64,000 nt of DNA. Origin: Halobaculum roseum (GTDB lineage: Archaea > Halobacteriota > Halobacteria > Halobacteriales > Haloferacaceae). The stretch is from NCBI RefSeq assembly GCF_019880245.1, contig NZ_CP082286.1:1010521-1074520 (forward strand), read 5' to 3'. Each line of letters starts with the position of its first letter. Position 1 is the stretch's first letter. This document shows positions 1-64,000 of the stretch, piece after piece. The notes below the pieces were generated by a model, which saw only the letters and a list, made by a program, of their open reading frames with translations, was not told where the DNA came from and ran no database searches. The position numbers and the translations under genes were made by a program.

Positions 1-1
1 C

Positions 2-901
2 GGCGGCGGCCTGATCGGATCACATCTCGCGGGACACCTCCAGTCGGAGTACGACGCGGACGTGCGCGTCGCCGACGACTTCTCGAAGGGCGAGCGCGAC
101 CGGATCCCCGACGGCGTCGACGTGATCGAGGCCGACCTGACCGACGAGGCCGAGACGCGCGAGGCGGTGACCGCGGACCTGGACGTGGTCTTCCACCTCG
201 CGGCGTACACGGACACGAACTTCGACGACGACCGGACGCTGTTCGAGGAGAACACCGAGATGACGTACAACGTCCTCGAGGCGATGGCGGACGCGGGCGT
301 GTCGAACCTCGCGTTCACCTCCTCCTCCACCGTCTACGGCGAGGCACCCCGGCCGACGCCCGAGGACTACGCCCCGCTGGAGCCGATCAGCATCTACGGC
401 TCCTCGAAGCTGGCCGACGAGGCGCTCATCTCCACGTACGCGAAGAGCTACGGGTTCTCGGCGTGGGTGTACCGCTTCGCCAACATCGTCGGCCCCTACC
501 AGCGCGGGAACGTGATCCCCGACTTCATCCAGAAGCTGCAGGCCGACCCCGAGGAACTGGAGATCCTCGGCGACGGCCGCCAGGAGAAGTCGTACCTCCA
601 CGTCACCGACTGCGTCGACGCGATGTGCCACGTCGTCGAGCACGGCGAGCGCGACCTCAACACGTACAACCTCGGCTCCAGGACCACGACCTCGGTGAAC
701 CGCATCGCGGACATCGTGGCCGAGGAGATGGGCCTGGACCCCGCATACAGCTACACCGGCGGCGACCGCGGCTGGACCGGCGACGTGCCCAAGATGCGCC
801 TCTCCGTCGAGAAGCTCGCCGCCCTCGGCTGGGAGCCGCCCGCCTCCAGCGACGACGCCGTCCGCGCCGCGACGCGGGACCTGCTCGCGGAGCTGCGCTG
901 A
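2..901 (+). CDS. NAD-dependent epimerase/dehydratase, 5' truncated by window edge
   Basis: Extended short-chain dehydrogenase that would interconvert nucleotide-sugars (UDP-glucose 4-epimerase type) for glycan or cell-surface synthesis. The open frame runs to the first base of the window and begins inside the Rossmann glycine motif (GGGLIGSH), so only about ten N-terminal residues are missing. The catalytic YxxxK is seen as YGSSK, preceded by the SSSTVYG serine strand, and RFANIVGP is typical of the substrate region. An internal GTG at 62 could be mistaken for the start but would delete the NAD-binding loop. Substrate specificity cannot be read from the sequence. Confidence 0.9.
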   Translation, partial: GGGLIGSHLAGHLQSEYDADVRVADDFSKGERDRIPDGVDVIEADLTDEAETREAVTADLDVVFHLAAYTDTNFDDDRTLFEENTEMTYNVLEAMADAGVSNLAFTSSSTVYGEAPRPTPEDYAPLEPISIYGSSKLADEALISTYAKSYGFSAWVYRFANIVGPYQRGNVIPDFIQKLQADPEELEILGDGRQEKSYLHVTDCVDAMCHVVEHGERDLNTYNLGSRTTTSVNRIADIVAEEMGLDPAYSYTGGDRGWTGDVPKMRLSVEKLAALGWEPPASSDDAVRAATRDLLAELR

Positions 902-921
902 GGGTTCGGATCGGCGTGTGG

Positions 922-951
922 AACTATTTACTCGGTAGTGAAAAACTATTT
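922..951. promoter_or_regulatory. Paired AACTATTT boxes upstream of small ORF
   Basis: AT-rich island in otherwise GC-rich DNA. The octamer AACTATTT occurs at 922-929 and 944-951, 22 bp apart (two helical turns). One copy may supply the TATA box for the 33-aa ORF; the pair may form a regulator site. Inference from spacing only. Confidence 0.35.
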
Positions 952-975
952 CGTGCCGGGGTTGTAGACGGTAGT

Positions 976-1077
976 ATGAACCGATACCGTCAGACAACCT
1001 ACGGGGACGCAGCCGACTCGATCCGCCGGATCAACGACCGCGCAATCTCGCTGGGGCGGCCCGCCGGCGACGACTGA
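976..1077 (+). CDS. Small protein of 33 aa, unknown function
   Basis: Short ORF starting MNRYRQTTYGDAADS and ending PAGDD. It is preceded by the only AT-rich segment between the epimerase and the minus-strand inhibitor gene, which supplies TATA-like sequence at the right distance. The N-terminal half is polar and basic, the last residues acidic; no transmembrane stretch or cysteine pair. It lies 74 bp after the epimerase gene on the same strand. I do not recognise the family. Support rests on the promoter-like upstream region and haloarchaeal codon use, so this is a candidate only. Confidence 0.4.
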   Translation: MNRYRQTTYGDAADSIRRINDRAISLGRPAGDD

Positions 1078-1101
1078 ACGAGCGCGGACCGTCCGCTCCC
1101 G

Positions 1102-1455
1102 CTACTTCTCGCCGGGTACGACCACCGTCATCGACGCCGCTGCCTCGGCATCGGTCGCGGCCAGCGATCCGACGACCTCGTACTCGCCGGGTTCCGGCGA
1201 TGTCCACTCGCCCTCGTACTCGACGGTCGCCCCGGGTTCGACCGTCTCGCTCCCGAGCGCCATCGCGAACGCCCGCCCGTCGCTCCAGCGCCAGACCTCG
1301 TCGCCCTCGGCGTCGCGGGCGACGAACTCCGCGCGCTGGCCGTCGCTGAAGGAGAACTCGACCGCGTCGGGGCCGCCGTTCTCGACGGTGAGCGTGAGCG
1401 TGAGCCCCCCGTCGGTCGGTGCAACCGTGAGCGTCGGGTCCAGCGGCTCGCTCAT
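1102..1455 (-). CDS. BsuPI-like intracellular proteinase inhibitor domain protein
   Basis: 117-aa all-beta protein with the pattern of the BsuPI proteinase-inhibitor family: N-terminal TLTLTVENGGPDAVEF strand pair, DGQRAEFVARDAEGDEVWRWSDG hairpin, then PGEYEVVGSL near the C-terminus. The Bacillus founder inhibits intracellular subtilisin. No signal peptide, so cytoplasmic. It follows the subtilase gene on the same strand after 54 bp, suggesting co-transcription and a protective role against mis-located protease; that role is inference. An alternative is a generic immunoglobulin-like fold protein. Confidence 0.65.
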   Translation of the reverse strand: MSEPLDPTLTVAPTDGGLTLTLTVENGGPDAVEFSFSDGQRAEFVARDAEGDEVWRWSDGRAFAMALGSETVEPGATVEYEGEWTSPEPGEYEVVGSLAATDAEAAASMTVVVPGEK

Positions 1456-1509
1456 ACTACCGGGTCGCCATGTCGTGAAAAGAATCCTCCGGTCGGACGG
1501 TCGGAACGC

Positions 1510-2658
1510 TCAGTCGTCGCCGGAGTCGTACCCGAGCGCCGCGGCCGTGTCGAGCAGGCCCGCACCCTGCTCGTTGTCCGCGAGTCCGAGGTCCTCCGCG
1601 CTGTCGGCGAGTCGCGAACGGGCCTCCGTGTTCGTGTACCCGTTCGCCATCAGCTGGGCCGCGGCGCCGGCGACGTGCGGCGTCGCCATCGACGTGCCGG
1701 AGAAGGTGTCGTAGCCGCCGGGGACCGTCGAGTAGATGTCGGTTCCGGGCGCGATCATCTCGACCTCGGGGCCCGTCGAGGAGAAGTTCGACAGCGAGTC
1801 GTCGCTCGCCGAGGACGACACCGCGATGCACTCGCCGTAGGCGGCCGGGTAGCCGACGCAGTCGGAGCAGGGGCCGGAGTTGCCCGCCGCGGCGACGAGG
1901 AGGACGCCGCGGTCGACCGCGTAGGAACACGCGTCCTTCACCGTCTGGGAGCCCGAGGAGGCCCCGAGACTCATCGACCCCACGTCCCAGCCCTGATCGG
2001 CGGTGTACTCGATCCCGGCGGCGATGTCGGAGAACGAGCCCGAGCCGCGCTTGTCGAGGACCTTGACCGCGTGAAGCGTCGCCTCGGTGGCGACCCCCCT
2101 GACGCCGCGGTCGTTGTCGTCGGCGCCGGCGATCCCCGCGCAGTGGGTACCGTGGTCGTTGTCGTCGTCCCAGTCGTACTGGTAGTTCCCGCGCGCCTTC
2201 ACGAACGCCCGGCCCGCCCCGAGATTCGCCTGAAGGTCGGGGTGATCCGAGTCGATACCGGTGTCGAGGATCGCGACGTCGGCGCCCGCGCCCGTGTCGC
2301 CGTTCGCGTGGGCGACCTCCGAGTCGGTGCGGTCGACTCCCCACGTGAGCTGCTGGGCGAGCGCGTGCATCCGCCCGTTCTGCTCGACGTAGCGCACGTC
2401 GGGGCGCCGCCCGAGCCCCTCGATCGCGTTCTCGCTGACCCGGATCGTTACCGCGTCGAACGCGAACTCTCTGACGACCTCGCTCGCCTCCGACAGCGCC
2501 GCACGCTTGCCGCTCGGGCCGCCGTAGCCGACGTTGACCTCGACGGTCCCCGGCGCCCCCGACGCCCCCGACGCCATGCCGGCGAGTCCGGTGGTCGCGG
2601 CGGCCGCGCCGGCCGCCCGCAGTACGTCGCGTCGCGTCTTCCCGTCACGGTGTGCCAT
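1510..2658 (-). CDS. Tat-exported subtilisin-like serine protease (S8)
   Basis: 382-aa subtilase of the halolysin type. Residues 1-33 form a Tat signal with twin arginines (TRRDVLRAAG) and an alanine-rich core. Residues about 36-95 look like an inhibitor-I9 propeptide. The catalytic triad is visible: Asp132 (ILDTGID), His169 (DHGTHCAG) and Ser323 (SGTSMATPH), with the oxyanion Asn260 (AAGNSG). The protein ends soon after the catalytic domain and lacks the C-terminal extension of about 120 residues found in classical halolysins such as R4. Cysteines around residues 264-277 could form a disulfide. Expected to act outside the cell on proteins or peptides. Confidence 0.92.
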   Translation of the reverse strand: MAHRDGKTRRDVLRAAGAAAATTGLAGMASGASGAPGTVEVNVGYGGPSGKRAALSEASEVVREFAFDAVTIRVSENAIEGLGRRPDVRYVEQNGRMHALAQQLTWGVDRTDSEVAHANGDTGAGADVAILDTGIDSDHPDLQANLGAGRAFVKARGNYQYDWDDDNDHGTHCAGIAGADDNDRGVRGVATEATLHAVKVLDKRGSGSFSDIAAGIEYTADQGWDVGSMSLGASSGSQTVKDACSYAVDRGVLLVAAAGNSGPCSDCVGYPAAYGECIAVSSSASDDSLSNFSSTGPEVEMIAPGTDIYSTVPGGYDTFSGTSMATPHVAGAAAQLMANGYTNTEARSRLADSAEDLGLADNEQGAGLLDTAAALGYDSGDD

Positions 2659-2847
2659 GACGGATGGGACAGTGTGACACCCAATTATAATTCTATCGTT
2701 ATAGTATTCAAATTAGTCTTTTTCGAGTCGATTTAGTAGTCTGGATAGCGATTCGATCTGTCGTCGGACCGCGGTCTGCCGTCAGCCCGTCGACGTGAGC
2801 CGGCCGGATGGGACATCACTTTACCGCAGCGAGGCCTATCCGCGGCC

Positions 2848-3756
2848 GTGCAGATCGTGGGCTACGAGACGCCGGCGGGCGCGCTGTTCGTGAGCGACGG
2901 CGCCCCGGACCCGAACGCCCCGCCGGGAACCGCGACCGGCGATGTCGACCGGATCGCCCTCGACCCCGGAACCGAGCTGTCGTGGCGCCTCGGCGACCGC
3001 CGCTGTGCCGGGACGATCCACGACGGGGGTCACGTCGCATGCGGGAACGAGGCGGCGCCGTACTGCGACGATCACCGTTCGACGTGGGTGTGCGCGCGCT
3101 GTACCGGGACCTGTCTCAAGGACGAGATGGACTGCTTCGACGACCACGCGATCTACGTCGCCGCGTTCGCCCCGGACACGTTCAAGGTGGGCGTGACGAG
3201 GGAGTGGCGCCTCGACACCCGCCTGCGCGAGCAGGGCGCCGACCGCGCGGTCCACCTGCGGACCGTCGAGAACGGCCGGATCGCCCGCGAGATAGAGGCC
3301 GGGATCGCCGCCCACGGGCTCGAACGGACGATCGGCGGCGACGGCGGCAGCCGCGTCGCCGGCGGCGACGCGGACGACACCCCTCTCGGCGCCGACCACG
3401 GTTCGGCCGCATCCGCCACCCCTGCGGACGCGGACGACGGGCTCCCCGACCGCGTGCGCGTCCCGACCAAGATCGCCGGTCTCGCCGAGACGGTGGACGG
3501 GGACGCGTGGGACGCGCTCCTGGCGGGCGTCGACTACGAGGAACGGTTCGCCTTCGACTACGGGCTCGATCTGGCAGAACGCCCCGTGGCCGAGACGCTC
3601 GCCTCGGGTACCGTCGTCGGGACGAAAGGGAGGGTCCTCGTGTTGGAGAACGGCGGGACCACGTACGCCGTCGACGTTCGCGACCTCGTCGGGTACGAGG
3701 TCGAGGAGGGCGACGGCGGGCGCGACCTCCAGTCGAGCCTCGGCGCGTTCGGGTAG
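2848..3756 (+). CDS. DUF2797 family protein with treble cysteine/histidine cluster
   Basis: 302 aa. The middle part carries a conserved metal-binding segment: RRCAG, HVACGN, APYCDDH, WVCARCTGTCLKDEMDC, followed by HAIYVAAFAPDTFKVGVTRE, the sequence pattern of DUF2797 proteins. The segment after the cluster resembles a GIY-YIG-like fold (IYVAAF...KVGVT), which is my inference. A low-complexity acidic linker lies near residues 170-200. Starts at GTG; no earlier in-frame start fits the family. Function unknown; a nucleic-acid-related role is possible. Confidence 0.8.
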   Translation: MQIVGYETPAGALFVSDGAPDPNAPPGTATGDVDRIALDPGTELSWRLGDRRCAGTIHDGGHVACGNEAAPYCDDHRSTWVCARCTGTCLKDEMDCFDDHAIYVAAFAPDTFKVGVTREWRLDTRLREQGADRAVHLRTVENGRIAREIEAGIAAHGLERTIGGDGGSRVAGGDADDTPLGADHGSAASATPADADDGLPDRVRVPTKIAGLAETVDGDAWDALLAGVDYEERFAFDYGLDLAERPVAETLASGTVVGTKGRVLVLENGGTTYAVDVRDLVGYEVEEGDGGRDLQSSLGAFG

Positions 3757-3817
3757 CGACGGCGACGTGACGGCGACGCGACCGCGATGCGACGGCGACC
3801 GACGCGCTCCCGCCCGC

Positions 3818-5575
3818 TCACTCTCGTTGCTCGGCAGTCCACTCCGCGTCCGAGAGCGTCCGCTGGACGGCCTCCTCGCCGACGGCGGACGCGAGCTCCT
3901 CGAACCCCTGGCGGACGGCGCGGTCGGAGGCGTTGGCGACGAGCCGCGAGACGATGAACTCCGGCGTCGACTTGCCGACGACGCCGAAGCGGGGCTGGTA
4001 GTCGACGAGCAGGCCCAGGTCGTTGGTCAGCCCCTCGGCGAAGATGCCGTCCACGCGGGCGGCCTCGGGCAGCGGCGACAGGTCGTCCGCGAGGTGTGTG
4101 ACGTACACGCCGACGGCACCGCGGTCGACCGTCAGCTCCACGAGACCGTTGAGCAGGTCGGCCGCCCGGCCGGGCTCGGTGATCGCCTCGAACTCGTCGA
4201 CGAGCATGAGCGTCCGCCCCTCGCCGACCAGCGGCGGGACGACCGACTTCAGCGTCGATTCGAGCACCCCGGCGTTGAACGAGGCGTGCCGGCGGTGGAA
4301 CACGACGGTGTCGAAGCGACCGACCTGGGCGGCCTCGGCGGGGACGGGCAGCCCCATCGACGCGAGGACCACGACCTGACAGACCGTCTCAAGCAGCGTC
4401 GTCTTCCCGCCGGAGTTGGCCCCCGTGAGCACGGCGACGCGGTCGCCGGCGGGTATCCCGGCGGCGGATGCCCCGCCCGCGAGGTCGTGGTCGCCGACGC
4501 CGTAGGTGACCGGCTGCACCTCCCCCGAGAGGAAGAGGTTCCGGGCGTTCGCGACCGCGACGCCGTCGCCGGCGAGGTCCGGCCGGGAGAGGTCGTGTGC
4601 GACGGCGAAGCGCGCCAGCGAGAGGAGGAAGGCGATGTCGGAGACCGCATCGACGACCGCCTCCACGTCGGCGGCGCCGTCGGCCACGTCGGCCTCCAGC
4701 TCGGCGCGGACCTCGGCGGCGCGCTCGTCGGCCTCCGCCTCCAGCTCGTCGGCGAGCGTGCGGAGCGTCGATCCGACGAAGTCCGCCGAGTCGACCGCCT
4801 CGTCGGGACCCGCGGACTCGATCCGGCCGCGGGTCAGCCCCGTCTCCTCGGCGACGTACTCGACGACCGCCGAGCGGAACGCGTCGGGGTCGCGCGCGCC
4901 CCGTTCGCGGACCGTCTCGACCACGTCGAACGCCGAGTCGGCGAGGTCGCGGGCGGTCGCGGCGCGCTCGCGCAGGCGGTCGAGCCGGTCGTCGGCGCCG
5001 GCGGCGACGCCGTCGTCGGTGAGCGCCGCGAGGGCGTCCGCGGCTTCCCGGAGCGCGTCCTCGTCGATCCCGTCGAGGGCCGCGAAGGTTCCCCCGCGCA
5101 GCCCCGCCTCACGGAGCGCGAGCGCGCACTCGACGGCCGCGCGGTCGGTGCCGCCGGCCTCGTCGTAGTCGGCGAACGCGTCGAGGACCGCATCCCGATC
5201 GTCCTCGCTCAGGTCCGCCCACGCGTCCCGGGCTTCGAGGACGTCGTCGAGGCGCTCCTCGCGGCGGTCGTCGCTCGTGAGCGGCGTGAGCACGCGCACG
5301 CGGTCGGCGGCGTGCTCGGTGACCGCGTAGCCGGCGGCGATGTCGAGCAGGTCGTCGTACACCTCGCGGGCGTCGCGGGTCCCGAAGAGATCCATCGCCT
5401 CCTTCCCGTTCGCCCGCCGGAGCACCCGGGTCGCCCGCCCGCGGGTGACGCCCGCGTCGACGAGCGCGCGCACGTCCGCCGACTCGATGGCGTCGATCGC
5501 GGCCGACTCGCCGAGGGACTCGCGGAGCGTCTCGGCGGTCTTGGGCCCGACGCCCCAGTACTGTTCCAGTCGCAT
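3818..5575 (-). CDS. MutS-related ATPase with N-terminal helix-hairpin-helix
   Basis: 585 aa. The N-terminus (YWGVGPKTAETLRESLGE) is a helix-hairpin-helix motif; the middle is a long helical lever region; the C-terminal third is a MutS-type ABC ATPase with Walker A LTGANSGGKTTLLETV near residue 385 and Walker B MLVDEFEAITEPGRAADLL. It lacks the mismatch-recognition domain I, placing it with archaeal MutS-like proteins sometimes annotated MutS5 or MutS2-like. Likely binds unusual DNA structures; a role in canonical mismatch repair cannot be claimed. Single gene, transcribed toward DUF2797. Confidence 0.85.
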   Translation of the reverse strand: MRLEQYWGVGPKTAETLRESLGESAAIDAIESADVRALVDAGVTRGRATRVLRRANGKEAMDLFGTRDAREVYDDLLDIAAGYAVTEHAADRVRVLTPLTSDDRREERLDDVLEARDAWADLSEDDRDAVLDAFADYDEAGGTDRAAVECALALREAGLRGGTFAALDGIDEDALREAADALAALTDDGVAAGADDRLDRLRERAATARDLADSAFDVVETVRERGARDPDAFRSAVVEYVAEETGLTRGRIESAGPDEAVDSADFVGSTLRTLADELEAEADERAAEVRAELEADVADGAADVEAVVDAVSDIAFLLSLARFAVAHDLSRPDLAGDGVAVANARNLFLSGEVQPVTYGVGDHDLAGGASAAGIPAGDRVAVLTGANSGGKTTLLETVCQVVVLASMGLPVPAEAAQVGRFDTVVFHRRHASFNAGVLESTLKSVVPPLVGEGRTLMLVDEFEAITEPGRAADLLNGLVELTVDRGAVGVYVTHLADDLSPLPEAARVDGIFAEGLTNDLGLLVDYQPRFGVVGKSTPEFIVSRLVANASDRAVRQGFEELASAVGEEAVQRTLSDAEWTAEQRE

Positions 5576-5632
5576 ACGGGTCCGTGTGGACGGAGGGGTG
5601 TAGACGGTACCGGTCGCGACCGCCGGAACCGA

Positions 5633-5965
5633 TCACTCCGGCGACGGACCCGACGGCGATCCCTCGACCGCCCGCGGCGACGCCTCGTCGGATGACGGGT
5701 TCCCGGACCCGCCGTCGTCGCCCTCGCCGCCTTCGGTCGTGTCATCGTCGCCGCCGCCGTCGCCGGCGGCCGTCGTCGCGAGCCCGGTCGCGAGCGCGGT
5801 GACCGCGGCCTCGTGATCGCCCCGGTCGGCCCGCATCGACATCGGCGTGACCCCGTGTGACTCGTAGGCGTCGAGGGCGTCGTCCGGAATGTCGTCGCGC
5901 GCGGAGAGGTAGCCGGCCGCCGTCCGCAGGAGCGTGTGGAGGTGAACCAGCTCGTTCTTCCGCAT
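5633..5965 (-). CDS. UPF0058 family protein (first copy)
   Basis: 110 aa. The N-terminal part MRKNELVHLHTLLRTAAGYL matches UPF0058, a small helical archaeal family of unknown function; a second member is encoded near 51 kb and begins with the same helix pattern (MHKDELLELHEQM). The last 35 residues are a disordered acidic Ser/Pro/Gly tail absent from the second copy. Single gene between the MutS-like gene and a quiet intergenic stretch of 230 bp in which I see no gene. Confidence 0.75.
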   Translation of the reverse strand: MRKNELVHLHTLLRTAAGYLSARDDIPDDALDAYESHGVTPMSMRADRGDHEAAVTALATGLATTAAGDGGGDDDTTEGGEGDDGGSGNPSSDEASPRAVEGSPSGPSPE

Positions 5966-6194
5966 CCCCGGGGGCTACGCGCCGGGGGTGGGTAATCCTG
6001 GCGACGAACACGTTCGATCCCCCGAGGACGGCGTTAACCGGCGATGTCTCCCGGCGCCGTCGCTGGCGGCCGGGGCGGATCGAGGGTGGAGTCGGATCGC
6101 GGGTGGATCGTGAACGGTGTGTGGACGGAACGTTGCTGAAACGGCAGCAGACGACGAGAGAACGGCGCGCGGACGCGTGTGAGCCGGGAGGGGA

Positions 6195-6599
6195 TCAGGC
6201 GCCGGAGCTCGACCCGTTGTCGGCGCGGTCTCGGTAGACGCGAAGCAGCTCCTCGAGGATCATCCCCGAGCGGTCGGTGGTCTCGTAGTTCTCGTCGATG
6301 AACTGCTCGGCCTCCGCGAAGTCGTTGCGCAGGCCGAGTTGGCGGACGGTGATGACCGCGTTGAGGAAGTCGCGGCCGCCGTCGGCACCCAGCAGCACGG
6401 GCTCCTCCTGGAGGTCCAACTCGTCTCGGATCTCGCCGTAGTTGAACGTCTCGGGCTCCCACTCGTCGCTGACGAGCGCGAGCACGTACTCCGCGGAGAA
6501 GCGATAGAACTCGGACTTGCTCTCGAAAACGCCGTCGTCGACGAGCGCGTCGATCTCGTCGACGACCTTGTCTGGGTACCGAACAGTGTCCTTGGCCAT
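6195..6599 (-). CDS. Ribbon-helix-helix transcriptional regulator
   Basis: 134 aa. The N-terminus (DTVRYPDKVVDEIDALVDDGVFESKSEFYRF) has the beta strand, two helices and G-x-F-x-S/N-x-S-E turn of a MetJ/Arc-type DNA-binding dimer; the remainder is a helical domain perhaps for oligomerisation or ligand binding. The start is chosen at MAKD because an excellent Shine-Dalgarno (AAGGAGGAA) ends 7 nt before it and TATA-like sequence lies further upstream. Similar long RHH proteins in haloarchaea include cell-division regulators (Cdr type); whether this is one of them is not decided here. Confidence 0.8.
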   Translation of the reverse strand: MAKDTVRYPDKVVDEIDALVDDGVFESKSEFYRFSAEYVLALVSDEWEPETFNYGEIRDELDLQEEPVLLGADGGRDFLNAVITVRQLGLRNDFAEAEQFIDENYETTDRSGMILEELLRVYRDRADNGSSSGA

Positions 6600-6604
6600 T
6601 CCGA

Positions 6605-6613
6605 GTTCCTCCT
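6605..6613 (-). promoter_or_regulatory. Strong Shine-Dalgarno deciding the RHH gene start
   Basis: On the minus strand GGAGGAACT precedes the ATG of the ribbon-helix-helix gene at canonical spacing. This is uncommon in haloarchaea, where most transcripts are nearly leaderless, and argues against the upstream in-frame ATG. TATA-like sequence (CTATATGG, GGTATAAG) lies at about 6620-6645. Confidence 0.6.
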
Positions 6614-6792
6614 TCGTAAAGTGCTTATACCGAACCATATAGAGTCTTTTGGTCACCTGACAGACTCGATCCGGAGAACGGCACGGAGAGCCCCTCTCGA
6701 ACACGAATCTTGGATTCGATACGCAGAGACGACATTCGTATCCCCGGATCGGAACCGCACCGTTCACTTCCCCGCTGCCCGAACGGCGGCGC

Positions 6793-8208
6793 GTGCAGCG
6801 TCCGTCCCTCGCCGCCGTCCGCGGGTTCGACCGCGCCGTCTACGTCGTCGCCTTCGGACAGCTCATCAACGTCTTCGGCGGCGGGCTCGTCTACCCGTTC
6901 GCGACGGTTCACTTCCACCTGCAGGTCGGGATCGCGCTGTCGGTCGTCGGCCTCGGACTCGGCGCAAAGAGCGTGACGACCGCCGCGGGGACGGCCGTCG
7001 GCGGGTTCCTCGCGGACGTGGTCGGTCGCAAGCCCGTGATGGTCGCGTCGATGGCGCTCTCGGCGGTCGCGCTCGCTGCGTTCGCGTTCGTGCCCGATAT
7101 CGCCGGCGCCGTTCCGGGGGCGGTCCCCGCCGCGACGGGCGTCTCGGCGCTCGGCGTCGCGTTCGTCGGCGTCTGCGTCGCCTCCGGGTTCGTCCGCGGG
7201 CTCTACACGCCCGCGAGCCACGCGATGACCGCCGACCTCACCGACGCCGCCGAGCGCGACCGCGGGTACGCCCTCCTCAAGGTCGCGAACAACGTCGGCT
7301 TCGGCGCCGGCTTCGTCGTCGGGGGCGTCCTCTACTCGGTGGCGTCGGTCGCCGTCTTCGTCGCCGACGGCGCCACCTCGGCGGTCGTCGCGCTCGTCAT
7401 CCTCCTGTTCGTCCCGCGCGTCGCCGGCGACGACGCCGAGAGCGACGCCCCCGGCGACGCGGACGAACGCGGGGGCGACGGCTCCGAGGGTGACGCCGTC
7501 GGCGACGACGACCGCACGCTCGCGGCGTGGTGGCGCGCGGCGACCCGGCCGCGGGTGCTCGCGCTGGCCGGCGTCAACGTCGGCTTCGCGGTCATGTACG
7601 CGCAGATGCAGACGACCGTCCCGATCGTCGCCAAGGAGGGATTGGGCCTGACGGCCGCCCAGCTCGGCACGCTGTACGTCGTCAATCCGCTCACCATCGT
7701 CCTCCTGCAGATCCCGCTCGTCGACGCCGTCGGCGGGTGGCGTCGCACGCGGGGGCTCGCCGTCTCGGCGTGCTTCTGGGCGGTGGCGATGCTCGCGGCC
7801 TGGGGTGCCGACCTCGCCCGCGTCCCGGAGGGAACGGGCCTCGCCGTCCCGGCGGTACTGGTCGGCGTCGCGCTCGTCGGCGGACACCTCCTCCTCCGGA
7901 CGGTCGGGGAGATCCTCCACTCGCCGCTGGCGTCCGCGCTGATGTCGGATCTCGGGACCGCCGCCGAGCGCGGCACGCAGCTGTCGATGCTCGAGGTCGC
8001 CAAGCGGCTCGGCATCGGGCTGGGATCGTTCGCCGGCGGGCTGTTCTTCGATTACGGCCTCTCGGGGCTGCTGTGGCCGACGCTGGTCGCGGTGTGCGGG
8101 CTCGTCGCCGCGGCGCTGCTGTGGCTGGAGCGGTCCGTGACCCCGATCGAGAACGGCGCCGTCGGCGACGCGACGGAGGCGGTCGCCGAGCCCGCAGTCG
8201 ACGACTGA
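6793..8208 (+). CDS. MFS transporter, 12 transmembrane segments
   Basis: 471-aa major facilitator. The loop between TM2 and TM3 shows GGFLADVVGRKPVM, the family signature, and a second-half equivalent is visible after TM8 (VDAVGGWRRTRG). Two six-helix bundles are separated by an acidic central loop (about residues 215-245, many Asp/Glu/Gly), as usual for haloarchaeal carriers. The start is a GTG at the 5' end of the hydrophobic frame. No neighbouring metabolic gene points to the substrate; a drug or sugar exporter is possible. Confidence 0.88.
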   Translation: MQRPSLAAVRGFDRAVYVVAFGQLINVFGGGLVYPFATVHFHLQVGIALSVVGLGLGAKSVTTAAGTAVGGFLADVVGRKPVMVASMALSAVALAAFAFVPDIAGAVPGAVPAATGVSALGVAFVGVCVASGFVRGLYTPASHAMTADLTDAAERDRGYALLKVANNVGFGAGFVVGGVLYSVASVAVFVADGATSAVVALVILLFVPRVAGDDAESDAPGDADERGGDGSEGDAVGDDDRTLAAWWRAATRPRVLALAGVNVGFAVMYAQMQTTVPIVAKEGLGLTAAQLGTLYVVNPLTIVLLQIPLVDAVGGWRRTRGLAVSACFWAVAMLAAWGADLARVPEGTGLAVPAVLVGVALVGGHLLLRTVGEILHSPLASALMSDLGTAAERGTQLSMLEVAKRLGIGLGSFAGGLFFDYGLSGLLWPTLVAVCGLVAAALLWLERSVTPIENGAVGDATEAVAEPAVDD

Positions 8209-8267
8209 GGCGGACACACCCGAAACCGCTATCCGCCGCCGTCGACGACGATCCGTCGACGCATCCG

Positions 8268-8558
8268 ATGAACGACGCACGGATCGCCGAGGAGCGGATC
8301 GACCGCCTCGCCGACTTCGCCCGGGATCTGGCCCGCGCCGGCGACGACGGGCGCGCCCGCGAGGCCGTCAGGCTCGCGAGGCGGATCGCCGAGCGGCACC
8401 GCTGCGGGCTCCCCCGGCGGTTCGACCGGTTCACCTGCGACGCGTGCGATTCGTACCTCCTCCCCGGCCGCAACGCGCGCGTCAGGCTACAGGAGGGAAG
8501 TCACGTCGTGATCCGCTGTGACTGCGGCGCGACCGAACGCTACCCGTACCGGGGGTGA
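8268..8558 (+). CDS. rnp4: RNase P protein component 4 (Rpp21/Rpr2 family)
   Basis: 96-aa subunit of archaeal RNase P, which trims the 5' leader of pre-tRNAs. The N-terminal half is two basic helices (IAEERIDRLADFARDLA, AREAVRLARRIAERH); the C-terminal half is a zinc ribbon with HRCGLPRR, CDAC and CDCGATERYPY. Length and cysteine spacing match archaeal Rnp4. Followed by yhbY and mscS on the same strand; the Rnp4-YhbY neighbourhood is commonly conserved in haloarchaea and supports the call. Confidence 0.93.
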   Translation: MNDARIAEERIDRLADFARDLARAGDDGRAREAVRLARRIAERHRCGLPRRFDRFTCDACDSYLLPGRNARVRLQEGSHVVIRCDCGATERYPYRG

Positions 8559-8663
8559 CGGGCGCCGACCCGGGGACGCCGCGAGGGCCGGGCGCCGGCG
8601 CCGGATCCGGGCGGCAACGACGCGAACGGGAACCTTCAAACGGCTTCCACGGGTAGCGAGCCC

Positions 8664-8912
8664 ATGACCGATCAGGACCTACGCAAGCAGGCTCACGACC
8701 TCGACGTGACCGTCTGGGTCGGGAAGAAGGGCGTCTCGGCGGTCGTCGACGAGCTCGACGACCAACTGAAAGATCGCGACCTCGTGAAGGTGAAGTTCCA
8801 CCGCTCGGCGCAGGCGGGCACCGACGTGGACGAACTCGCCGCCGACCTGGCCGAGCGGGTGTCGGCCGACCTGATCGAGACGCGCGGTCACACCGCCGTG
8901 TTGCATCGATGA
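8664..8912 (+). CDS. YhbY/CRM-domain RNA-binding protein
   Basis: 82-aa single CRM domain. The conserved GxxG loop appears as VGKKGVSAVVDELDDQL, followed by LVKVKFHRSA and the C-terminal strand ETRGHTAVLHR. The family binds pre-ribosomal RNA in bacteria and is thought to act in ribosome assembly. Stop and the next start share four bases (ATGA), so translation is coupled to mscS. A TATA-like CTTCAAA lies upstream, giving a short leader. Confidence 0.92.
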   Translation: MTDQDLRKQAHDLDVTVWVGKKGVSAVVDELDDQLKDRDLVKVKFHRSAQAGTDVDELAADLAERVSADLIETRGHTAVLHR

Positions 8913-9859
8913 CGTTCGCAAGCGCACCCGGCGTTCCGATCCCCGTCCTCCAGACCGGCGGCGAGACGGGCAACCCCGCGACGTTCGTCGCCGACCTGTT
9001 GGAGGGGGCCGGCGTCCCCGGGACGTTCGCGGATCCCGCGGGCGCGGCGATCACGTTCCTCGTCGTGCTGGCGGCGTTCGTGGTGGCCGGCCGGGTACTG
9101 ATCGTCCCGCTGGTGAGCCGACTCCTCGACTCCCAGGGGCTCGAAACCCACGCGAAGCGGCCGCTGGAGAAACTGACCACCGTTATCGTGGTCTTCGTCG
9201 GCATCGCCATCGCGTTCGGGTTCGCCGGCTACGGCGACTTCCTGCAGTCGCTGGCGACGATCGCCGCCGCGGCGACGCTCGCCATCGGCTTCGCGATGCA
9301 GGACGTGATCAAGAACTTCGTCGCCGGGATCTTCATCTTCACCGACAAGCCGTTCCGCATCGGCGACTGGATCGAGTGGGACGGCCACTCCGGCGTGGTC
9401 GAGGACATCTCCTTCCGGGTGACCCGGGTGCGGACCTTCGACAACGAGCTGCTGACGGTCCCCAACTCGCAGCTCACCGACGACGTCATCAAGAACCCCG
9501 TCGCGAAGGACACCCTCCGCCTGCAGTTCCTCTTCGGTATCGGCTACGACGACGACATCGAGCACGCGACCGAGATCATCGTCGAGGAGGCCGAGCGCCA
9601 CCCCGAGATCCTCGGCGACCCGGCGCCGTCGGTGCGCCTGACGGAGCTGGCCGACAGCTACGTCGGGCTCAAGAGCCGCATCTGGATCGAGAACCCCTCG
9701 CGGGCGGACTGGGTAAAGATCCGCGGCGAGTACGTGACGAACGTGAAACGGCGCTTCGACGAGGAGGGCATCGAGATCCCGTTCCCGCAGCGGGACCTCT
9801 CGGGCGGCGTGGAACTGAACACGCCCGCGGAAGGGAGCGCGGTGCCCGGCGACGACTGA
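8909..9859 (+). CDS. MscS-family mechanosensitive ion channel
   Basis: 316 aa. Three membrane segments: about residues 40-63, 85-105 and the pore helix 107-135 rich in Ala/Gly (LATIAAAATLAIGFAMQDVIKNFVAGIF), the MscS TM3 hallmark. The cytoplasmic beta domain follows with FRIGDWIEWDGHSGVVEDISFRVTRVRTFDNELLTVPNS. Acts as an osmotic release valve in the cytoplasmic membrane. Last gene of the rnp4-yhbY-mscS run, with a 4-nt overlap to yhbY. A multi-hairpin repeat begins right at its stop codon. Confidence 0.93.
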   Translation: MTFASAPGVPIPVLQTGGETGNPATFVADLLEGAGVPGTFADPAGAAITFLVVLAAFVVAGRVLIVPLVSRLLDSQGLETHAKRPLEKLTTVIVVFVGIAIAFGFAGYGDFLQSLATIAAAATLAIGFAMQDVIKNFVAGIFIFTDKPFRIGDWIEWDGHSGVVEDISFRVTRVRTFDNELLTVPNSQLTDDVIKNPVAKDTLRLQFLFGIGYDDDIEHATEIIVEEAERHPEILGDPAPSVRLTELADSYVGLKSRIWIENPSRADWVKIRGEYVTNVKRRFDEEGIEIPFPQRDLSGGVELNTPAEGSAVPGDD

Positions 9860-10029
9860 GGCGAGCAGACGGAGTCGGCTCGGGCGTCGACGGAGCGGTC
9901 CCGTGCCGCTCCGCCCACGAACACAGCGTCGCCGAGCGTAGCGAGGCGACGGGTAACGGCGGAGCGGTCCCGTGCCGCTCCGCCCACGAACACAGCGTTG
10001 CCGAGCGTAGCGAGGCGACGGGTAACGGC
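9858..10029 (+). repeat. Multi-hairpin 3'-end repeat, two tandem units
   Basis: The stop codon of mscS is followed by GGCGAGC-GACGGAGTCGGC and then two 69-bp units (9892-9960, 9961-10029) that differ at one base. Each unit holds two inverted repeats: GGAGCGG/CCGCTCC and GTCGCC/GGCGAC. The same arrangement recurs after ileS at 35123-35260 and, in variant form, at 52578-52759. Position suggests a transcription-termination or mRNA 3'-end element. Confidence 0.85.
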
Positions 10030-10085
10030 GGCGTGAAGCGAATCGAGGGGAAGCGAAGGCCCGGTTCGGTCGTTCGATTCGCGCG

Positions 10086-11231
10086 TTATTCGTCGAGCAC
10101 CTGCCGTGCGATCGTGTTGCGCAGGATCTCGCTGGTGCCCTCGTAGATCTCGTTGAGCTTCGCGTCGCGGTAGTAGCGCTCGACCGGGAAGTCCTTCGTG
10201 TAGCCGTAGCCGCCGTGGATCTGGATCGCCTCGTTGGCGACCTCGCGGCTGATCTCGCTGGCGTACAGCTTCGCCTGCGCGGCCTCCTTGATGAACGGCT
10301 CGCCCTTGATCTTCAGGTCGGCCGCCTTGTGCATCAGCAGCTCCGCGGCCTGCAGCTTCGTGTCCATGTCGGCGATCTTGTGCTGGATCGCCTGGAACTG
10401 CGAGATCGGGCCGCCGAACTGGTCGCGCTCGGTGGCGTACTCCGCGGCCTCCTCCAGCGCCGCGCGGGCGATACCGACGCCGCGTGCGGCGATGGTGATC
10501 CGGCCCCCGTTGAGCGTCTTGAGCGCCTGCACGAAGCCGTCGCCCTCCTCGCCCAGCAGGCGGTCCTCGGGGAGGTACATGTCGTCGAAGCGGAGTTCCG
10601 CGGTGGGACACCCCTTGTCGCCGAGCTTGTGCTCGGTTCCTTCGACGATGAACCCGTCGTCCTCCTCCGGCCGGACGACGAACGAGGAGATGCCCTTGTT
10701 GCCGGCGTCGGGGTCGGTCTTCGCGAACAACGTGACCGTGTCGGCGACTGAGCCGTTCGAGATCCACAGCTTCCCGCCGTTGACGACGTACCCGTCGCCG
10801 TCGCGGACGGCGGTGGTCTCCATCGCGGGCACGTCCGACCCGGCGCCGGCCTCCGAGAGCGCGAACGCGCCGATGTCCTCGCCCTCCGCCAGCGGGGTGA
10901 GGTACTCCTGCTTCTGGTCCTCGTCGCCGAAGGCGTACAGCATGTTGCCCGCCAGTGAGATGTGCGCCGCCACGACGGTGCCGAGGCCGCCGGAGCCGCG
11001 CGCGATCTCCGAGAGCCCGAGCGCGTAGCTGTGGTAATCGAGGCCGGCGCCGCCGTACTCCTCGGGGAACGGCATGCCCATCAGCCCCAACTCGGCCATC
11101 TGATCGACCAGATCGCGGGGGAACTCGTCCTCCTCGTCGATCTCGGCGGCGCGCGGTTTGATCTCCTCGTCGACGAACTCCGCGACCATGTCGCGGATCT
11201 GTCGTTGCTCGGTAGTCAGCGCGAAGTCCAT
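10086..11231 (-). CDS. Acyl-CoA dehydrogenase
   Basis: 381-aa flavoenzyme oxidising acyl-CoA to enoyl-CoA, the first step of beta-oxidation or branched amino-acid breakdown. Family signatures: ALSEAGAGSD (FAD/substrate loop) near residue 130, WISNG, AARGVGIARAALEEAAEYATERDQFG, and the catalytic-base motif YEGTSEI near the C-terminus. Full length. Single gene, convergent with mscS; an IS6-type element lies just upstream of its start. Chain-length preference cannot be read. Confidence 0.93.
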   Translation of the reverse strand: MDFALTTEQRQIRDMVAEFVDEEIKPRAAEIDEEDEFPRDLVDQMAELGLMGMPFPEEYGGAGLDYHSYALGLSEIARGSGGLGTVVAAHISLAGNMLYAFGDEDQKQEYLTPLAEGEDIGAFALSEAGAGSDVPAMETTAVRDGDGYVVNGGKLWISNGSVADTVTLFAKTDPDAGNKGISSFVVRPEEDDGFIVEGTEHKLGDKGCPTAELRFDDMYLPEDRLLGEEGDGFVQALKTLNGGRITIAARGVGIARAALEEAAEYATERDQFGGPISQFQAIQHKIADMDTKLQAAELLMHKAADLKIKGEPFIKEAAQAKLYASEISREVANEAIQIHGGYGYTKDFPVERYYRDAKLNEIYEGTSEILRNTIARQVLDE

Positions 11232-11283
11232 GGTCGTTCCTGTGAGTTACGCGGCTTCAATCTTTGCAGTGTCGACGGCGGCG

Positions 11284-11972
11284 GTGTTCAGATAAGGATG
11301 AAGAGTGAGGCGGAACGATTTTTGAGTGATCAATGCTCGAAATCGCCCGCCTCGACGGAGGTAGCGATTGCTTCGAGTTAGATTTTGTGGAGCGAGAGGC
11401 GACACCCGAGCCGGCGATGAAGCTCGGTATCCGACTCCATTTGGCTGGACTATCACTTTCGGATACCGTTTCAATTCTCGATAGGTTGGGTGTCGACCGC
11501 TGTCGAACGACCGTTCACAACTGGGTTCAGAAGGCCGATCTACAGCCCCTCGATGGCGCCAATCCGGATCACGTCGCGGTTGACGAGACCGTGATCCAGC
11601 TCAACGACCAACGGTTCTGGCTGTACGCTGCCGTCGATCCCGACACGAATCGTTTGTTGCACGTGAAGCTCTCTCCGACGAGAAATCAAGCGATTACCGA
11701 GATGTTTCTTGCGGAACTCCGCGACAAACATCTCGTCGATGACGCGCTCTTTCTCGTCGATTCCGCACCGTGGCTGCAAGCGGCACTTCACCGACACGGC
11801 CTCGATTACAGATACGAAAAACATGGTAATCGGAATGCCGTTGAACGTGTCTTCAGAGAACTAAAACGACGAACTAACCAGTTCTCAAACTGTTTTAGCC
11901 ACGCCGAAGCAGACACCGTCGAAAATTGGCTTCAAGCGTTCGCCTTCGCATGGAACCAGCTTATCTGAACAC
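11284..11972 (+). mobile_element. Complete IS6-type insertion sequence
   Basis: Compact element of about 689 bp bounded by a perfect 13-bp terminal inverted repeat, GTGTTCAGATAAG (11284-11296) and its complement (11960-11972), carrying one intact transposase. Size and gene arrangement match haloarchaeal IS6 members of the ISH14/ISH15 type. A 13-bp direct repeat GTCGACGGCGGCG is found at 11271-11283 directly left, and again at 11977-11989, separated from the right end by TACC. It sits between the 5' ends of the acyl-CoA dehydrogenase gene and the squalene synthase gene. Confidence 0.92.
11333..11968 (+). CDS. IS6 family transposase (DDE)
   Basis: 211-aa transposase with no frameshift or stop. 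An N-terminal helix-turn-helix (SLSDTVSILDRLGVDRCRTTVHNWVQ) is followed by the DDE core: Asp in VAVDETVIQL, Asp in LFLVDSAPWL and Glu in NAVERVFRELKRR. The stop codon overlaps the right inverted repeat. An intact frame and exact ends suggest recent insertion and probable activity. Confidence 0.95.
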   Translation: MLEIARLDGGSDCFELDFVEREATPEPAMKLGIRLHLAGLSLSDTVSILDRLGVDRCRTTVHNWVQKADLQPLDGANPDHVAVDETVIQLNDQRFWLYAAVDPDTNRLLHVKLSPTRNQAITEMFLAELRDKHLVDDALFLVDSAPWLQAALHRHGLDYRYEKHGNRNAVERVFRELKRRTNQFSNCFSHAEADTVENWLQAFAFAWNQLI

Positions 11973-12065
11973 TACCGTCGACGGCGGCGCCGGGATCGGC
12001 GAGGTGAAGCGGCCGCATGAACCGACCGACCGCGTGACAGGATGGCGACACGCACCACACAGTAC

Positions 12066-12072
12066 TTTTTAA
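12066..12072 (+). promoter_or_regulatory. TATA box of the squalene/phytoene synthase gene
   Basis: TTTTTAA lies about 30 bp before the ATG, placing the transcript start only a few bases upstream of it, a typical haloarchaeal nearly leaderless arrangement. The promoter is intact although an IS6-type element ends about 95 bp upstream. Confidence 0.6.
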
Positions 12073-12100
12073 CCCTCCTACCATAAGCCAGTGCAACTGA

Positions 12101-13180
12101 ATGCCCGACGCCGACCGCCCCGCCGCGACCCACCCCGACGCCGACCTCGCGTGGTGCCACGAGGCCGTCCAGGGTGTCTCGCGCACCTTCGCGCTGACTG
12201 TCGACACCCTCGACGAACCGATGTCGTCATACATCTGCCTCGGCTATCTCGTCTGCCGGATCGCCGACACCGTCGAGGACGCCGACCACATCACCCCCGA
12301 CGAACAGGCCGCCCTCCTCCGGGAGTTCGACGCCGCCCTCGACCCCGACGACGACACGGACGCCGGCGAGTTCCGCGCGTCGGTCGACCCGCACCTCCCG
12401 CCCGCGGACGACCGCTCGGCCGACTGGGAGGTCGTCGCCGAGGTGGAGCGCGTGTTCGCCACCTTCGAGGACCTCCCGCCGGAGGTCCGCCGCGCGGTCG
12501 TCCCGCCCGCCCGGGAGATGGCGACCGGGATGGCCGACTTCGTCGAGCGCTACGCCGACGAGGGCGGCCTCCGCATCGAGACTCGCGGGGAACTGGAGGA
12601 GTACTGTTACTACGTCGCCGGCACCGTCGGCACCCTCATCACGAACCTCGTCACGACGCTGGGCACCGTCGACGACGACCGCACCGAGCGGCTGTACGAG
12701 GTCGCCGAGGAGTTCGGCCTCCTGCTCCAACTGGTCAACGTCGCGAAGGACGTGCACGACGACTACACCGAGGAGAACAACGTCTACCTCCCGGCGGAGT
12801 GGCTCGACGAGGAGGGCGTCCCGCAGGAGGAGGTCGTCGCGCCCGAGCACCGCGAGGGCACCGCCAGCGTCGTCTCCCGGACGGCGGGGTACGCGCGCGG
12901 CTTCCTCGACGGCGCGCAGACGTACCTCGAACACGTCCCGCTGGTCGAGGGCAACACCCTCGCGGCGTGGACCATCCCGTACCTGCTGGCGGTCGGGACG
13001 CTCCGGGAGCTGTCGAAGCACCCCGAGCGCGCGGTGACCGGGGAGGGCGTGAAGGTGAGCCGCGAGGAAGTGTTCGCGGTCGTGACGGCGGCCCACGAGC
13101 ACGGCCGCGACGCACTGCCCCGGCTCCGGGAGTCGATCGCCACGCAGCCGTTCCACACGGCGCCGTCGGCGGCGGATTGA
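12101..13180 (+). CDS. Squalene/phytoene synthase family, probably squalene synthase
   Basis: 359 aa. Condenses two prenyl diphosphates head to head. The two Mg-binding aspartate motifs are CRIADTVED near residue 52 and LVNVAKDVHDDY near residue 210; EYCYYVAGTVG and ENNVYLPAEW complete the family pattern. DTVED and the tyrosine-rich EYCYYVAG block resemble farnesyl-diphosphate farnesyltransferase (squalene synthase) more than bacterial phytoene synthase, but the choice between squalene and phytoene is by eye. Squalenes are membrane lipids and phytoene feeds bacterioruberin in haloarchaea. Single gene. Confidence 0.85.
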   Translation: MPDADRPAATHPDADLAWCHEAVQGVSRTFALTVDTLDEPMSSYICLGYLVCRIADTVEDADHITPDEQAALLREFDAALDPDDDTDAGEFRASVDPHLPPADDRSADWEVVAEVERVFATFEDLPPEVRRAVVPPAREMATGMADFVERYADEGGLRIETRGELEEYCYYVAGTVGTLITNLVTTLGTVDDDRTERLYEVAEEFGLLLQLVNVAKDVHDDYTEENNVYLPAEWLDEEGVPQEEVVAPEHREGTASVVSRTAGYARGFLDGAQTYLEHVPLVEGNTLAAWTIPYLLAVGTLRELSKHPERAVTGEGVKVSREEVFAVVTAAHEHGRDALPRLRESIATQPFHTAPSAAD

Positions 13181-13289
13181 GAAGAATTTCATCGTCAGCG
13201 TCGGCGTGTCGGCGTCTCAACGCAGATCGCGGTTTTGTGAACACCGATCGTCCAACAGTACCAAGAGGGATCGGCGTGAGGCCGCGAGC

Positions 13290-13616
13290 ATGCCCTGGGA
13301 GTGCGACAGGTGCAATACGGTCCACAACGCGAACCTCGGGCAGTGTCGAAGTTGTGGACACAGCGTCTTTTCCCCGATCTCTCACGAAGACGTAGCCGAG
13401 CGGAGCGAAGGGGTCCAGTCTCCCGAACCGATGGACGCGGGTTCGATCGGCACGACCGCCGGTACCGGTGACACCGACTTCTCCGGGTCGCGTTCGCCGG
13501 ACGTCGCGCTGGACGGGGCGATGAAAACCGAAAGGCAGTCCGAGTCCGACGAGGTCGAGTCGAGTTCGGGGGGACTCCTCTCGTCGATTCGCTCCGCGAT
13601 TCGTTCCCTGTTTTGA
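13290..13616 (+). CDS. Zinc-ribbon protein with disordered tail and C-terminal helix
   Basis: 108 aa. The first 30 residues form a compact zinc ribbon, MPWECDRCNTVHNANLGQ-CRSCGHSVF, with two CxxC knuckles. The middle is Ser/Glu/Asp-rich and probably disordered; the end (LLSSIRSAIRSLF) is a short amphipathic helix suited to peptide or membrane contact. The middle segment EDVAERSEG is encoded by DNA resembling the hairpin repeat seen after mscS, so part of the linker may derive from that repeat. Function unknown. Confidence 0.7.
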   Translation: MPWECDRCNTVHNANLGQCRSCGHSVFSPISHEDVAERSEGVQSPEPMDAGSIGTTAGTGDTDFSGSRSPDVALDGAMKTERQSESDEVESSSGGLLSSIRSAIRSLF

Positions 13617-13742
13617 CACACCTCTACTCTGGAAAACGCGGTCGGACGAGTAGACCCGCCTCACAGCCGGACCGTCCCCCATCGGGGTTCGCGAATGAAC
13701 CCGAGTGACGGATTCGACCGCATAGTGCGGTGTTCGAGTGGT

Positions 13743-14132
13743 TCAGTCCCGGAGGTTCGTGACCGTCATCACGTCCTGCAGCGGGGCGGTCTGGAAGTCG
13801 GCGTCGGCGACGACGAGTTCGTCGCCGGTCGTCCGGGCGGTCGCGGCGACGAGGATGTCGGCGGTCGCGAGTCGGGACCCGTCGGAGACCAGTTCGTCCT
13901 GCAGTCGGGCAGCTTCGAGCGCGATGGACTCGTTGAGTTCGAGCGCCTGCACGCCTCCGAACTCCTCCCGCACCCCCATCACGTCGGTTTGCCCTCGTCC
14001 GAGTCGACCGTTGATCACCTCGTACACGCAGATCGTGGAGGTCCACCACGGCTCGCGGCCGTCGATGTAGTCGCGGACGGTCTCGTCCCCGCGGAGATAC
14101 TGGATGATCGTTGAGGAGTCGAGAAATACCAT
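13743..14132 (-). CDS. vapC: PIN-domain toxin, VapC type
   Basis: 129-aa PIN ribonuclease. Acidic catalytic residues are visible: MVFLDSSTIIQYLRGDE at the N-terminus, STICVYEVINGR, ATADILVAATART and LVVADADF. VapC toxins cleave tRNA or rRNA when freed from the antitoxin. The start is the ATG sharing its A with the TAA stop of the antitoxin gene (TAATG), giving tight coupling. Confidence 0.9.
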   Translation of the reverse strand: MVFLDSSTIIQYLRGDETVRDYIDGREPWWTSTICVYEVINGRLGRGQTDVMGVREEFGGVQALELNESIALEAARLQDELVSDGSRLATADILVAATARTTGDELVVADADFQTAPLQDVMTVTNLRD

Positions 14133-14329
14133 TACTCGGGGCGCTCCCGCCCCTCGCGGAGCCGCTGCATGGCCTCGTCGGCCTCGTCGTCGGACCACGC
14201 ACCGAACTCGATCGGCTGCTCGTCGCTGGTGATCCGGATCAGGAACTCGTCCCACGTCTCGTCCTCCCGCTTCAGATCGGAGAGACGATCCTTCGTCGCC
14301 GAGTCGATCGGGATGGACGTTCGGCTCAT
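14132..14329 (-). CDS. vapB: VapB-type antitoxin
   Basis: 65 aa. N-terminal MSRTSIPIDSATKDRLSDLKREDETWDEFL is a small strand-helix-helix DNA-binding domain; the C-terminal half is acidic and would wrap the PIN toxin. The order antitoxin-toxin and one-base overlap are standard for vapBC. A 17-bp palindrome directly upstream of the start is the likely autoregulatory operator. The same ETxDEFL-like pattern appears in the antitoxin near 25.2 kb, so the two may be relatives. Confidence 0.85.
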   Translation of the reverse strand: MSRTSIPIDSATKDRLSDLKREDETWDEFLIRITSDEQPIEFGAWSDDEADEAMQRLREGRERPE

Positions 14330-14335
14330 GTCTGT

Positions 14336-14352
14336 GAATTCATAGTGAATTC
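14336..14352. promoter_or_regulatory. Palindromic operator candidate for vapBC
   Basis: Perfect inverted repeat GAATTCA-TAG-TGAATTC, 6 bp before the vapB start on the minus strand and in the shared region with the divergent redoxin gene. Palindromes in this position are typical binding sites for antitoxin dimers. Binding is inferred. Confidence 0.5.
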
Positions 14353-14446
14353 TGAGACAAATAGTTTCGCCGGCCGCGGAGCCCCACGGAGCTCCGCTCC
14401 CGATCCTGGGCCCAACGACTTTCTCCGTTCCACACCAACCACCGAT

Positions 14447-15007
14447 ATGGTCCGGACCGATTCCGACTCCGAGCTCGCCCGCGGCGACGCCGCACCCGAC
14501 TTCGAACTTCCGGGCGTCGACGGCGAGACGCACGCCCTCGCGGACTTCGCCGACCACTCGGCCGTACTGGTCGTGTTCACCTGCAACCACTGTCCGTACG
14601 CGCAGGCGAAGTTCGACCTGCTGAACCGCGTCGCCGCCGAGTACGACGACTGCGCGGTCGTCGGGATCAATCCCAACGACGCCGACGACTACCCCGAGGA
14701 CTCCGTCGAGAAGATGGTCGAGTACGTCGAGTCCGGAAAGGTGGCCTACGACGCGTACCTCCGGGACGAGACCGGCGCGGTGGCCGAGGCGTACGGCGCG
14801 GTCTGCACGCCCGACCCCTTCCTGCTTCGCAACGAGGGCGACGGCGCGTTCGCCCTCGCGTACCACGGCCGACTCGACGACGCGCTCAACCCCGACGAGG
14901 AGGCGACCGAGGTGTACGTCACCGACGCCATCGACGCCGTGCTCGCGGGCGAGGACGTGGACCTCGACCCGGGCCCGAGCCGCGGGTGTTCGATCAAGTG
15001 GCCCTGA
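14447..15007 (+). CDS. Redoxin/AhpC-TSA family thioredoxin-fold protein
   Basis: 186 aa. Begins with the peroxiredoxin-like lead GDAAPDFELPGVDGETHALADF, then VLVVFTCNHCPYAQAKFD, a CxxC active site at the end of the first strand. VCTPDPFLLRNEG carries the cis-proline after a cysteine. This set matches the thioredoxin-like proteins often labelled DUF899-like or ResA-like redoxins with CNHCPY. Probably a cytosolic thiol oxidoreductase or peroxidase. The C-terminal GCSIKWP is conserved in that subgroup by recollection. Divergent from vapBC. Confidence 0.85.
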   Translation: MVRTDSDSELARGDAAPDFELPGVDGETHALADFADHSAVLVVFTCNHCPYAQAKFDLLNRVAAEYDDCAVVGINPNDADDYPEDSVEKMVEYVESGKVAYDAYLRDETGAVAEAYGAVCTPDPFLLRNEGDGAFALAYHGRLDDALNPDEEATEVYVTDAIDAVLAGEDVDLDPGPSRGCSIKWP

Positions 15008-15049
15008 GCGGGCGAGCGAGCACCGGCCGGGGGTTCGGACCGTAGCCCT

Positions 15050-15529
15050 TCAGGCCGCCTCGCCGCCTGCGTCGCCCGCGCTGCCCGACTCGCCCGCCTC
15101 CTCGGCCAACTCCTCGAACGTCTCGCGGGCGTTCTTCACGGCCGTCTCGTGTTTGGCGGGGTACGCCTCCACCTTCGCGCGGAAGGTGATCCCCGGCCCC
15201 AGTTCGGCGCTGCCTTTGAACGCGGCCTGCTTGTCGAGCCGGAGGAACAGCGAGTTGTTGTCGTCGACGCGCTCGTCCAGTTCGGCGAGCACGCGGTCCC
15301 ACTCCGCCAGATCGGAGAGCTTCGAGAGCACGTGGCGTACGTCGTCGGCGCGCTCGACGCGCGCCGAGAGCACGACGATGCGGTCGCCGTGGTGGCCGGC
15401 GTTGACGACCCGGTCGATCTCGAACTCCTCGGGGAGGAACGTCCGCAGCGCGTCCTCGACGCGCTTCTCGTCCTCCGTGGCGTAGCAGAAGGCCCGCAGA
15501 TCGACGTAGTGGAAGGGAACGGAGCTCAT
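15050..15529 (-). CDS. RNA-binding protein, predicted exosome-associated (COG1325)
   Basis: 159 aa with the archaeal RNA-binding pattern FHYVDLRAFCYATEDEKRVEDALRTFLP at the N-terminus and VVLSARVERADDVRHVLSKL followed by LFLRLDKQAAFKG. The family (PF01877) is usually near exosome or ribosomal protein genes and is predicted to accompany RNA processing; here neighbours are unrelated. The acidic Gly/Ser/Ala tail is dispensable haloarchaeal decoration. Start set at MSSVPFHY because longer upstream frames have no homology. Confidence 0.8.
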   Translation of the reverse strand: MSSVPFHYVDLRAFCYATEDEKRVEDALRTFLPEEFEIDRVVNAGHHGDRIVVLSARVERADDVRHVLSKLSDLAEWDRVLAELDERVDDNNSLFLRLDKQAAFKGSAELGPGITFRAKVEAYPAKHETAVKNARETFEELAEEAGESGSAGDAGGEAA

Positions 15530-15660
15530 CGACGGGGATACGGGGGTCGGCGTGAAAAGGGTTCGACTCCGGACGCCACCGTTCGATCCCCCCATCTCGG
15601 GGGGTGTTCGGTTCCCGTCGCCGGCAGGAACCGGCCTCACGGGTCGGCACAGCCGCGGAC

Positions 15661-16092
15661 TCACCCGTTGTACAGTTCGTCCGCGACGAGGTGGGTGCCG
15701 AAGCCGGCGACGAACACCATCGGGAACGAGACGAGCCACGCGAGAAAGCCCTGGCCCCCCGCGCCGTAGGTGAACAGCAGCAGGAGGTCGTTGACCGCCC
15801 AGCCCGCGAGCAGCTGCGGCGAGAGGACCAATCCCATGTACCCGACGTACGACAGCGGGAGCACGAGGATGATGACGGCCACGGCGCTGGCGAGTTCGAG
15901 CCGGAGCGACGAGAGCGCGACCCCGGCGACGAGCGTCAGCGCAGCGGGCACCCATCCCGGCGTCGGCAGCGCCGCCGGATAGCGCCCGCCGCCCTGGATC
16001 CAGACGAACGTGAGCGCGGCCCCGAGCGCCGACAGCGGGAGCGCGAGCGCGAGGACCTCCGGGCGCGATGCGCGATATCTGACCTCGCCCAT
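15661..16092 (-). CDS. Four-helix membrane protein, unknown function
   Basis: 143 aa with about four hydrophobic helices (residues 12-32, 45-64, 66-90, 108-138) and very few charged residues after the N-terminus. It overlaps the stop of the preceding gene by one base (TGATG), so the two are co-translated. No family recognised. Its partner is a single-pass membrane protein with an external beta domain, suggesting a two-component membrane complex. Confidence 0.65.
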   Translation of the reverse strand: MGEVRYRASRPEVLALALPLSALGAALTFVWIQGGGRYPAALPTPGWVPAALTLVAGVALSSLRLELASAVAVIILVLPLSYVGYMGLVLSPQLLAGWAVNDLLLLFTYGAGGQGFLAWLVSFPMVFVAGFGTHLVADELYNG

Positions 16093-16574
16093 CAGTTGTC
16101 CCCCACGGCCGCCCGAACGTTCAGCGCCGTCTCGAAGCCGGCGATCTCGACGGGTAGCGACCCGCGGACCTCGGCCCCGGCGACCGTCTCGCGCGTCGCC
16201 GGACGGTACTCCTCGGCCACGTCGAACGTCATCGTCATCGTCGCCGAGCCGTCGGCGGGCACCCGGGCGCCCGAGACGGCGATCCCGCGGGACAGGCCGA
16301 CGCGCTCGTCGCCGGCGAACACCGCGACTCCGGACCGGCTGGACGACTCGCGGACGACTATCGGCGCCGGCGTCGGGTTATCGATCCGGAGCGAGACGAC
16401 GAGGCGGTCGCCGTCGTCGACCACCGACGCCCCGGTCGCGGACACGGCGACGCGGTCGGTCCGGGCGGCCGCGATGTGGCTGGAGAGCACGGGGACGAGC
16501 ATCGCTCCGGTCACGACGAGGACGGAAACGAGCGCGAGCGCCGCCGTTCGTCTGCGATCGGGAACCGTCACCAT
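16092..16574 (-). CDS. Membrane-anchored beta-domain protein (LEA14-like)
   Basis: 160 aa. A basic start and one hydrophobic helix (residues 10-34) act as an uncleaved signal anchor. The rest alternates hydrophobic residues and contains LVVSLRIDNPTPAPIVVRES, typical of LEA14/water-stress-type immunoglobulin-like domains facing outside. Coupled to the four-helix protein gene by a one-base overlap. Family assignment is by pattern only; the target is unknown. Confidence 0.6.
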   Translation of the reverse strand: MVTVPDRRRTAALALVSVLVVTGAMLVPVLSSHIAAARTDRVAVSATGASVVDDGDRLVVSLRIDNPTPAPIVVRESSSRSGVAVFAGDERVGLSRGIAVSGARVPADGSATMTMTFDVAEEYRPATRETVAGAEVRGSLPVEIAGFETALNVRAAVGDN

Positions 16575-16640
16575 ACGCGTCGCTGGCGGGGGAAATCACG
16601 TAAGCGCGTTGAAACGGAGGCGGGTCGCCCCCGAGAACGG

Positions 16641-16847
16641 TTACTCCTCGTCGTCGTCCGCGTCGCCGTCGGCGGCCTCCAGCGCGTCCGCGGGGACGCC
16701 CTGCTCTTGACCCTCCTCGAAGCTGATCGTGTAGGTGGCGTCGCCGAACATCGTCTCCATGACCTGCGTCACGGTGCCGGTCTCGCCGTCGAACTCGCTG
16801 TGCTCGTCGTGCAGCACGACGCTGTCGTCCTTCTCGAATTCGGTCAT
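16641..16847 (-). CDS. Small haloarchaeal DUF1918-like protein
   Basis: 68 aa. A compact SH3-like barrel pattern: DDSVVLHDEHSEFDGETGTV, then FGDATYTISFEEGQEQGVP, then an acidic tail. I recall near-identical short proteins annotated DUF1918 in haloarchaea. Single gene, cytoplasmic, function unknown. The conserved core makes it a convincing gene despite its length. Confidence 0.8.
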   Translation of the reverse strand: MTEFEKDDSVVLHDEHSEFDGETGTVTQVMETMFGDATYTISFEEGQEQGVPADALEAADGDADDDEE

Positions 16848-16889
16848 GTCCCGGGGTTCGGCACGGCCCTACAAAAGGTCGCTGAAAGG

Positions 16890-17348
16890 CTACGCGGCGG
16901 CGACGCGGACGAACGCGAGGGCGACACCGTAGGCGGCGAGAGCGGCGGCGACGGAGCCGAACACGAGGGCCGCGGTCGCGCCCGCGGCGGCGATACGGTC
17001 GAGTCCGGTTCCCACCCCGAGAACTCGGAGTGCGGCCGGATCCACGGTCGCGACGGTCGCCTCGATACCGACGGGGACCGCCTGCACGGCGAGCGCGAGA
17101 GCGACCGCGACGGCGACGACGAGCGGAAGTCGACGGTGCAGTTCGCGGACCACGTTGGGACGGACGGCGGCCACGGGGCGACGTGCGGCGCCGGCGCGGG
17201 GCGTGCCGCCGGGGCGGTCCGACCGGCCGCCGGTTCCGGCGCCGTCGCGACGAGCATTCGTGAGCGTTCGCACGCCGATCCCGTGCGAACGGTTCGCGGG
17301 GGAGTCGTACTCGGTTGGGTTCTCCGCGTTCGGGGGCGCTCCGGACAT
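16890..17348 (-). CDS. Hypothetical membrane protein with basic N-terminal region
   Basis: 152 aa. The first 70 residues are Arg/Gly/Pro-rich and unstructured; the rest contains two clear hydrophobic helices (about 74-92 and 120-146). Unlike its neighbours the soluble part is basic, which is unusual in a haloarchaeon and could mean the true start is further in, near the RELHRRLPLVVAV segment. No family recognised. The membrane part makes a real gene likely, the start uncertain. Confidence 0.5.
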   Translation of the reverse strand: MSGAPPNAENPTEYDSPANRSHGIGVRTLTNARRDGAGTGGRSDRPGGTPRAGAARRPVAAVRPNVVRELHRRLPLVVAVAVALALAVQAVPVGIEATVATVDPAALRVLGVGTGLDRIAAAGATAALVFGSVAAALAAYGVALAFVRVAAA

Positions 17349-17426
17349 TCGGGGCGTTTGGCCCCCTCACCGGTGAAAAACGTTCGCGTCGCCGACGGCG
17401 GTCGCGTCCCGTGACGACCCCGGGGA

Positions 17427-17852
17427 CTACTCGCCGGCGACGAGGACGACGGCGACCATCGCGAACCCGACGCCGAGGAGCTTCCGAGCGGTGACGGGCT
17501 CGTCGAGGAGGACGACGCCGACCGCCGAGGAGGCGACGAAGAACATCGCGAAAATGGGCGCGACGATCGACACCCGGCCGACCGCCAGCGCGCGGTAGTA
17601 CGCGAGGATGCCGACCGCGAGACAGGCGCCCGCTCCGAGCACGTAGCGCATCCGCGGGTCCGCGAGGTGCTCGACGACGCCGTCGCCGGTGAAGCCGATG
17701 ACGGCGAGCGTCGCGACCACGAGCACCGAGTTGGCGACGAACGCGGCGACCGTGCTCGGGATGGCGCCCTCGCCGGCGGTCGCCAGTCGCATCAGCGGCG
17801 CGACGAACGAGTACGCCGCCAGCGCCACCACCGACCAGGCGATGTAGTTCAT
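17427..17852 (-). CDS. Single-domain EamA/DMT-type membrane protein
   Basis: 141 aa, about five helices. The C-terminal APIFAMFFVASSAVGVVLLDEPVTARKLLGVGFAMVAVVLV is the EamA signature (helix, LLDEPVT turn, final helix). It is half the size of usual ten-helix DMT transporters, so it should work as a dimer like small multidrug resistance proteins. Substrate unknown. Faces the Lrp-aminotransferase operon across a region holding a short tandem repeat. Confidence 0.8.
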   Translation of the reverse strand: MNYIAWSVVALAAYSFVAPLMRLATAGEGAIPSTVAAFVANSVLVVATLAVIGFTGDGVVEHLADPRMRYVLGAGACLAVGILAYYRALAVGRVSIVAPIFAMFFVASSAVGVVLLDEPVTARKLLGVGFAMVAVVLVAGE

Positions 17853-17903
17853 ACCCGTTCGTGGGGGCTGTGGGGTTTGAGCGATCCGAATCCGAACGGA
17901 CGC

Positions 17904-17975
17904 CTCGGCGTCGACCCGTCCGTGTGTCTCGGCGTCGACCCGTCCGTGTGTCTCGGCGTCGACCCGGCCGTGTGG
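17904..17975. repeat. Three tandem copies of a 24-bp unit
   Basis: CTCGGCGTCGACCCGTCCGT plus GTGT is repeated at 17904-17927, 17928-17951 and 17952-17975, the last with small changes. It lies in the 183-bp divergent region between the EamA gene and the Lrp gene, outside any supported coding sequence. Each copy contains a GTCGAC palindrome, so it could be a repeated protein-binding site or a simple minisatellite. Confidence 0.8.
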
Positions 17976-18035
17976 TGTGTTCGCTGATATCGCACCGGGC
18001 GAAACCGCTTTTGCCGGGCGAACGAGTCGGGGAGT

Positions 18036-18527
18036 ATGGACGAGGCTACCCGATCCCTGATAGACGCGCTCGTCGCCGACGCCCGCGAGTCCACCGCCGA
18101 CCTGGCCCGCCAGACCGGCCTGGACGAGGCGGCCGTCGAGGAGAAGATCGCCGAGCTGGAGGCGTCGGGGGCCCTGCGCGGTTACACCGCCGTCGTCGAC
18201 TGGGAGGCCACCGACGAGGAGCGAGTCAGCGCCGTCATCGAGGTGAACGTCGAGCTCGACCGCGAGACCGACTACGACGACGTGGCCCGCCGCATCGCGG
18301 AGTCGCCGGCGGTCGACTCGCTGCGGCTGATGTCGGGCGATTACGACTTCGCGGTCAACGTCTCCGGCTCGTCGATGGGCGACGTGTCGCGGTTCGTCTC
18401 CGAGGAGGTGGCGCCGCTGCCGGCGGTGACGAAGACGGTCACCCACTACGTGATGGAGACGTTCAAGGAGCGGGGGATCCGCTTCACCGACCACGACGAC
18501 GACGACCGGCTCTCCGTGACGCCATGA
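18036..18527 (+). CDS. Lrp/AsnC family transcriptional regulator
   Basis: 163 aa: N-terminal winged helix (LIDALVADARESTADLARQTGLDEAAVEEKIAELEASGALRGYTAVVD) and C-terminal RAM ligand-binding domain (VSAVIEVNV, SLRLMSGDYDFAVNVSG). Such proteins sense amino acids and often control the adjacent gene. Its last bases overlap the start of an aminotransferase gene (ATGA), forming a two-gene operon; regulation of that enzyme is a reasonable inference. Confidence 0.93.
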   Translation: MDEATRSLIDALVADARESTADLARQTGLDEAAVEEKIAELEASGALRGYTAVVDWEATDEERVSAVIEVNVELDRETDYDDVARRIAESPAVDSLRLMSGDYDFAVNVSGSSMGDVSRFVSEEVAPLPAVTKTVTHYVMETFKERGIRFTDHDDDDRLSVTP

Positions 18528-19753
18528 ACGGGAACGACGACCGAGCCGAGACCGACGGCGGCACCGCGGAGGGCTCCGCGCGGACGGAGGGCGGACCCTC
18601 TCGCTTCGCGCCAGCCGACCGCGTCGAGTCGGTGCCGCCGTCGGGGATCCGCGAGTTCTTCGAGGTCGCGGAGAACCGCGACGACGTGATCTCGCTGGGC
18701 GTCGGCGAGCCCGACTTCACCGCGCCGTGGGCCGCGCGCTCGGCGGCGATCGACTCGCTGGAGCGCGGCCGCACCAGCTACACCGCCAACCGGGGGATGC
18801 TCGACCTCCGGGAGGCGATCGCCGGGCGCGTCACCCGCTACGGCCAGTCGTACGACCCCGACACGGAGATCCTCGTCACGACGGGCGCCTCCGAGGCTGT
18901 CGACCTGGCGTTCCGGGCGTTCGTGAACCCCGGCGACACGGTCGCGCTCCCGACGCCGACGTACGTCTCCTACGAGCCGGGCGTGCGCTTCGCGGGCGGG
19001 GAGCCGCTCCCGGTGCACACCCACCACGAGGACGACTGGGCGCTCACGCCCGAGGCGCTCCTAGAGGCGGGCGCCGACGAGGCCGACGTGCTCGTGCTGT
19101 GTTACCCGAACAACCCCACGGGCGCGACGATGGACGCCGACGAGATGGACGCCGTCGCCGACTTCTGTCGCGAGCACGACCTGCTCGTGATCGCCGACGA
19201 GATCTACGCCGCGCTGACCTACGAAGGGGACCACCAGTCGATCGCCACCCGACCGGGGATGCGCGAGCGCACGGTCGTCATCAACGGCTTCTCGAAGGCG
19301 TACGCGATGACCGGCCTCCGGCTGGGGTACGCGATGGGCCCCGAGACGGCCATCGACGCGATGACGAAGGTCCACCAGTACGCGATGCTGTCGGCGCCGA
19401 CGACCGCCCAGCACGCCGCGCTGGCGGCCATCGAACGGTGCGACGACGAGGTCGAGCGGATGCGCCGCGAGTACGACCGACGCCGGCGCTACGTCGTCTC
19501 GCGGCTGCGCGAGCTCGGCATCGACGTGGCGGAGCCGGGCGGTGCCTTCTACGCGTTCCCCCGCGTCGCCGACGTCGCACCCGAGGGCGACGCCCGCGCG
19601 TTCGCGACCGAGCTGCTGGAGGCGGAGGGGGTCGCGGCCGTCCCCGGCACGGCCTTCGGCGCCGGCGGCGAGGGCCACATCCGCATCTCGTATGCGACCG
19701 GACTCGACGACCTCAAGGAGGCGATGGCGCGGCTGGAGCGGTTCCTCTCCTGA
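18524..19753 (+). CDS. Class I/II PLP-dependent aminotransferase
   Basis: 409 aa. Fold type I signatures: ISLGVGEPDF, YTANRGMLDLREAIA, CYPNNPTGATM, VIADEIYAALTY and the PLP lysine in INGFSKAYAMTGLRLGY. The pattern resembles aspartate/aromatic/alanine aminotransferases. The first 30 residues are an acidic Gly/Thr tail without homology, so translation could begin later, but the ATG overlapping the lrp stop is the natural start. Likely amino-acid metabolism under control of the coupled Lrp protein. Confidence 0.93.
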   Translation: MNGNDDRAETDGGTAEGSARTEGGPSRFAPADRVESVPPSGIREFFEVAENRDDVISLGVGEPDFTAPWAARSAAIDSLERGRTSYTANRGMLDLREAIAGRVTRYGQSYDPDTEILVTTGASEAVDLAFRAFVNPGDTVALPTPTYVSYEPGVRFAGGEPLPVHTHHEDDWALTPEALLEAGADEADVLVLCYPNNPTGATMDADEMDAVADFCREHDLLVIADEIYAALTYEGDHQSIATRPGMRERTVVINGFSKAYAMTGLRLGYAMGPETAIDAMTKVHQYAMLSAPTTAQHAALAAIERCDDEVERMRREYDRRRRYVVSRLRELGIDVAEPGGAFYAFPRVADVAPEGDARAFATELLEAEGVAAVPGTAFGAGGEGHIRISYATGLDDLKEAMARLERFLS

Positions 19754-19921
19754 CGACCCGTCTCGCGGCGACTTGCCTCCTGACGACTCGTCACCCGGCG
19801 CCCGTCCCTCGACGACCAGTTTCCCGACTACCTGCTCGTGACCGCGGCGCAGTCGCTGTCTCTCGGTGTCGCTGTTCTCTCGGTATCGGGAAACCGCGTC
19901 GTCGCGGCGGCTCGGACTCCC

Positions 19922-20575
19922 TCAGATGTCCTCGAACTCGTCGTCGTCGAACAGGTCGCCGTCCGCGTCGGCGTCGGCGCCGTCGAGGTCGCGGAAGGCC
20001 CGCTCGAACTCGTCGTCACCGAAGCCGGCGACGTCCTCGTCGAGCTCCTCGCGCAGGGTGGCCGCCCGCCGTTCGAGCGTCTCGTACTCCGCGGACTCCT
20101 CGAGCGCGGCGCGGCCCTTCTCTGCTTCGAGCACGGCCATCTTCGACGTGACGGAGAAGAACTCCTGGACCCGCGAGTCGTACGTCGACCGGGTGTACAG
20201 TCCCTCGACGGTCTCCAGCAGCGACTCCCGGGTGACCGGCTTGACGAGGTAGTCGTCGAACCCCATCTCGATGATGTCGAAGTCCGGCTCGACGGCGGTG
20301 ACCATCGCGACGCGTGCGTCGATGCCGCGGTCGCGCGCCTCATCGAGCACCTCGTCGCCCGACAGGCCCGGCATCCGCCGGTCGAGGAGGATCACGTCGA
20401 CGGCGTCGTCGAGCTCGTCGAGGGCCGCCTGCCCGCCGTATGCGGTCCGGACCTCGTAGTCGCCGCCGAGCCACGCCGCGTACAGGTCCGCGAGGTCGGG
20501 CTCGTCCTCGACCACGAGGACGACCGGCCGCTCCTCGGCCGATCCCGGCTCCGTCGTGTCCGTGTTCTCACTCAT
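19922..20575 (-). CDS. Response regulator with HalX output domain
   Basis: 217 aa. Receiver domain residues 17-130 with acidic pocket Glu23-Asp24, phosphoacceptor Asp65 (VILLDRRMPG) and LVKPVT lysine. The C-terminal region, TRSTYDSRVQEFFSVTSKMAVLEAEK followed by a helical stretch, is the HalX domain found only in haloarchaea. No DNA-binding motif is visible and no histidine kinase lies in the window, so the partner is unknown. Single gene convergent with the aminotransferase. Confidence 0.9.
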   Translation of the reverse strand: MSENTDTTEPGSAEERPVVLVVEDEPDLADLYAAWLGGDYEVRTAYGGQAALDELDDAVDVILLDRRMPGLSGDEVLDEARDRGIDARVAMVTAVEPDFDIIEMGFDDYLVKPVTRESLLETVEGLYTRSTYDSRVQEFFSVTSKMAVLEAEKGRAALEESAEYETLERRAATLREELDEDVAGFGDDEFERAFRDLDGADADADGDLFDDDEFEDI

Positions 20576-20952
20576 GCTGTCTCCTCTCTCCCGTCCGTCC
20601 GCCGGCGACCGACGAACCGTTACCAAGCGTCCCCGTTCCGCATGCCGGCCCGGCCACTCCCGATCGGGCGAGCGTTCGAGCGTACCGACGCCGTCCGGCC
20701 ATCGATTGGTGTTGTCACCGCCGGGTACTTAACCGTATGCGATGCGGGAGGCCCCTGCCGAAAACGGGTGGGTCGGGTGACGATCTCGCGTCACGCCTGC
20801 TGTTGTGCCCCACTATCCGCGGTGGCCACCAACCACCGACGGGTCGTACGTCGGGCGCCATCGAAAGGCTACCGGCCGAGGAAGCCGATATGGCCGAACA
20901 CAGCTACTGGAACGCATCCGGTCCCGAGCACGCGCTCGATCCGGCGAGCCCG
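20576..20952. other. Intergenic region, 377 bp, no supported gene
   Basis: Lies between the HalX regulator start and the guaB stop. A TATA-like TACTTAACC near 20727 faces the plus strand, but the frame that follows runs into guaB antisense and has no family pattern. Nothing else recognised. Confidence 0.5.
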
Positions 20953-22446
20953 TCACTCCGGACTGTAGTTCGGCGCCTCGTCGGTGATCGTCACGTCGTG
21001 GGGGTGGCCCTCGGTCTGGCCGGCCTGGGAGACGCGGACGAACTCCGCGCGCTCCTTGAAGCCGGGGAGCGTCTCGGCGCCGACGTAGCCCATGCCCGAG
21101 CGCATGCCGCCGACGAGCTGGTGCAGCTCCGAGGAGAGCGACCCCTTGTACGGCGTCGCCGCCTCGACCCCCTCGGGGACGAACTCCTCGTCCTCCTCGG
21201 CGTCCTTGAGGTAGCGGTCGCCGCCGCCCTCCGACATCGCGCCGACCGACCCCATGCCGCGGTACTGCTTGTACCGCTTGCCGTTCATCGTGATGACGCG
21301 GCCGGGCGCCTCGTCGGTGCCGGCGAAGTACGAGCCGAGCATGACGGCGTCGGCGCCGGCGGCGATCGCCTTGATCGCGTCGCCGGAGTAGCGGATCCCG
21401 CCGTCCGCGATGACGGGCACGTCGTGGCGCTGGGCCACGTCGGCCACCTGCGCGACGGCCGTGATCTGGGGCATCCCCGCGCCGCTCACGACGCGCGTGG
21501 TGCAGATCGAGCCGGGGCCGATGCCGACCTTCAGGCCGTCGGCGAAGTCGACGGCGGCCTCGGCGGCCTCGCGGGTGCCGATGTTGCCGACGACCACGTC
21601 GGCGTCGACCTCGCCCTTGATCGCGCGGGCGGAGTCGAGGACGTTCAGGTTGTGCGCGTGCGCGCAGTCGATGAACAGCACGTCCGCGCCGGCCTCGTCG
21701 GCGGCGACGGCGCGCTCCTCCTCGAAGGGGCCGACGGCGACGCCGACGAGCAGCGAGCCCGACTCGTCGCGGGCGGCGTCGGTGTGCTCGCGGCGCGCGA
21801 GGGTGCCCTGCATCGTCACCAGGCCGACGAGGCGGTCCTCGTCGTCGACGACGGGGACGCGCTCGATCTTGTGGTCGTACATGAGCTCCAGCGCCTCGCG
21901 GGCGTCGACGTCCTCGGGCGCGGTGATGACCTCGTCGGTCATCGCCTCGCGGACGGCGTCGGACTCGCCGACCTCCAGGTACGGCCGGATGTCGGTGCCC
22001 GAGATGATGCCGAGCACGGCGTCGTCGTCGTCGACGACGGGGGCGCCGGAGACGCCCTCGTGTTCCATCATCGCGTCGACCTCGCGGACGGTCTGGTCGG
22101 GGGAGGCGGTGACGACGTTCTCGCGTCGGATCACGAGTTCGTCGGCGCGCTTGACGCGCTCGACCTCCGCGGCCGTCTCCTCGACGGTCATGTTGCGGTG
22201 GAGCACGCCGAGCCCGCCCTCGCGAGCCATCGCGATAGCCATCTCCGACTCGGTGACGGTGTCCATCGCCGCCGAGAGGACGGGGGTAGTTAGCTCGACG
22301 TTGGTGGACACCCGCGTGGACACGTCGGCCTCGTCGGGCTCGACCCGGCTCTCCTTGGGACGCAAGAGAACGTCGTCGAACGTCAGCGCTTCCGGTACCT
22401 CCAGCTTGTGTGAGAACGGACTTCCGTCGGACCCGTCGTTCGCCAT
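20953..22446 (-). CDS. guaB: IMP dehydrogenase
   Basis: 497 aa. Oxidises IMP to XMP, the committed step of GMP synthesis. TIM-barrel segments flank two CBS domains (about residues 95-215: SPDQTVREVDAMM, TAPEDVDAREALELM). The catalytic cysteine loop is GIGPGSICTTRVVSGAG and the flap YRGMGSVGAM; the barrel binds phosphate at DGGIRYSGDAIKAIAAGA. Start taken at MANDGSDG because the family begins with the EALTFDDVLLRP strand soon after. Single gene. Confidence 0.97.
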   Translation of the reverse strand: MANDGSDGSPFSHKLEVPEALTFDDVLLRPKESRVEPDEADVSTRVSTNVELTTPVLSAAMDTVTESEMAIAMAREGGLGVLHRNMTVEETAAEVERVKRADELVIRRENVVTASPDQTVREVDAMMEHEGVSGAPVVDDDDAVLGIISGTDIRPYLEVGESDAVREAMTDEVITAPEDVDAREALELMYDHKIERVPVVDDEDRLVGLVTMQGTLARREHTDAARDESGSLLVGVAVGPFEEERAVAADEAGADVLFIDCAHAHNLNVLDSARAIKGEVDADVVVGNIGTREAAEAAVDFADGLKVGIGPGSICTTRVVSGAGMPQITAVAQVADVAQRHDVPVIADGGIRYSGDAIKAIAAGADAVMLGSYFAGTDEAPGRVITMNGKRYKQYRGMGSVGAMSEGGGDRYLKDAEEDEEFVPEGVEAATPYKGSLSSELHQLVGGMRSGMGYVGAETLPGFKERAEFVRVSQAGQTEGHPHDVTITDEAPNYSPE

Positions 22447-22451
22447 ATCAA

Positions 22452-22469
22452 CGGTGTTCGGGGACACCG
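22452..22469 (-). promoter_or_regulatory. Hairpin in the guaB leader
   Basis: CGGTGT-N6-ACACCG lies 5 bp before the guaB start. In RNA it would place a stable stem next to the start codon; as DNA it could be an operator. A TTTTTGC stretch just upstream may be the TATA element. Function inferred. Confidence 0.35.
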
Positions 22470-23076
22470 CAAAAACGTTGCGAGAACCGGGTGGCTTGGA
22501 CAGTAAGTAACACACGGACGTGTACAGATCCCGCCGGATTCTCCCCGTCGCGGCGGACGGACGTGCACTGAGATGCATATCCACGCGTGTCGATCCACGG
22601 GGACCGACCTCGGGCGCGAGGCGGACGGCGTCGCCAGGAGTCGTACGGCGTCGATGGGGCCCGCCAGCCGGTCGATGGGAGTCGCACTGGGGTCGAAGTT
22701 GTCCGCAAGAATTGCACGAGGGAGCATCCGATCCCGAGGGTGTAACGGGGATATCGGCTGGTTGCCGATGAACCGTAGCACTAGTATTTAAAGAACGGTG
22801 AGAGACCGTTCGCACCGTGTGGGCACGTCCCACGCAACGATTAAGTCTCACCTACGATACAGTGGGAGTATGGACTTCGAGTCCCGCTTTGGAACGGGTA
22901 TCGTCGGCCGGGTGAGCGACAACGCTGCACTCCCGACATTTATCCCGTTCAAACGCGGGCTCGACTGGTGCACAGGGGAACGCCTCGCGCGTTGCTCCGC
23001 CCGAGCGTCCGTCAGCTCCGGTTCGTCACCAGACTCCCATCCGGTCGTGGGTTATGCCGGGTCGTATCGCTGAGCC
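22470..23076. other. Intergenic region of about 600 bp with promoter-like signals and hairpins
   Basis: A good TATA box, TATTTAAA, lies at 22785-22792 on the plus strand. It is followed by two perfect stems: AACGGT-GAGAG-ACCGTT (22794-22810) and GTGGG-CACGT-CCCAC (22819-22833). A second AT-rich element (ATTAAG) lies 30 bp before an ATG at 22870 that opens a 67-codon frame ending just before the next gene. That frame has mixed, non-acidic composition and no family pattern, so I do not call it. A structured leader or small RNA for the downstream membrane protein gene is possible. Confidence 0.4.
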
Positions 23077-24114
23077 GTGAGTACCTCAGCACACCCGATC
23101 GCGCTCCGTCTGGAGCGGCGCGTCGGCGGCGCCACCCGACTGCTCGCGACCGTCATGGCGCTGCCGCTTATCGACGGCATCTTCCCCGCGCTCGTCATCG
23201 CGGGCGCGCTCACCGTCCCGTTCGGCATCATCGAGACCGGGCTGCTCATCTTCGGCGGCTCGGCCACGATGGCGGTCGTGCTCGCCGAGATGGACGGAAC
23301 CCCCCGCGAGAAGGCGGCCTCCATCCTCCTGCTGGGCGCCGTCATCGTCCCCGTGGCGATGGCGGAGGCGGCGCTGGCGGAGACGATCCAGAGCCTGCTG
23401 AACCCCGACGTGTTCCACCGCTTCGCCGGCCTGGTGATCCTCGCGATCGCCGCCAAGACCGCCAGCGCGGAGATCGGCGAATACCTCCCAAGCCCCGGCG
23501 CGATCATCGGGCTCGGGTTGCTCGCGTCGTTCCAGCCGGCCGGCGCGGAGCTGATGGTCTCGCTGAACCCCGACCTGCTCGCTCGCGCCGGCGCGGCCGC
23601 CGGCGTCGGCGTCGCGTTCGCGCTGTCGATCGCGCTGGCGGGCGACCACCTGCGCGGACGCGTCGACATCGACCGCTTCCGCTTCGGCTCGTCGGTCGCG
23701 CTGGGGATCCTCTCGCTGTCGGTGCTGGGGCTGCTCCCGACCGAGCAGCCCGTCGCGCTCGGCGTGCTCGTCGTCACCGGGCTGTTCGCGTACGACCCGA
23801 ACTCCGACGACGAGGGCGTCGCCGACGAGAATGCCGACGGTCCCGACGCCGGCGCGGCGGCGGTCGACGCCGTCCCGGAGCCGACCCACGGGGGCGCGGT
23901 CACCACCGACGGCGGCGACGAGATCGACGCCGACGCGGCCGAGGACGCGGCCGACGAGGGGTCCGAGTCCGACGCCGGCGTCGCCTTCGGCAGTTCGCCG
24001 ACGGCGCCGGCGGCGGGGATCGACCCCGTCGACTCCGCGGGCGACGCCGACGGGGCGGACGACGCCTCCGACGACGACTCCGACGACGAGCCCTCCCGCG
24101 AACCCTGGCTGTGA
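23077..24114 (+). CDS. Haloarchaeal membrane protein with long acidic tail (DUF5794-like)
   Basis: 345 aa. About seven hydrophobic helices in residues 20-235 (for example LIDGIFPALVIAGALTVPFGI, ASILLLGAVIVPVAMAEAAL, AGLVILAIAAKTASAEIGEYL), then a cytoplasmic tail of about 110 residues made almost entirely of Asp, Glu, Gly and Ala. I recall this family as the Halobacteria-specific DUF5794. Translation starts at GTG right after a 600-bp region with promoter signals. The next gene is also a haloarchaeal orphan family, and the two are often neighbours by recollection. Confidence 0.75.
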   Translation: MSTSAHPIALRLERRVGGATRLLATVMALPLIDGIFPALVIAGALTVPFGIIETGLLIFGGSATMAVVLAEMDGTPREKAASILLLGAVIVPVAMAEAALAETIQSLLNPDVFHRFAGLVILAIAAKTASAEIGEYLPSPGAIIGLGLLASFQPAGAELMVSLNPDLLARAGAAAGVGVAFALSIALAGDHLRGRVDIDRFRFGSSVALGILSLSVLGLLPTEQPVALGVLVVTGLFAYDPNSDDEGVADENADGPDAGAAAVDAVPEPTHGGAVTTDGGDEIDADAAEDAADEGSESDAGVAFGSSPTAPAAGIDPVDSAGDADGADDASDDDSDDEPSREPWL

Positions 24115-24207
24115 GCCGGCGCCGCGTCGGCTGACCGGACGGGATCAGTCGCGGGCCGTCCCGTTCGGACCGCGAGTTTTTACCCGATCGGCCGCAGACG
24201 CCGGAGC

Positions 24208-24432
24208 ATGAGCAATCGCGTCGTCGAGGGACGGATGGTCACGCCGGAGAAGCTCGCCGAGCTGGTCGAGGGCGACTCCGTGATGGACGCCGAGCCGATC
24301 GAGGACGCCGACCGCGAGTGCCCCGAGTGCGGCGGCGACGTGATCTCGGTGGGCTACATGCCGAGCGTGATGGAGTTCGTGACGGCGTACAAGTGTCAGG
24401 AGTGCCCGTGGGGCGAGACCGACCGCGAATAG
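24208..24432 (+). CDS. Small zinc-ribbon protein (DUF5795-like)
   Basis: 74 aa. The C-terminal half contains a zinc ribbon, CPECGGDVISVGYMPSV then YKCQECPWGE; the N-terminal half (MSNRVVEGRMVTPEKLAELVEGDSVMD) is highly conserved in Halobacteria as I recall. Small CPxCG proteins of this kind are numerous in haloarchaea and mostly uncharacterised. It directly precedes the tRNA-Trp gene. Confidence 0.8.
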   Translation: MSNRVVEGRMVTPEKLAELVEGDSVMDAEPIEDADRECPECGGDVISVGYMPSVMEFVTAYKCQECPWGETDRE

Positions 24433-24445
24433 CGGATCCGATCGA

Positions 24446-24456
24446 AATCCCTTTAC
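24446..24456 (+). promoter_or_regulatory. TATA-like element of tRNA-Trp
   Basis: AATCCCTTTAC is centred about 32 bp before the first base of the tRNA, the usual location of archaeal TATA boxes for stable RNAs. Confidence 0.45.
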
Positions 24457-24483
24457 GGCGCTCCGGGATAGTGAGGAGTGCAC

Positions 24484-24661
24484 GGGGTCGTGGCCAAGCC
24501 CGGTATGGCGACTGACTCCAGAGGCAACGCGCCCGGTGACGAACTCCAGACTGATATACCGAGCGTCCGACTGATCATCGGACGCGACGACGACCCTCTG
24601 GAGTACCGAGGTGCCGACCGGAGATATCAGTCGATCGGGGGTTCAAATCCCTCCGACCCCA
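24484..24661 (+). tRNA. tRNA-Trp (CCA anticodon) with 104-nt intron
   Basis: Acceptor stem GGGGTCG (24484-24490) pairs with CGACCCC before discriminator A24661. Anticodon stem ACTGA/TCAGT encloses loop CTCCAG-A with CCA at 24518-24520. T-arm GGGGGTTCAAATCCCTCC is perfect. The exons are 24484-24521 and 24626-24661, giving a 74-nt mature tRNA; the 3' CCA is not encoded. The intron after position 37 is the canonical haloarchaeal site, cut by the bulge-helix-bulge endonuclease. Confidence 0.97.
24522..24625 (+). ncRNA. tRNA-Trp intron, C/D-box guide RNA
   Basis: In Haloferax the tRNA-Trp intron is a C/D-box RNA guiding 2'-O-methylation of the tRNA itself (positions 34 and 39). Here a box-C-like GTGACGA (24536-24542) and a D'-like CTGA (24551-24554) are seen, with ACTCCAGA between them repeating the anticodon-loop sequence and a long GC hairpin (GCGTCCGA...TCGGACGC) in the centre. 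Intron boundaries set by anticodon-stem pairing; box assignment is tentative. Confidence 0.75.
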
Positions 24662-24733
24662 TTCCATACAAAACAATAGCGGAGGCTCTTGCCACTACGT
24701 ACCTGAGGGAACCGTCGTCGCGGACCGGAGGTG

Positions 24734-24865
24734 GTGTGCGTCAGTCTCGGTTCCGACGCTCGCGAACCGACGGCCGAGCCGGTGCTGTGTGAGTTCTGTG
24801 GCTTCGAGATCGAGTACGTCGGTCAGGAGTGTCCCGCGCTCGACGACGGAAGGTGTCAGTCGTGA
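24734..24865 (+). CDS. Small zinc-binding protein, 43 aa
   Basis: GTG-started ORF ending in CEFCGFEIEYVGQECPALDDGRCQS: CxxC followed by C-x7-C, a convincing zinc knuckle. The frame is closed just upstream by a stop, so it must start at GTG 24731 or 24734. It overlaps the next frame by four bases (GTGA). Haloarchaeal codon use and the cysteine pattern support it despite its size. Lies directly downstream of tRNA-Trp, at the edge of the accessory strip. Family not recognised. Confidence 0.55.
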   Translation: MCVSLGSDAREPTAEPVLCEFCGFEIEYVGQECPALDDGRCQS

Positions 24866-24943
24866 GCGCCGACGACGGCGTCACCGGGTGCGACGATCCT
24901 CGCGACCACCTCGTCGGCACGCACGTCGACCAGTTCGCTTCAG

Positions 24944-25108
24944 TCATCGGCGGGTACCTCCGGCCCCTGGCGGGGCAGGCCGCCGCCGAGTACGTCGCTG
25001 ACGTTTTGGGTCCAGCTCGGTGGCGAAGTCCTCGTGCGAGTCGGCGACGCTGGATACCCCACGTTCGAGGACCTCGGCCTCGAACGTGGGCTCACGTTTG
25101 GACGCCAT
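24944..25108 (-). pseudogene. N-terminal fragment of a small acidic protein
   Basis: Starts MASKREPTFEAEVLERGVSS behind a strong TATA box (TATATA, on the minus strand near 25115) and reads well for about 33 residues to DFATELD. It then enters antisense of the plus-strand truncated gene, where it turns Arg/Pro-rich and stops at 54 codons. The two converging fragments share one breakpoint near 25010. Family not recognised. Confidence 0.5.
25058..25090. repeat. 13-bp perfect inverted repeat inside the fragment
   Basis: CCCACGTTCGAGG (25058-25070) and CCTCGAACGTGGG (25078-25090) are separated by 7 bp. It falls in the coding part FEAEVLERG of the minus-strand fragment, so it may reflect codon use, or serve as a binding or recombination site beside the breakpoint. 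Confidence 0.6.
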
Positions 25109-25157
25109 CGAAATATATAGTACTAGACACACCACATACCTGAGAACACGGTTCGGT

Positions 25158-25220
25158 GAAAGTGAAGTTCGGAGCGTAGAACTAACCGAAGCACTTTCAT
25201 TGTAAGGATTGTAAGGATTG
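25158..25220. promoter_or_regulatory. Nested inverted repeats and 9-bp tandem repeat upstream of relBE
   Basis: GAAAGTG (25158-25164) pairs with CACTTTC (25192-25198); inside it AGTTC (25166-25170) pairs with GAACT (25179-25183). Directly after come two copies of TTGTAAGGA plus TTG (25200-25220), ending 9 bp before the antitoxin start. The arrangement suits cooperative autorepression by an antitoxin-toxin complex. Inference. Confidence 0.5.
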
Positions 25221-25229
25221 CACGAGCGT

Positions 25230-25427
25230 ATGTCGAAGGCTAACAAGCGAATCCCGGTAACCGAGGAGCGGTGGCGGGAACTCAACGAGCTGAAGGAAGC
25301 GGGCGAGACGTACGACGATCTGCTCGAAGACCTCATCCAGGAACACCAACGTCACAAACTGGCCGAGAAGACCCGCGCAGTCCGTGAAGCCGACGGCGAC
25401 GACCTGACCTCGCTCGATGAGTTATGA
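25230..25427 (+). CDS. RelB-like antitoxin
   Basis: 65 aa, MSKANKRIPVTEERWRELNE, then LKEAGETYDDLLEDLIQEHQ, then a charged C-terminal helix. An N-terminal strand-helix-helix would bind DNA, the tail the toxin. The ATG is preferred over an upstream TTG because the short form fits relatives. It overlaps the toxin gene by 11 bp. Resembles the vapB antitoxin near 14.3 kb in the ETxDxLL pattern. Base composition is lower in GC than the core genome. Confidence 0.85.
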   Translation: MSKANKRIPVTEERWRELNELKEAGETYDDLLEDLIQEHQRHKLAEKTRAVREADGDDLTSLDEL

Positions 25428-25710
25428 GGTCCTCCTGGCGGACGATGCACGAGAATATCTCGTCAGTTTGGACGACAAGAGCCAACGAATTCTGAAAGAG
25501 AATCTCCGGAAGTTAGCGGACGATCCGTATCCACGGCCCGGTTCAGGGTTCGGAGATACGGAAAAGTTGGTCGTCGACAGCGAGGAGATCTATCGACTCC
25601 ACATCGGGCGAACTCATACGGCCTTCTATGATATTCTAGAGGACGACCAGGAGGTTCGCATCGTCGATATCATGGACATCGACGAGGCGCACAAGCGGTA
25701 CGGATACTAG
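25417..25710 (+). CDS. RelE/ParE superfamily toxin
   Basis: 97 aa: MSYEVLLADDAREYLVSLDDKSQRILKENLRKLADDPYPRPGSG is the RelE helical hairpin, followed by YRLHIGRTHTAFYDILEDDQEVRIVDIMDIDEAHKRYGY, the four-strand sheet with the C-terminal Tyr typical of mRNA interferases. It would cut ribosome-bound mRNA or act on gyrase. Pairs with the overlapping antitoxin gene in an AT-richer accessory strip. Confidence 0.9.
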   Translation: MSYEVLLADDAREYLVSLDDKSQRILKENLRKLADDPYPRPGSGFGDTEKLVVDSEEIYRLHIGRTHTAFYDILEDDQEVRIVDIMDIDEAHKRYGY

Positions 25711-25749
25711 GCGGGTTCGAGTGAACCAGTTGGCCAGCCTACCCAGAAA

Positions 25750-26079
25750 CTACTCCGTCGTCTCCGGGGCGTCCTCGGGTCCCGTCGCGACGGCGGGGTC
25801 GGAGCGAGCCGCGTCGAGGTTCTGCTCGCGCTCCTCGCGGATCGCCGCCACCTCGCTGGGGTGCTCGTGGTAGTACGCGAGCGCCCGGTAGACATCGGCC
25901 ACGTCGAGATCGTGGCGGTCGGCGACCGCCCGGGGTTCGAGCCCGCGGCCCTCCACGCGCTCGTACACGAACAGCACGCTGATGCGCGTTCCGTCGATCC
26001 GTGGGTCGCCGCCGAGCACGTCCTCGGTTCGGACGATCCGAGGGGCGTCTCCGCCGTTCGACGAAGTCGTCTCGCTCAC
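25750..26079 (-). CDS. DUF433 protein (VapB45-type antitoxin)
   Basis: 109 aa. The core RIVRTEDVLGGDPRIDGTRISVLFVYERVEGRGLEPRAVADRHDLDVADVYRALAYYHEHPSEV is a DUF433 winged-helix domain, usually the antitoxin partner of a PIN-like (DUF5615) toxin. No such toxin is encoded on either side here: upstream is a broken integrase, downstream the relE toxin. Either it is an orphan or a partner was lost. Acidic tail. Confidence 0.85.
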   Translation of the reverse strand: MSETTSSNGGDAPRIVRTEDVLGGDPRIDGTRISVLFVYERVEGRGLEPRAVADRHDLDVADVYRALAYYHEHPSEVAAIREEREQNLDAARSDPAVATGPEDAPETTE

Positions 26080-26220
26080 ACTCGGTCGTTCGTCGTCATA
26101 GAGTAAAGTCTCTCCCCCGAGATATCGTCCATGTCAAAGGGGGGTTCTAGCGAGACAGGAGTTGGGAATGCGAACCCCTCGCTGAGGATGAGTTGGAGGA
26201 ACTTCTGGCGGCTGCGCGAC

Positions 26221-26478
26221 TAGTTCGGGCACCACGTCAATTACGGCGCGACTCTGCAGACCGTGACGAATCGGGTGAAGCGCGTCGCGGCGGCGACGGA
26301 GATCCGCTAGAAGATCACGCCGCACGTGCTGCGGCACACCTAAGTGACGCTTATCGCCGCGCGCGGTGCGACACCGCAGTACATTCGGCAGACGTTGGGT
26401 CAAGCTGATTTGTCGAGCGCGAACGACTACCTGCAGTACGCGGGGACGCAGTTGGACGCTAAGGCGGGGGAATTGTGA
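26221..26478 (+). pseudogene. Tyrosine recombinase/integrase remnant (C-terminal domain)
   Basis: In one frame the translation reads VTNRVKRVAAATEIR-stop-KITPHVLRHT-stop-VTLIAARGATPQYIRQTLGQ, then ADLSSANDYLQYAGTQLD. This is the catalytic domain of a XerC/D-type recombinase with HxLRHT, LGQ (normally LGH) and nucleophile Tyr in NDYLQY. Premature TAG (26308) and TAA (26341) replace codons expected to be Glu/Lys and Tyr, and the N-terminal half is missing. It dates the accessory strip as a decayed integrated element. Confidence 0.85.
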
Positions 26479-26530
26479 TGAGTTGCTCGATTTAAGTATA
26501 CTTGGTTTATTAATCGGAATCAGATCCCGG

Positions 26531-27424
26531 CTATAAGAACTCACGATGCCTCTCATCGGTGTTTTCTTCTAAACGGTCTCGATGAGGGCCATCCATTCGC
26601 TGACTATCAACTGCCTCTATTTGAGTGCCATATTCCATCGATGCCTCCAATAATGTTCTTCCTTTGATGGGTAAAGCGAGGTCCGCAAATTCTTGAGAAT
26701 AGGGCTCTTCATCAATATCTTCGTAATGAATAGTCATTTTGAGTCGAAGCCATTCTTTCCCAGCCTCGGCCAACTGCCCGGTTGCATGAACAAACGCTGC
26801 GGGCACATCATCATGATCACCCTGATATTCTCGGCGTGAACGAATGTAGAGTGCGCTTGTCAAGCTGAATACCTCCTCAGAGGTCTCTGGCTTTATGTAA
26901 CAATTCGGACTTCGAACTGCGGGTCCACTTCCCGCACCTTCCTTTCTCGGAACCCATCTAGTTGGTCTGGTATAGATGTCTTCTTCAGGTGCCGACTTCC
27001 AGTCTAATACCGGCTCCAGTTCAATCTCAACATTTCTCGCAGCCCCTTTACCCACGTTGCTAAGAATGATGCAAAAATCATCATGTTCACCGGTCCCGAT
27101 GTGGTCAATTTCCAGTAGCGGTTTATGTTGTAATTGTTGAAGTTCATTTTGATTTTCCATTAATTTTCTTTGAGTGTTCTGGATTGATGCCTGTTTATCA
27201 TACAATAACACCAAAAGAGCGGATAGAATAATCGATCCGACTGCTCCCAACACTTGAGCGATTTCGGGAAGATTATATGGGGATGATATTTCGATCATAT
27301 TTGTGATCATACTATATTCTAAATATGAAAATGTCGACAAACAGAGAATACATACCACAGATGCAATCAATAGAGACTTTCTAATTCCAATTATTGAATT
27401 TTCAGTTTCGTGTCTTTCATTCAT
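26531..27424 (-). CDS. AT-rich membrane protein with coiled coil, unknown
   Basis: 297 aa. Two N-terminal helices (about residues 14-35 and 54-75) are followed by a coiled coil (NTQRKLMENQNELQQLQHK) and a soluble beta-rich domain beginning LLEIDHIGTGEHDDFCIILSNVG and containing GAARNVEIELEP, typical of immunoglobulin-like folds. Codon use and GC content are far below all neighbours, with many Asn, Ile, Ser and Lys codons ending in A or T. This indicates recent acquisition, perhaps from a virus or a low-GC halophile. Function unknown. Confidence 0.8.
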   Translation of the reverse strand: MNERHETENSIIGIRKSLLIASVVCILCLSTFSYLEYSMITNMIEISSPYNLPEIAQVLGAVGSIILSALLVLLYDKQASIQNTQRKLMENQNELQQLQHKPLLEIDHIGTGEHDDFCIILSNVGKGAARNVEIELEPVLDWKSAPEEDIYTRPTRWVPRKEGAGSGPAVRSPNCYIKPETSEEVFSLTSALYIRSRREYQGDHDDVPAAFVHATGQLAEAGKEWLRLKMTIHYEDIDEEPYSQEFADLALPIKGRTLLEASMEYGTQIEAVDSQRMDGPHRDRLEENTDERHREFL

Positions 27425-27754
27425 TCAATGGCTAAATGGCGTGTGACATGACTTCAGTTTGTGGATTGAAACTCAAACGTAGAAAGGCTCAGAACTTGGT
27501 GGATGTAACCACGTTTCCACTCGAGACAGATACCGAGGGCAGGTACTTGCTCGGGTCTTCCATCACCCGAACCCCGCGTACCAACCCGGACGAATCCGCC
27601 CACTCAGCCGAATCCCCGGAACGGGCCGACGGTGATCAGCGTCCAACTCACCAGCGAAAGCGAGCAGTCCCCGCGACGAAATGACCCACTCGTGCACAAA
27701 TCCCTCACACTTCCCCCTGCTAAATAAACTCAACTACGCCCGATCCAATCCCCC
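27425..27754. other. Intergenic region, 330 bp, right edge of accessory strip
   Basis: No supported gene. Contains one GTGGATTGAAAC-like string (near 27461) resembling the end of type I-B CRISPR repeats but only once, and CAAATCCCTC at 27697-27706, identical to ten bases of the tRNA-Trp T-arm. An open frame from 27436 has unlike composition and no pattern. GC rises back to core level at the cdc48 stop. Confidence 0.5.
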
Positions 27755-30070
27755 TCACTCATGCGCCTCGGGCGGCGCAACCCGCTCCATCGCGGCCTCG
27801 AAGTCGCTCATTGTCACCGACAGCGCGTCGGCGTGGTCGTTCGCCTCCTCGCCGAACTCGTCGGCGACGCGCTCGACCGCCCGCATCGTCGCCTCCCGCA
27901 CGACCGCCGTGAGTTCCGCGCCGGAGTATCCCTCGGTGTGGTCGGCCACGCTCTCCAGGTCCACGTCCTCGGCAAGCGGCGTGCGCTCGGTGTGGACCGC
28001 GAGGATCTTCCGGCGCCCCTCCACGTCCGGCAGGGGCACCTCGACGTGGCTCTCCAGGCGGCCGGGGCGCACGAGGGCGTCGTCGAGCGCCTCCCGGCGG
28101 TTCGTCGCCGCGATGACCGCGAGGTTCGGGTTGCTGCTGGCGCGGTCCAGCTCGGTGAGCAGCTGCGAGACGACGCGCTCGCCGACGCCCGAGGAGTCGC
28201 CCATGCCGTCGCGGTCGGTCGCGATGGCGTCGATCTCGTCGAAGAAGATGATACTGGGCGCCGCCTGTCTGGCGCGCTCGAACACCTCCCGCACCGCCTT
28301 CTCGGACTCGCCGACGTAGCGGTCGAGCAGCTCCGGGCCGGCCACCTCGATGAAGTTCACCTCCGACTCGCCGGCGATGGCGCGCGCGAGCAGCGTCTTC
28401 CCGGTCCCGGGCGGGCCGTACAGCAGGACCCCCGTCGGGGGGTCGGCGCCGGCGGCGTCGAACAGCGGCGCGTACGTGAGCGGCCAGGTGACCGCGCGTT
28501 CGAGCGTCTTCTTCGCCTCCGTCAGCCCGCCCACGTCGTCGAAGGTCGTGTCGGGCTGTTCGGCGACGTACTCGCGCATGGCGGAGGGCTCGACCGCCGC
28601 CAGCGCCGACTCGAAGTCCGCCCGGGTCACCTCCACGGTCGCGAGGTCGACCTCGCTGTCGGCGTGGCGGGCGCGCCGCAGCGCGGTCAGCGCCGCCTCT
28701 GTCGTCAGCGAGTCGATGTCGGCGCCGACGAAGCCGTAGGTCCGCGCGGCGAGGCGGGCGACCTCCACGTCGTCGGCGAGCGGCATCCGACGGGTGTGCA
28801 CCTCCAGGATCTCGCGGCGGCCGGCCTCGCCCGGCACGCCGATCTCGATCTCGCGGTCGAAGCGCCCCCCACGCCGGAGGGCGGGGTCGATCGAGTCGAC
28901 GCGGTTGGTCGCGCCGATGACGATCACGTCCTCGCGGGCGTCGAGCCCGTCCATCAGCGAGAGCAGTTGGCCCACGATCCGATTTTCCATGTCGCCGCCG
29001 TCCTCGCGCTGGCCGGCGATGGAGTCGATCTCGTCGAAGAAGATTATCGCCGGCGCCGACTCGTCGGCCTCCGCGAAGATCTCCCGGAGCTTCTCCTCGC
29101 TTTCGCCCTTGTACTTCGAGGTGATCTCCGGGCCGGACACCGAGATGAACGTGGCGTCGACCTCGTTGGCGACGGCCTTCGCGATCAGCGTCTTCCCGGT
29201 CCCCGGCGGCCCGTGCAGGAGAACGCCCTTCGGGGGGTCGATGCCGAGGCGGGCGAACACCTCCGGCTCAGACAGCGGGAGCTCGATCGTCTCGCGCACC
29301 AGATCGAGCTCGTCGTCGAGCCCGCCGATGTCCTCGTAGGTGACGCCGCCGGCGGGCGGCGCCGACCCCGGGTCGCCGGGGGCGGGGGACCCCGCGCCGT
29401 CGCCTCCGCCCGCGCCGGCGTCGGCCCTGTCGCGTCGGTCGCGCGTCGGCAGATCCAGCGACGCGCCCGTGCCGGACGTGGAAGTGTTCACGCCGTCGTC
29501 CGCCCCGTCGCCATCCTCGCCCCCGTCGGCGTCGGCGGCGTCGCCGGCGCCCGTTTCACCGGGGTCGCGCCGTTCGACGACGACCCTCGTGCCGTCGTGG
29601 ATCTTCACCGGGCCCTCGGGACGGGTCGCGCGGACGACGAACACGTTGCCGCCGAGATGCGGGATCCGCACCTGCTCGCCCGCGCTGACGGGGCGGCCGT
29701 CGAGGTCGCGCTTGGCCGCCCGCGCCAGCGTCGCGTCGTCTATGTCGACGCCGTCGAGCGCCGCGGGCGCCGTCAGCGTGACGGCGTCGGCCTCGCCGAC
29801 GCGCTCCTTGTGGACGCGCACGCGCTCGCCGATCTTGGCGCCGGCGTTGGCGCGGGTCTCGCCGTCGACGAGGATCTCGCCGTCCTCGGCGCCGGTCCCC
29901 GCGGGCCACACCTTCGCCGCGGTCTCGCGCTCGCCGGCGATCACGACCGTCTCCCCGGACAACACGCCGAGTCGGCTCATCGTCGCGTCGGACAGGCGCG
30001 CGATGCCGCGGCCGGCGTCGCGCTTGGCCGCGCCGCGGACCGTCAGCGCGACCTCCTCGTCGTCGCTCAT
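27755..30070 (-). CDS. CDC48/VAT-type AAA+ ATPase
   Basis: 771 aa. N-terminal double-psi barrel and Nc domain ([23 protein letters not shown]) bind substrates; a disordered acidic linker replaces part of the usual connector (residues 190-240). Two AAA modules follow, each with GPPGTGKT (near residues 288 and 555), IIFFDEID and a sensor/arginine finger block ([40 protein letters not shown]). The hexamer unfolds proteins for the proteasome. The second module lacks the standard RLD before its Arg finger, so is slightly diverged. Start chosen at MSDDEE. Confidence 0.95.
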
Positions 30071-30173
30071 GTCACCGGGTTTGGAGGGCGGGGGCTTACC
30101 GCTTTCCACGTCCGGTCCGTCGACGGTCCGCCACCGCGACGGTCCGCCCGGGGAGAACCGCACCCGAACGGTC

Positions 30174-30365
30174 ATGCCTCCGGCGACGGAACGGGCGGCC
30201 GTGTTCGCCGCGCCCTCCTGTCCGAACTGCGGGAGCGAGTTCCTCGTGACCCGGGTTCGAACGCACGGGTATCCGAGACGGACCGACGGGAGCGTGAAGC
30301 GGTTCTACCGCTGCTTCCGGTGTTTCTTCAAGTTCTCCGGGGACGACGTGGTCGACCGTGAGTGA
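30174..30365 (+). CDS. Small zinc-ribbon protein (TFIIS-like fold)
   Basis: 63 aa. CPNCGSEFLVTRVRTHGYPRRTDGSVKRFYRCFRCFFKFSGDD: two CxxC knuckles separated by a basic hairpin, as in TFIIS-type zinc ribbons. Divergent from cdc48. Stops with TGA inside GAGTGACG. A nucleic-acid-binding role is likely from the fold; the target is not known. Confidence 0.75.
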   Translation: MPPATERAAVFAAPSCPNCGSEFLVTRVRTHGYPRRTDGSVKRFYRCFRCFFKFSGDDVVDRE

Positions 30366-30511
30366 CGGAGCGGTCGCGAGTCACTGCCGGACGGCACGCC
30401 AGGTCCACGATCGTCGCAGCGGCCGGCGCGCCGCGGTCGACGCGGCGACGGTCGCGATCGGACGCCCCCTCGCCCTCGTCGGTGTGCCCGTCCGCTCGCC
30501 CGGATGCGACG

Positions 30512-30931
30512 TCAGTGGACGACCGTCACCGGGACCGGCGAGTTCTGGACGATGCTCCTCGCGACGTTGCCGACGAACAGCCGCTCGGCCACGCCCCCCG
30601 TGTGGGACCCGATCACGACCACGTCGACCCCCTCGGCCAGCCTGACGATCTCCTTGGCGGGGCTCCCGTACCCCACCTCGGTCGCGACCGTCGCGTCGTA
30701 CTCCGCGGCGATCTCCTTTGCCCGCGAGAAGAGGTCGTCCGCGGCGTCCTCCCCAGCCTGCTCGGCGTCCTCCTCGAGGGCCAGGCTCGCGGCCGCCCCC
30801 ATCATGCCGGACGGTTCGCCCACGACGTGGAGGACGATGATCTCCGCCTCCGGGTGAGCCTCGAGCGCGTGTCTGAGCGCCCGCTCGGCCGTCTCGGACT
30901 CGTCCATCGGGACGAGGACGCGTTCGATCAT
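30512..30931 (-). CDS. Universal stress protein (UspA family)
   Basis: 139 aa. N-terminal IERVLVPMDESETAERAL, central alpha-beta Rossmann-like fold, and C-terminal ATP loop VVVIGSHTGGVAERLFVGNVARSIVQNSPVPVTVV. The GxxG(x9)GS/N pattern (GSHTGGVAERLFVGNVA) suggests nucleotide binding. The segment GMMGAAASLALEED is an insert seen in haloarchaeal members. Single gene; a second Usp is near 62.2 kb. Confidence 0.93.
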   Translation of the reverse strand: MIERVLVPMDESETAERALRHALEAHPEAEIIVLHVVGEPSGMMGAAASLALEEDAEQAGEDAADDLFSRAKEIAAEYDATVATEVGYGSPAKEIVRLAEGVDVVVIGSHTGGVAERLFVGNVARSIVQNSPVPVTVVH

Positions 30932-31077
30932 ACGTCCACTACTGTCGCGCTGGGGATAAACGTCGGGACGGTCGAGCGCGGACTCGAACCACGAGTGTTC
31001 CGATACGGCTGAATTCCGCGTTCGTCCGCCGACCGCACGAGTCATCGGACCGACGGCGACGCCCCCGGCGCCCCGGG

Positions 31078-31725
31078 CTACTCGACGTTCAAGTCCGACG
31101 CCGCCAACAGTTTCGAGATCGTCTCCTCGGCCGGTTCGCCCGGGTTGACGCGGCGGGCGTACCAGCGCAGGGCCGTCGCCAACGTGTCCGTCGGATCGCC
31201 CGACGCGACCCGGAGAGTGTCGGTCTCCCCGCCAGCCGCGACCGCGAGCGCGAAGCCGTGTGACGCCGAGAGCGCGCCGAGTTCGTCCGCCACCGCCTCC
31301 AGCGGGTCGCCGGCTGCGTCCCGATCCGGCGGAGACGGCGCCGACGAGGCTGTCGGATCGGGGTCGTCCACGTCCGCTTGCCCGTCGGCCCGCCCGTCGG
31401 CACCGGCCCATCCGTCGGCGCCGACCTCCCTGTCGTGTCGCTCGCCGTCGGGGACCTCGTCGCGGAGGTCGTCGTGTCGCCCTCCGCCGGTGGAGATGAC
31501 GTACCGCCCGTCGTCGGTCTCGTCGACGCCGTCGCGGCCGCGGATGTCGAGGTCGTCCGGGTCCACCACGCCGTCGCGGCCGACCGGCGGACGGCCGTCC
31601 GCGCCGTCGTCGTCTCCCGAGTCGTCGCCGGCTTCGTCCCCGGCGTCGTCGACGCGGACGACGTCCCGGACCGGCTCCTCCTCGGCGTCAGCCGGATCCG
31701 GGTCGGAGCCATCTGCGTCGCTCAT
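31078..31725 (-). CDS. Acidic haloarchaeal protein (DUF7500-like)
   Basis: 215 aa. The first 65 residues and a central linker are almost pure Asp/Gly/Ala/Glu, including GADGWAGADGRADGQADVD, an imperfect repeat. Two folded segments can be seen: DPDDLDIRGRDGVDETDDGRYVIS and the C-terminal LGALSASHGFALAVAAGGETDTLRVASGDPTDTLATALRWYARRVNPGEPAEETISKLLAASDLNVE. I associate the first with haloarchaeal DUF7500. Cytoplasmic, function unknown. Convergent with none; its start faces ileS. Confidence 0.6.
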   Translation of the reverse strand: MSDADGSDPDPADAEEEPVRDVVRVDDAGDEAGDDSGDDDGADGRPPVGRDGVVDPDDLDIRGRDGVDETDDGRYVISTGGGRHDDLRDEVPDGERHDREVGADGWAGADGRADGQADVDDPDPTASSAPSPPDRDAAGDPLEAVADELGALSASHGFALAVAAGGETDTLRVASGDPTDTLATALRWYARRVNPGEPAEETISKLLAASDLNVE

Positions 31726-31951
31726 CGTGGTTCGGTTCCCGAGGGGGGTGTATGAACGCACCGCCGCGGTTCTCAGGGGTGAGAGCGGCGCGGCTGGGAG
31801 GGGAGCCAGCGCGGTGGCGGGGGAGACGCGAGCGCGGCGGCGGGGGGACGCGAGCATGGCGGAGGAGGGGACGAGCGCGTCGATTCGAGCCCGTGTGAAC
31901 CCGCGACGGTGGACCACCGACTTGATGTACTCCCGCCGGTTCACACCGAAC

Positions 31952-34900
31952 ATGGACGACAGCGACATCTCGGACCAGTACACGCCGGAGGCGGTGGAGG
32001 CCGCCGTCTCCGAGCGCTGGGACGAGACGGACGCCTACGAGACGGCGAAGGAGGCGCACGCCGACGACCCGTCGTTCTTCTTCGTCGACGGCCCGCCGTA
32101 CACGACCGGCCAGATGCACCTGGGGACGGCCTGGAACAAGACCCTCAAGGACACCGTCATCCGCTACACTCGGATGCAGGGGCACGACGTGACCGACCGC
32201 CCCGGCTACGACATGCACGGGCTCCCCATCGAGACGAAAGTCGAGCAGGAGCTCGGCTTCGACACCAAACAGGACATCGAGGAGTTCGGCATGGAGAACT
32301 TCATCGAGGAGTGCCGGGAGTTCGCCGTCCGCAACCGCGAGAACATGGACGAGGACTTCCAGTCCATCGGCGCCTGGATGGACTGGGACGACCCCTACCA
32401 GACCATCGAGCCGGAGTACATGGAGGCCGCCTGGTGGGCGCTCCAGCGGGTTCACGACCGCGGGCTCGTCGAGCAGGGCAAACGCTCCATCTCCCAGTGC
32501 CCGCGATGTGAGACCGCCATCGCCAACAACGAGGTCGAGTACGAGGAGATCGAGTCGCCCTCGATCTACGTGAAGTTCCCCCTCCGCGACCGCGAGGGGA
32601 GCCTCGTCATCTGGACGACGACGCCGTGGACCATCCCCGCGAACACCTTCATCGCGGTCGGGAGCGACCTCACCTACCAGGAGGTCGAGGCGACGAAGGG
32701 AGGAGAAACGGAGAGGCTGTTCCTCGCGGAGTCTACCGTCGAGGACGCCCTCCGGCGCGGCCGCTACGACGACTACGAGGTCGTCGCCGAGTACGGCGGC
32801 GAGGAGCTGGTGGGCTGGACGTACGACCACCCGCTCGCCGAGGAGGTGCCCGAGCATCCGAGCTTCGAGGGCGCCGGCGAGGTGTACACCGCCGACTACG
32901 TCGAGGCCGACCGCACCGGGCTGGTCCACTCCGCCCCCGGCCACGGCCAGGAGGACTTCGAGCGCGGCGAGGAGCTGGGCCTGGAGGCCTTCTGCCCCGT
33001 CGGCGGCGACGGCGTCTACACCGACGCCGGCGGCGACTACGCGGGCCAGTTCGTCCGCGACGCCAACGACGACATCATCGCGGACCTGGAGGAGAAGGGC
33101 CTGCTGCTGGCGTCGGAGACGCACGAACACAGCTACGGGCACTGCTGGCGGTGTGACACGCCCATCGTCTTCCTCGCGACCGACCAGTGGTTCATCCGCA
33201 TCACCGAGATCAAAGACGAGCTGCTGGACAACATCGACGACGCCGAGTGGCACCCCCACTCCGCCCGCGAGGGCCGCTTCCGCAACTTCGTCGAGGAGGC
33301 GCCCGACTGGAACGTCTCCCGGCAGCGCTACTGGGGCATCCCCCTCCCCATCTGGGTGCCCGAGGACGCCGAGACGTACGACGCCGACGAGCTGATCGTG
33401 ATCGGCACGCGCGAGGAGCTCGCCGAGCGCGTCGACCAGGAGGTCGACCCCGAGACCATCGACCTCCACCGCCCCTCGGTCGACGACCTGACCATCACCG
33501 AGGACGGCACCGCCTACGAGCGCGTGCCGGACGTGTTCGACGTGTGGTTCGACTCCTCGGTCGCCAGCCTCGGCACCATCGGCTACCCGAGCGACGAGGC
33601 GGACTTCGAGGAGCTGTGGCCCGCCGACCTCATCATCGAGGCGCACGACCAGACCCGCGGGTGGTTCTGGTCGCAACTGGGCATGGGCACCGCCGCCCTC
33701 GGCGAGTCCCCGTACGACGAGGTGCTGATGCACGGGTTCACGACGATGGGCGACGGCTCGAAGATGTCCAAGTCGAAGGGGAACATCGTCGAGCCCGAGG
33801 AGGCCATCGACGCGGCCGGGCGCGACCCGCTGCGGTGTTACCTCCTCAGCCACGAGCAGCAGGAGAAGAACCTCGCGTTCGAGTGGGACGGCCTCCACGA
33901 GATGCAGTCCACCCTGAACATCCTCTGGAACGTCTTCCGGTTCCCGCTGCCGTACATGCGGCTGGACGGCTACGACCCGGCAGACCCCGACCTCGACGCA
34001 GCCGAGCTCGAGGTCGTCGACGAGTGGGTCCTCTCTCGCCTGCAGACCGTGAAAGCCGAGATGGACGCCGCGTGGGACGACTACGAGGTCGACGACGCGC
34101 TCAACGCCCTCCTCGACTTCGTCACGGGCGACGTGTCGCGCTTCTACGTGAAGGCCATCCGCGAGCGCATGTGGGAGGACGAGGACTCCGCCAGCAAGCG
34201 CGCCGCCTACGACACGATGGCGACCGTGCTCGGCGAGGTGACCCGGCTGCTGGCCCCGTACGCCCCGTACCTCACCGAGCGGATGTACCAGCACCTCGAC
34301 GGCGAGGCGACGACTGTCCACCAGCTCGACTATCCCGAGGTCGACGAGGACCTGCGTGACGAGCAACTCGAAACCGACATGGCCGTCCTCCGCGACGTGG
34401 AGGAGGCCGCCGCGAACGCCCGCCAGCGCGCCGAGCGCAAGCTCCGCTGGCCGGTCACCCGCGTCGTCGTCGAGAGCGGCGAGGAGGCGACGCGCGCGTC
34501 GGTGTCGAACCTCCGCGACCTGCTCGCCGACCGCGTGAACAGCCGGTCGGTCGAGGTGGTCGACTCCTACGGCGAACTCGTCGAGGTCGCCGAACCCGAG
34601 ATGTCGAAGCTCGGCCCCGCCTTCGGCGGCGACGCACAGGAGGTCATGGGAGCCATTCAGGGCGCGACGCGTGCGGACCTGGAGGCGAGCGGGCGGCTCG
34701 CGGTCGAGGTCGACGGCGAGGTGTACGAGCTGGACGAGGAGATGGTGACGTTCCACTCGCAGGCGCCCGAGGGCGTCGTGAGCGCGGAGTTCGACTCGGG
34801 GACGGTGTACGTCGACACCGAACTCACCGAGGACGTGGAGTCCGAGGGGTACGCCCGCGACGTGGTCCGCCGGATCCAGGAGATGCGCAAGGAACTCGAC

Positions 34901-35125
34901 CTCGACGTCGACGAGCGCATCCGCGTCTCGCTGGACGTCGCCGACGACCGCGTCGCCGGCTTCGTCGAGGAGCACCGCGAGTACGTCGCCGAGGAGACCC
35001 GCGCCGACGCGTTCGTGGACAGGGACGAGGCCGACTTCGACCTCGTCGAGGAGTGGACCGTGGAGGGCGTCCCGGTGACGATCGGCGTCGCGCGGGTGGG
35101 GGCGGAAACCCCCGCCGGGGAGTGA
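31952..35125 (+). CDS. ileS: Isoleucyl-tRNA synthetase
   Basis: 1057 aa, class Ia. Charges tRNA-Ile. The HIGH motif is PPYTTGQMHLGTAWNKTLKD near residue 55, KMSKS is SKMSKSKGNIVEP near 603. Editing CP1 domain lies between (LVIWTTTPWTIPANTF). The C-terminal half carries the anticodon-binding helix bundle. Start set at MDDSDI; an ATG nine codons earlier (MYSRRF) is possible. A multi-hairpin repeat begins immediately at the stop codon, as with mscS. Confidence 0.97.
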   Translation: MDDSDISDQYTPEAVEAAVSERWDETDAYETAKEAHADDPSFFFVDGPPYTTGQMHLGTAWNKTLKDTVIRYTRMQGHDVTDRPGYDMHGLPIETKVEQELGFDTKQDIEEFGMENFIEECREFAVRNRENMDEDFQSIGAWMDWDDPYQTIEPEYMEAAWWALQRVHDRGLVEQGKRSISQCPRCETAIANNEVEYEEIESPSIYVKFPLRDREGSLVIWTTTPWTIPANTFIAVGSDLTYQEVEATKGGETERLFLAESTVEDALRRGRYDDYEVVAEYGGEELVGWTYDHPLAEEVPEHPSFEGAGEVYTADYVEADRTGLVHSAPGHGQEDFERGEELGLEAFCPVGGDGVYTDAGGDYAGQFVRDANDDIIADLEEKGLLLASETHEHSYGHCWRCDTPIVFLATDQWFIRITEIKDELLDNIDDAEWHPHSAREGRFRNFVEEAPDWNVSRQRYWGIPLPIWVPEDAETYDADELIVIGTREELAERVDQEVDPETIDLHRPSVDDLTITEDGTAYERVPDVFDVWFDSSVASLGTIGYPSDEADFEELWPADLIIEAHDQTRGWFWSQLGMGTAALGESPYDEVLMHGFTTMGDGSKMSKSKGNIVEPEEAIDAAGRDPLRCYLLSHEQQEKNLAFEWDGLHEMQSTLNILWNVFRFPLPYMRLDGYDPADPDLDAAELEVVDEWVLSRLQTVKAEMDAAWDDYEVDDALNALLDFVTGDVSRFYVKAIRERMWEDEDSASKRAAYDTMATVLGEVTRLLAPYAPYLTERMYQHLDGEATTVHQLDYPEVDEDLRDEQLETDMAVLRDVEEAAANARQRAERKLRWPVTRVVVESGEEATRASVSNLRDLLADRVNSRSVEVVDSYGELVEVAEPEMSKLGPAFGGDAQEVMGAIQGATRADLEASGRLAVEVDGEVYELDEEMVTFHSQAPEGVVSAEFDSGTVYVDTELTEDVESEGYARDVVRRIQEMRKELDLDVDERIRVSLDVADDRVAGFVEEHREYVAEETRADAFVDRDEADFDLVEEWTVEGVPVTIGVARVGAETPAGE

Positions 35126-35260
35126 GGCGAGCCGACGGAGTCGGCTCGGGCGGTCGGCGGAGCGGTCCTGTGCCGCTCCGCCCACGGACACAGCGTCGCC
35201 GAGCGTGGCGAGGCGACGGGTAACGGCGGAGCGGTCCTGGGCCGCTCCGCTCACGGACAC
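35123..35260 (+). repeat. Multi-hairpin 3'-end repeat after ileS
   Basis: The stop codon is followed by GGCGAGCCGACGGAGTCGGC, then a 69-bp unit (35159-35227) that matches the mscS units with a handful of changes, then a shortened third unit (35228-35260) containing GGAGCGG/CCGCTCC. The shared first bases begin within the stop codon of both genes. Same inverted repeats as at 9858-10029. Confidence 0.85.
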
Positions 35261-35618
35261 GCCGCTCATAAACACGGCGTCGCCTCCGAACACCGCGAGA
35301 TCCCCGAGCGGCGAGATCGCCGTCTCTAACCGTCCGCGACAACGAACCCACCGACGAGCGGTTGTGTCGTCCGCGACCGCGTCACCCATCCCTTCGAAAA
35401 CGGCCATGGCCGGTCGCCGAGCCCACGCGCCGGCGACCGACGGGCCGCACGTCGAGAGCGAACTGGAACGGAACCCGTCTCCCGTGCCGCCAGTGCGGAG
35501 CCACCCGCCGCGGCGGCGCCCGTACTTCTCGGTGGGGCCACCTCAACGTCCGCGACGCTTCCCGGTGATCTGGAACGCCCGTGACCGGTCGGCCCGTCCC
35601 CGACGACCGGACCGATAG
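35261..35618. other. Intergenic region of about 360 bp, no supported gene
   Basis: Between the ileS repeat and the arsR operator. A plus-strand frame includes LPCRQCGATRRGG, resembling one zinc knuckle, but lacks a second and is basic, so it is not called. No other feature recognised. Confidence 0.45.
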
Positions 35619-35630
35619 GTTCATTTGAAC
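35619..35630. promoter_or_regulatory. Palindrome, candidate ArsR operator
   Basis: GTTCA-TT-TGAAC is a perfect palindrome centred about 24 bp before the arsR start, covering the likely promoter. ArsR-family dimers bind short palindromes at this position and release on arsenite. Inference from position and family. Confidence 0.55.
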
Positions 35631-35648
35631 ACTTTCTCAATCGTTCGT

Positions 35649-36053
35649 ATGGCTACGACCGACCGGCTCGAACGCCTCATCGCCGACGAGGTGGGCGAGT
35701 GCTGCGCGGCCGACGTGGACGACCGGCTCGACGACCTGCACGCGCTGGCCGAGCGCGCCCGCGTCGCCGACGGCGGGGAGGCGGCCGAGCTCGACGCGCT
35801 GTCGGCGCTCGGCAGCGACACGCGCTACCGGCTGGCGCGCCTGCTCGCCGCGGCCGACGGCGAGTTGTGCGTCTGCGAGCTTGAGCCGCTGGTCGAGGTG
35901 AGCTCCTCGGCGGTCAGTCACGCGCTATCGACGCTGACCGACGCCGGCCTGCTCGTCCGACGCAAGGAGGGCAAGTGGCGCTACTACGACACCACCGAAC
36001 GCGCGGAGGCGCTGTTGGACGCGCTCGACGCGACCCGCGGGGTGGACGAATGA
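35649..36053 (+). CDS. arsR: ArsR family arsenic-responsive repressor
   Basis: 134 aa. Winged helix with DALSALGSDTRYRLARLLAAADGELCVCELEPLVEVSSSAVSHALSTL; the metal-sensing site is the ELCVCEL cysteine pair in the alpha-3 helix region. The N-terminus adds a second cysteine pair (GECCAADV). Represses the ars genes and falls off when arsenite binds. First of three genes joined by four-base overlaps; start ATG 18 bp after the operator-like palindrome gives a nearly leaderless mRNA. Confidence 0.93.
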   Translation: MATTDRLERLIADEVGECCAADVDDRLDDLHALAERARVADGGEAAELDALSALGSDTRYRLARLLAAADGELCVCELEPLVEVSSSAVSHALSTLTDAGLLVRRKEGKWRYYDTTERAEALLDALDATRGVDE

Positions 36054-36559
36054 GCGACGAGGTCGGTCCCGGGGGTGCGGAGGACGCCGGCGACGCCGAC
36101 GGTGCGGGCGACGACCCCGTCCGCCTCGCGTTCGTCTGCGTGCAGAACGCCGGGCGCTCGCAGATGTCGTACGCCTTCGCCGAGCGCGAGGTCGAGCGCC
36201 GCGGGCTCGGCCACCGCGTGGAACTGCTGACCGGCGGGACCCACCCCGCCGATCACGTCCACGAGGAGGTCGTCGACGCGATGGCCGAGGTCGGGAGCGA
36301 CGTGTCCGACCGGACCCCGCGGGCGGTGACCGACGACGAGCTGAACGACTGCGACTACGTCGCGACGATGGGCTGCTCGACGCTGTCGCTGGCAGAGGGT
36401 GTCGAGGCGCGCGACTGGGCGCTCGCTGACCCCGACGGCAAGTCGCCCGAGGAGGTGGCGGCGATCCGCGACGAGATCGAATCGCTGGTCGTCGCGCTGT
36501 TCGACGAGGCGTTCGGAACCCGCGAGGGCGACGAGGACGACGGCGGTGTCGGTCGGTGA
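36050..36559 (+). CDS. arsC: Arsenate reductase, low-molecular-weight phosphatase type
   Basis: 169 aa. Reduces arsenate to arsenite. P-loop Cys30-x5-Arg36 in FVCVQNAGRSQMS; DWALADPDGKSPEEVAAIRDEIE is the C-terminal family motif. Further cysteines (NDCDYVATMGC) may serve the thiol relay. An acidic N-terminal extension of about 22 residues precedes the first strand. Overlaps arsR (ATGA) and acr3 (GTGA). Confidence 0.9.
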   Translation: MSDEVGPGGAEDAGDADGAGDDPVRLAFVCVQNAGRSQMSYAFAEREVERRGLGHRVELLTGGTHPADHVHEEVVDAMAEVGSDVSDRTPRAVTDDELNDCDYVATMGCSTLSLAEGVEARDWALADPDGKSPEEVAAIRDEIESLVVALFDEAFGTREGDEDDGGVGR

Positions 36560-37725
36560 GCGGCGAGCCGGCCGGGGCCCACGAGCACGGGCCGAACTGC
36601 GGCTGTGACGCCTGCGGCGACCCGCGCTCGATGGACTTCCTCGACAAGTACCTCACCGTCTGGATCGTCGGGGCGATGGCGGTCGGTGTCGGCCTCGGGT
36701 ACGTCGCGCCGTCGGTGACACGGCCGATTCGTGACCTCCACCTCGTCGAGATCGGCTTGATCGCGATGATGTACCCGCCGCTGGCGAAGGCGGACTACTC
36801 GCGGCTGCGGACCGTCTTCGGCAACTGGCGCGTGCTCGGCCTGAGCCTCGTGCAGAACTGGCTCATCGGGCCGACGCTGATGTTCGGGCTCGCGGTCGTG
36901 TTCTTCGGCGGCGTCGTTCCGGGGCTGCCCGCCCGCCCGGAGTACTTCCTCGGGCTGGTGTTCATCGGGATGGCCCGGTGTATCGCGATGGTGCTCGTGT
37001 GGAACGAGCTCGCGGACGGCTCGACCGAGTACGTCACCGGACTGGTCGCGTTCAACAGCCTGTTCCAGATCCTCACCTACGGGGTGTACGTCTGGTTCTT
37101 CGCGCTCGTACTCCCGCCACTGCTCGGGATGGAGTCGCTCGTCGCCGGGATCACGACGTTCGACATCGCGCCCATGCAGGTGTTCGAGGCGATCGTCGTG
37201 TTCCTCGGGATCCCGTTCGCCGCGGGCTTCCTGAGTCGATACGTCGGCACCCAAGTGAAGAGCGAGGCGTGGTACGAGGACGAGTTCGTGCCGCGCGTGG
37301 ACCCGCTGACGCTCGTCGCGCTGCTGTTCACGGTGGTCGTGATGTTCGCGACGCAGGGCGGCAACATCGTCGCGGCGCCCGGCGACGTGCTGTTGATCGC
37401 GGTGCCGCTCACGATCTACTTCGTCGTGATGTTCCTCGTCAGCTTCGGGATGGGGCGCGGCGTCGGCGCGGACTACTCGACGACGACCGCGATCGGCTTC
37501 ACCGCCGCCTCGAACAACTTCGAACTCGCGATCGCCGTCGCCGTGGCGGTGTTCGGCGTCGGCTCCGGCGTCGCGTTCGCGACCGTCGTGGGGCCGCTCA
37601 TCGAGGTCCCGGTGCTGCTCGCGCTGGTCAGCGTCGCGCTGTACTTCCAGCGGCGCTTCGATTGGACGGGCCGCGACGACGGCCGCGGGACGACGACCCC
37701 CGCCGAGTCGCCGGGCGACGACTGA
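36556..37725 (+). CDS. acr3: Arsenite efflux permease, ACR3 family
   Basis: 389-aa membrane carrier with ten helices, exporting arsenite. ACR3 hallmarks: LVEIGLIAMMYPPLAKADY, NWLIGPTLMFGLA, GMARCIAMVLVWNELADG with the essential Cys in TM4, and TAIGFTAASNNFELAIAVAVAVFG. The cytoplasmic N-terminus carries HEHGPNCGCDACGDP, a Cys/His cluster not needed for the fold, perhaps receiving As(III) from ArsC. Third gene of the ars operon. Confidence 0.95.
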   Translation: MSGEPAGAHEHGPNCGCDACGDPRSMDFLDKYLTVWIVGAMAVGVGLGYVAPSVTRPIRDLHLVEIGLIAMMYPPLAKADYSRLRTVFGNWRVLGLSLVQNWLIGPTLMFGLAVVFFGGVVPGLPARPEYFLGLVFIGMARCIAMVLVWNELADGSTEYVTGLVAFNSLFQILTYGVYVWFFALVLPPLLGMESLVAGITTFDIAPMQVFEAIVVFLGIPFAAGFLSRYVGTQVKSEAWYEDEFVPRVDPLTLVALLFTVVVMFATQGGNIVAAPGDVLLIAVPLTIYFVVMFLVSFGMGRGVGADYSTTTAIGFTAASNNFELAIAVAVAVFGVGSGVAFATVVGPLIEVPVLLALVSVALYFQRRFDWTGRDDGRGTTTPAESPGDD

Positions 37726-37794
37726 CGGGGCGAGCGCCCCCGGATCCCGGGGCGTCGACCCTCGCAGACCCGCCACCCCCTCGCCGGACCGTAC

Positions 37795-39252
37795 TCAGAT
37801 CTCCACGTCGGTGTCGACCAAGGCCGCCTCCAGCACCTGCAACGGGTGATCGATCTCGTAGCCGGTGCCGTGCTCCATCTGCATCGAGCAGGTGGGGCAC
37901 TCGGTCATCCCGGTCTCGCCCGCGGCGTGCTCCATGTGCTCGAACATCTCCTCGCCGATCTCCATCGAGTACTCGTACTTCTCCTCCTTCCAGCCGTAGG
38001 TCCCCGAGATCCCCGAGCAGGAGTCGCCCACGTCCGCCACGTCGACGCCGTCGAGGTGGCGGAACAGCTCCACCGCCTGCCGGTCGAGCCCCTGGTTGCG
38101 GGAGTGACACGGTGCGTGGTACGCGAAGTCGGGGATGTCGTGGTCGGCGGCGTCGACCTCGCTCAGGGGGTCGATGACGTTCTCGTTGATGAGGAGGTAC
38201 TCCAGCGCGTCGTAGGTGTTGGCCGCGACCGTCTCGGTGCCCTCGAAGTCGAACAGCTCGGGGTACTCCTGCCGCAGCGCCATCGAGCAGGAGGTGCAGG
38301 AGGCGACCACGTCGTACCCCTGCTCGATGGCGTCGCCGAGGCTCTCGACGTTGACGGCGGCCGAGCGGCGCGCGTCGTCGAGCATCCCGTTGGCGAACAT
38401 CGGCGTGCCCGAGCAGCGCTGGTCCGGCACGAGGATCTCGTAGCCGAACGCCTCGTAGACGCGGACGAGCGCCTTCGCCACCTCGACGGTGTTGTAGTTG
38501 GCGTAGTCGCCGTGGAAGTACGCGATCCGCTTCTCGTCGCTCTCGACGTTCGGGCCGCCGCGCTGCTTCCACCAGCTCCGGAACGTCTGGTCGGCGAACT
38601 CCGGGAAGTCGCGCTCGGCGGTGATCCCCAGCACCCTCTCGTTGAGTTTCTGGACCAGCGAGTTGCCCATGATCGCGTTCGTCAGCCGGGGCACCTTCGA
38701 GCCGATGCCGGCGAGGGTGCCGTAGTTGGCGAGGATGCGGTTGCGGAGGTACTCCCGCGAGAGCTTCGTCATCTGGTTGTCGACGTACTCCCCGCGGGCG
38801 GTGTTGTGCATCTGCGACAGCGGCACGTCGGAGGGACACGCCCCGTCACAGCGCATGCAGTTGGAACAGCCGGTGATCGAGTCGTCGATTTCGGTGTCCT
38901 CCTTGCGCTTGAGCCGCCACTGCTCGGGGCCCTGGAACTTCGGCCCCGGGAAGGAATCGTCGACCTCCGCGACCGGACAGGAGGTGTCACAGGAGGTGCA
39001 CTTGTAACAGGAGTCGGCGCCCGGCCGCAGGTCCATCTCGGTCCCCGCGAACACGTCCACCGGCTCGAAGTCGTCGCCGGACTCGGTCGCGGTGCCGCCG
39101 TCCGTGGCTGTGCCGTCCGCGACCGCGCCGTCCGGGGCGCCCGCGGTTCCGCCGTCGGTCGCCGGCTCCTCCCCGCCGGCCGCTGTGGGTGATTCCGTCG
39201 CGTCGCCGCCGCCGCAGCCGCAGTCGTCGTGTGTGTCGTTCGTGTCGTGCAT
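37795..39252 (-). CDS. glpC: Anaerobic glycerol-3-phosphate dehydrogenase subunit C
   Basis: 485 aa. Iron-sulfur membrane-anchor subunit passing electrons to menaquinone. Two [4Fe-4S] motifs: CYKCTSCDTSCPVAEV and CSNCMRCDGACPSDVP. Two CCG-type cysteine-rich modules follow (CSGTPMFANG...CTSCSMALRQEYP; CHSRNQG...CSGISGTYG...CPTCSMQMEHG). The N-terminus has a disordered acidic tail beginning HDDCGCGGG. Third gene of glpABC, 5 bp after glpB. Confidence 0.95.
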   Translation of the reverse strand: MHDTNDTHDDCGCGGGDATESPTAAGGEEPATDGGTAGAPDGAVADGTATDGGTATESGDDFEPVDVFAGTEMDLRPGADSCYKCTSCDTSCPVAEVDDSFPGPKFQGPEQWRLKRKEDTEIDDSITGCSNCMRCDGACPSDVPLSQMHNTARGEYVDNQMTKLSREYLRNRILANYGTLAGIGSKVPRLTNAIMGNSLVQKLNERVLGITAERDFPEFADQTFRSWWKQRGGPNVESDEKRIAYFHGDYANYNTVEVAKALVRVYEAFGYEILVPDQRCSGTPMFANGMLDDARRSAAVNVESLGDAIEQGYDVVASCTSCSMALRQEYPELFDFEGTETVAANTYDALEYLLINENVIDPLSEVDAADHDIPDFAYHAPCHSRNQGLDRQAVELFRHLDGVDVADVGDSCSGISGTYGWKEEKYEYSMEIGEEMFEHMEHAAGETGMTECPTCSMQMEHGTGYEIDHPLQVLEAALVDTDVEI

Positions 39253-39257
39253 GTGGG

Positions 39258-40586
39258 TTACACCTCCTCCGCCGCGGTTCGGCCCGCGACGAGTCCCGTG
39301 GCGAGCGAAACGCCGCTCGCCGACTTCTCGCGGGCCACGTCCGCCCCGCCGACGACCCCGCCGGCGGCCGTCAGGTTCCCGAACTCGGGCGCCCGGTCCG
39401 CGTCGAGGGGTCGCCCGCGACCGTCGATCCGGACGCCGAAGCGCGCGAACGCGTGGTCCGCGAACGCGCCCCCCTCGGACCACTCCATGCGGTCGTCCGG
39501 CTGCGGGACGTGGCAGCCGAACACCGCCTCGGTCGCGCGTTCGCGATCCGAGCCCAGCCCCTTCCCGACGAGCCCGCCCGTCGCGAGGACGAACTGCTCG
39601 GCCGCGTAGGGTATCCTCGCGCCGTTCCGGTCGATGAACACGCGGTCGATCCGGTCGTCGCCGGCGCCGTCCTCCTCGGTTTCGAAGTCGACGACCGGCG
39701 TCCCCGTCGTCATCGAGACGCCGGCGTCGTCGAGCGCCTCGAACAGCCGGTCCGACAGTCTGATCCCCGGGAGGCTCGGCGGTCCCGTCGGGACCTCGAA
39801 CACCTCGACGCCGAGGCGCTCGGAGAGGTCCGCGCGAACCTCCTCGACGTGCGAATCGCCCAGGATCGCCGGAAATCCGACGCGCTCATCGTCGTCCAGG
39901 TGGGGGCGCACGCGGTCGGCGAGGCGCTGGCGGGTCGTTCGATCTCCTCCGGCGTCCTCGTCTCTCTCCAGCGCGTGCGCCAACCGCGTCACCGCAGCAT
40001 CGGCGCGATACTCGCCGGGGAACGCGACCGTGACGCCGTCCACGTCGAACGGGACGCCCGCCGCCGAGAGGCGCTCGGCCGCGAGCGGCGCGTCGAAGTC
40101 CGTCGCGGCCTCGAAGCCCACGAGGAGCGTCGAGCGCTCGTCGCTGACGAGCCCCGGCGCCATGCTCCGCGGGTACCGGGCCGTCGGCTTGGCGCGCCCC
40201 GAGGTGGTCGCCACGAGCGCGTTGCGGTCGGTGTGGCCCCCGCGGTACAGGTCGCCGACGGCGTCGTCGAACAGGCCGAGCCCCTTTCGGAGCGCGTCGG
40301 CGCCGACCAGTCGGTACGGGTGGTCGGCGGGGAGGTCGTCGACCCCCGCGAAGGGGTCCGCGAGCGGGCCGGCTGCCGCGTCGGCGCCAGCACCGCCGCC
40401 CTCGGCCCCCCGATCCGCGTCGGCGACGGGGTAGCCGAGCGCGTCGATCAGCCCGCTCGCCTGCCGGAGCGTGCTCTCGTTGGCGGAGATCAGGTGGACG
40501 TGCGCGCCCCCGCGGGCCGCCGACAGCGCCGCCGTCGCGCCGGCGAGACCGCCGCCGACGACGACCACGTCCGACTCAATCGCCAC
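39258..40586 (-). CDS. glpB: Anaerobic glycerol-3-phosphate dehydrogenase subunit B
   Basis: 442 aa. Flavin subunit with FAD site [22 protein letters not shown] and C-terminal FAD closure [29 protein letters not shown] disordered insertion near residue 50 ([12 protein letters not shown]) is haloarchaeal decoration. The start GTG lies 11 bp inside glpA, so the two are coupled. Works with GlpA and GlpC. Confidence 0.93.
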
Positions 40587-42381
40587 CCGCGTCACCCCCG
40601 CGGTCGCGGGTGGACACGCCGCCGTCGGCGGCAGCCGGCCCGGGTTCGTCGTCAGTGCCGCCGGCGTCGTTCGCGTCGTCGGCGCCGCCGGAGTCGCCCG
40701 TCCCGTCCGCCGATTCGTCCGCGCCGGCGTCGAACGCCGAGAAGTCCTCGGGCGCTGCGCCGTCGCGGTTGAACGTCGTCGCGTGCAGCAGATGGTTGAG
40801 CATCGCCTGCGAGAGCTGTTCGCCCCACAGCGCGTGGCGCTGCCCCTTCCAGCGCTCCTGCCACAGTTCGTCGAGGGCGGCGTCGACGGTCGGTCGGTCG
40901 AACGCCTCGTCGGCATCGTGGAGCTCGTTCGCCATCCGGTGGGCGCAGAAGCCGCCCTGACAGTTGCCCATCGACGCGCGGGTCCGCAGGCGGACCGCGT
41001 TCAGGTCCGACCCCGAGCCGTCGATGGCGTCCCGGAGTTCCGCGCGGGTGACGGCCTCGCACTGGCAGACGACCGGGTTCGGCTCGTCGGTGTCGAGCAC
41101 CTCGTCGGCGCGTGATCCGAGCCGCTGGACGCTCCGGCGGCCGATCGGCGAGCGCAGGCCGAACTCGTCCATGTAGTCGCGCAGTACGGAGAAGTCCTCG
41201 CTGCCGGGCAGGGGTCGGTCCGCCGTGGTGCACTCGGCGTCGACGCCGAGGAGGTCACAGACGTGGTCGGAGATCTGCTCGGCCATCAGCCGGTAGGTGG
41301 TGAACTTCCCGCCGACGATGGAGGTCATCCCCGGCAGGTCGTCGCGCTCGTCGTGATCCAGCAGGAAGAAGTCGCGCGTGATGTCGGTCGGATCCTCGGT
41401 GCCGGTGCCCGGCGGCTCGTACAGCGGGCGCACGCCCCAGTACGAGCGGATGGTCCGCGCGTCGGCGAGCATCGGGACGAGCTTCGACAGCTCCTCGATC
41501 ATGAGGTCGACCTCCCACGCCTCCTCCGGGTAGTCCTCGGGGTCGTCGACCTCCTCGTCGGTCGTCCCGAGGATGCAGGTCGTCTCGTGGGGGACGACGA
41601 TGTCGGCGTCGCCCTTGGGCTTGCAGCGGTTTATCACCGTGTCGACCTCGCGGACGTTCATCACCGTCATCACGCCCTTACTCGGGCGCACCTCCACGTC
41701 GACGCCGGCCATGTCGCCGACGCGGCCCGCCCACGCGCCCGTCGCGTTGACCACGTGGTCGGCGTAGATCTCCTCGGTGCCACCCTCGCGACCGTGGATC
41801 CGGTTCCCCGACCCCGATTCGTGGGTCACCTCGCACCCGACGACCTCGCCGTCCTCGACGAGCACGTCGGTGACCGGCGAGTGCGTCTCGATGCGCGCGC
41901 CGTGGGCCTCGGCGTCGGCGGCGTTCGCGACACACAGGCGGAACGGGTCGACCGCGCCGTCGGGCACCCGGATCGCTCTGTCGATGTCGCCCGCGAGGAA
42001 CGGCTCGACCTCCCGAGCCTCCTCGGCGGTGAGCACCTCCGCGGGGATGCCGCAGTCGCGACACCCCGCCAGCTTCTCCTCGAAGTACTCCTCGGTGTCC
42101 TCCGGGCGCTTGACGAACAGTCCCCCAGTCATCTCCACACAGTGGCTCGCGATGTCGCGCAGCACCCGGTTCTCCTCGATACACTCGCGCGCGCTGGCCT
42201 GGTCGGAAACGGCGTACCGGCCGCCGCTGTGGAGCAGGCCGTGCATCCGCCCCGTCGTTCCGTGCGTGAGGTTGCCCTGCTCGACGAGCGTCACGTCGAC
42301 CCCGCGGGTGGCGAGATCGCGGGCCACCCCGCAGCCGGTCGACCCGCCGCCGATCACGAGCACCTCGGTTCGTTCGCTCAT
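40576..42381 (-). CDS. glpA: Anaerobic glycerol-3-phosphate dehydrogenase subunit A
   Basis: 601 aa. Catalytic FAD subunit oxidising glycerol-3-phosphate to dihydroxyacetone phosphate. FAD site [21 protein letters not shown], substrate region [33 protein letters not shown]; then a BFD-like [2Fe-2S] domain with [12 protein letters not shown] and [11 protein letters not shown]. The last 60 residues are acidic and disordered. Expressed with glpB and glpC when glycerol is available, as known in Haloferax. Confidence 0.96.
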
Positions 42382-42391
42382 CGGATATCCT

Positions 42392-42431
42392 CGTTATCAC
42401 GTGTCACGGCGGCGCCGGGTATTACGTTATC
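42392..42431. promoter_or_regulatory. CGTTATC direct repeats before glpA
   Basis: CGTTATC occurs at 42392-42398 and 42425-42431, 33 bp apart (about three helical turns), in the 90-bp gap between the Orc-like gene and glpA. One copy lies next to the glpA start. Candidate sites for a glycerol regulator; also overlapping likely TATA sequence. Confidence 0.35.
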
Positions 42432-42471
42432 GGTTACCCGGCAGTGATCGTAGAATACGTCGAACGGGAGG

Positions 42472-43650
42472 TCAGGCGGACGAGTCCTCGTTCCAGCGAC
42501 GCGCGAGCCGCCGGAACGCCAGCGTCGGGAACCGCGGGTCGACCCGGCTCGGGGGCCTCCCCGGGCCGCCGGAGTCGTCGACCCTGACGCGCTCGACGAC
42601 GCCGGTCTCGGCGAGCTCGTAGAGGAACCGCTCGACGGTGGCCGCCGTCAGGTCGATGCGGTCGGCGATCCGCGCGGCGCACTCGCCCACGGGAGCGCGT
42701 TCCTCCGGCGGGAGGTCGACGAGACACGCGAGCGTCCGAACCCGGTTCTCCGGGAGCGCGAGCACCCGTCCAAGCGGAACGCACGGCCACGGCACGGCCG
42801 CCATCCCCGCCTCCACGTCGGCGTCGTCGACGACGGGATCGCCGTCCCCGGAGGCGGCCTCGACGGCGCCCAACAGCGCCGAGAGCGCGACGCCGGCGTC
42901 GCCCTCGGCCCACTCCGCGAGCCGCCGGATCGCCGAGTGTGCGAGCGCGCCCTGTCCGAGCCCGGCGTCGGCCCGCGCCGCGAGCACGTCCGTGAGCGTC
43001 GCGCGGGAGTACGCCTCCACGTCGACGACGACGGCGTCGTCGGGGACGCCGACCGCGTCGGGGTCGGCCCGGCCGACCGCGAGCCACGCGAACGCGCCGG
43101 CGACGCCGTCGAGCCGCTCGGCGACCGTCGCCACGTCGACCGTCTCGGGTTCGCCGACGTGGTCGGCGACGACCACCACCGGGCCGGCGCCGCGGACGCG
43201 ACGCTCCAGTCGCTCGTGGAGCTCGTCGGTGCCGACGCCGCGGCGCGGGACCGACTCCGCGACGAGCGCGTCGAGCACGGCGTGGGAGAACTCGAACGCC
43301 GAGTCCGCCGTCCGCAGGTCGACGTAGACGAACGAGACGCCGGGCGCGCTCCCCCCGCGGGTCGTGGTGAAGACGGCGTCGCTCGGCGGCGACAGCGACG
43401 CCGACAGCCGATCGGCGAGCGCGGTCGCCACGGCGGATTTCCCGGCCCCGCCCGGCCCGTGGAGGTACCCGTCGGGCGGCGCCCGGCCGTCGAAAACAGG
43501 ATCGAAGTGATCGAGCAACCGCTCGATGAGCGGCCCCCGGCCGATCGGCTCCTCGCGGTGCCAGACCGGGCTCAGTTGCTGCTCGTCGAGCACGAGCCGG
43601 CGGCGGTCGCCGGTGCGTTGACGCCGTGCGATCCGATCCTCGATGTCCAT
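42472..43650 (-). CDS. Diverged Orc1/Cdc6-like AAA+ ATPase with winged helix
   Basis: 392 aa. REEPIGRGPLIERLLDHFDPVF is the Orc1/Cdc6 lead, followed by Walker A GPGGAGKSAVA (Lys71). Where Walker B Asp-Glu is expected the sequence is VVVVADHVGE (Asp163-His164), lacking the catalytic glutamate. The C-terminus is a winged helix (RIDLTAATVERFLYELAETGVVERV). No ORB-like repeats or AT-rich origin lie nearby; it sits at the head of the glp genes. It may act as a DNA-binding regulator rather than an initiator. Confidence 0.75.
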   Translation of the reverse strand: MDIEDRIARRQRTGDRRRLVLDEQQLSPVWHREEPIGRGPLIERLLDHFDPVFDGRAPPDGYLHGPGGAGKSAVATALADRLSASLSPPSDAVFTTTRGGSAPGVSFVYVDLRTADSAFEFSHAVLDALVAESVPRRGVGTDELHERLERRVRGAGPVVVVADHVGEPETVDVATVAERLDGVAGAFAWLAVGRADPDAVGVPDDAVVVDVEAYSRATLTDVLAARADAGLGQGALAHSAIRRLAEWAEGDAGVALSALLGAVEAASGDGDPVVDDADVEAGMAAVPWPCVPLGRVLALPENRVRTLACLVDLPPEERAPVGECAARIADRIDLTAATVERFLYELAETGVVERVRVDDSGGPGRPPSRVDPRFPTLAFRRLARRWNEDSSA

Positions 43651-43839
43651 GGTCGGTCGATGCGGTAGGTAGTGGCGGTATGCGGGGCGGGGTTCTAATG
43701 CGACCGGTTCTCGGTCGGCGGCTCCCCCGTTTGTTTACTACTGCTACCCGTGCGTCAGTAACGTTTATAATCGTTCACTATACATCTATCGGTATCGGCG
43801 TCTCGTCCGAGCGGGACTCCGGACGGAGGACACGCACAC
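43651..43839. promoter_or_regulatory. Divergent promoter region of the glycerol locus
   Basis: Separates the Orc-like gene and glpK. AT-rich strings GTTTGTTTACTAC (near 43730) and GTTTATAATCG with TATACATC (43763-43785) supply promoter elements. TACTG and CAGTA flank a 12-bp spacer at about 43740-43760, a weak palindrome. The glpK leader would be roughly 50 nt, long for this organism. Confidence 0.45.
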
Positions 43840-45372
43840 ATGCCAGACACGTACGTCGGCGCGATCGATCAGGGAACGACAGGGACGCGATTCATGGTGT
43901 TCGACCACGCCGGGCAGGTGGTCGCCAACGCGTACGAGAAACACGAGCAGATCTATCCGGAGCCGGGGTGGGTCGAACACGACCCGACGGAGATCTGGGA
44001 GAACACGACGACGGTCGTCACGAGGGGGCTCGCCGACGCCGGGCTGGAGGCGAGCCAACTGGAGGCGATCGGCATCACGAACCAGCGCGAGACGACCGTC
44101 GTGTGGGACGCCGACAGCGGCCGTCCCGTCCACAACGCGCTCGTGTGGCAGGACCGCCGCACCACCGACCGCGTCGAGGAGTTACAGGCGGAGGACAAGG
44201 TCGAGTGGATCCGCGGCAAGACCGGCCTCGAGGCCGACGCGTACTTCTCGGCGACGAAGACCGAGTGGATCCTCGACAACGCCGAGCCGCTGAAGCTCCA
44301 GTCCTCCCGCGGCGGCGGGCTCCGCGAGCGCGCCGAGGCGGGGGAGCTGCTGATGGGAACGATCGACAGCTGGCTCATCTACAACCTGACGGGCAACCAC
44401 ATCACGGACGTGACGAACGCCTCGCGGACGATGCTGTACGACATCCGCGAGCTGGAGTGGGACGACGAGCTGCTCGCGGAGTTCGACGTTCCCGAGTCGA
44501 TGGTGCCTGAGGTTCGTCCGTCCTCCGACGAGGAGTACTACGGGTACACCGACCCCGACGGCTTCCTCGGCGCCGAGGTCCCCGTGGCGGGGGCGCTCGG
44601 CGACCAGCAGGCCGCGATGTTCGGCCAGACGTGCTTCGACGAGGGCGACGCGAAGAACACCTACGGCACCGGGTCGTTCTACCTGATGAACACCGGCACC
44701 GAGGCCGTCGAGTCCGACCACGGCCTGCTCACGACGATCGGGTTCCAGCTGTCGGACGAGCCCGTCCGGTACGCGCTGGAGGGGTCGATCTTCGTCACCG
44801 GCGCCGCCATCGAGTGGCTGGAGGACGTGGACCTCATCAACAACGCCGCACAGACCGCGGAGCTCGCCCGGTCGGTCGACTCCACCGACGGCGTCTACAT
44901 GGTCCCCGCGTTCACGGGACTCGGCGCCCCCCACTGGGACGGCCGGGCCCGGGGCACCATCGTCGGGATGACCCGCGGGACACGAAAGGAGCACATCGTC
45001 CGGGCGACCCTGGAGGCGATCGCCTACCAGACGCGCGACGTGGCCGAGGCGATGGAGGCCGACTCCGGCGTCGAGACCACCTCGCTGCGCGTCGACGGCG
45101 GCGCCGTCAAGAACGACTTCCTGTGTCAGCTCCAGTCGGACATCATCCAGACGGAGATCGCCCGCCCCGAGGTCGACGAGACCACCGCGCTGGGGTCGGC
45201 GTACGCCGCCGGACTCGCGGTCGGCTACTGGGACTCGGTCGACGATCTGCGGCAGAACTGGCAGGTCGACCGGGAGTTCACCCCCGAGATGGACGACGCC
45301 GACGCCGACGCGATGTACGACCGGTGGGGGGACGCCGTCGAACGGTCGCTGAACTGGGCCACGGAGGACTGA
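43840..45372 (+). CDS. glpK: Glycerol kinase
   Basis: 510 aa. Phosphorylates glycerol with ATP. FGGY family: AIDQGTTGTRFMVFDHAGQ at the N-terminus, ITNQRETTVVWD, NASRTMLYDI, GDQQAAMFGQTC, and LRVDGGAVKNDFLCQLQSDI near the C-terminus. A small Arg/Gly-rich insertion (SSRGGGLRERAEAG) sits before the GTIDSWL motif. Start chosen at MPDTY. Together with glpABC it feeds glycerol into glycolysis at dihydroxyacetone phosphate. Confidence 0.97.
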   Translation: MPDTYVGAIDQGTTGTRFMVFDHAGQVVANAYEKHEQIYPEPGWVEHDPTEIWENTTTVVTRGLADAGLEASQLEAIGITNQRETTVVWDADSGRPVHNALVWQDRRTTDRVEELQAEDKVEWIRGKTGLEADAYFSATKTEWILDNAEPLKLQSSRGGGLRERAEAGELLMGTIDSWLIYNLTGNHITDVTNASRTMLYDIRELEWDDELLAEFDVPESMVPEVRPSSDEEYYGYTDPDGFLGAEVPVAGALGDQQAAMFGQTCFDEGDAKNTYGTGSFYLMNTGTEAVESDHGLLTTIGFQLSDEPVRYALEGSIFVTGAAIEWLEDVDLINNAAQTAELARSVDSTDGVYMVPAFTGLGAPHWDGRARGTIVGMTRGTRKEHIVRATLEAIAYQTRDVAEAMEADSGVETTSLRVDGGAVKNDFLCQLQSDIIQTEIARPEVDETTALGSAYAAGLAVGYWDSVDDLRQNWQVDREFTPEMDDADADAMYDRWGDAVERSLNWATED

Positions 45373-45378
45373 TCGCGG

Positions 45379-46455
45379 ATGTACGACCTGCTGCTTCAGG
45401 TGCCGCTGATCGGAACGGAGTGGGAGACGTTCCTGCTCCTGTTCATCACCGCCCTCGCGGGCGGCGCCTTCGGCGCCGCGCTGGGCGCGCTGCCGGCGTT
45501 CGTCTTCACCGGGTTCGTCGTCTTCCTCGGCGAGGGACTGGCGATCCTCCAGCGCGAGATCGGGACGCTGCCGGGGATCAACGGCGGCGAACTCGCCGCC
45601 GGCGTGACGGGCGTGATCGGCTTCGGCGCGGTGACGGGGCCGCACATCGCCTTCGCGGGCGGCGTCGCCGCCTCCGCGTACGCGGGCAAGAAGTACCCCG
45701 AGATGGAGCCCGACGGCTGGGACTACCACTTCGGGAAGAACATCCTGTACGCCTTCGGCACGAAACCCGACATCCTCGCCGTCGGCGCCGTCTTCGGCCT
45801 CCTGGGGATGCTGATCAACCAGGTCGGCGCAGCGATCGGCACGCCGACGGACACGATCGCGTTGTCGGTCGTCCTCACGGCGCTGATCGCCCGCGTCGCG
45901 TTCGGCTACCCGCTCGTCGGGAAGGCGGCCGGCGGGAGCCTGCTCGACATGTCGCCGTTCGAGCGCGAGGAGCCGAGGACCGTCGCCGACGGCGGGGAGG
46001 TTCCGGAGGAACACGCCGGTCGCCTCGCGACCGAGCCGTGGCTCCCCCATCAGTACAAGTGGGCCGGCGTCGCGACGATCGGCCTGGTCGGCGGGATCCT
46101 CGGCGGCTATATCTGGATCCGAACGGGGAGCATCTTCCTCGGGTACGCCATCTCGGCGATGAGCCTGCTGTTCCTCAACCTCGGCGTCGAGAAGATCCCC
46201 GTCACCCACCACATCACGCTCATCGGCGCCGTCGGCGCGGTCGTCGTCGCCCCCGTCGCCGGGAGCGTCGTCGCACTGCTCGCGGCGGGCGCCTTCGGCG
46301 TCTTCAGCGGGCTGCTCGGCGAGGTGACCCAGCGGGTCATGTACGCCCACTCGGGTACCCACGTCGACCCGCCCGCGATGGCGATCGCCGTGGCGATGCT
46401 CGTCGTCGCGGTGCTGGCGTTCCTCGGCGTGCTTCCCAACGCCGGCTACCTCTGA
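45379..46455 (+). CDS. Membrane protein downstream of glpK, possible glycerol facilitator
   Basis: 358 aa, about eight to ten hydrophobic helices with long glycine-rich segments (LAGGAFGAALGALPAFVFTGFVVF, GVTGVIGFGAVTGPHIAFAGGVAAS, KIPVTHHITLIGAVGAVVVAPVAG). Lies 6 bp after glpK on the same strand. In Haloferax a protein in this position was proposed as glycerol facilitator. It has no NPA motif and is not aquaporin-like, so if it carries glycerol it belongs to a different fold. An internal acidic loop follows LLDMSPFEREEP. Confidence 0.75.
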   Translation: MYDLLLQVPLIGTEWETFLLLFITALAGGAFGAALGALPAFVFTGFVVFLGEGLAILQREIGTLPGINGGELAAGVTGVIGFGAVTGPHIAFAGGVAASAYAGKKYPEMEPDGWDYHFGKNILYAFGTKPDILAVGAVFGLLGMLINQVGAAIGTPTDTIALSVVLTALIARVAFGYPLVGKAAGGSLLDMSPFEREEPRTVADGGEVPEEHAGRLATEPWLPHQYKWAGVATIGLVGGILGGYIWIRTGSIFLGYAISAMSLLFLNLGVEKIPVTHHITLIGAVGAVVVAPVAGSVVALLAAGAFGVFSGLLGEVTQRVMYAHSGTHVDPPAMAIAVAMLVVAVLAFLGVLPNAGYL

Positions 46456-46587
46456 GCCGGCGCGACGGCTCCCGGTCGACGCCGGTCGGGACCGTTCGGG
46501 CCGACGCCGGTCGGACCGGCGCGCGGTCGAGTCGCGGCGGTCGTACCGCCGCCGAACTTATCCCCGCGAGCGACTACCCCTCCGTCG

Positions 46588-47298
46588 ATGAAGGTCGCAC
46601 TCGTCACCGTCGGCGACGAACTGCTCGCGGGCGACACGGTGAACACCAACGCCTCGTGGCTCGGCGAGCGGCTGACGGGCCGCGGCGTCGCCGTCGAGCG
46701 CGTGACGACCGTCCCCGACCGCGTCGACGACATCGCGGGCGTTGTTCGCGAGTATCGCGACGCCTACGACGCGGTGGTGGTCACCGGCGGCGTCGGCCCG
46801 ACCCACGACGACGTGACGATGGACGGCGTCGCCGCCGCCGTCGGCGTCGACCTCGCCCCCAGCGACGAGGCGCTCGCGTACCTCACCGAGCACGGCGGCT
46901 ACGCGGCCGACGACCTCACCGAGGGGACTACCCACCTCCCGGCGGGGGCGCGCGTCATCCACAACGAGGAGGGCGTCGCGCCCGGCTGTGTGATCGACTC
47001 GGTCTACGTGCTCCCGGGCGTCCCCACCGAGATGAAGGCGATGTTCGAGTCGGTCGCCGAGGAGTTCGCCGGCGACGAGCCACACACCGCGACCGTCGAG
47101 ACGCCCGAGCCCGAGTCGCGCCTGCTCGACCGGCTCTCGGCGGTCCGCGAGCGATACGACGTGGCGGTCGGCTCCTACCCCGGCGAGACGGTGCGCGTGA
47201 AGTTCACGGGCACCGACGAGGCGCACGTCGCCGACGCCGCCGACTGGTTCCGCGAGCGTGTGGAGACCGCGGAGTCGACGCCGGCGGCCGAGGACTGA
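46588..47298 (+). CDS. CinA/MoaB-type molybdopterin-binding domain protein
   Basis: 236 aa. VALVTVGDELLAGDTVNTNASWLGERLTGRGV and VVVTGGVGPTHDDVTMDGVA are the MoCF-biosynthesis/CinA N-terminal signatures, and VYVLPGVPTEMKAMFE follows. The C-terminal amidase domain of bacterial CinA is absent, as in other archaea. The family includes pyrophosphatases acting on ADP-ribose or FAD; specific activity unknown. Single gene. Confidence 0.85.
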   Translation: MKVALVTVGDELLAGDTVNTNASWLGERLTGRGVAVERVTTVPDRVDDIAGVVREYRDAYDAVVVTGGVGPTHDDVTMDGVAAAVGVDLAPSDEALAYLTEHGGYAADDLTEGTTHLPAGARVIHNEEGVAPGCVIDSVYVLPGVPTEMKAMFESVAEEFAGDEPHTATVETPEPESRLLDRLSAVRERYDVAVGSYPGETVRVKFTGTDEAHVADAADWFRERVETAESTPAAED

Positions 47299-47356
47299 CC
47301 CGAACGACGGCGCGGTCGCTCGGCGGAACAAACGCGACGGGATCGCAGTCCCCGAC

Positions 47357-47485
47357 TCAGCGGTAGAGGTACGCGAGCCAGACGACGACGGCCAGCACGC
47401 TCGCGATCAGCACGACCGCCGCGGTGGGCGTCGTCGGCAGCGCGACCTCCGAGCCGGACTCGGCGACGAGCGGAAGCGGATTCAT
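47357..47485 (-). CDS. Single-pass small membrane protein, 42 aa
   Basis: MNPLPLVAESGSEVALPTTP followed by one hydrophobic helix (TAAVVLIASVLAVVVWLAYLYR). A TATA-like GTTTATACG lies about 30 bp upstream with a short leader. Too short for automatic calls but start, helix and promoter are all in place. The N-terminus probably faces outside and the YLYR end inside. Function unknown; may attach to a larger membrane complex. Confidence 0.7.
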   Translation of the reverse strand: MNPLPLVAESGSEVALPTTPTAAVVLIASVLAVVVWLAYLYR

Positions 47486-47606
47486 GCGCGGGAGTGGGAC
47501 CGAACGGCGTATAAACGTGTATATCCCGGGCGACGGCGTCGGGATATCGAGCGCCGGCCGCGAGACGAGCCGGGGCCGGACGGGACCGAACGGACCGAGA
47601 CAGAGG

Positions 47607-48431
47607 TCAGTCCTCGGTCGCCGGCGGGGTCGTCGCGGGGTCGTAGCTATCGGCGATCCCGTCGAGCGCCCCGTGGTGCCTGGTCGTGTGTGGCGCCGTC
47701 AGCGGCGACACGGAGATCCGGCCCTCGACGACCGCGCGCCGGTCGGTGCCGACGGGATCGGGGATGTCGCCCGACTGCATGCGGTCCCAGGTACGGTCGA
47801 CCAGGTCCACGTGGTCGCCGTCGCGCTCGGCGGTCATGTCGTACAGCGTCGACGGCCGCGTGACCTCCATCCCGGTCGCGCGGCCCTCGGGGGTCCACGG
47901 CGCGTTCACGTTCAGGTAGTCCGCCTCGTCGAAGACGCCGGCGTCCGGGGCGACCTCGGCGAGATAGCGCGTGACGGCCGCCGCCTCCTCGTAGTCCTCG
48001 ACGTCGGATGCCTTCCGTCGCCACTCGTCGCCGCTGCCGCCGGGGACGTACAGCGAGACGGCCATCGCGGGCACGCCGAAGAACGCCGCCTCGACGGCCG
48101 CCGAGACGGTGCCCGAGCGCCCGAGCACGTACGCGCCGATGTTGGCGCCCTTGTTGCAGCCGGCGACGACCATGTCGGCGTCGGGACACAGCGACTCCAG
48201 CCCGGCGACGGCGCAGTCGGCCGGGGTGCCCTCGATGGCGTAGCCGAGCTCGTGTTCGCGGACCGCGACGCGCCTGGAGAGCTTCCGCCCGACGGCCGAC
48301 TGGTCGTCCGCGGGCGCGACCGCGACGACCTCGCCGACCGCCGAGAGGGCGTCATGGAGGGCGCGGAACCCGGGGCTCTCGATGCCGTCGTCGTTCGTCA
48401 GGAGGAACGTCGGGGCGTCGCTGGCGCTCAT
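47607..48431 (-). CDS. surE: 5'-nucleotidase/polyphosphatase SurE
   Basis: 274 aa. LLTNDDGIESPGFRALHDAL is the SurE active-site motif, with APADDQSAVGRKLS, GCNKGANIGAYVLGRSGTVSAAVEA and LNVNAPW completing the metal and phosphate site. Hydrolyses nucleoside monophosphates and related phosphates in stationary phase. Length and all motifs normal; acidic tail at the end. Single gene. Confidence 0.95.
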   Translation of the reverse strand: MSASDAPTFLLTNDDGIESPGFRALHDALSAVGEVVAVAPADDQSAVGRKLSRRVAVREHELGYAIEGTPADCAVAGLESLCPDADMVVAGCNKGANIGAYVLGRSGTVSAAVEAAFFGVPAMAVSLYVPGGSGDEWRRKASDVEDYEEAAAVTRYLAEVAPDAGVFDEADYLNVNAPWTPEGRATGMEVTRPSTLYDMTAERDGDHVDLVDRTWDRMQSGDIPDPVGTDRRAVVEGRISVSPLTAPHTTRHHGALDGIADSYDPATTPPATED

Positions 48432-48470
48432 TGTCCGCGGGTCGGTCGGGGCCGACAAAAGCACGCCGCC

Positions 48471-48854
48471 TCAGACGATCGGGTCGTCGCCCGTCGACGC
48501 GTCCCCGCCATCGGTCGGTGCGTCCCAGTCGGGCGATCCGTCCCCGTCGTCGGCGCCGAACCCGGATCCGCCGCCGCGGCCGCCGGGCAGCGGGAGGGCG
48601 GCCTCGTGGGCGGCGCTGGTGAGGACGATCACGTCGCCGACGCCCCGGACGAGCCGGAACGGGACGCGCACGCCCGCGGCGCCGCTCGGCAGGCCGCCCA
48701 CGGTTCCCTCGTCGACGTCCGACAGCGCGAGCGCGACGGGGGCGTCCGCCTCCAGGTCGACGAGCACGTCGATCACTCGGCCGACGCGCGCGCCGTCCGC
48801 CGTGAACACCTCCTTGCTCGCGAGGTCCGTCACGGGCGTGGTGTCGGATGGCAT
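48471..48854 (-). CDS. PRC-barrel domain protein
   Basis: 127 aa. TPVTDLASKEVFTADGARVGRVIDVLVDLEADAPVALALSDVD, then GVRVPFRLVRGVGDVIVLT: the two halves of a PRC-barrel. In haloarchaea PRC-barrel proteins CdpB1 and CdpB2 work with SepF in cell division; this protein is of the same general type but has a 45-residue Gly/Asp tail and is not assigned to either. Start at MPSDTTP; an upstream ATG would add a few unneeded residues. Gap after it (284 bp) holds no gene I can support. Confidence 0.75.
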   Translation of the reverse strand: MPSDTTPVTDLASKEVFTADGARVGRVIDVLVDLEADAPVALALSDVDEGTVGGLPSGAAGVRVPFRLVRGVGDVIVLTSAAHEAALPLPGGRGGGSGFGADDGDGSPDWDAPTDGGDASTGDDPIV

Positions 48855-49138
48855 GACGGTCCGACCTTCGCAGCCTGTCACTTAACGTCTTCTCAGATAC
48901 GGCTGGGGCGACGGGTCCTCCGCGTCGCCGTCGGGGCGGCCGCGAGGACCGTTCGTCGGTACACGGGGTCGGGTACGAATTCGGGGGCGTAGATCCCTCG
49001 GCGACCGCGACGTGTCGCCGACTCCGTGGCGACACCGACGACGGCACCGCGAGCCGGCGAGTCGCCGGCGACCGCAACGGCGACCGCGACGCCGACGCGG
49101 ACCGCAACGCACAGGGGCCCCGCGCGACAGTCGCCGGT

Positions 49139-49495
49139 ATGGGACTCGGAAGCACGGCCAAGAAACTCCAGAAAGTCGCCGACATGGCCGAGAAGCTGTA
49201 CGCGAAGGTGAACGAGATCCGCCAGCAGGTCGAGTCCGTGCGGGGCTCGGTCGAGGAGACGGAGTCGCGAGTGGGCGCGCTCGAACACGAACTCGCCGAG
49301 CAGCGCGCGCTCGTCGAGGCGCTCGCGGAGGAGCAGGGCGTCGACGTGGACGCGGTGCTCGAGGCGGTCGAAGCCGAGAGCGAGGGCGACGGCGACTCGG
49401 CCGGGGACGGAAGCGAGGGCGACTCGGCCGACAGCGCCGGCGACGGAGCCTCCGCCGACGACGGGACCGACGGCGACGGAACCGACGATACCTGA
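49139..49495 (+). CDS. Haloarchaeal coiled-coil protein (DUF5798-like)
   Basis: 118 aa. MGLGSTAKKLQKVADMAEKLYAKVNEIRQQ begins a long coiled coil that runs to about residue 80 with heptad spacing (RVGALEHELAEQRALVEALAEEQG). The last 35 residues are Asp/Gly/Ser/Ala. I recall the N-terminus as a conserved haloarchaeal family of unknown function. Likely cytosolic scaffold. Single gene; GACC tetranucleotide runs follow near 49551. Confidence 0.8.
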   Translation: MGLGSTAKKLQKVADMAEKLYAKVNEIRQQVESVRGSVEETESRVGALEHELAEQRALVEALAEEQGVDVDAVLEAVEAESEGDGDSAGDGSEGDSADSAGDGASADDGTDGDGTDDT

Positions 49496-49621
49496 CCACA
49501 ACTCACCACAACTGACGACGACCGATAGCCCGGTCCGTCGCTCCGTCGCGACCGACCGACCGACCGACCCTGGCGACGAGCGGATAGAAAGATACGTGAC
49601 CGTCGGCAAGAATTGCGACGC

Positions 49622-50602
49622 ATGACCACCCATCGCGACCCCCTCGACTCCGTGTTGGAGACGGTCGGGGAGACGCCGCTCGTCCGGGTGCACGCCGCGC
49701 CCGAGGCGGTGCCGGTGTACGCGAAGCTCGAGTCGTTCAACCCCGGCGCGTCGGTGAAGGACCGCATCGGGGCGTACATGCTCGAACGGATGCTGGAGGA
49801 GGGGACGATCTCCCCGGGCGGGACCGTCATCGAGCCGACCGCGGGCAACACGGGCATCGGTTTCGCCGTCGCGGCCGGGCAGCTCGACGTGAATGCGGTG
49901 TTCGTCGTCCCCGAGCGATTCAGCGTCGAGAAGCAGCAGCTCATGCGCGCGCTCGGCGCGGAGGTGGTCAACACGCCCAGCGAGGACGGCATGGGACGCG
50001 CCATCGAGCGCGCCCACGAGCTCGCCGAGGAGCTCGACGACGCGGTCGTTCCCCAGCAGTTCTCGAACCCGCTGAACGCCGAGGCCCACTACGCGACGAC
50101 CGCGCCCGAGGTGTTCGACGCGCTCGACGGCGAGGTCGGCGCGATCGTCGCGGGCATGGGCACCGGCGGGACGCTGATGGGGATGGCCGACTACGCCCGC
50201 GACCGGGGCTCGGACGCACGGATCGTCGGCGTCCAGCCCGAGGGGTCGACCTACGGCGACCTGTTCGGCGAGGACGCCGAGGAGGGCGAGTACAAGACCG
50301 AGGGGATCGGCACCCACGACGTGAGCACCAACGAGCTCGTCGACCCGGAGAAGCTGGACGACCTGAAGACGATCTCCGACCGCGCGGTCCACGAGGAGAT
50401 GGCCCGGCTGGCCCGCGAGGAGGGCCAGTTGGTCGCCTCCAGCGCGGCCGCGAACTCGCTGGCGGCGATCGAGGTCGCCGAGGAGATCCGCGACGGCGAC
50501 GTGGACGCGCCCCACGACACGGTCGTCACGGTGTTCGCCGACTCCAGCGAGCGGTACCTCTCGAAGGGCGTCTACCGCGAGTTCGAGGAGTGGACCGGCT
50601 GA
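49622..50602 (+). CDS. Cysteine synthase / cystathionine beta-synthase family
   Basis: 326 aa, fold type II PLP enzyme. PLP lysine Lys46 in NPGASVKDRIG, phosphate loop PTAGNTGIGFAVAAG, and GMGTGGTLMGMADY. TVVTVFADSSERYLSKGVY matches the CysK/CBS C-terminus. Makes cysteine from O-acetylserine, O-phosphoserine or homocysteine+serine; the substrate cannot be read. Start at the second ATG (MTTHRD), which fits the family; a TATA-like GATAGAAAGATAC precedes it. Confidence 0.92.
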   Translation: MTTHRDPLDSVLETVGETPLVRVHAAPEAVPVYAKLESFNPGASVKDRIGAYMLERMLEEGTISPGGTVIEPTAGNTGIGFAVAAGQLDVNAVFVVPERFSVEKQQLMRALGAEVVNTPSEDGMGRAIERAHELAEELDDAVVPQQFSNPLNAEAHYATTAPEVFDALDGEVGAIVAGMGTGGTLMGMADYARDRGSDARIVGVQPEGSTYGDLFGEDAEEGEYKTEGIGTHDVSTNELVDPEKLDDLKTISDRAVHEEMARLAREEGQLVASSAAANSLAAIEVAEEIRDGDVDAPHDTVVTVFADSSERYLSKGVYREFEEWTG

Positions 50603-50619
50603 CCGGGTGAACGAGGCGA

Positions 50620-51036
50620 TCAGTCGCGCCGCGCCAGGTCGCGTTCGAGCAGCCGGACGTTGCGGCGGTTGAGCTTCACGACCGCATCGAGCGCGTCGCC
50701 GACGATCGGGACGGAGCCGACGAGCAGGTCGATCCCGACGTACAGCAGCATCCGCACGAGGAGTCGCTTGCGGGCGCCGAGCCGGAACGCGTCCCAGACG
50801 ACAAGCAGCGCGAGCAGCGTCGCCAGGAGGTCGCCGACGACGGGGATCACGCCCGCGAGCGCGTCGACGCCGACGCGGTAGCCGACGACGGGCAGTCGGA
50901 TCGCGTCGTCGAGGAGATGCGCCACGCGTCTGGCGCGCCGGAGTCGGCGAACGTCGGCGGGGGACGACGCCAGCGACTCCGCGGGGCGATCCGCGAGCGC
51001 GGCGCCCGCGTCCCCGTCGGCTGCCTCGGGAGCCAT
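50620..51036 (-). CDS. DUF4112 membrane protein
   Basis: 138 aa. RRARRVAHLLDDAIRLPVVGYRVGVDALAGVIPVVGDLLATLLALLVVWDAFRLG, then GIDLLVGSVPIVGDALDAVVKLNRRNVRLL: twin IPVVGD/VPIVGD loops are the DUF4112 signature. Two or three helices. Overlaps the stop of the upstream UPF0058 gene by one base, so the two are co-translated. Confidence 0.9.
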   Translation of the reverse strand: MAPEAADGDAGAALADRPAESLASSPADVRRLRRARRVAHLLDDAIRLPVVGYRVGVDALAGVIPVVGDLLATLLALLVVWDAFRLGARKRLLVRMLLYVGIDLLVGSVPIVGDALDAVVKLNRRNVRLLERDLARRD

Positions 51037-51314
51037 CAGAGCTTGGACTCGGCGTCGTCGGCGAGCTCCTCCATGCGCTTGCCGACGCGGCCGGCGTTGG
51101 AGAACTCGTCCTCGGACATCGCCGACGCGAGGGCGTTCCCGAGCACGAAGACGGCGTGTTTGTGCTCGCTCTTTGACTTGTGGACGTGCGAGGGGTCGAC
51201 GCTCAGTTCGTGATACGGCTCGAACAGTGACTCGTCGACCTCCTCACGCTCGGAGAAGTGCTCCATGATCGTGACCATCTGCTCGTGGAGTTCGAGGAGT
51301 TCGTCCTTGTGCAT
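51036..51314 (-). CDS. UPF0058 family protein (second copy)
   Basis: 92 aa, helical: MHKDELLELHEQMVTIMEHFSER and HKSKSEHKHAVFVLGNALASAMSEDEF. This is the plain form of the family, whereas the copy near 5.8 kb has a disordered tail. Coupled with DUF4112 by a one-base overlap. Function unknown; the helical HxxM pattern may bind nucleic acid or protein. Confidence 0.85.
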   Translation of the reverse strand: MHKDELLELHEQMVTIMEHFSEREEVDESLFEPYHELSVDPSHVHKSKSEHKHAVFVLGNALASAMSEDEFSNAGRVGKRMEELADDAESKL

Positions 51315-51540
51315 GCGCGTCGATTGGCTACTCTGTGAGTTAAGCGTTGTTCGTGGGGTAGTCGCACGCGCCGGGCCGTGCGCGCCCGGAGAACTCCCCT
51401 GCCCCCGTCCCCGCTCCCGCGACGGCGGCGCTCCCGACTCGCGACGCGACAGACCCGCACGACCGTCGCGACGGACATCGACGGATCGGAGGGAAACGGG
51501 AGGACGGGGCGGGGACCGACGGCGCGGGGAGCGTGCCGCC

Positions 51541-51756
51541 TCAGAAGACGTACTCGTCTTCGTGTCCCATCATCCCGTCGTCCTCGAACTCGGGATCCGT
51601 CTCGTTGTCCTGCGGACCGCTCGTCTTGTACGCCTTCATCCCGGTTGAGATCAGCTCCTCGATCGCCTCCTCCCGCGTGACGAACTCACCCTGCTCGACC
51701 ATCTGGGCGATCTGCATCTCGAGGTGCTCCGGGACCGTTATCTCGACTTTCGGCAT
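51541..51756 (-). CDS. Ribbon-helix-helix protein, CopG type
   Basis: 71 aa: KVEITVPEHLEMQIAQMVEQGEFVTREEAIEELISTGMKAY is a clean ribbon-helix-helix domain; the last 25 residues are acidic (DNETDPEFEDDG) and may mask or recruit partners. A TATTTAAA box lies upstream on the minus strand, giving a short leader. Likely dimeric DNA-binding regulator. No toxin gene is adjacent, so not part of an obvious toxin-antitoxin pair. Confidence 0.85.
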   Translation of the reverse strand: MPKVEITVPEHLEMQIAQMVEQGEFVTREEAIEELISTGMKAYKTSGPQDNETDPEFEDDGMMGHEDEYVF

Positions 51757-51828
51757 CTACGCGGGGCTTGACGGACGTAGTATTTAAAACCAGCGGGGGA
51801 TGCTTGCCTCTGTAGAAAGTGATATTTG

Positions 51829-51854
51829 AAACTGGCGCGGTATAGTTCCAGTTT
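51829..51854. promoter_or_regulatory. AAACTGG-N12-CCAGTTT inverted repeat
   Basis: 7-bp arms in the divergent region between the RHH gene and the sulfite-oxidase-like gene. Could be the operator of the RHH dimer or of another regulator. Prediction only. Confidence 0.35.
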
Positions 51855-51974
51855 ACAAAAGCGATCTTGGTCGAACGCGGTATTCCGGCCCGGATCCGGG
51901 CGCCGAGCACACGGATGCATGGGCGGCCGACCGGAGCCGACAGCCTCACGTGAGCGCGGCGGGTGTTTCGACGT

Positions 51975-52577
51975 ATGAGCAGCGAGGTCACCGACCACAC
52001 GGACCTCTACGAGGAGTTCTCCGACGAGCGGCTCCCGCCCGGCCAGCGGAAGACCGACCGGTTCCCCGTCCTGTCGAAGTCGGGGACTCCCGATTGGCAC
52101 CGCGACGACTGGCGCTTCGAGGTGTGGGGCGCCGTCGACGAGGACCTGACGTTCACGTACGACGAGTTCCGCGATCTCGCCGCGGAGACGCAGCGGCAGG
52201 ACTTCCACTGCGTCACCGGCTGGTCGAAGTTCGACTGCGAGTTCACGGGCGTCACCTTCCCGCAGTTGGCCGAACTCGCCGGCGTCCGCGACGACGCCGA
52301 GTGGGTGATGTTCCACGCCCTCGACGGCTACACGACGGACCTTCCTCTCGCGGAGTGCGACCGCGAGGAGGTGCTGTTCGTCTACGACTACGACGGCGAG
52401 CGGCTGCCCGACGACCACGGCGGTCCGCTTCGGGTCGTCACGCCCCACAAGTACGCGTACAAGGGCGCCAAGTGGGTGACCGGCGTGGAGTTCCTCACCG
52501 AGCCCGAGCGCGGGTACTGGGAGAAGCGGGGGTACTCCGACACCGCGAACCCGTGGGAGGAAGAGCGGTACAGCTAG
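51975..52577 (+). CDS. Sulfite-oxidase-like molybdopterin oxidoreductase
   Basis: 200-aa Moco domain, YedY/MsrP-like. Mo-ligand Cys79 in DFHCVTGWSKFDCEFTGV, followed by VMFHALDGYTTDLPLAECDREEV, and PLRVVTPHKYAYKGAKWVTGVEF near the C-terminus. No signal peptide, heme domain or dimerisation domain, so a minimal cytosolic form. Substrate unknown; methionine-sulfoxide reduction is one option. Its stop codon is followed directly by a hairpin repeat array. Confidence 0.88.
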   Translation: MSSEVTDHTDLYEEFSDERLPPGQRKTDRFPVLSKSGTPDWHRDDWRFEVWGAVDEDLTFTYDEFRDLAAETQRQDFHCVTGWSKFDCEFTGVTFPQLAELAGVRDDAEWVMFHALDGYTTDLPLAECDREEVLFVYDYDGERLPDDHGGPLRVVTPHKYAYKGAKWVTGVEFLTEPERGYWEKRGYSDTANPWEEERYS

Positions 52578-52759
52578 AGCGAGGCCGAGTGAGCGAAGCG
52601 AACGAGGCCTCGGACAACGGCGGAGCGGTCCTCGTGCCGCTCCGCCCACAAGAAGAGCGAGGCCGAGTGAGCGAAGCGAACGAGGCCTCGGACAACGGCG
52701 GCGAGATTGTGGGCGAGCCGCCCACAAGAAGAGCGGGCCGAGCGAAGCGAACGTCTCGG
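52578..52759 (+). repeat. Multi-hairpin 3'-end repeat, variant form
   Basis: Two tandem units (52578-52655, 78 bp; 52656-52731, 76 bp) and a partial third. Each begins AGCGAGGCCGAGTGAGCGAA and contains GAGGCC/GGCCTC arms. The first shares AACGGCGGAGCGGTCC and GCCGCTCCGCCCAC with the mscS and ileS repeats; the second has that half replaced by GAGATTGTGGGCGAGCCGCC. So the family is modular. Confidence 0.85.
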
Positions 52760-52867
52760 CACCGTACTCGCCTGCCCGCCAACTCGGCAGCGACTAGGAC
52801 GGGAGAGACGCCCGCGGGCGCCTCCAGAATCAACGGCGTAAAGAGCGGGCCACCCCAATCGCGGGTA

Positions 52868-54229
52868 ATGAACCCGCCGGACGGCGAGGCCGGTGCCGCG
52901 CTCGTTCCCGACGCGGACGCGGCGCTGGTGAGCCGGAGCTGCGAGGTGTCGGACGTCTCCTTCGGGTCGTTCCTCGCGGCCGGGGACCGCCACCGGGTCC
53001 ACTGGGCCGCCCCCGACGGCCTCGAAGTGGTCGGCGGCGGCGCGGCCGCGCGCCTCACGGCCGACGGCCCGGACCGCTTCGAGACGCTGCGGCGCGACGC
53101 CGAGACCCTGTTCTCGTCGGTCGACCACGACGGCCCCGCGGCGACGCGCCCCCGCGTGTTCGGCGGCCTCGCGTTCGGCGCGGACCACGACGCCGCGGGC
53201 GTCTGGGAGGGCTTTCCCGCGGCCGCGTTCACCCTCCCTGCCGTCCAGCTCACCCGCGTCGACGACGGGACCTACCTCACCGTGACGCGGTACGGCCCGG
53301 ACGCGGACGCCGACGGCGCCGAGGAGGCGCTTGCGGCCGCCCGCGACCGCCTCGACGACCTCCCGATGATGCGGGCCCGCGGCGAGAAGCCCGGCGTCGT
53401 CGACACGGAGTGGCTCGTCGACCGCGAGGAGTGGACGGCTCAGGTGGCGAGCGTGATCGACCGCATCCGGGGCGGCGACCTCCGGAAGGTGGTGCTCGCG
53501 ACGGCGCTGCGCGTCGACCTCGCGGGGGAGATCGACATCCCCGACACGCTCGGTCGCCTGCGGCGAACCTACCCCGAGTGCTACCGCTTCCTCGTTCAGC
53601 CGACCGACGGGAAGGGCTTCTTCGGCCCGCCGCCCGAGCGCCTCGTCCGCCGCGAGGGCGAGGTCGTCGAGACGGAGGCGCTGGCCGGGTCGATGCCCCG
53701 CGGCGACACACCCGAGGCGGACGCGGAGTACGCCCGCTCGCTCCTCGAATCCGACAAGCTCCAGCACGAACAGCGCCTCGTCGTCGACACGATCTGCGAG
53801 CAGCTGGACGCCTTCGGCACCGTCGGGGAGGGCCAGCAGGACGTGCGCAAGCTCACCAACATCCAGCACCTCCAGACGCCGATCAACGCCGTCCTCGACG
53901 GCGACACCCACGTCCTGACGCTGGTCGAGGCGCTACACCCGACGCCCGCGGTCGGCGGGCTGCCGCTCGATCTGGCCCTGTCGACCATCCGCGAGACGGA
54001 GACGTGGGACCGCGGGTGGTACGCCTCGCCGGTCGGCTGGTTCGACGCCGCCGGCGACGGCGAGTTCGCCGTCGGCATCCGCTCGGGCGTCGCCGGCGGC
54101 CGGGAGGCGACGCTGTTCGCCGGCAACGGCATCGTCGGCGACTCCGACCCCGCCGACGAGTGGGACGAACTCCAGCCGAAGGTGCGGCCGATCATGGACG
54201 AACTGGAGCGGGAGGCCCGGACGGAGTGA
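52868..54229 (+). CDS. menF: Isochorismate synthase
   Basis: 453 aa of the chorismate-utilising enzyme family. Opens menaquinone synthesis. Signatures: DGKGFFGPPPERLVRREGEVVETEALAGSMPRG, VEALHPTPAVGGLPLDLAL and AGNGIVGDSDPADEWDELQPK. The N-terminal half is more variable as in other archaeal MenF. Start at MNPPDGEAG. No other men gene lies in this window. Menaquinone also receives electrons from GlpABC encoded here. Confidence 0.93.
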   Translation: MNPPDGEAGAALVPDADAALVSRSCEVSDVSFGSFLAAGDRHRVHWAAPDGLEVVGGGAAARLTADGPDRFETLRRDAETLFSSVDHDGPAATRPRVFGGLAFGADHDAAGVWEGFPAAAFTLPAVQLTRVDDGTYLTVTRYGPDADADGAEEALAAARDRLDDLPMMRARGEKPGVVDTEWLVDREEWTAQVASVIDRIRGGDLRKVVLATALRVDLAGEIDIPDTLGRLRRTYPECYRFLVQPTDGKGFFGPPPERLVRREGEVVETEALAGSMPRGDTPEADAEYARSLLESDKLQHEQRLVVDTICEQLDAFGTVGEGQQDVRKLTNIQHLQTPINAVLDGDTHVLTLVEALHPTPAVGGLPLDLALSTIRETETWDRGWYASPVGWFDAAGDGEFAVGIRSGVAGGREATLFAGNGIVGDSDPADEWDELQPKVRPIMDELEREARTE

Positions 54230-54323
54230 GCGACGCGACGGTGAGCGAACGACCCGAGTGACCGCTTCCGGCCCCGACGGCCGCCTGCCAAACGACTAAC
54301 AGCCGCCGCCGCGAGCCGCCGGC

Positions 54324-55499
54324 ATGAGCGACGCAGGCGAGGTCGAGGGGGTAGACGCCGCGGTGGTCGAGGAGAAGGTCGCGGCCGCGCGGGAGGCGGT
54401 CGCCGCCGGCGACGCGGACGCGTGGCTGTCGGTCGGCCGCGAGACGGACGTGAGCCCGGAGCCGTGTTTCCCGTACCTGCTCGGGTTCGACGTGGTGTGG
54501 CCGACGGCGGTCGTCGTCGGCCCCGACTCGTCGGCGGTCGTGCTCGGCCGCCACGACGCCCCTACCGCCCGGGATCTGGACGTGCACGACGTGCGCGCGT
54601 ACGACGAGTCGATCGCCGAGCCGCTTCGGGAGGTGCTCGATGAGATGAGCGCCGAGCGCGTCGCGCTCAACTACGACCGCGACGACGTGGTCGCCGACGG
54701 GCTCTCCCACGGGCTGTTCCTCCAGCTTCGGGAGTACCTCCCCGATCGCGAGTTCACGAGCGCGAGCGACCTGATCCGCAGGCTCAGGGGCGTGAAGTCC
54801 GAAACCGAGTACCAGCGCGTCCGGGCGGCCGCCATGGAAACCGAGGAGCTGCTTCAGACCGCGACGGCGACGTGGACGCCGGGGACGACCGAGCGGGCGT
54901 TCGCCGACTTCCTCCACGAGCGAATGACCGAGCGCGGGCTGGACTCCGCGTGGGCGTGGGACTACTGCCCGACCGTCCACATGGGCGACCGCGAGGTGGG
55001 GCACACGCTTCCCGCCGACCACACCGTCGACGAGGGCGAGCTGCTGCACGTCGACTTCGGGATCAGGCGCGACGGCTACGCCTCGGACATCCAGCGCCTC
55101 TGGGTTCGTGGGGAGGCGAGCGACGGGCTCCGGGGGGCGTTCCGCGACGTGCGCGCCGCGATCGACGCCGGCCACGACGCGCTCGGGCCGGGCGCCGTCG
55201 GCCACGAGGTCGACGCCGCCGCGCGCGAGGAGCTCACCTCGCGGGGGTGGCCGGCCTTCGAGCACGCCTTCGGGCACCAGGTCGGCCGGGCGGCCCACGA
55301 CGGGGGGACCCTGCTCGGTCCGGAGTGGGAGCGCTACGGCGAGGCGCCGCGCCACGAGGTCCGCCCGGGGGAGGTGTACACGATGGAGCTGGGCGTCGCG
55401 ACCGAGTGGGGGTACGTCGGCCAGGAGGAGATGGTTCGGATCACCGAAACGGGCACCGAGTGGGTCGTACCCCCGCAGACCGAGTTGCGGACGCTGTGA
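54324..55499 (+). CDS. M24 family aminopeptidase (Xaa-Pro type)
   Basis: 391 aa. N-terminal creatinase-like domain (residues 1-165) then a pita-bread metallopeptidase: VDFGIRRDGYASDIQRLW gives the two Asp ligands, HAFGHQVGRAAHDGG the His, TMELGV and GQEEMV the Glu ligands. Probably removes residues before proline. Followed after 78 bp by the rhomboid gene on the same strand. Cytosolic. Confidence 0.93.
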   Translation: MSDAGEVEGVDAAVVEEKVAAAREAVAAGDADAWLSVGRETDVSPEPCFPYLLGFDVVWPTAVVVGPDSSAVVLGRHDAPTARDLDVHDVRAYDESIAEPLREVLDEMSAERVALNYDRDDVVADGLSHGLFLQLREYLPDREFTSASDLIRRLRGVKSETEYQRVRAAAMETEELLQTATATWTPGTTERAFADFLHERMTERGLDSAWAWDYCPTVHMGDREVGHTLPADHTVDEGELLHVDFGIRRDGYASDIQRLWVRGEASDGLRGAFRDVRAAIDAGHDALGPGAVGHEVDAAAREELTSRGWPAFEHAFGHQVGRAAHDGGTLLGPEWERYGEAPRHEVRPGEVYTMELGVATEWGYVGQEEMVRITETGTEWVVPPQTELRTL

Positions 55500-55577
55500 G
55501 CCCGGTGGCGGAACTCGAAGGTCGTCCCCTGTCGCGTGGAGCGGCACGGTGAAGTGCGGCGGGTCCGGAGGGCCGGT

Positions 55578-57281
55578 GTGAATTTCGACCTCGCGCTCGG
55601 CTCCCGCGCGGCGGTCGTCGCCGCTGCGGTCATCGCGGTCCTCGCGACCGTCGCGCTGGACCGCCTCGCGCGGACGGACCGCGGTCCCACCCTCCGGCGT
55701 CGACTGATCCTCGGCGTCCCGTGGGGGACGCTCGCCGTGACGGCGGTCGTACTCGCGGTGTACCTGTTCGTCCAGGGCGGCTGGGGTCACTGGTACAACC
55801 CCGTCGTGATCCCGTTCCGGGCGTGGTCGTATCTCGCGCCGGTTGGCGTCGCAGTCGCGGGGTTCGCTCACGCCGGCCCCGGCCACCTGCTGGGCAACCT
55901 CTTCGGGACGCTCGCGGTCGCGCCGCTGGTCGAGTACGCCGTCGGACACTTCCCGCGCCGGCGCGGGAGCTCCTCGTTCGGCTCCGTTCGCGACAACCCC
56001 TACGCCCGGGCGTTCCTCCTGTTCCCCGCCGCGACGATCGCAGTCGGGCTCGTCTCGGGCGCGTTCGCGCTCGGCCCCGTGATCGGCTTCTCGGGGGTCG
56101 TCTTCGCGTTCGTCGGCGCCGCGCTGGTGTACTACCCGCTGGGGACCGTCGTCGCGCTGTCGGCGTCGGGACTGCTCTCGACGACCTACCGCGCGCTCAA
56201 CTCGCCGGTCGTCGAGGCCAGCGGCCGCCCGGCGTACATCACGCCGTGGTGGGCCGACATCGCGATCCAGGGCCACGCGCTGGGGCTGCTCGTCGGCGTC
56301 CTCGCGGCGGCGTGGCTCGCGGCCGCCCGCGGCGACGACCTCCCGCGCCCCCGGCGGCTCGCGCTCGGGGCGCTGCTCGTCGGCGTCGAGCAGTCGCTGT
56401 GGGCGGTGTACTGGTTCCGCGGCGGCGAGACGTTCGTCCTCTTCCGGGGGGTCGGACTCGCCGCGGTGGCGCTGCTCGCGGTGTTCGTGGCGGCGCTGGC
56501 GGCCGACCGCGACGCCCCGGCGGCCGACAGCGTCCGCGAGGCGCTTCGGAACCTCACCCCCCGGCGCGGCTCGGTCGCGGTCCTGCTGGTCGTGCTCGCG
56601 GCGCTGTCGGGCCCGGCCGTGGCGGTCAACCTCGTCGCCGTCGGCGACGAGCCCCTCCCCGGCGACCCGGTCGAGGTGCGCGGCTACGACGTGACCTACG
56701 CCGAGGGCGTCGAGAACGGGATGGTGTCGGTGATCGACGTGGAGGCGTTCGGCGAAACGACCGGCGTCACGACCTCCGGCGTCGTCGTCCGCAACCCCGA
56801 CCGCGGCGTCTGGACGACCGCGGTCTCGAAGGGACGGCTCGCCTTCTCGGGGCGCCAGCGGGTCGTCCTCGGCGGCGTCGGCTGGCGAGAGGTCGTCACC
56901 GTCACCCGCCGCGGATGGACGACCGTCGGCGGCGACGCCCCGGCCTACCGGGTGACGCTGGCCCACGACAACGAGACGACGCTCGCGTTCCTGTCGAACG
57001 CGTCGACCGCCGAGCCGCGGATCGAGGGCCGCAACGTCTCGGTCGTCCCGACCGACTCCGGCTTCGAGCTGCTCGTCGAGGGCGGCAACCGGAGCGTCGC
57101 CGCGCCCGTCCCCGACGAAAACGAGACCGTGACGGCGAACGGGCTGTCGTTCGTCCGGGACGGACGGGCCGTGTTCGCGCTGGCCGGCGAGGTGACCGGC
57201 AACGCCTCCGCGGGCAACACGACCGCGCCGACCCGGGTACGGGTGGCGACGAGAGAGGAGTACAACGGACGTAACGGCTGA
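55578..57281 (+). CDS. Rhomboid intramembrane serine protease with C-terminal external domain
   Basis: 567 aa. Membrane part residues 10-380. Catalytic Ser172 in VIGFSGVVFAFVG, His233 in IQGHALGLLVG, and the HAGPGHLLGNLFG loop with His103 and Asn107 for the oxyanion. The C-terminal 190 residues form a beta-rich domain outside the membrane with several N-glycosylation sequons (NRS, NVS, NAS, NTT). In Haloferax a rhomboid affects S-layer glycosylation. Starts at GTG, since no ATG is near the first helix. Confidence 0.9.
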   Translation: MNFDLALGSRAAVVAAAVIAVLATVALDRLARTDRGPTLRRRLILGVPWGTLAVTAVVLAVYLFVQGGWGHWYNPVVIPFRAWSYLAPVGVAVAGFAHAGPGHLLGNLFGTLAVAPLVEYAVGHFPRRRGSSSFGSVRDNPYARAFLLFPAATIAVGLVSGAFALGPVIGFSGVVFAFVGAALVYYPLGTVVALSASGLLSTTYRALNSPVVEASGRPAYITPWWADIAIQGHALGLLVGVLAAAWLAAARGDDLPRPRRLALGALLVGVEQSLWAVYWFRGGETFVLFRGVGLAAVALLAVFVAALAADRDAPAADSVREALRNLTPRRGSVAVLLVVLAALSGPAVAVNLVAVGDEPLPGDPVEVRGYDVTYAEGVENGMVSVIDVEAFGETTGVTTSGVVVRNPDRGVWTTAVSKGRLAFSGRQRVVLGGVGWREVVTVTRRGWTTVGGDAPAYRVTLAHDNETTLAFLSNASTAEPRIEGRNVSVVPTDSGFELLVEGGNRSVAAPVPDENETVTANGLSFVRDGRAVFALAGEVTGNASAGNTTAPTRVRVATREEYNGRNG

Positions 57282-57309
57282 TCCGTACGCCCAAGGGGAC
57301 GGCCGGGCG

Positions 57310-57999
57310 TCAGTCGTCTCCGGCGTGGTCGTTGTCGCCGGCGGGATCGTCGTCGCTTGCGCGGTTCCACTCGATCCGGAACACCTCCGCCTCCACGTCG
57401 GCAGACTCGCTCGTCTGGTGGTCGTACGTCCGGTCGAGCGTGAGCGTCGCGGCGAAGGCGTCGGTCACCTCGCCGCCGGCGTCGCCGGCGAACGACTCGA
57501 CGAACTCGCGGCTGCCGGCGTTGTGGACCGAGTAGGAGACGTCCGCGAGGTCGGCGACCGTCTCCAGGAACGCGCGGTCGGCGTGTTCGTTGCCGGTCTG
57601 CGCGCCGAACGGGGGGTTCATGATCACGGTGACGGGACCATCGGCAGTCAGGCGGTCGCGCACGAGCGGCGGCCGCGTCGCGTCCGCACACACCCAGTGA
57701 ACCTCGGTTCGGGCGCCGACGCGTCGTTCGTTCTCGCGGGCGACCCCGAGAGCGCCGCCGTCGAGCTCGACGCCGACGACGCGGGCGGCCCCGCGGAGGG
57801 CGGCGCCGAGCGCGAACATCCCAGTTCCCGCGCCGAGATCGACGACGGTCCGCCCGGCCACGTCGCCCCGGAGGTCCGCGAGGTGGACGACGTGGGCCGC
57901 GACGTCGGCGGGCGTCGGGTACTGTTCGAGGCTGGCGGTCGGGTCTGCGAAGCCGGCGACGACCGCCAGCTCGCCCTCCAGCGCGCGGCGGCTCGACAC
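57310..57999 (-). CDS. METTL5-like nucleic-acid adenine methyltransferase
   Basis: 229 aa. SAM motif VVDLGAGTGMFALGAALRGA and catalytic NPPFGAQTGNEHADRAFLE; the N-terminus LEQYPTPADVAAHVVHLADL matches METTL5 proteins, which methylate N6 of an adenosine in small-subunit rRNA. The C-terminal 15 residues are acidic. Adjacent gene starts 3 bp away on the same strand, so they form an operon. Confidence 0.9.
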   Translation of the reverse strand: MSSRRALEGELAVVAGFADPTASLEQYPTPADVAAHVVHLADLRGDVAGRTVVDLGAGTGMFALGAALRGAARVVGVELDGGALGVARENERRVGARTEVHWVCADATRPPLVRDRLTADGPVTVIMNPPFGAQTGNEHADRAFLETVADLADVSYSVHNAGSREFVESFAGDAGGEVTDAFAATLTLDRTYDHQTSESADVEAEVFRIEWNRASDDDPAGDNDHAGDD

Positions 58000-58002
58000 G
58001 CC

Positions 58003-58437
58003 TCAGGCGCCGGCGTCGCCGTCGGTTCGATCGACGTCCGCGTCGACGCCGAGGGAGCCGTCGACAGTCAGCGAGACGCCCTCGCGGTCGGCGCGCTCGG
58101 TCAGCGCGTCGAGCGCCGGGCGAACCTTCGCGGGGTCCGCGACCGCGCCGGGGTCGATGACCAGTTCCCCCGCGCCGAGGTGGCTCGCGGCGCGCAACAG
58201 CGAACGAAGCCGGTCGGCCTCCCGCTGCGTCTCGATGGAGCAGTCGGTTCCGAACTCCGCTTGCACGCGGAGGCCCGCGGGGACGTACCCCTCGTCGGCC
58301 AGCGCCGCGCGGAGGTCGCGCAGGTCGCCGGGGGCGGTCGACGGCAGGGCGTCGGCGTCGATGGTGACCGGCTCGGCGTCGACCGGCTCGGCGGTCGCGA
58401 CGGCCCGCCGGACGTGGGTGGACGACTGGGTGCTCAT
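58003..58437 (-). CDS. Haloarchaeal hypothetical protein of 144 aa
   Basis: Begins MSTQSSTHVRRAVATAEPVDAE and includes LRDLRAALADEGYVPAGLRVQAEFGTDCSIETQREADRLRSLLRAASHLGAGELVIDPGAVADP; mixed alpha/beta with conserved-looking core and acidic tail. No family recognised. A TATA-like TATTACTAGATAT is 10-20 bp upstream, giving a nearly leaderless mRNA. First gene of an operon with the METTL5-like gene, divergent from tfb. Confidence 0.75.
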   Translation of the reverse strand: MSTQSSTHVRRAVATAEPVDAEPVTIDADALPSTAPGDLRDLRAALADEGYVPAGLRVQAEFGTDCSIETQREADRLRSLLRAASHLGAGELVIDPGAVADPAKVRPALDALTERADREGVSLTVDGSLGVDADVDRTDGDAGA

Positions 58438-58665
58438 ACCCGATCCGTATATCTAGTAATACAAAAGAGTTTGTAAATGTTCAGTAGTTATTTCCGGGAG
58501 GCGTCGAGGGAGATACCCCGCGAACACCGTTCCCTGCGGCGCCGTCAGACGCCGCCGATCCGGGGGTGACATACCTATCGGTTCGTCAGACACCGCTGAA
58601 ACGTCCGATCCGCCCGTTTACGGGGCGTCTTCGGGACGAATCTCCCGATCGCCATGCCCCAAAAG

Positions 58666-58673
58666 TTTAAATA
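58666..58673 (+). promoter_or_regulatory. TATA box of tfb
   Basis: TTTAAATA preceded by purine-rich AAAAG (BRE). It lies 25 bp before the ATG, giving a transcript start within a few bases of it. One of the clearest promoters in the window. Confidence 0.75.
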
Positions 58674-58697
58674 CGAGCCGCGTCAGAAGACTTATTA

Positions 58698-59654
58698 ATG
58701 GAAGGTCCGAGCCGACAGCGACAGCGAGAGGCGGGCGAGTCGGAGAAACAGTCGGACGAGGAGCTCACGTGTCCCGAGTGCTCCAGCGACAACGTCGTGA
58801 TGGACGCGGACCAGGGCGAGTTGGTCTGTGACGACTGCGGGCTCGTTCTCGACGAGCGCCAGATCGACCGCGGGCCGGAGTGGCGGGCGTTCAACCACTC
58901 CGAGCGGCAGTCGAAATCGCGGGTTGGCGCGCCCGTGACGGAGACGATGCACGACAAGGGGCTGACGACGACCATCGACTGGAAGGACAAGGACGCCTAC
59001 GGTCGCTCGTTGAGCTCCGAGAAGCGCTCGCAGATGCACCGCCTGCGCAAGTGGCAGGAGCGCATCCGTACCAAGGACGCCGGCGAGCGCAACCTCCAGT
59101 TCGCCCTCTCGGAGATCGACCGGATGGCCAGCGCGCTCGGGGTTCCGCGGTCGGTACGCGAGGTCGCCTCCGTCATCTATCGCCGCGCGCTCAAGGAGGA
59201 CCTCATCCGCGGCCGCTCCATCGAGGGCGTCGCCACGGCGGCGCTGTACGCCGCCTGCCGGCAGGAGGGCATCCCGCGGTCGCTCGACGAGGTCGCGGAG
59301 GTGTCGCGGGTCGAACAGAAGGAGATCGGCCGGACCTATCGCTACATCTCCCAGGAGCTCGGCCTCGAACTGAAGCCGGTCGACCCCAAACAGTTCGTCC
59401 CGCGGTTCGCCTCCGCGCTCGGCCTCAGCGAGGAGACGCAGGCGAAGGCGACCGAGATCATCGACGTGTCCGCCGAGCAGGGACTGCTCTCGGGGAAGTC
59501 GCCGACGGGATTCGCCGCCGCCGCCATCTACGCGGCCTCCCTCCTGTGTAACGAGAAGAAGACTCAACGCGAGGTCGCCGACGTGGCGCAGGTCACCGAA
59601 GTTACCATCCGCAACCGGTATCAAGAGCAGATCGAGGCGATGGGCTTCCGCTGA
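58698..59654 (+). CDS. Transcription initiation factor TFB
   Basis: 318 aa. Archaeal TFIIB recruiting RNA polymerase to TBP-bound promoters. N-terminal zinc ribbon CPECSSDN...CDDCGLVL, B-finger ([22 protein letters not shown]), then two cyclin repeats (about residues 125-210 and 220-312: [65 protein letters not shown]). Haloarchaea have several TFBs; which paralogue this is cannot be decided here. Confidence 0.96.
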
Positions 59655-59921
59655 CGGGGAGCGAGAACCGACGAGACCGACCCGAGGAGACCGACCGGAC
59701 AACGCCCCGCGAACGTTTTTATCGGATACCGGAACCACGCCTCGCATGACCTGACCGCCGTCGCGCGACGGTCAAAAATCGGGTGCGAGGTCGACGAACC
59801 GGAGGCCTCGATGCGAACGGCGCAGCCGTGAGCGAGTGCGGTCAGCCGTCGCGTGTACTGAACGCCGAACCGGATCCCCGTTCGGCGGCGACCGCCCGTC
59901 AGCCACTACCGAGCGTCCCGC
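59655..59921. other. Intergenic region after tfb with a TATA box and palindrome
   Basis: GTTTTTA at 59715-59721 is a plausible TATA box. About 25 bp later an ATG ACC TGA mini-frame and the palindrome CCGTCG-CG-CGACGG (59758-59771) follow, then an A-rich stretch. Could be a small RNA or a remnant promoter; no protein gene is supported. Confidence 0.4.
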
Positions 59922-61586
59922 TCACTGTTCGACGAACACGACGACCTGCCGGTCCCACAGCCCCAGCCGGAGGTCGTACTGGCGATAGCCGTCGCCGATG
60001 TTCGTGTTCACCGTGACGCGGCGGTCGGGCGTAGTGACCACGACCGGCGGCGCGTCGGACCCGAACTCGGCGGCCGTCCGGACGCTCGTCGTCTCGGCGT
60101 CCATGCGCTCGAAGTACCACTGGAGCGGGAGCCGCGCTCCCCACGCGTCGCGGTCGACGGAGGCGACGGGCGGGAGCGCGTACTCCCGCTCGGTGTCCAG
60201 TCGGTCGCCGACGTACGCCACGTCCGCGCCCGCCGAGCCGCCGCTGTCGTCGATAGCGGCCTCTGCGGCCGCGAGCATCGGGTCGAGGTCGTCCGACGGC
60301 TGGGCGAACTGCGCGAACTCGGACCCCGGCTCGGGGTCGGCGTAGACGCCGGCGGTCGTCGCGCCGTAGCCGACGAGCCCCGCCGAGACGACGAGGAGCA
60401 CGGCGACGAGCCACGCGGGGTCGCTCGCCGTCGCCCGCGAGCGGAGGCCGCGGGCGACCCACGCGAGGCCGACGGCGCCGGGAAGCGCGAGCAGCGGGAC
60501 GACGTGAACCGCCGTCCACGGCTCGACGCCCATCGAGGCGATCGGGAACGCGAGCAACCCGAACCCGGCGGCGTACGCGCCGAAGGCGACGACGCCCCGG
60601 GTGCCCGAACTGTAACGGTCCCGGAGGAACCCGACGAGGCCGAACGCCAGCGCCGGCCACGCGGTGACGACGAGCGTCCGGGCGTAGCCGGCGACGGCCG
60701 GGAGGAAGGAGTTGCCGTCCGCGGGCGGCGTCAAGCGTGCGGTGAACCGCAGCGCGACGAACCGCTCGGGCGCGTCGACGAAGGCGAACGACACCGCCGC
60801 CGGTAGCGTCGCGGGGTTCCACAGTCCGGGCTCGATGCCGCCCCCTCGCGGGGCGAACACCAACAGCGCCGCCCCGAGAAACACGAACAGCGCCCGGGCG
60901 AGCGTCGTCGACTCCGCCCGGAGCCACGCGACGCCGGTCGCGAGGCGTGCGTGGGCCGCCGCCGGAACCCCCGCGACACGCGCCTCGTCGAGCACGAACG
61001 CGCCGGCGACGAGCCACAGCGGGAGGTACACGGCGGCGAACCCCGAGGAGCCGAGCGTGAGCGCGAGCGCCGCCGCCGACAGGTAGATCGGCCAGCGGGC
61101 GCCCGTGGTTCGGTGGCGGACGACGCCGCCGACGACGAGCAGGCCGAACGCGGCCGCGAGCACGTCGCCGCGGAGGAACCGGGAGTAGTAGACGAGCAGC
61201 GGCGACCCCGCCAGCAACGCCGACAGCGCGACCGTCTCGTCGTCGCGCAGCGGGCCCCGAAACAGCAGCGCGGCCGCGGGGAGCAGCCCCCCGACGAGCG
61301 CGACCGCCGAGCGGGCGGCCCCGTCGGAGGTGCCGAGGAGGTCGATCGCCCACCGCGTCGCGAGGTAGACGACCGGGCCGCCCGTCGCCGGGCGGTACGA
61401 GTAGACGCCGGTGTCGAGATAGCGGAGCGTCCAGTAGCCGACCCGTCCCTCCCCCCAGTGGAACGGGCGGGCGCCGAGGAACGCGAAGCGGGCGACGAGC
61501 GCGAGCGCGACGACGGCCGCGACCGCGAGGACGGTTCGGTCGAGTCCCGCGGGTCGCGTCGCACCGGTACCGTCGCCGTCGGACAT
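59922..61586 (-). CDS. TIGR03663/Agl23-like membrane protein
   Basis: 554 aa, about eleven helices followed by an extracellular segment of 150 residues. The front part, RFAFLGARPFHWGEGRVGYWTLRYLDTGVYSYRPATGGPVVYLATRW, matches TIGR03663 proteins, distant relatives of PMT/ArnT glycosyltransferases sometimes called flippase-associated (Agl23). Conserved Glu in HWGEGRVG may be catalytic. Probably acts on lipid-linked sugars at the outer face. Start at MSDGDG; single gene. Confidence 0.8.
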   Translation of the reverse strand: MSDGDGTGATRPAGLDRTVLAVAAVVALALVARFAFLGARPFHWGEGRVGYWTLRYLDTGVYSYRPATGGPVVYLATRWAIDLLGTSDGAARSAVALVGGLLPAAALLFRGPLRDDETVALSALLAGSPLLVYYSRFLRGDVLAAAFGLLVVGGVVRHRTTGARWPIYLSAAALALTLGSSGFAAVYLPLWLVAGAFVLDEARVAGVPAAAHARLATGVAWLRAESTTLARALFVFLGAALLVFAPRGGGIEPGLWNPATLPAAVSFAFVDAPERFVALRFTARLTPPADGNSFLPAVAGYARTLVVTAWPALAFGLVGFLRDRYSSGTRGVVAFGAYAAGFGLLAFPIASMGVEPWTAVHVVPLLALPGAVGLAWVARGLRSRATASDPAWLVAVLLVVSAGLVGYGATTAGVYADPEPGSEFAQFAQPSDDLDPMLAAAEAAIDDSGGSAGADVAYVGDRLDTEREYALPPVASVDRDAWGARLPLQWYFERMDAETTSVRTAAEFGSDAPPVVVTTPDRRVTVNTNIGDGYRQYDLRLGLWDRQVVVFVEQ

Positions 61587-61765
61587 ACCCGGCCGTGTCC
61601 CCGCCGCGGTAGTAGGTCTTCGGGTTTCTCCCGATCCGGAGCGGCCGGCCGACGCGCGGGCGACGGGTGTCGTGAACCGGCGGTCGCCACGAACCCACGG
61701 TCGGGGCGGAGCGGCGGTCGCCACGAGGCGACACGCTCATTCCGCACGGTCGCCGACGGACGGGC

Positions 61766-62074
61766 ATGTCGCTTGTCGCATCCCTTCCGGGCCGTCCGCT
61801 CACGGACGGCGAGGTCGCCTCGCTGAACCGCGCCGACTCGGTCGAGCTCGCGGTCGCCGTCGAGAGCGACACCGACTCCGAGGCCGCCGACGCCGACGCG
61901 GCGGCCGACGGCGCCGAGGGACTGCTCCTCGCGACCGACGCGTGGGTGAAGGGGATCGACTTCCTCGGGGGCGCCTGGGAGGTCGTCGAATCGGTCGACA
62001 TCGAGGACGAAGCCGACCGGTACGAGGCGCTGCGGGCGTGTGAGGACGCCGTTCGCGCGAACCGCGCGGAGTGA
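61766..62074 (+). CDS. Hypothetical protein of 102 aa
   Basis: MSLVASLPGRPLTDGEVASLNRADSVELAVAVES, an acidic low-complexity linker, then GLLLATDAWVKGIDFLGGAWEVVESVDIEDEADRYEALRACEDAVR. The folded ends look conserved and the linker disordered. No family recognised. Single gene with ordinary codon use, so real; cytosolic. Confidence 0.65.
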   Translation: MSLVASLPGRPLTDGEVASLNRADSVELAVAVESDTDSEAADADAAADGAEGLLLATDAWVKGIDFLGGAWEVVESVDIEDEADRYEALRACEDAVRANRAE

Positions 62075-62184
62075 AACCGGCGACACGAGTCGTTCAGGTC
62101 GTGTCCGTCTGCCGGACGCCGATCGGTGAGGACCGACCGAAACCGGCCGCCGACTTTTTCGACTGGCGCTCGTAGGTGCGCTCG

Positions 62185-62631
62185 ATGTACGACGACATCC
62201 TGGTGCCGACGGACGGAAGCCCGGCGGCCGACGCGGCCGTGGAGCACGCGGTGACGTTGGCGGACCGCTTCGACGCGACTGTACACGCGCTGTACGTCGT
62301 CGACGCGACCGCCTACTCGGCCATCGAGGCCGGAACCGACGTGGTCGCCGAGGCGCTCGAAACCGAGGGCGAGGACGCCGTCGGCCGGATCGCCGCGGCG
62401 GCCGACGACGCCGACCTGCCCGTCATCGAGTCGGTGATCTCCGGCACGGCCTACCGCTCGATCCTCGACTACGCCGACGAGCACGGTATCGACATGATCG
62501 TGATGGGTACCCACGGGCGCCGCGGGCTCGACCGCTACCTCCTGGGGTCGGTCACCGAGCGCGTCGTTCGCTCGGCGAACCAGCCCGTGCTCACGGTCCG
62601 ACACGAGGGGGACGACGCGGACGGCGAGTGA
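62185..62631 (+). CDS. Universal stress protein (UspA family)
   Basis: 148 aa. YDDILVPTDGSPAADAAVEHAV at the start, C-terminal ATP loop IVMGTHGRRGLDRYLLGSVTERVVRSANQPVLTV with all the residues expected for nucleotide binding. The core is closer to the bacterial UspA type than the copy at 30.5 kb. Start at MYDD; a GTG three codons earlier is possible. Confidence 0.95.
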   Translation: MYDDILVPTDGSPAADAAVEHAVTLADRFDATVHALYVVDATAYSAIEAGTDVVAEALETEGEDAVGRIAAAADDADLPVIESVISGTAYRSILDYADEHGIDMIVMGTHGRRGLDRYLLGSVTERVVRSANQPVLTVRHEGDDADGE

Positions 62632-62719
62632 CGACTCGACGGGGACGGTCGACACGTCCGGGCGCCCTCGACGATTCCGCAAGACTCGGGTTTAAGCCGG
62701 ACGGCGCGGACACCCGAGT

Positions 62720-64000
62720 ATGAGCCAGACTGTCGCTCACGACGAGCTGTCGGCCTTCCGCCGCGACCTCCATCGCCACCCGGAACCGGCGTGGTGCGAG
62801 TTCTACACCACCGCCCGGATCGTCGACGAACTCGAATCCCGCGACCTCACCGCGGTTCACTACGGCCCCGAGATCCTCGGCGCCGAACGGATGAACGTCC
62901 CCGACGACGACGAGCTCGCCGAGTGGTTCGAGCGCGCCCGCGACGCCGGCGCGCGCGAGGACGTGCTCGCCGAGATCGAGGGGGGCTACACCGGCGCAGT
63001 CGCGGTGCTCGAACGCGGCGAGGGACCGGTGATCGGGGTCCGCGTCGACATCGACGCCCTCCCGATCCTCGAATCGGACGACGGCGAGCACGCGCCCGCC
63101 GGCGAGGGGTTCCGCTCGGAGCACGAGGGCTACATGCACGCCTGCGGCCACGACGCGCACGCGACGTTCGGCCTCGGCCTCATCGACGAGATCCTCGACT
63201 CGGAGTTCGAGGGCACGCTGAAGGTGTTCTTCCAGCCCGGCGAGGAGCAGATCGTCGGCGGCGAGCCGATGGCCGAGTCCGACCTCATCGACGACGTGGA
63301 GTACTTCCTCGCCGCGCACGTCGGGCTCGACCACCCGACGGGCGAGGTGATCTGCGGCATCGACGGCTTCCTCGCCGTCTCGCACTTCCTCGCGGAGTTC
63401 GAGGGCGAACCGTCCCACGCGGGGGGCCACCCCGAGCAGGGCAAGAACACGGTGCAGGCCGCGGCCGCCGCCATCCAGAACCTCTACGGCATCCCCCGGC
63501 ACGCCGACGGGCCGACCCGCGTGAACGCCGGGATCGTCGGCGGCGGGACGGCGACGAACATCATCCCGGAGGAGTGCTTCGTCGAGGGCGAGGTCCGGGG
63601 CGGCACGACCGAACTCATGGAGTACATGGACGGGAAGGCCGAGACCGTGATCGAGTCGGCCGCCGACATGCACGAGGTCGACGTGGACATCGAGCAGCTC
63701 GGGCGCGCTCCCTCGGCGACCAGCGACCAGGAGCTCGCCGGCCCGATCGCCGAGGTCGCCGGCGACGTGGAGGGCGTGACGAACGTGATCGAGCGCGACG
63801 AGCTGGGCGGCAGTGAAGACGCGACCTACATGATGCAGGCGGTCCAGGACAACGGCGGCTACGCCACCTACGTCGGCGTCGGCACCAGCCACCCCGGCGG
63901 CCACCACACGAGCACCTTCGACGTGGAGGAGGAGTCGCTGGACATCGGCGTCGACTTCCTCACCGCGGCGGTGCTCGCCGTCGCCGACGAGCGGCCCTGA
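62720..64000 (+). CDS. M20 family amidohydrolase
   Basis: 426 aa, complete; its stop is the final codon of the window. Zinc ligands: MHACGHDAHATFG (His and Asp), PGEEQIVGGEPM (Glu), AAHVGLDHPTG and SHPGGHH. The dimerisation lid FEGEPSHAGGHPEQGKNTVQAAAAAIQNLY is typical. Overall arrangement is like AbgA/IAA-amino-acid hydrolases that split N-acyl amino acids. Substrate cannot be assigned. An insertion near residue 75 (ERARDAGAREDVLAEIEGG) is unusual. Confidence 0.92.
   Translation: MSQTVAHDELSAFRRDLHRHPEPAWCEFYTTARIVDELESRDLTAVHYGPEILGAERMNVPDDDELAEWFERARDAGAREDVLAEIEGGYTGAVAVLERGEGPVIGVRVDIDALPILESDDGEHAPAGEGFRSEHEGYMHACGHDAHATFGLGLIDEILDSEFEGTLKVFFQPGEEQIVGGEPMAESDLIDDVEYFLAAHVGLDHPTGEVICGIDGFLAVSHFLAEFEGEPSHAGGHPEQGKNTVQAAAAAIQNLYGIPRHADGPTRVNAGIVGGGTATNIIPEECFVEGEVRGGTTELMEYMDGKAETVIESAADMHEVDVDIEQLGRAPSATSDQELAGPIAEVAGDVEGVTNVIERDELGGSEDATYMMQAVQDNGGYATYVGVGTSHPGGHHTSTFDVEEESLDIGVDFLTAAVLAVADERP

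Follow-up and report, generated by a model that had tools for sequence, protein, structure and literature searches.

A membrane protein gene of low GC content on a decayed, integrase-marked island of Halobaculum roseum: a candidate antiviral cargo gene with relatives in archaeal proviruses and defence operons

Results

An intact membrane protein gene on a tRNA-bordered island

The window analysed here is a stretch of 64,000 nucleotides of Halobaculum roseum (contig NZ_CP082286.1, positions 1,010,521 to 1,074,520). It contains a low-GC island, bordered on the left by a tRNA and on the right by a cdc48-type gene, which carries the gene studied in this work, P0001. The features are as follows, in positions of the window; L and G numbers designate loci and genomes, respectively.

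24484-24661, + strand: intron-containing tRNA, left border and candidate attachment site (Rfam RF00005, 48.1 bits)
24662-27754, no strand: low-GC island, 3.1 kb (flank alignments and GC profile)
25230-25427, + strand: 65-aa ORF overlapping the RelE-like gene, putative antitoxin from its position
25417-25710, + strand: RelE/YoeB-like toxin (phrog_1213, E 1.7e-6; TIGR02116, E 0.003, below cut-off)
25750-26079, - strand: DUF433 protein (PF04255, E 8e-12)
26209-26475, + strand: fossil tyrosine recombinase, C-terminal part, with two in-frame stops (identity to the L081 and L074 integrases)
26531-27424, - strand: P0001, 297-aa two-helix membrane protein (ATG, 0 internal stops)
27338-27394, - strand: membrane helix 1, residues 11-29 (hydropathy; model helix 2-46)
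27206-27262, - strand: membrane helix 2, residues 55-73, with the motif GSxxLSxxLVxLYxxQ (hydropathy; family alignment)
27122-27199, - strand: helical stalk, probable coiled coil, residues 76-101 (model helix 49-99; Q/K/N-rich)
27032-27064, - strand: motif LSNVGKGAARN, residues 121-131, in the CARDB-like beta domain (33-sequence alignment; CARDB match of L052)
26669-27121, - strand: CARDB-like beta domain, about residues 102-252, probably cytosolic (low-confidence model strands; relatives; charge bias)
27755-30175, - strand: cdc48-type AAA ATPase, conserved right border, outside the element (same-genus comparison)

P0001 is a single-copy gene in its genome and, as originally predicted, is intact, with 297 codons from the ATG and no internal stop. 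At its base composition the chance of 297 open codons is 2.6e-9, and none of 1000 mononucleotide shuffles of positions 26481-27740 reached this length (maximum 195 codons); a chance origin of the frame is therefore not expected. The GC content of P0001 is 0.425 (0.53, 0.37 and 0.37 at the three codon positions), compared with 0.699 for the window and with 0.69-0.73 for cdc48, IMPDH and IleRS, in which third positions reach 0.95-0.97. The early description of this composition as unlike anything else in the window was nearly right, the RelE-like gene on the island being also low (0.527).

The tRNA, from its sequence probably tRNA-Trp, is present at the same place in L103, L105 and L106 with Rfam matches of equal score; a repeat of its 3' end, 12 bases or longer, was looked for in the island and not found. 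The broken integrase reported beside P0001 was recovered: in addition to its two in-frame stops, it shares 79.8% identity with an intact 178-aa integrase from the same genus (residues 89-177; L081 in G002), a gene directly beside a P0001 relative, and 78.7% identical to the integrase near another relative, L074. The overlapping pair at 25230-25710 (+) is a probable toxin-antitoxin pair, and the DUF433 gene has a normal GC content (0.718) within the low-GC island and no evident partner.

Alignments of the flanks to the sister genomes G009, G003 and G005 end at 24664, 24664 and 24682 and restart at 27755, 27729 and 27780, respectively; both flanks are 85-96% identical, but 1.1-1.4 kb of other DNA lies between them. 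P0001 is absent from the same site in all three sister genomes that have both flanks in reach; in the seven other genomes of the genus, the cdc48 side alone matched within 8 kb, which is uninformative as to absence. The best match of cdc48 itself is 86-96% identical in 10 of the 10 other same-genus genomes (in two pieces in one). Integrase remnants at 70-73% DNA identity are also present in G009 and G003, so the site was probably visited by an element before these species parted. In G009 another ORF, 283 aa long, of low GC and with a hydrophobic stretch at its C-terminal end, stands beside the remnant (L103, about 7200-8100), which suggests that cargo swaps at this site.

P0001 belongs to a patchy family of low-GC genes

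A single-sequence search matched 55 of 391 Halobacteria genomes in 29 of 86 genera, its own included, mostly near 30% identity, and a profile search was positive in 15 of 60 relatives, again with its own included. Among the 10 other genomes of the genus, one was matched by the single sequence (31% identical, elsewhere in the genome) and three by the profile, one of these through a 33-residue fragment. In the phylum, 29 of 294 genomes matched, of which the 16 outside the order gave weak and partial matches (best E 2e-11) that we do not claim as family members. Vertical inheritance as a single-copy core gene was therefore not seen.

BLAST at E < 1e-5 links all 59 proteins of more than 150 aa, P0001 and 58 relatives, into a single group. 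In 33 aligned sequences Y75, Q92, N123 and G125 are invariant besides M1, and L71 and G127 nearly so (G127 at least 90%). Sixty case loci were taken from the 63 single-sequence places outside the P0001 genome, leaving out G090, G219 and G296, the three weakest but for one; two fragments (L054, L087) and four near-duplicates (L050, L051, L076, L092) are counted in the 60 and not in a reduced set of 54, and genes were called by our own heuristic. In 59 of the 60 loci the family gene has a lower GC content than its own flanks, by 0.135 on average (54 loci, Wilcoxon p 2e-10); low GC is therefore a trait of the family and not of the transfer of P0001 alone.

P0001 gave no confident family in Pfam, PADLOC, NCBIfam or PHROGs, and a profile search of the family against the PDB gave nothing convincing. 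No relative was confirmed in IMG/VR scans, and tblastn with P0001 and the L038 protein detected no member in 50,697 phage records. Pattern scans of the genome contigs also returned no relative, and since the genome search finds many, these scans are no evidence of absence.

A membrane hairpin with a probably cytosolic beta domain

The two membrane helices originally predicted are confirmed by hydrophobic segments starting at residues 11 and 55. The single-sequence AlphaFold2 model has helices at residues 2-46 and 49-99 (pLDDT mostly 60-80) and, past residue 117, low-confidence strands only (mean pLDDT 45, pTM 0.27). The predicted helix extends beyond the second membrane segment into a Q/K/N-rich sequence, from which the stalk is a probable coiled coil. 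The same order is kept in the family: two short hydrophobic helices, LVxLYxxQ, a Q-rich stalk, LSNxGxGxAxNL and a beta domain.

Relatives back the soluble beta domain of the prediction. In L052 the LSNxGxGxA segment matches CARDB (PF07705) with 25.6 bits, above the Pfam cut-off of 22.7, and four more of the 10 relatives scanned (L036, L038, L044 and L075) match it below cut-off; no CARDB match of P0001 itself was reported by Pfam at E up to 1. CARDB is usually an extracellular domain of the adhesion type. The likeness of the family to CARDB proteins lies in the beta segment LSNxGxGxA, which here follows a membrane hairpin and is probably in the cytosol. Exactly two clear helices were seen in 36 proteins, in which the K/R density is 0.138 before the first helix and after the second versus 0.035 in the loop, and the bias points the same way in 33 of these 36. 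Weak HTH-like C-termini were found in some relatives, all below cut-off: in L038 (HTH_20, E 0.0022; HTH_24, E 0.0032) and in L036 (E about 0.07). The charge bias and these C-termini together indicate that the N- and C-termini, with the beta domain, are probably inside the cell, and the external location first proposed was abandoned for a cytosolic one. The C-terminus of L044 has an AlkZ-like region (E 5e-5, below cut-off); L036, L038 and L045 form a subfamily with 49-53% identity, and P0001 and most members have no HTH-like extension.

Family members are found in proviruses and near integrases

Within 7.5 kb of the 60 case loci, a pleolipovirus core gene was found at 13, an integrase at 13 and either of the two at 22, whereas none of the 20 control regions had one (Fisher p 5e-4); without duplicates and fragments the figure was 21 of 54 (p 3e-4). 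At least two core genes alone were found at 7 of 60 loci versus 0 of 20 controls, which is not significant (p 0.12). The controls were 20 shifted chromosome positions in 18 case genomes, not matched for GC; as they are not low-GC islands, part of the enrichment may hold for any island gene. At 38 of the 60 loci there was no pleolipovirus or integrase marker within 7.5 kb.

Five members lie among pleolipovirus core genes: L035, the best relative of P0001, and L037, L038, L039 and L071. The spike encoded at L037 is 79.5% identical to the HHPV3/HHPV4 spikes, the regulator of L071 is a DUF7845 protein (phrog_3288) that matched in 21 halovirus records, and phrog_3232 was also matched among the core genes at these loci. 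The converse was examined with DUF7845, present in 259 of 382 Halobacteria genomes, of which 60 sites were sampled at even steps from 150 listed. A family member was present at four of them, compared with 0.076 expected from the mean family density (3.2 Mb per genome): L156 (= L035), L162 (= L038) and the new loci L158 and L172. A weak match was observed at L150 (E 0.013); 56 of the 60 sites had no member. No pleolipovirus core gene was recognised on the island of the window. One DUF7845 match lies elsewhere in the same genome (G000:C1:2437958-2438959), so a pleolipovirus-like element is or was present there.

At L081 (9570-15096, in G002) a run of small membrane-protein genes stands beside the 178-aa integrase and the family member. 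It looks like an undescribed provirus, two of its proteins being unmatched by tblastn in phage records. Relatedness of L081 and L074 to named viruses was considered and rejected: three proteins gave no tblastn match, with some PHROG matches only.

Members are exchanged at a provirus cargo slot

In L035, L038 and L071 the family gene occupies one position, between an ATPase and 125-132-aa genes (phrog_2095 in L035) on one side and the DUF7845 gene on the other. Genome G057 holds two proviruses, L038 and L071, whose backbones are 93.4% identical over 6.6 kb and 93.8% identical over 2.8 kb; between these backbones lie 2.3 and 1.2 kb that are not alignable, and the two members in this one slot are 31% identical over 94 aa.

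More generally, the slot between ATPase/phrog_2095 and DUF7845 (L113-L172) is a cargo site for low-GC genes. Both borders were present in 31 slots of the DUF7845 sample, 12 of them empty; the filled ones hold 31 genes of at least 110 aa, 23 with a GC content below 0.5, and the median GC of the cargo is 0.45, versus 0.62 for the adjoining core gene. The cargo includes an AriA-like AAA_15 ATPase (L171), a GmrSD-type nuclease and an AspBHI/Mrr-type nuclease, as well as pilin, PQQ, TPR and pentapeptide proteins, the pilin and PQQ repeats being clearly not defence. The slot of L035 contains a further membrane ORF (L156:8165-9022, -), which is 286 aa long, has a low GC content of 0.45 and gave no profile match.

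In isolated viruses the same slot contains HRPV9 ORF22, a multi-helix protein (GC 0.44), and HGPV1 ORF10, of normal GC and methylase-like by eye. In HHPV4 (KY264020.1) it contains ORF17 (L193:6001-6966), a 321-aa protein of GC 0.39 in a region of 0.56, with two hydrophobic segments and an NTGRSKANN motif, features that resemble those of the family. Membership of ORF17 in the family was rejected, as HMMER gave no match and hhalign a probability of 1.7% (E 0.03), and in the phage collection ORF17 was found in HHPV4 records only; it is possibly a convergent or very distant counterpart. None of 12 proteins from virus isolates matched the family profile.

Some members lie in defence operons

The members at L068 and L079 are 38 and 58 bp behind brxC, are 84% identical and come from different genera. 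BrxC has 1277 aa at these loci (2013 bits in L068, 83% identical in L079) and is preceded at both by a 206-aa gene; further downstream in L068 is a 1398-aa gene with an NPPY methylase motif. The L088 member overlaps a type IIG/DrmMI-like gene by 4 bp, that of L082 is 64 bp behind a PLD/SNF2-type helicase gene, and at L045 a methylase gene is 114 bp away on the opposite strand. These defence neighbours were counted at family loci alone, and 6 of the 10 neighbours tested at these loci had no PADLOC match. The neighbour scans covered 101 of the 104 immediate neighbours (70 aa or longer) of 54 loci; the three dropped were two L079 genes and an L066 gene of 2321 aa. A conserved operon partner was sought across the 60 loci and none was found. 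Most of the neighbours were unrelated.

Discussion

P0001 is an intact gene on a mobile island, and it belongs to a patchy family whose members recur in proviruses and in defence operons and are swapped at a provirus slot. The data support a hairpin of two short membrane helices with both termini inside, from which a stalk leads to a CARDB-like beta domain on the cytosolic side. The original suggestion of a mobile, defence or virus-derived protein stands as regards mobility and virus association (absence from three sister genomes, patchy distribution, proviruses, BREX and restriction operons); the defence function itself is a matter of probability. As the family moves between archaeal proviruses and antiviral defence operons, an antiviral role is probable, and these proteins are probably a tool with which cells or resident viruses keep other viruses out. 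Because they have their own anchor, are placed among antiviral genes and are far more divergent than their surroundings, exclusion or defence at the membrane is the simplest reading.

P0001 itself is best explained as single-gene antiviral cargo, gained by horizontal transfer and left on a decayed island that an integrase remnant marks; we give this explanation slightly less than an even chance. From sequence and context, the cargo would probably act in superinfection exclusion or in another membrane-acting defence. This explanation is favoured by the provirus loci, the marker enrichment, the DUF7845 converse, the slot swap, the defence operons, the integrase of L081 and the precedent of HHPV4I (below). 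Against it are the 38 loci without a marker, the 56 DUF7845 sites that carry no member, the lack of a conserved partner gene, the p value of 0.12 for multiple core genes, the failure to find a member in IMG/VR or phage records, an island without a recognised pleolipovirus core gene, and the non-defence nature of some slot cargo.

In such a mechanism the stalk would oligomerise the protein, and the fast-diverging beta domain would bind, directly below the membrane, a component of an incoming virus or of host takeover. Binding might make the hairpin permeabilise the membrane, or stop entry or replication there, resulting in superinfection exclusion or abortive infection; near-identical proviruses would then carry different members to exclude different rivals. 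A wider proposal, which we consider possible and rather doubtful, is that of a membrane immune family combining a fast-diverging cytosolic CARDB-like recogniser with a two-helix effector, whose members are swapped by pleolipovirus proviruses at the slot, thereby setting superinfection specificity, and are wired by hosts into BREX and restriction operons.

SLATT families are defined by a linked gene for a nucleotide second messenger or another sensor. Two-helix effectors of this type, from SMODS and reverse-transcriptase defence, resemble the P0001 family in their N-terminal two-helix hairpin and helical stalk, and are likewise mobile and in part defence-associated. P0001 could accordingly be a pore-forming effector whose beta domain senses infection and whose hairpin depolarises the membrane, killing the cell. 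The single-gene layout and the residence of some members in defence operons fit, and weak matches cover the membrane helices and stalk: SLATT_5 (12.1 bits, cut-off 29.5, E 0.12), RTasSLATT (E 0.049) and ZorA2, the best match among the known defence models of PADLOC (13.9 bits, E 0.0048). All of these are below cut-off and of a kind common for any membrane helix with a coiled coil; unlike SLATT proteins, the family has a C-terminal CARDB-like domain, and no nucleotide-signalling synthase was noticed beside its genes at the 60 loci. We regard a pore-forming effector as unlikely.

Also improbable is that the gene serves some unrelated host function on low-GC islands, or that it is a functionless passenger of flexible regions. 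The low GC in 59 of 60 loci and the mostly unrelated neighbours are what a passenger would give, whereas frames are intact in nearly all loci, the motif is kept across about 25% identity, and one provirus slot has been filled repeatedly with family members. A role in maintaining the provirus or element (lysogenic conversion, anti-defence or stabilisation), with no action on other viruses, would account for the residence in proviruses and islands and for the pilin-like non-defence cargo of the slot; we judge it quite unlikely, as L068, L079 and L088 lie in BREX or restriction operons without any provirus marker. Least probable is a membrane-tethered sensor or regulator signalling from its cytosolic domain to DNA or to a partner, of which HTH-fused members would show the original role: the HTH-like C-termini of L038, L036 and L044, all below cut-off, and the L036/L038/L045 subfamily suggest it, but P0001 and most members have no such extension and there is no conserved adjacent target gene.

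Antiviral cargo, the reading that we prefer, is of a kind already known, namely provirus- or island-borne antiviral membrane cargo. The bacterial Sie, Imm and Sp proteins are small prophage membrane proteins for superinfection exclusion, swapped among related phages; we know of no sequence relation between them and the P0001 family. An archaeal precedent is HHPV4I, also a pleolipovirus accessory gene, an m6A-dependent endonuclease for which exclusion of other viruses was proposed in the parts of the report covered here, where HHPV4 is called the sole described family member with such an enzyme (PMC10101028). It differs from P0001 as an SRA-wH-HNH nuclease encoded by gene 6, outside the slot, and is not a membrane protein (PMC10101028). 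An integrase module sets HHPV4 apart from HHPV3, and ORF17 is unmentioned in the parts of that paper covered (PMC5867852). In the passages covered of a paper on BREX components, neither two-helix membrane proteins nor CARDB are mentioned (PMC12839542), and in a survey presenting 164 new pleolipovirus genomes the main text, as far as covered, is without the words accessory, cargo, defense, superinfection, restriction and toxin (PMC10599561). In the literature searched, mainly non-subscription and at abstract level, we found no description of the family or the slot as a defence locus. The family has no library model, and neither the family, nor the CARDB-like domain that its members probably have in the cytosol, nor the slot in archaeal proviruses seems to have been described in this literature.

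In archaea, little is known of superinfection exclusion or of defence carried by viruses. With the two proviruses of G057 and their different members, and with the restriction and AriA-like cargo, an anonymous ORF becomes a candidate that can be tested, and the availability of pleolipovirus isolates in laboratory hosts makes testing feasible. New antiviral genes of archaea might also be sought in the slot. At L171:3797-5706 (-), the AriA-like AAA_15 ATPase gene is directly followed by a 192-aa gene, TOPRIM-like by eye, and the two are possibly a PARIS-type pair in the pleolipovirus slot.
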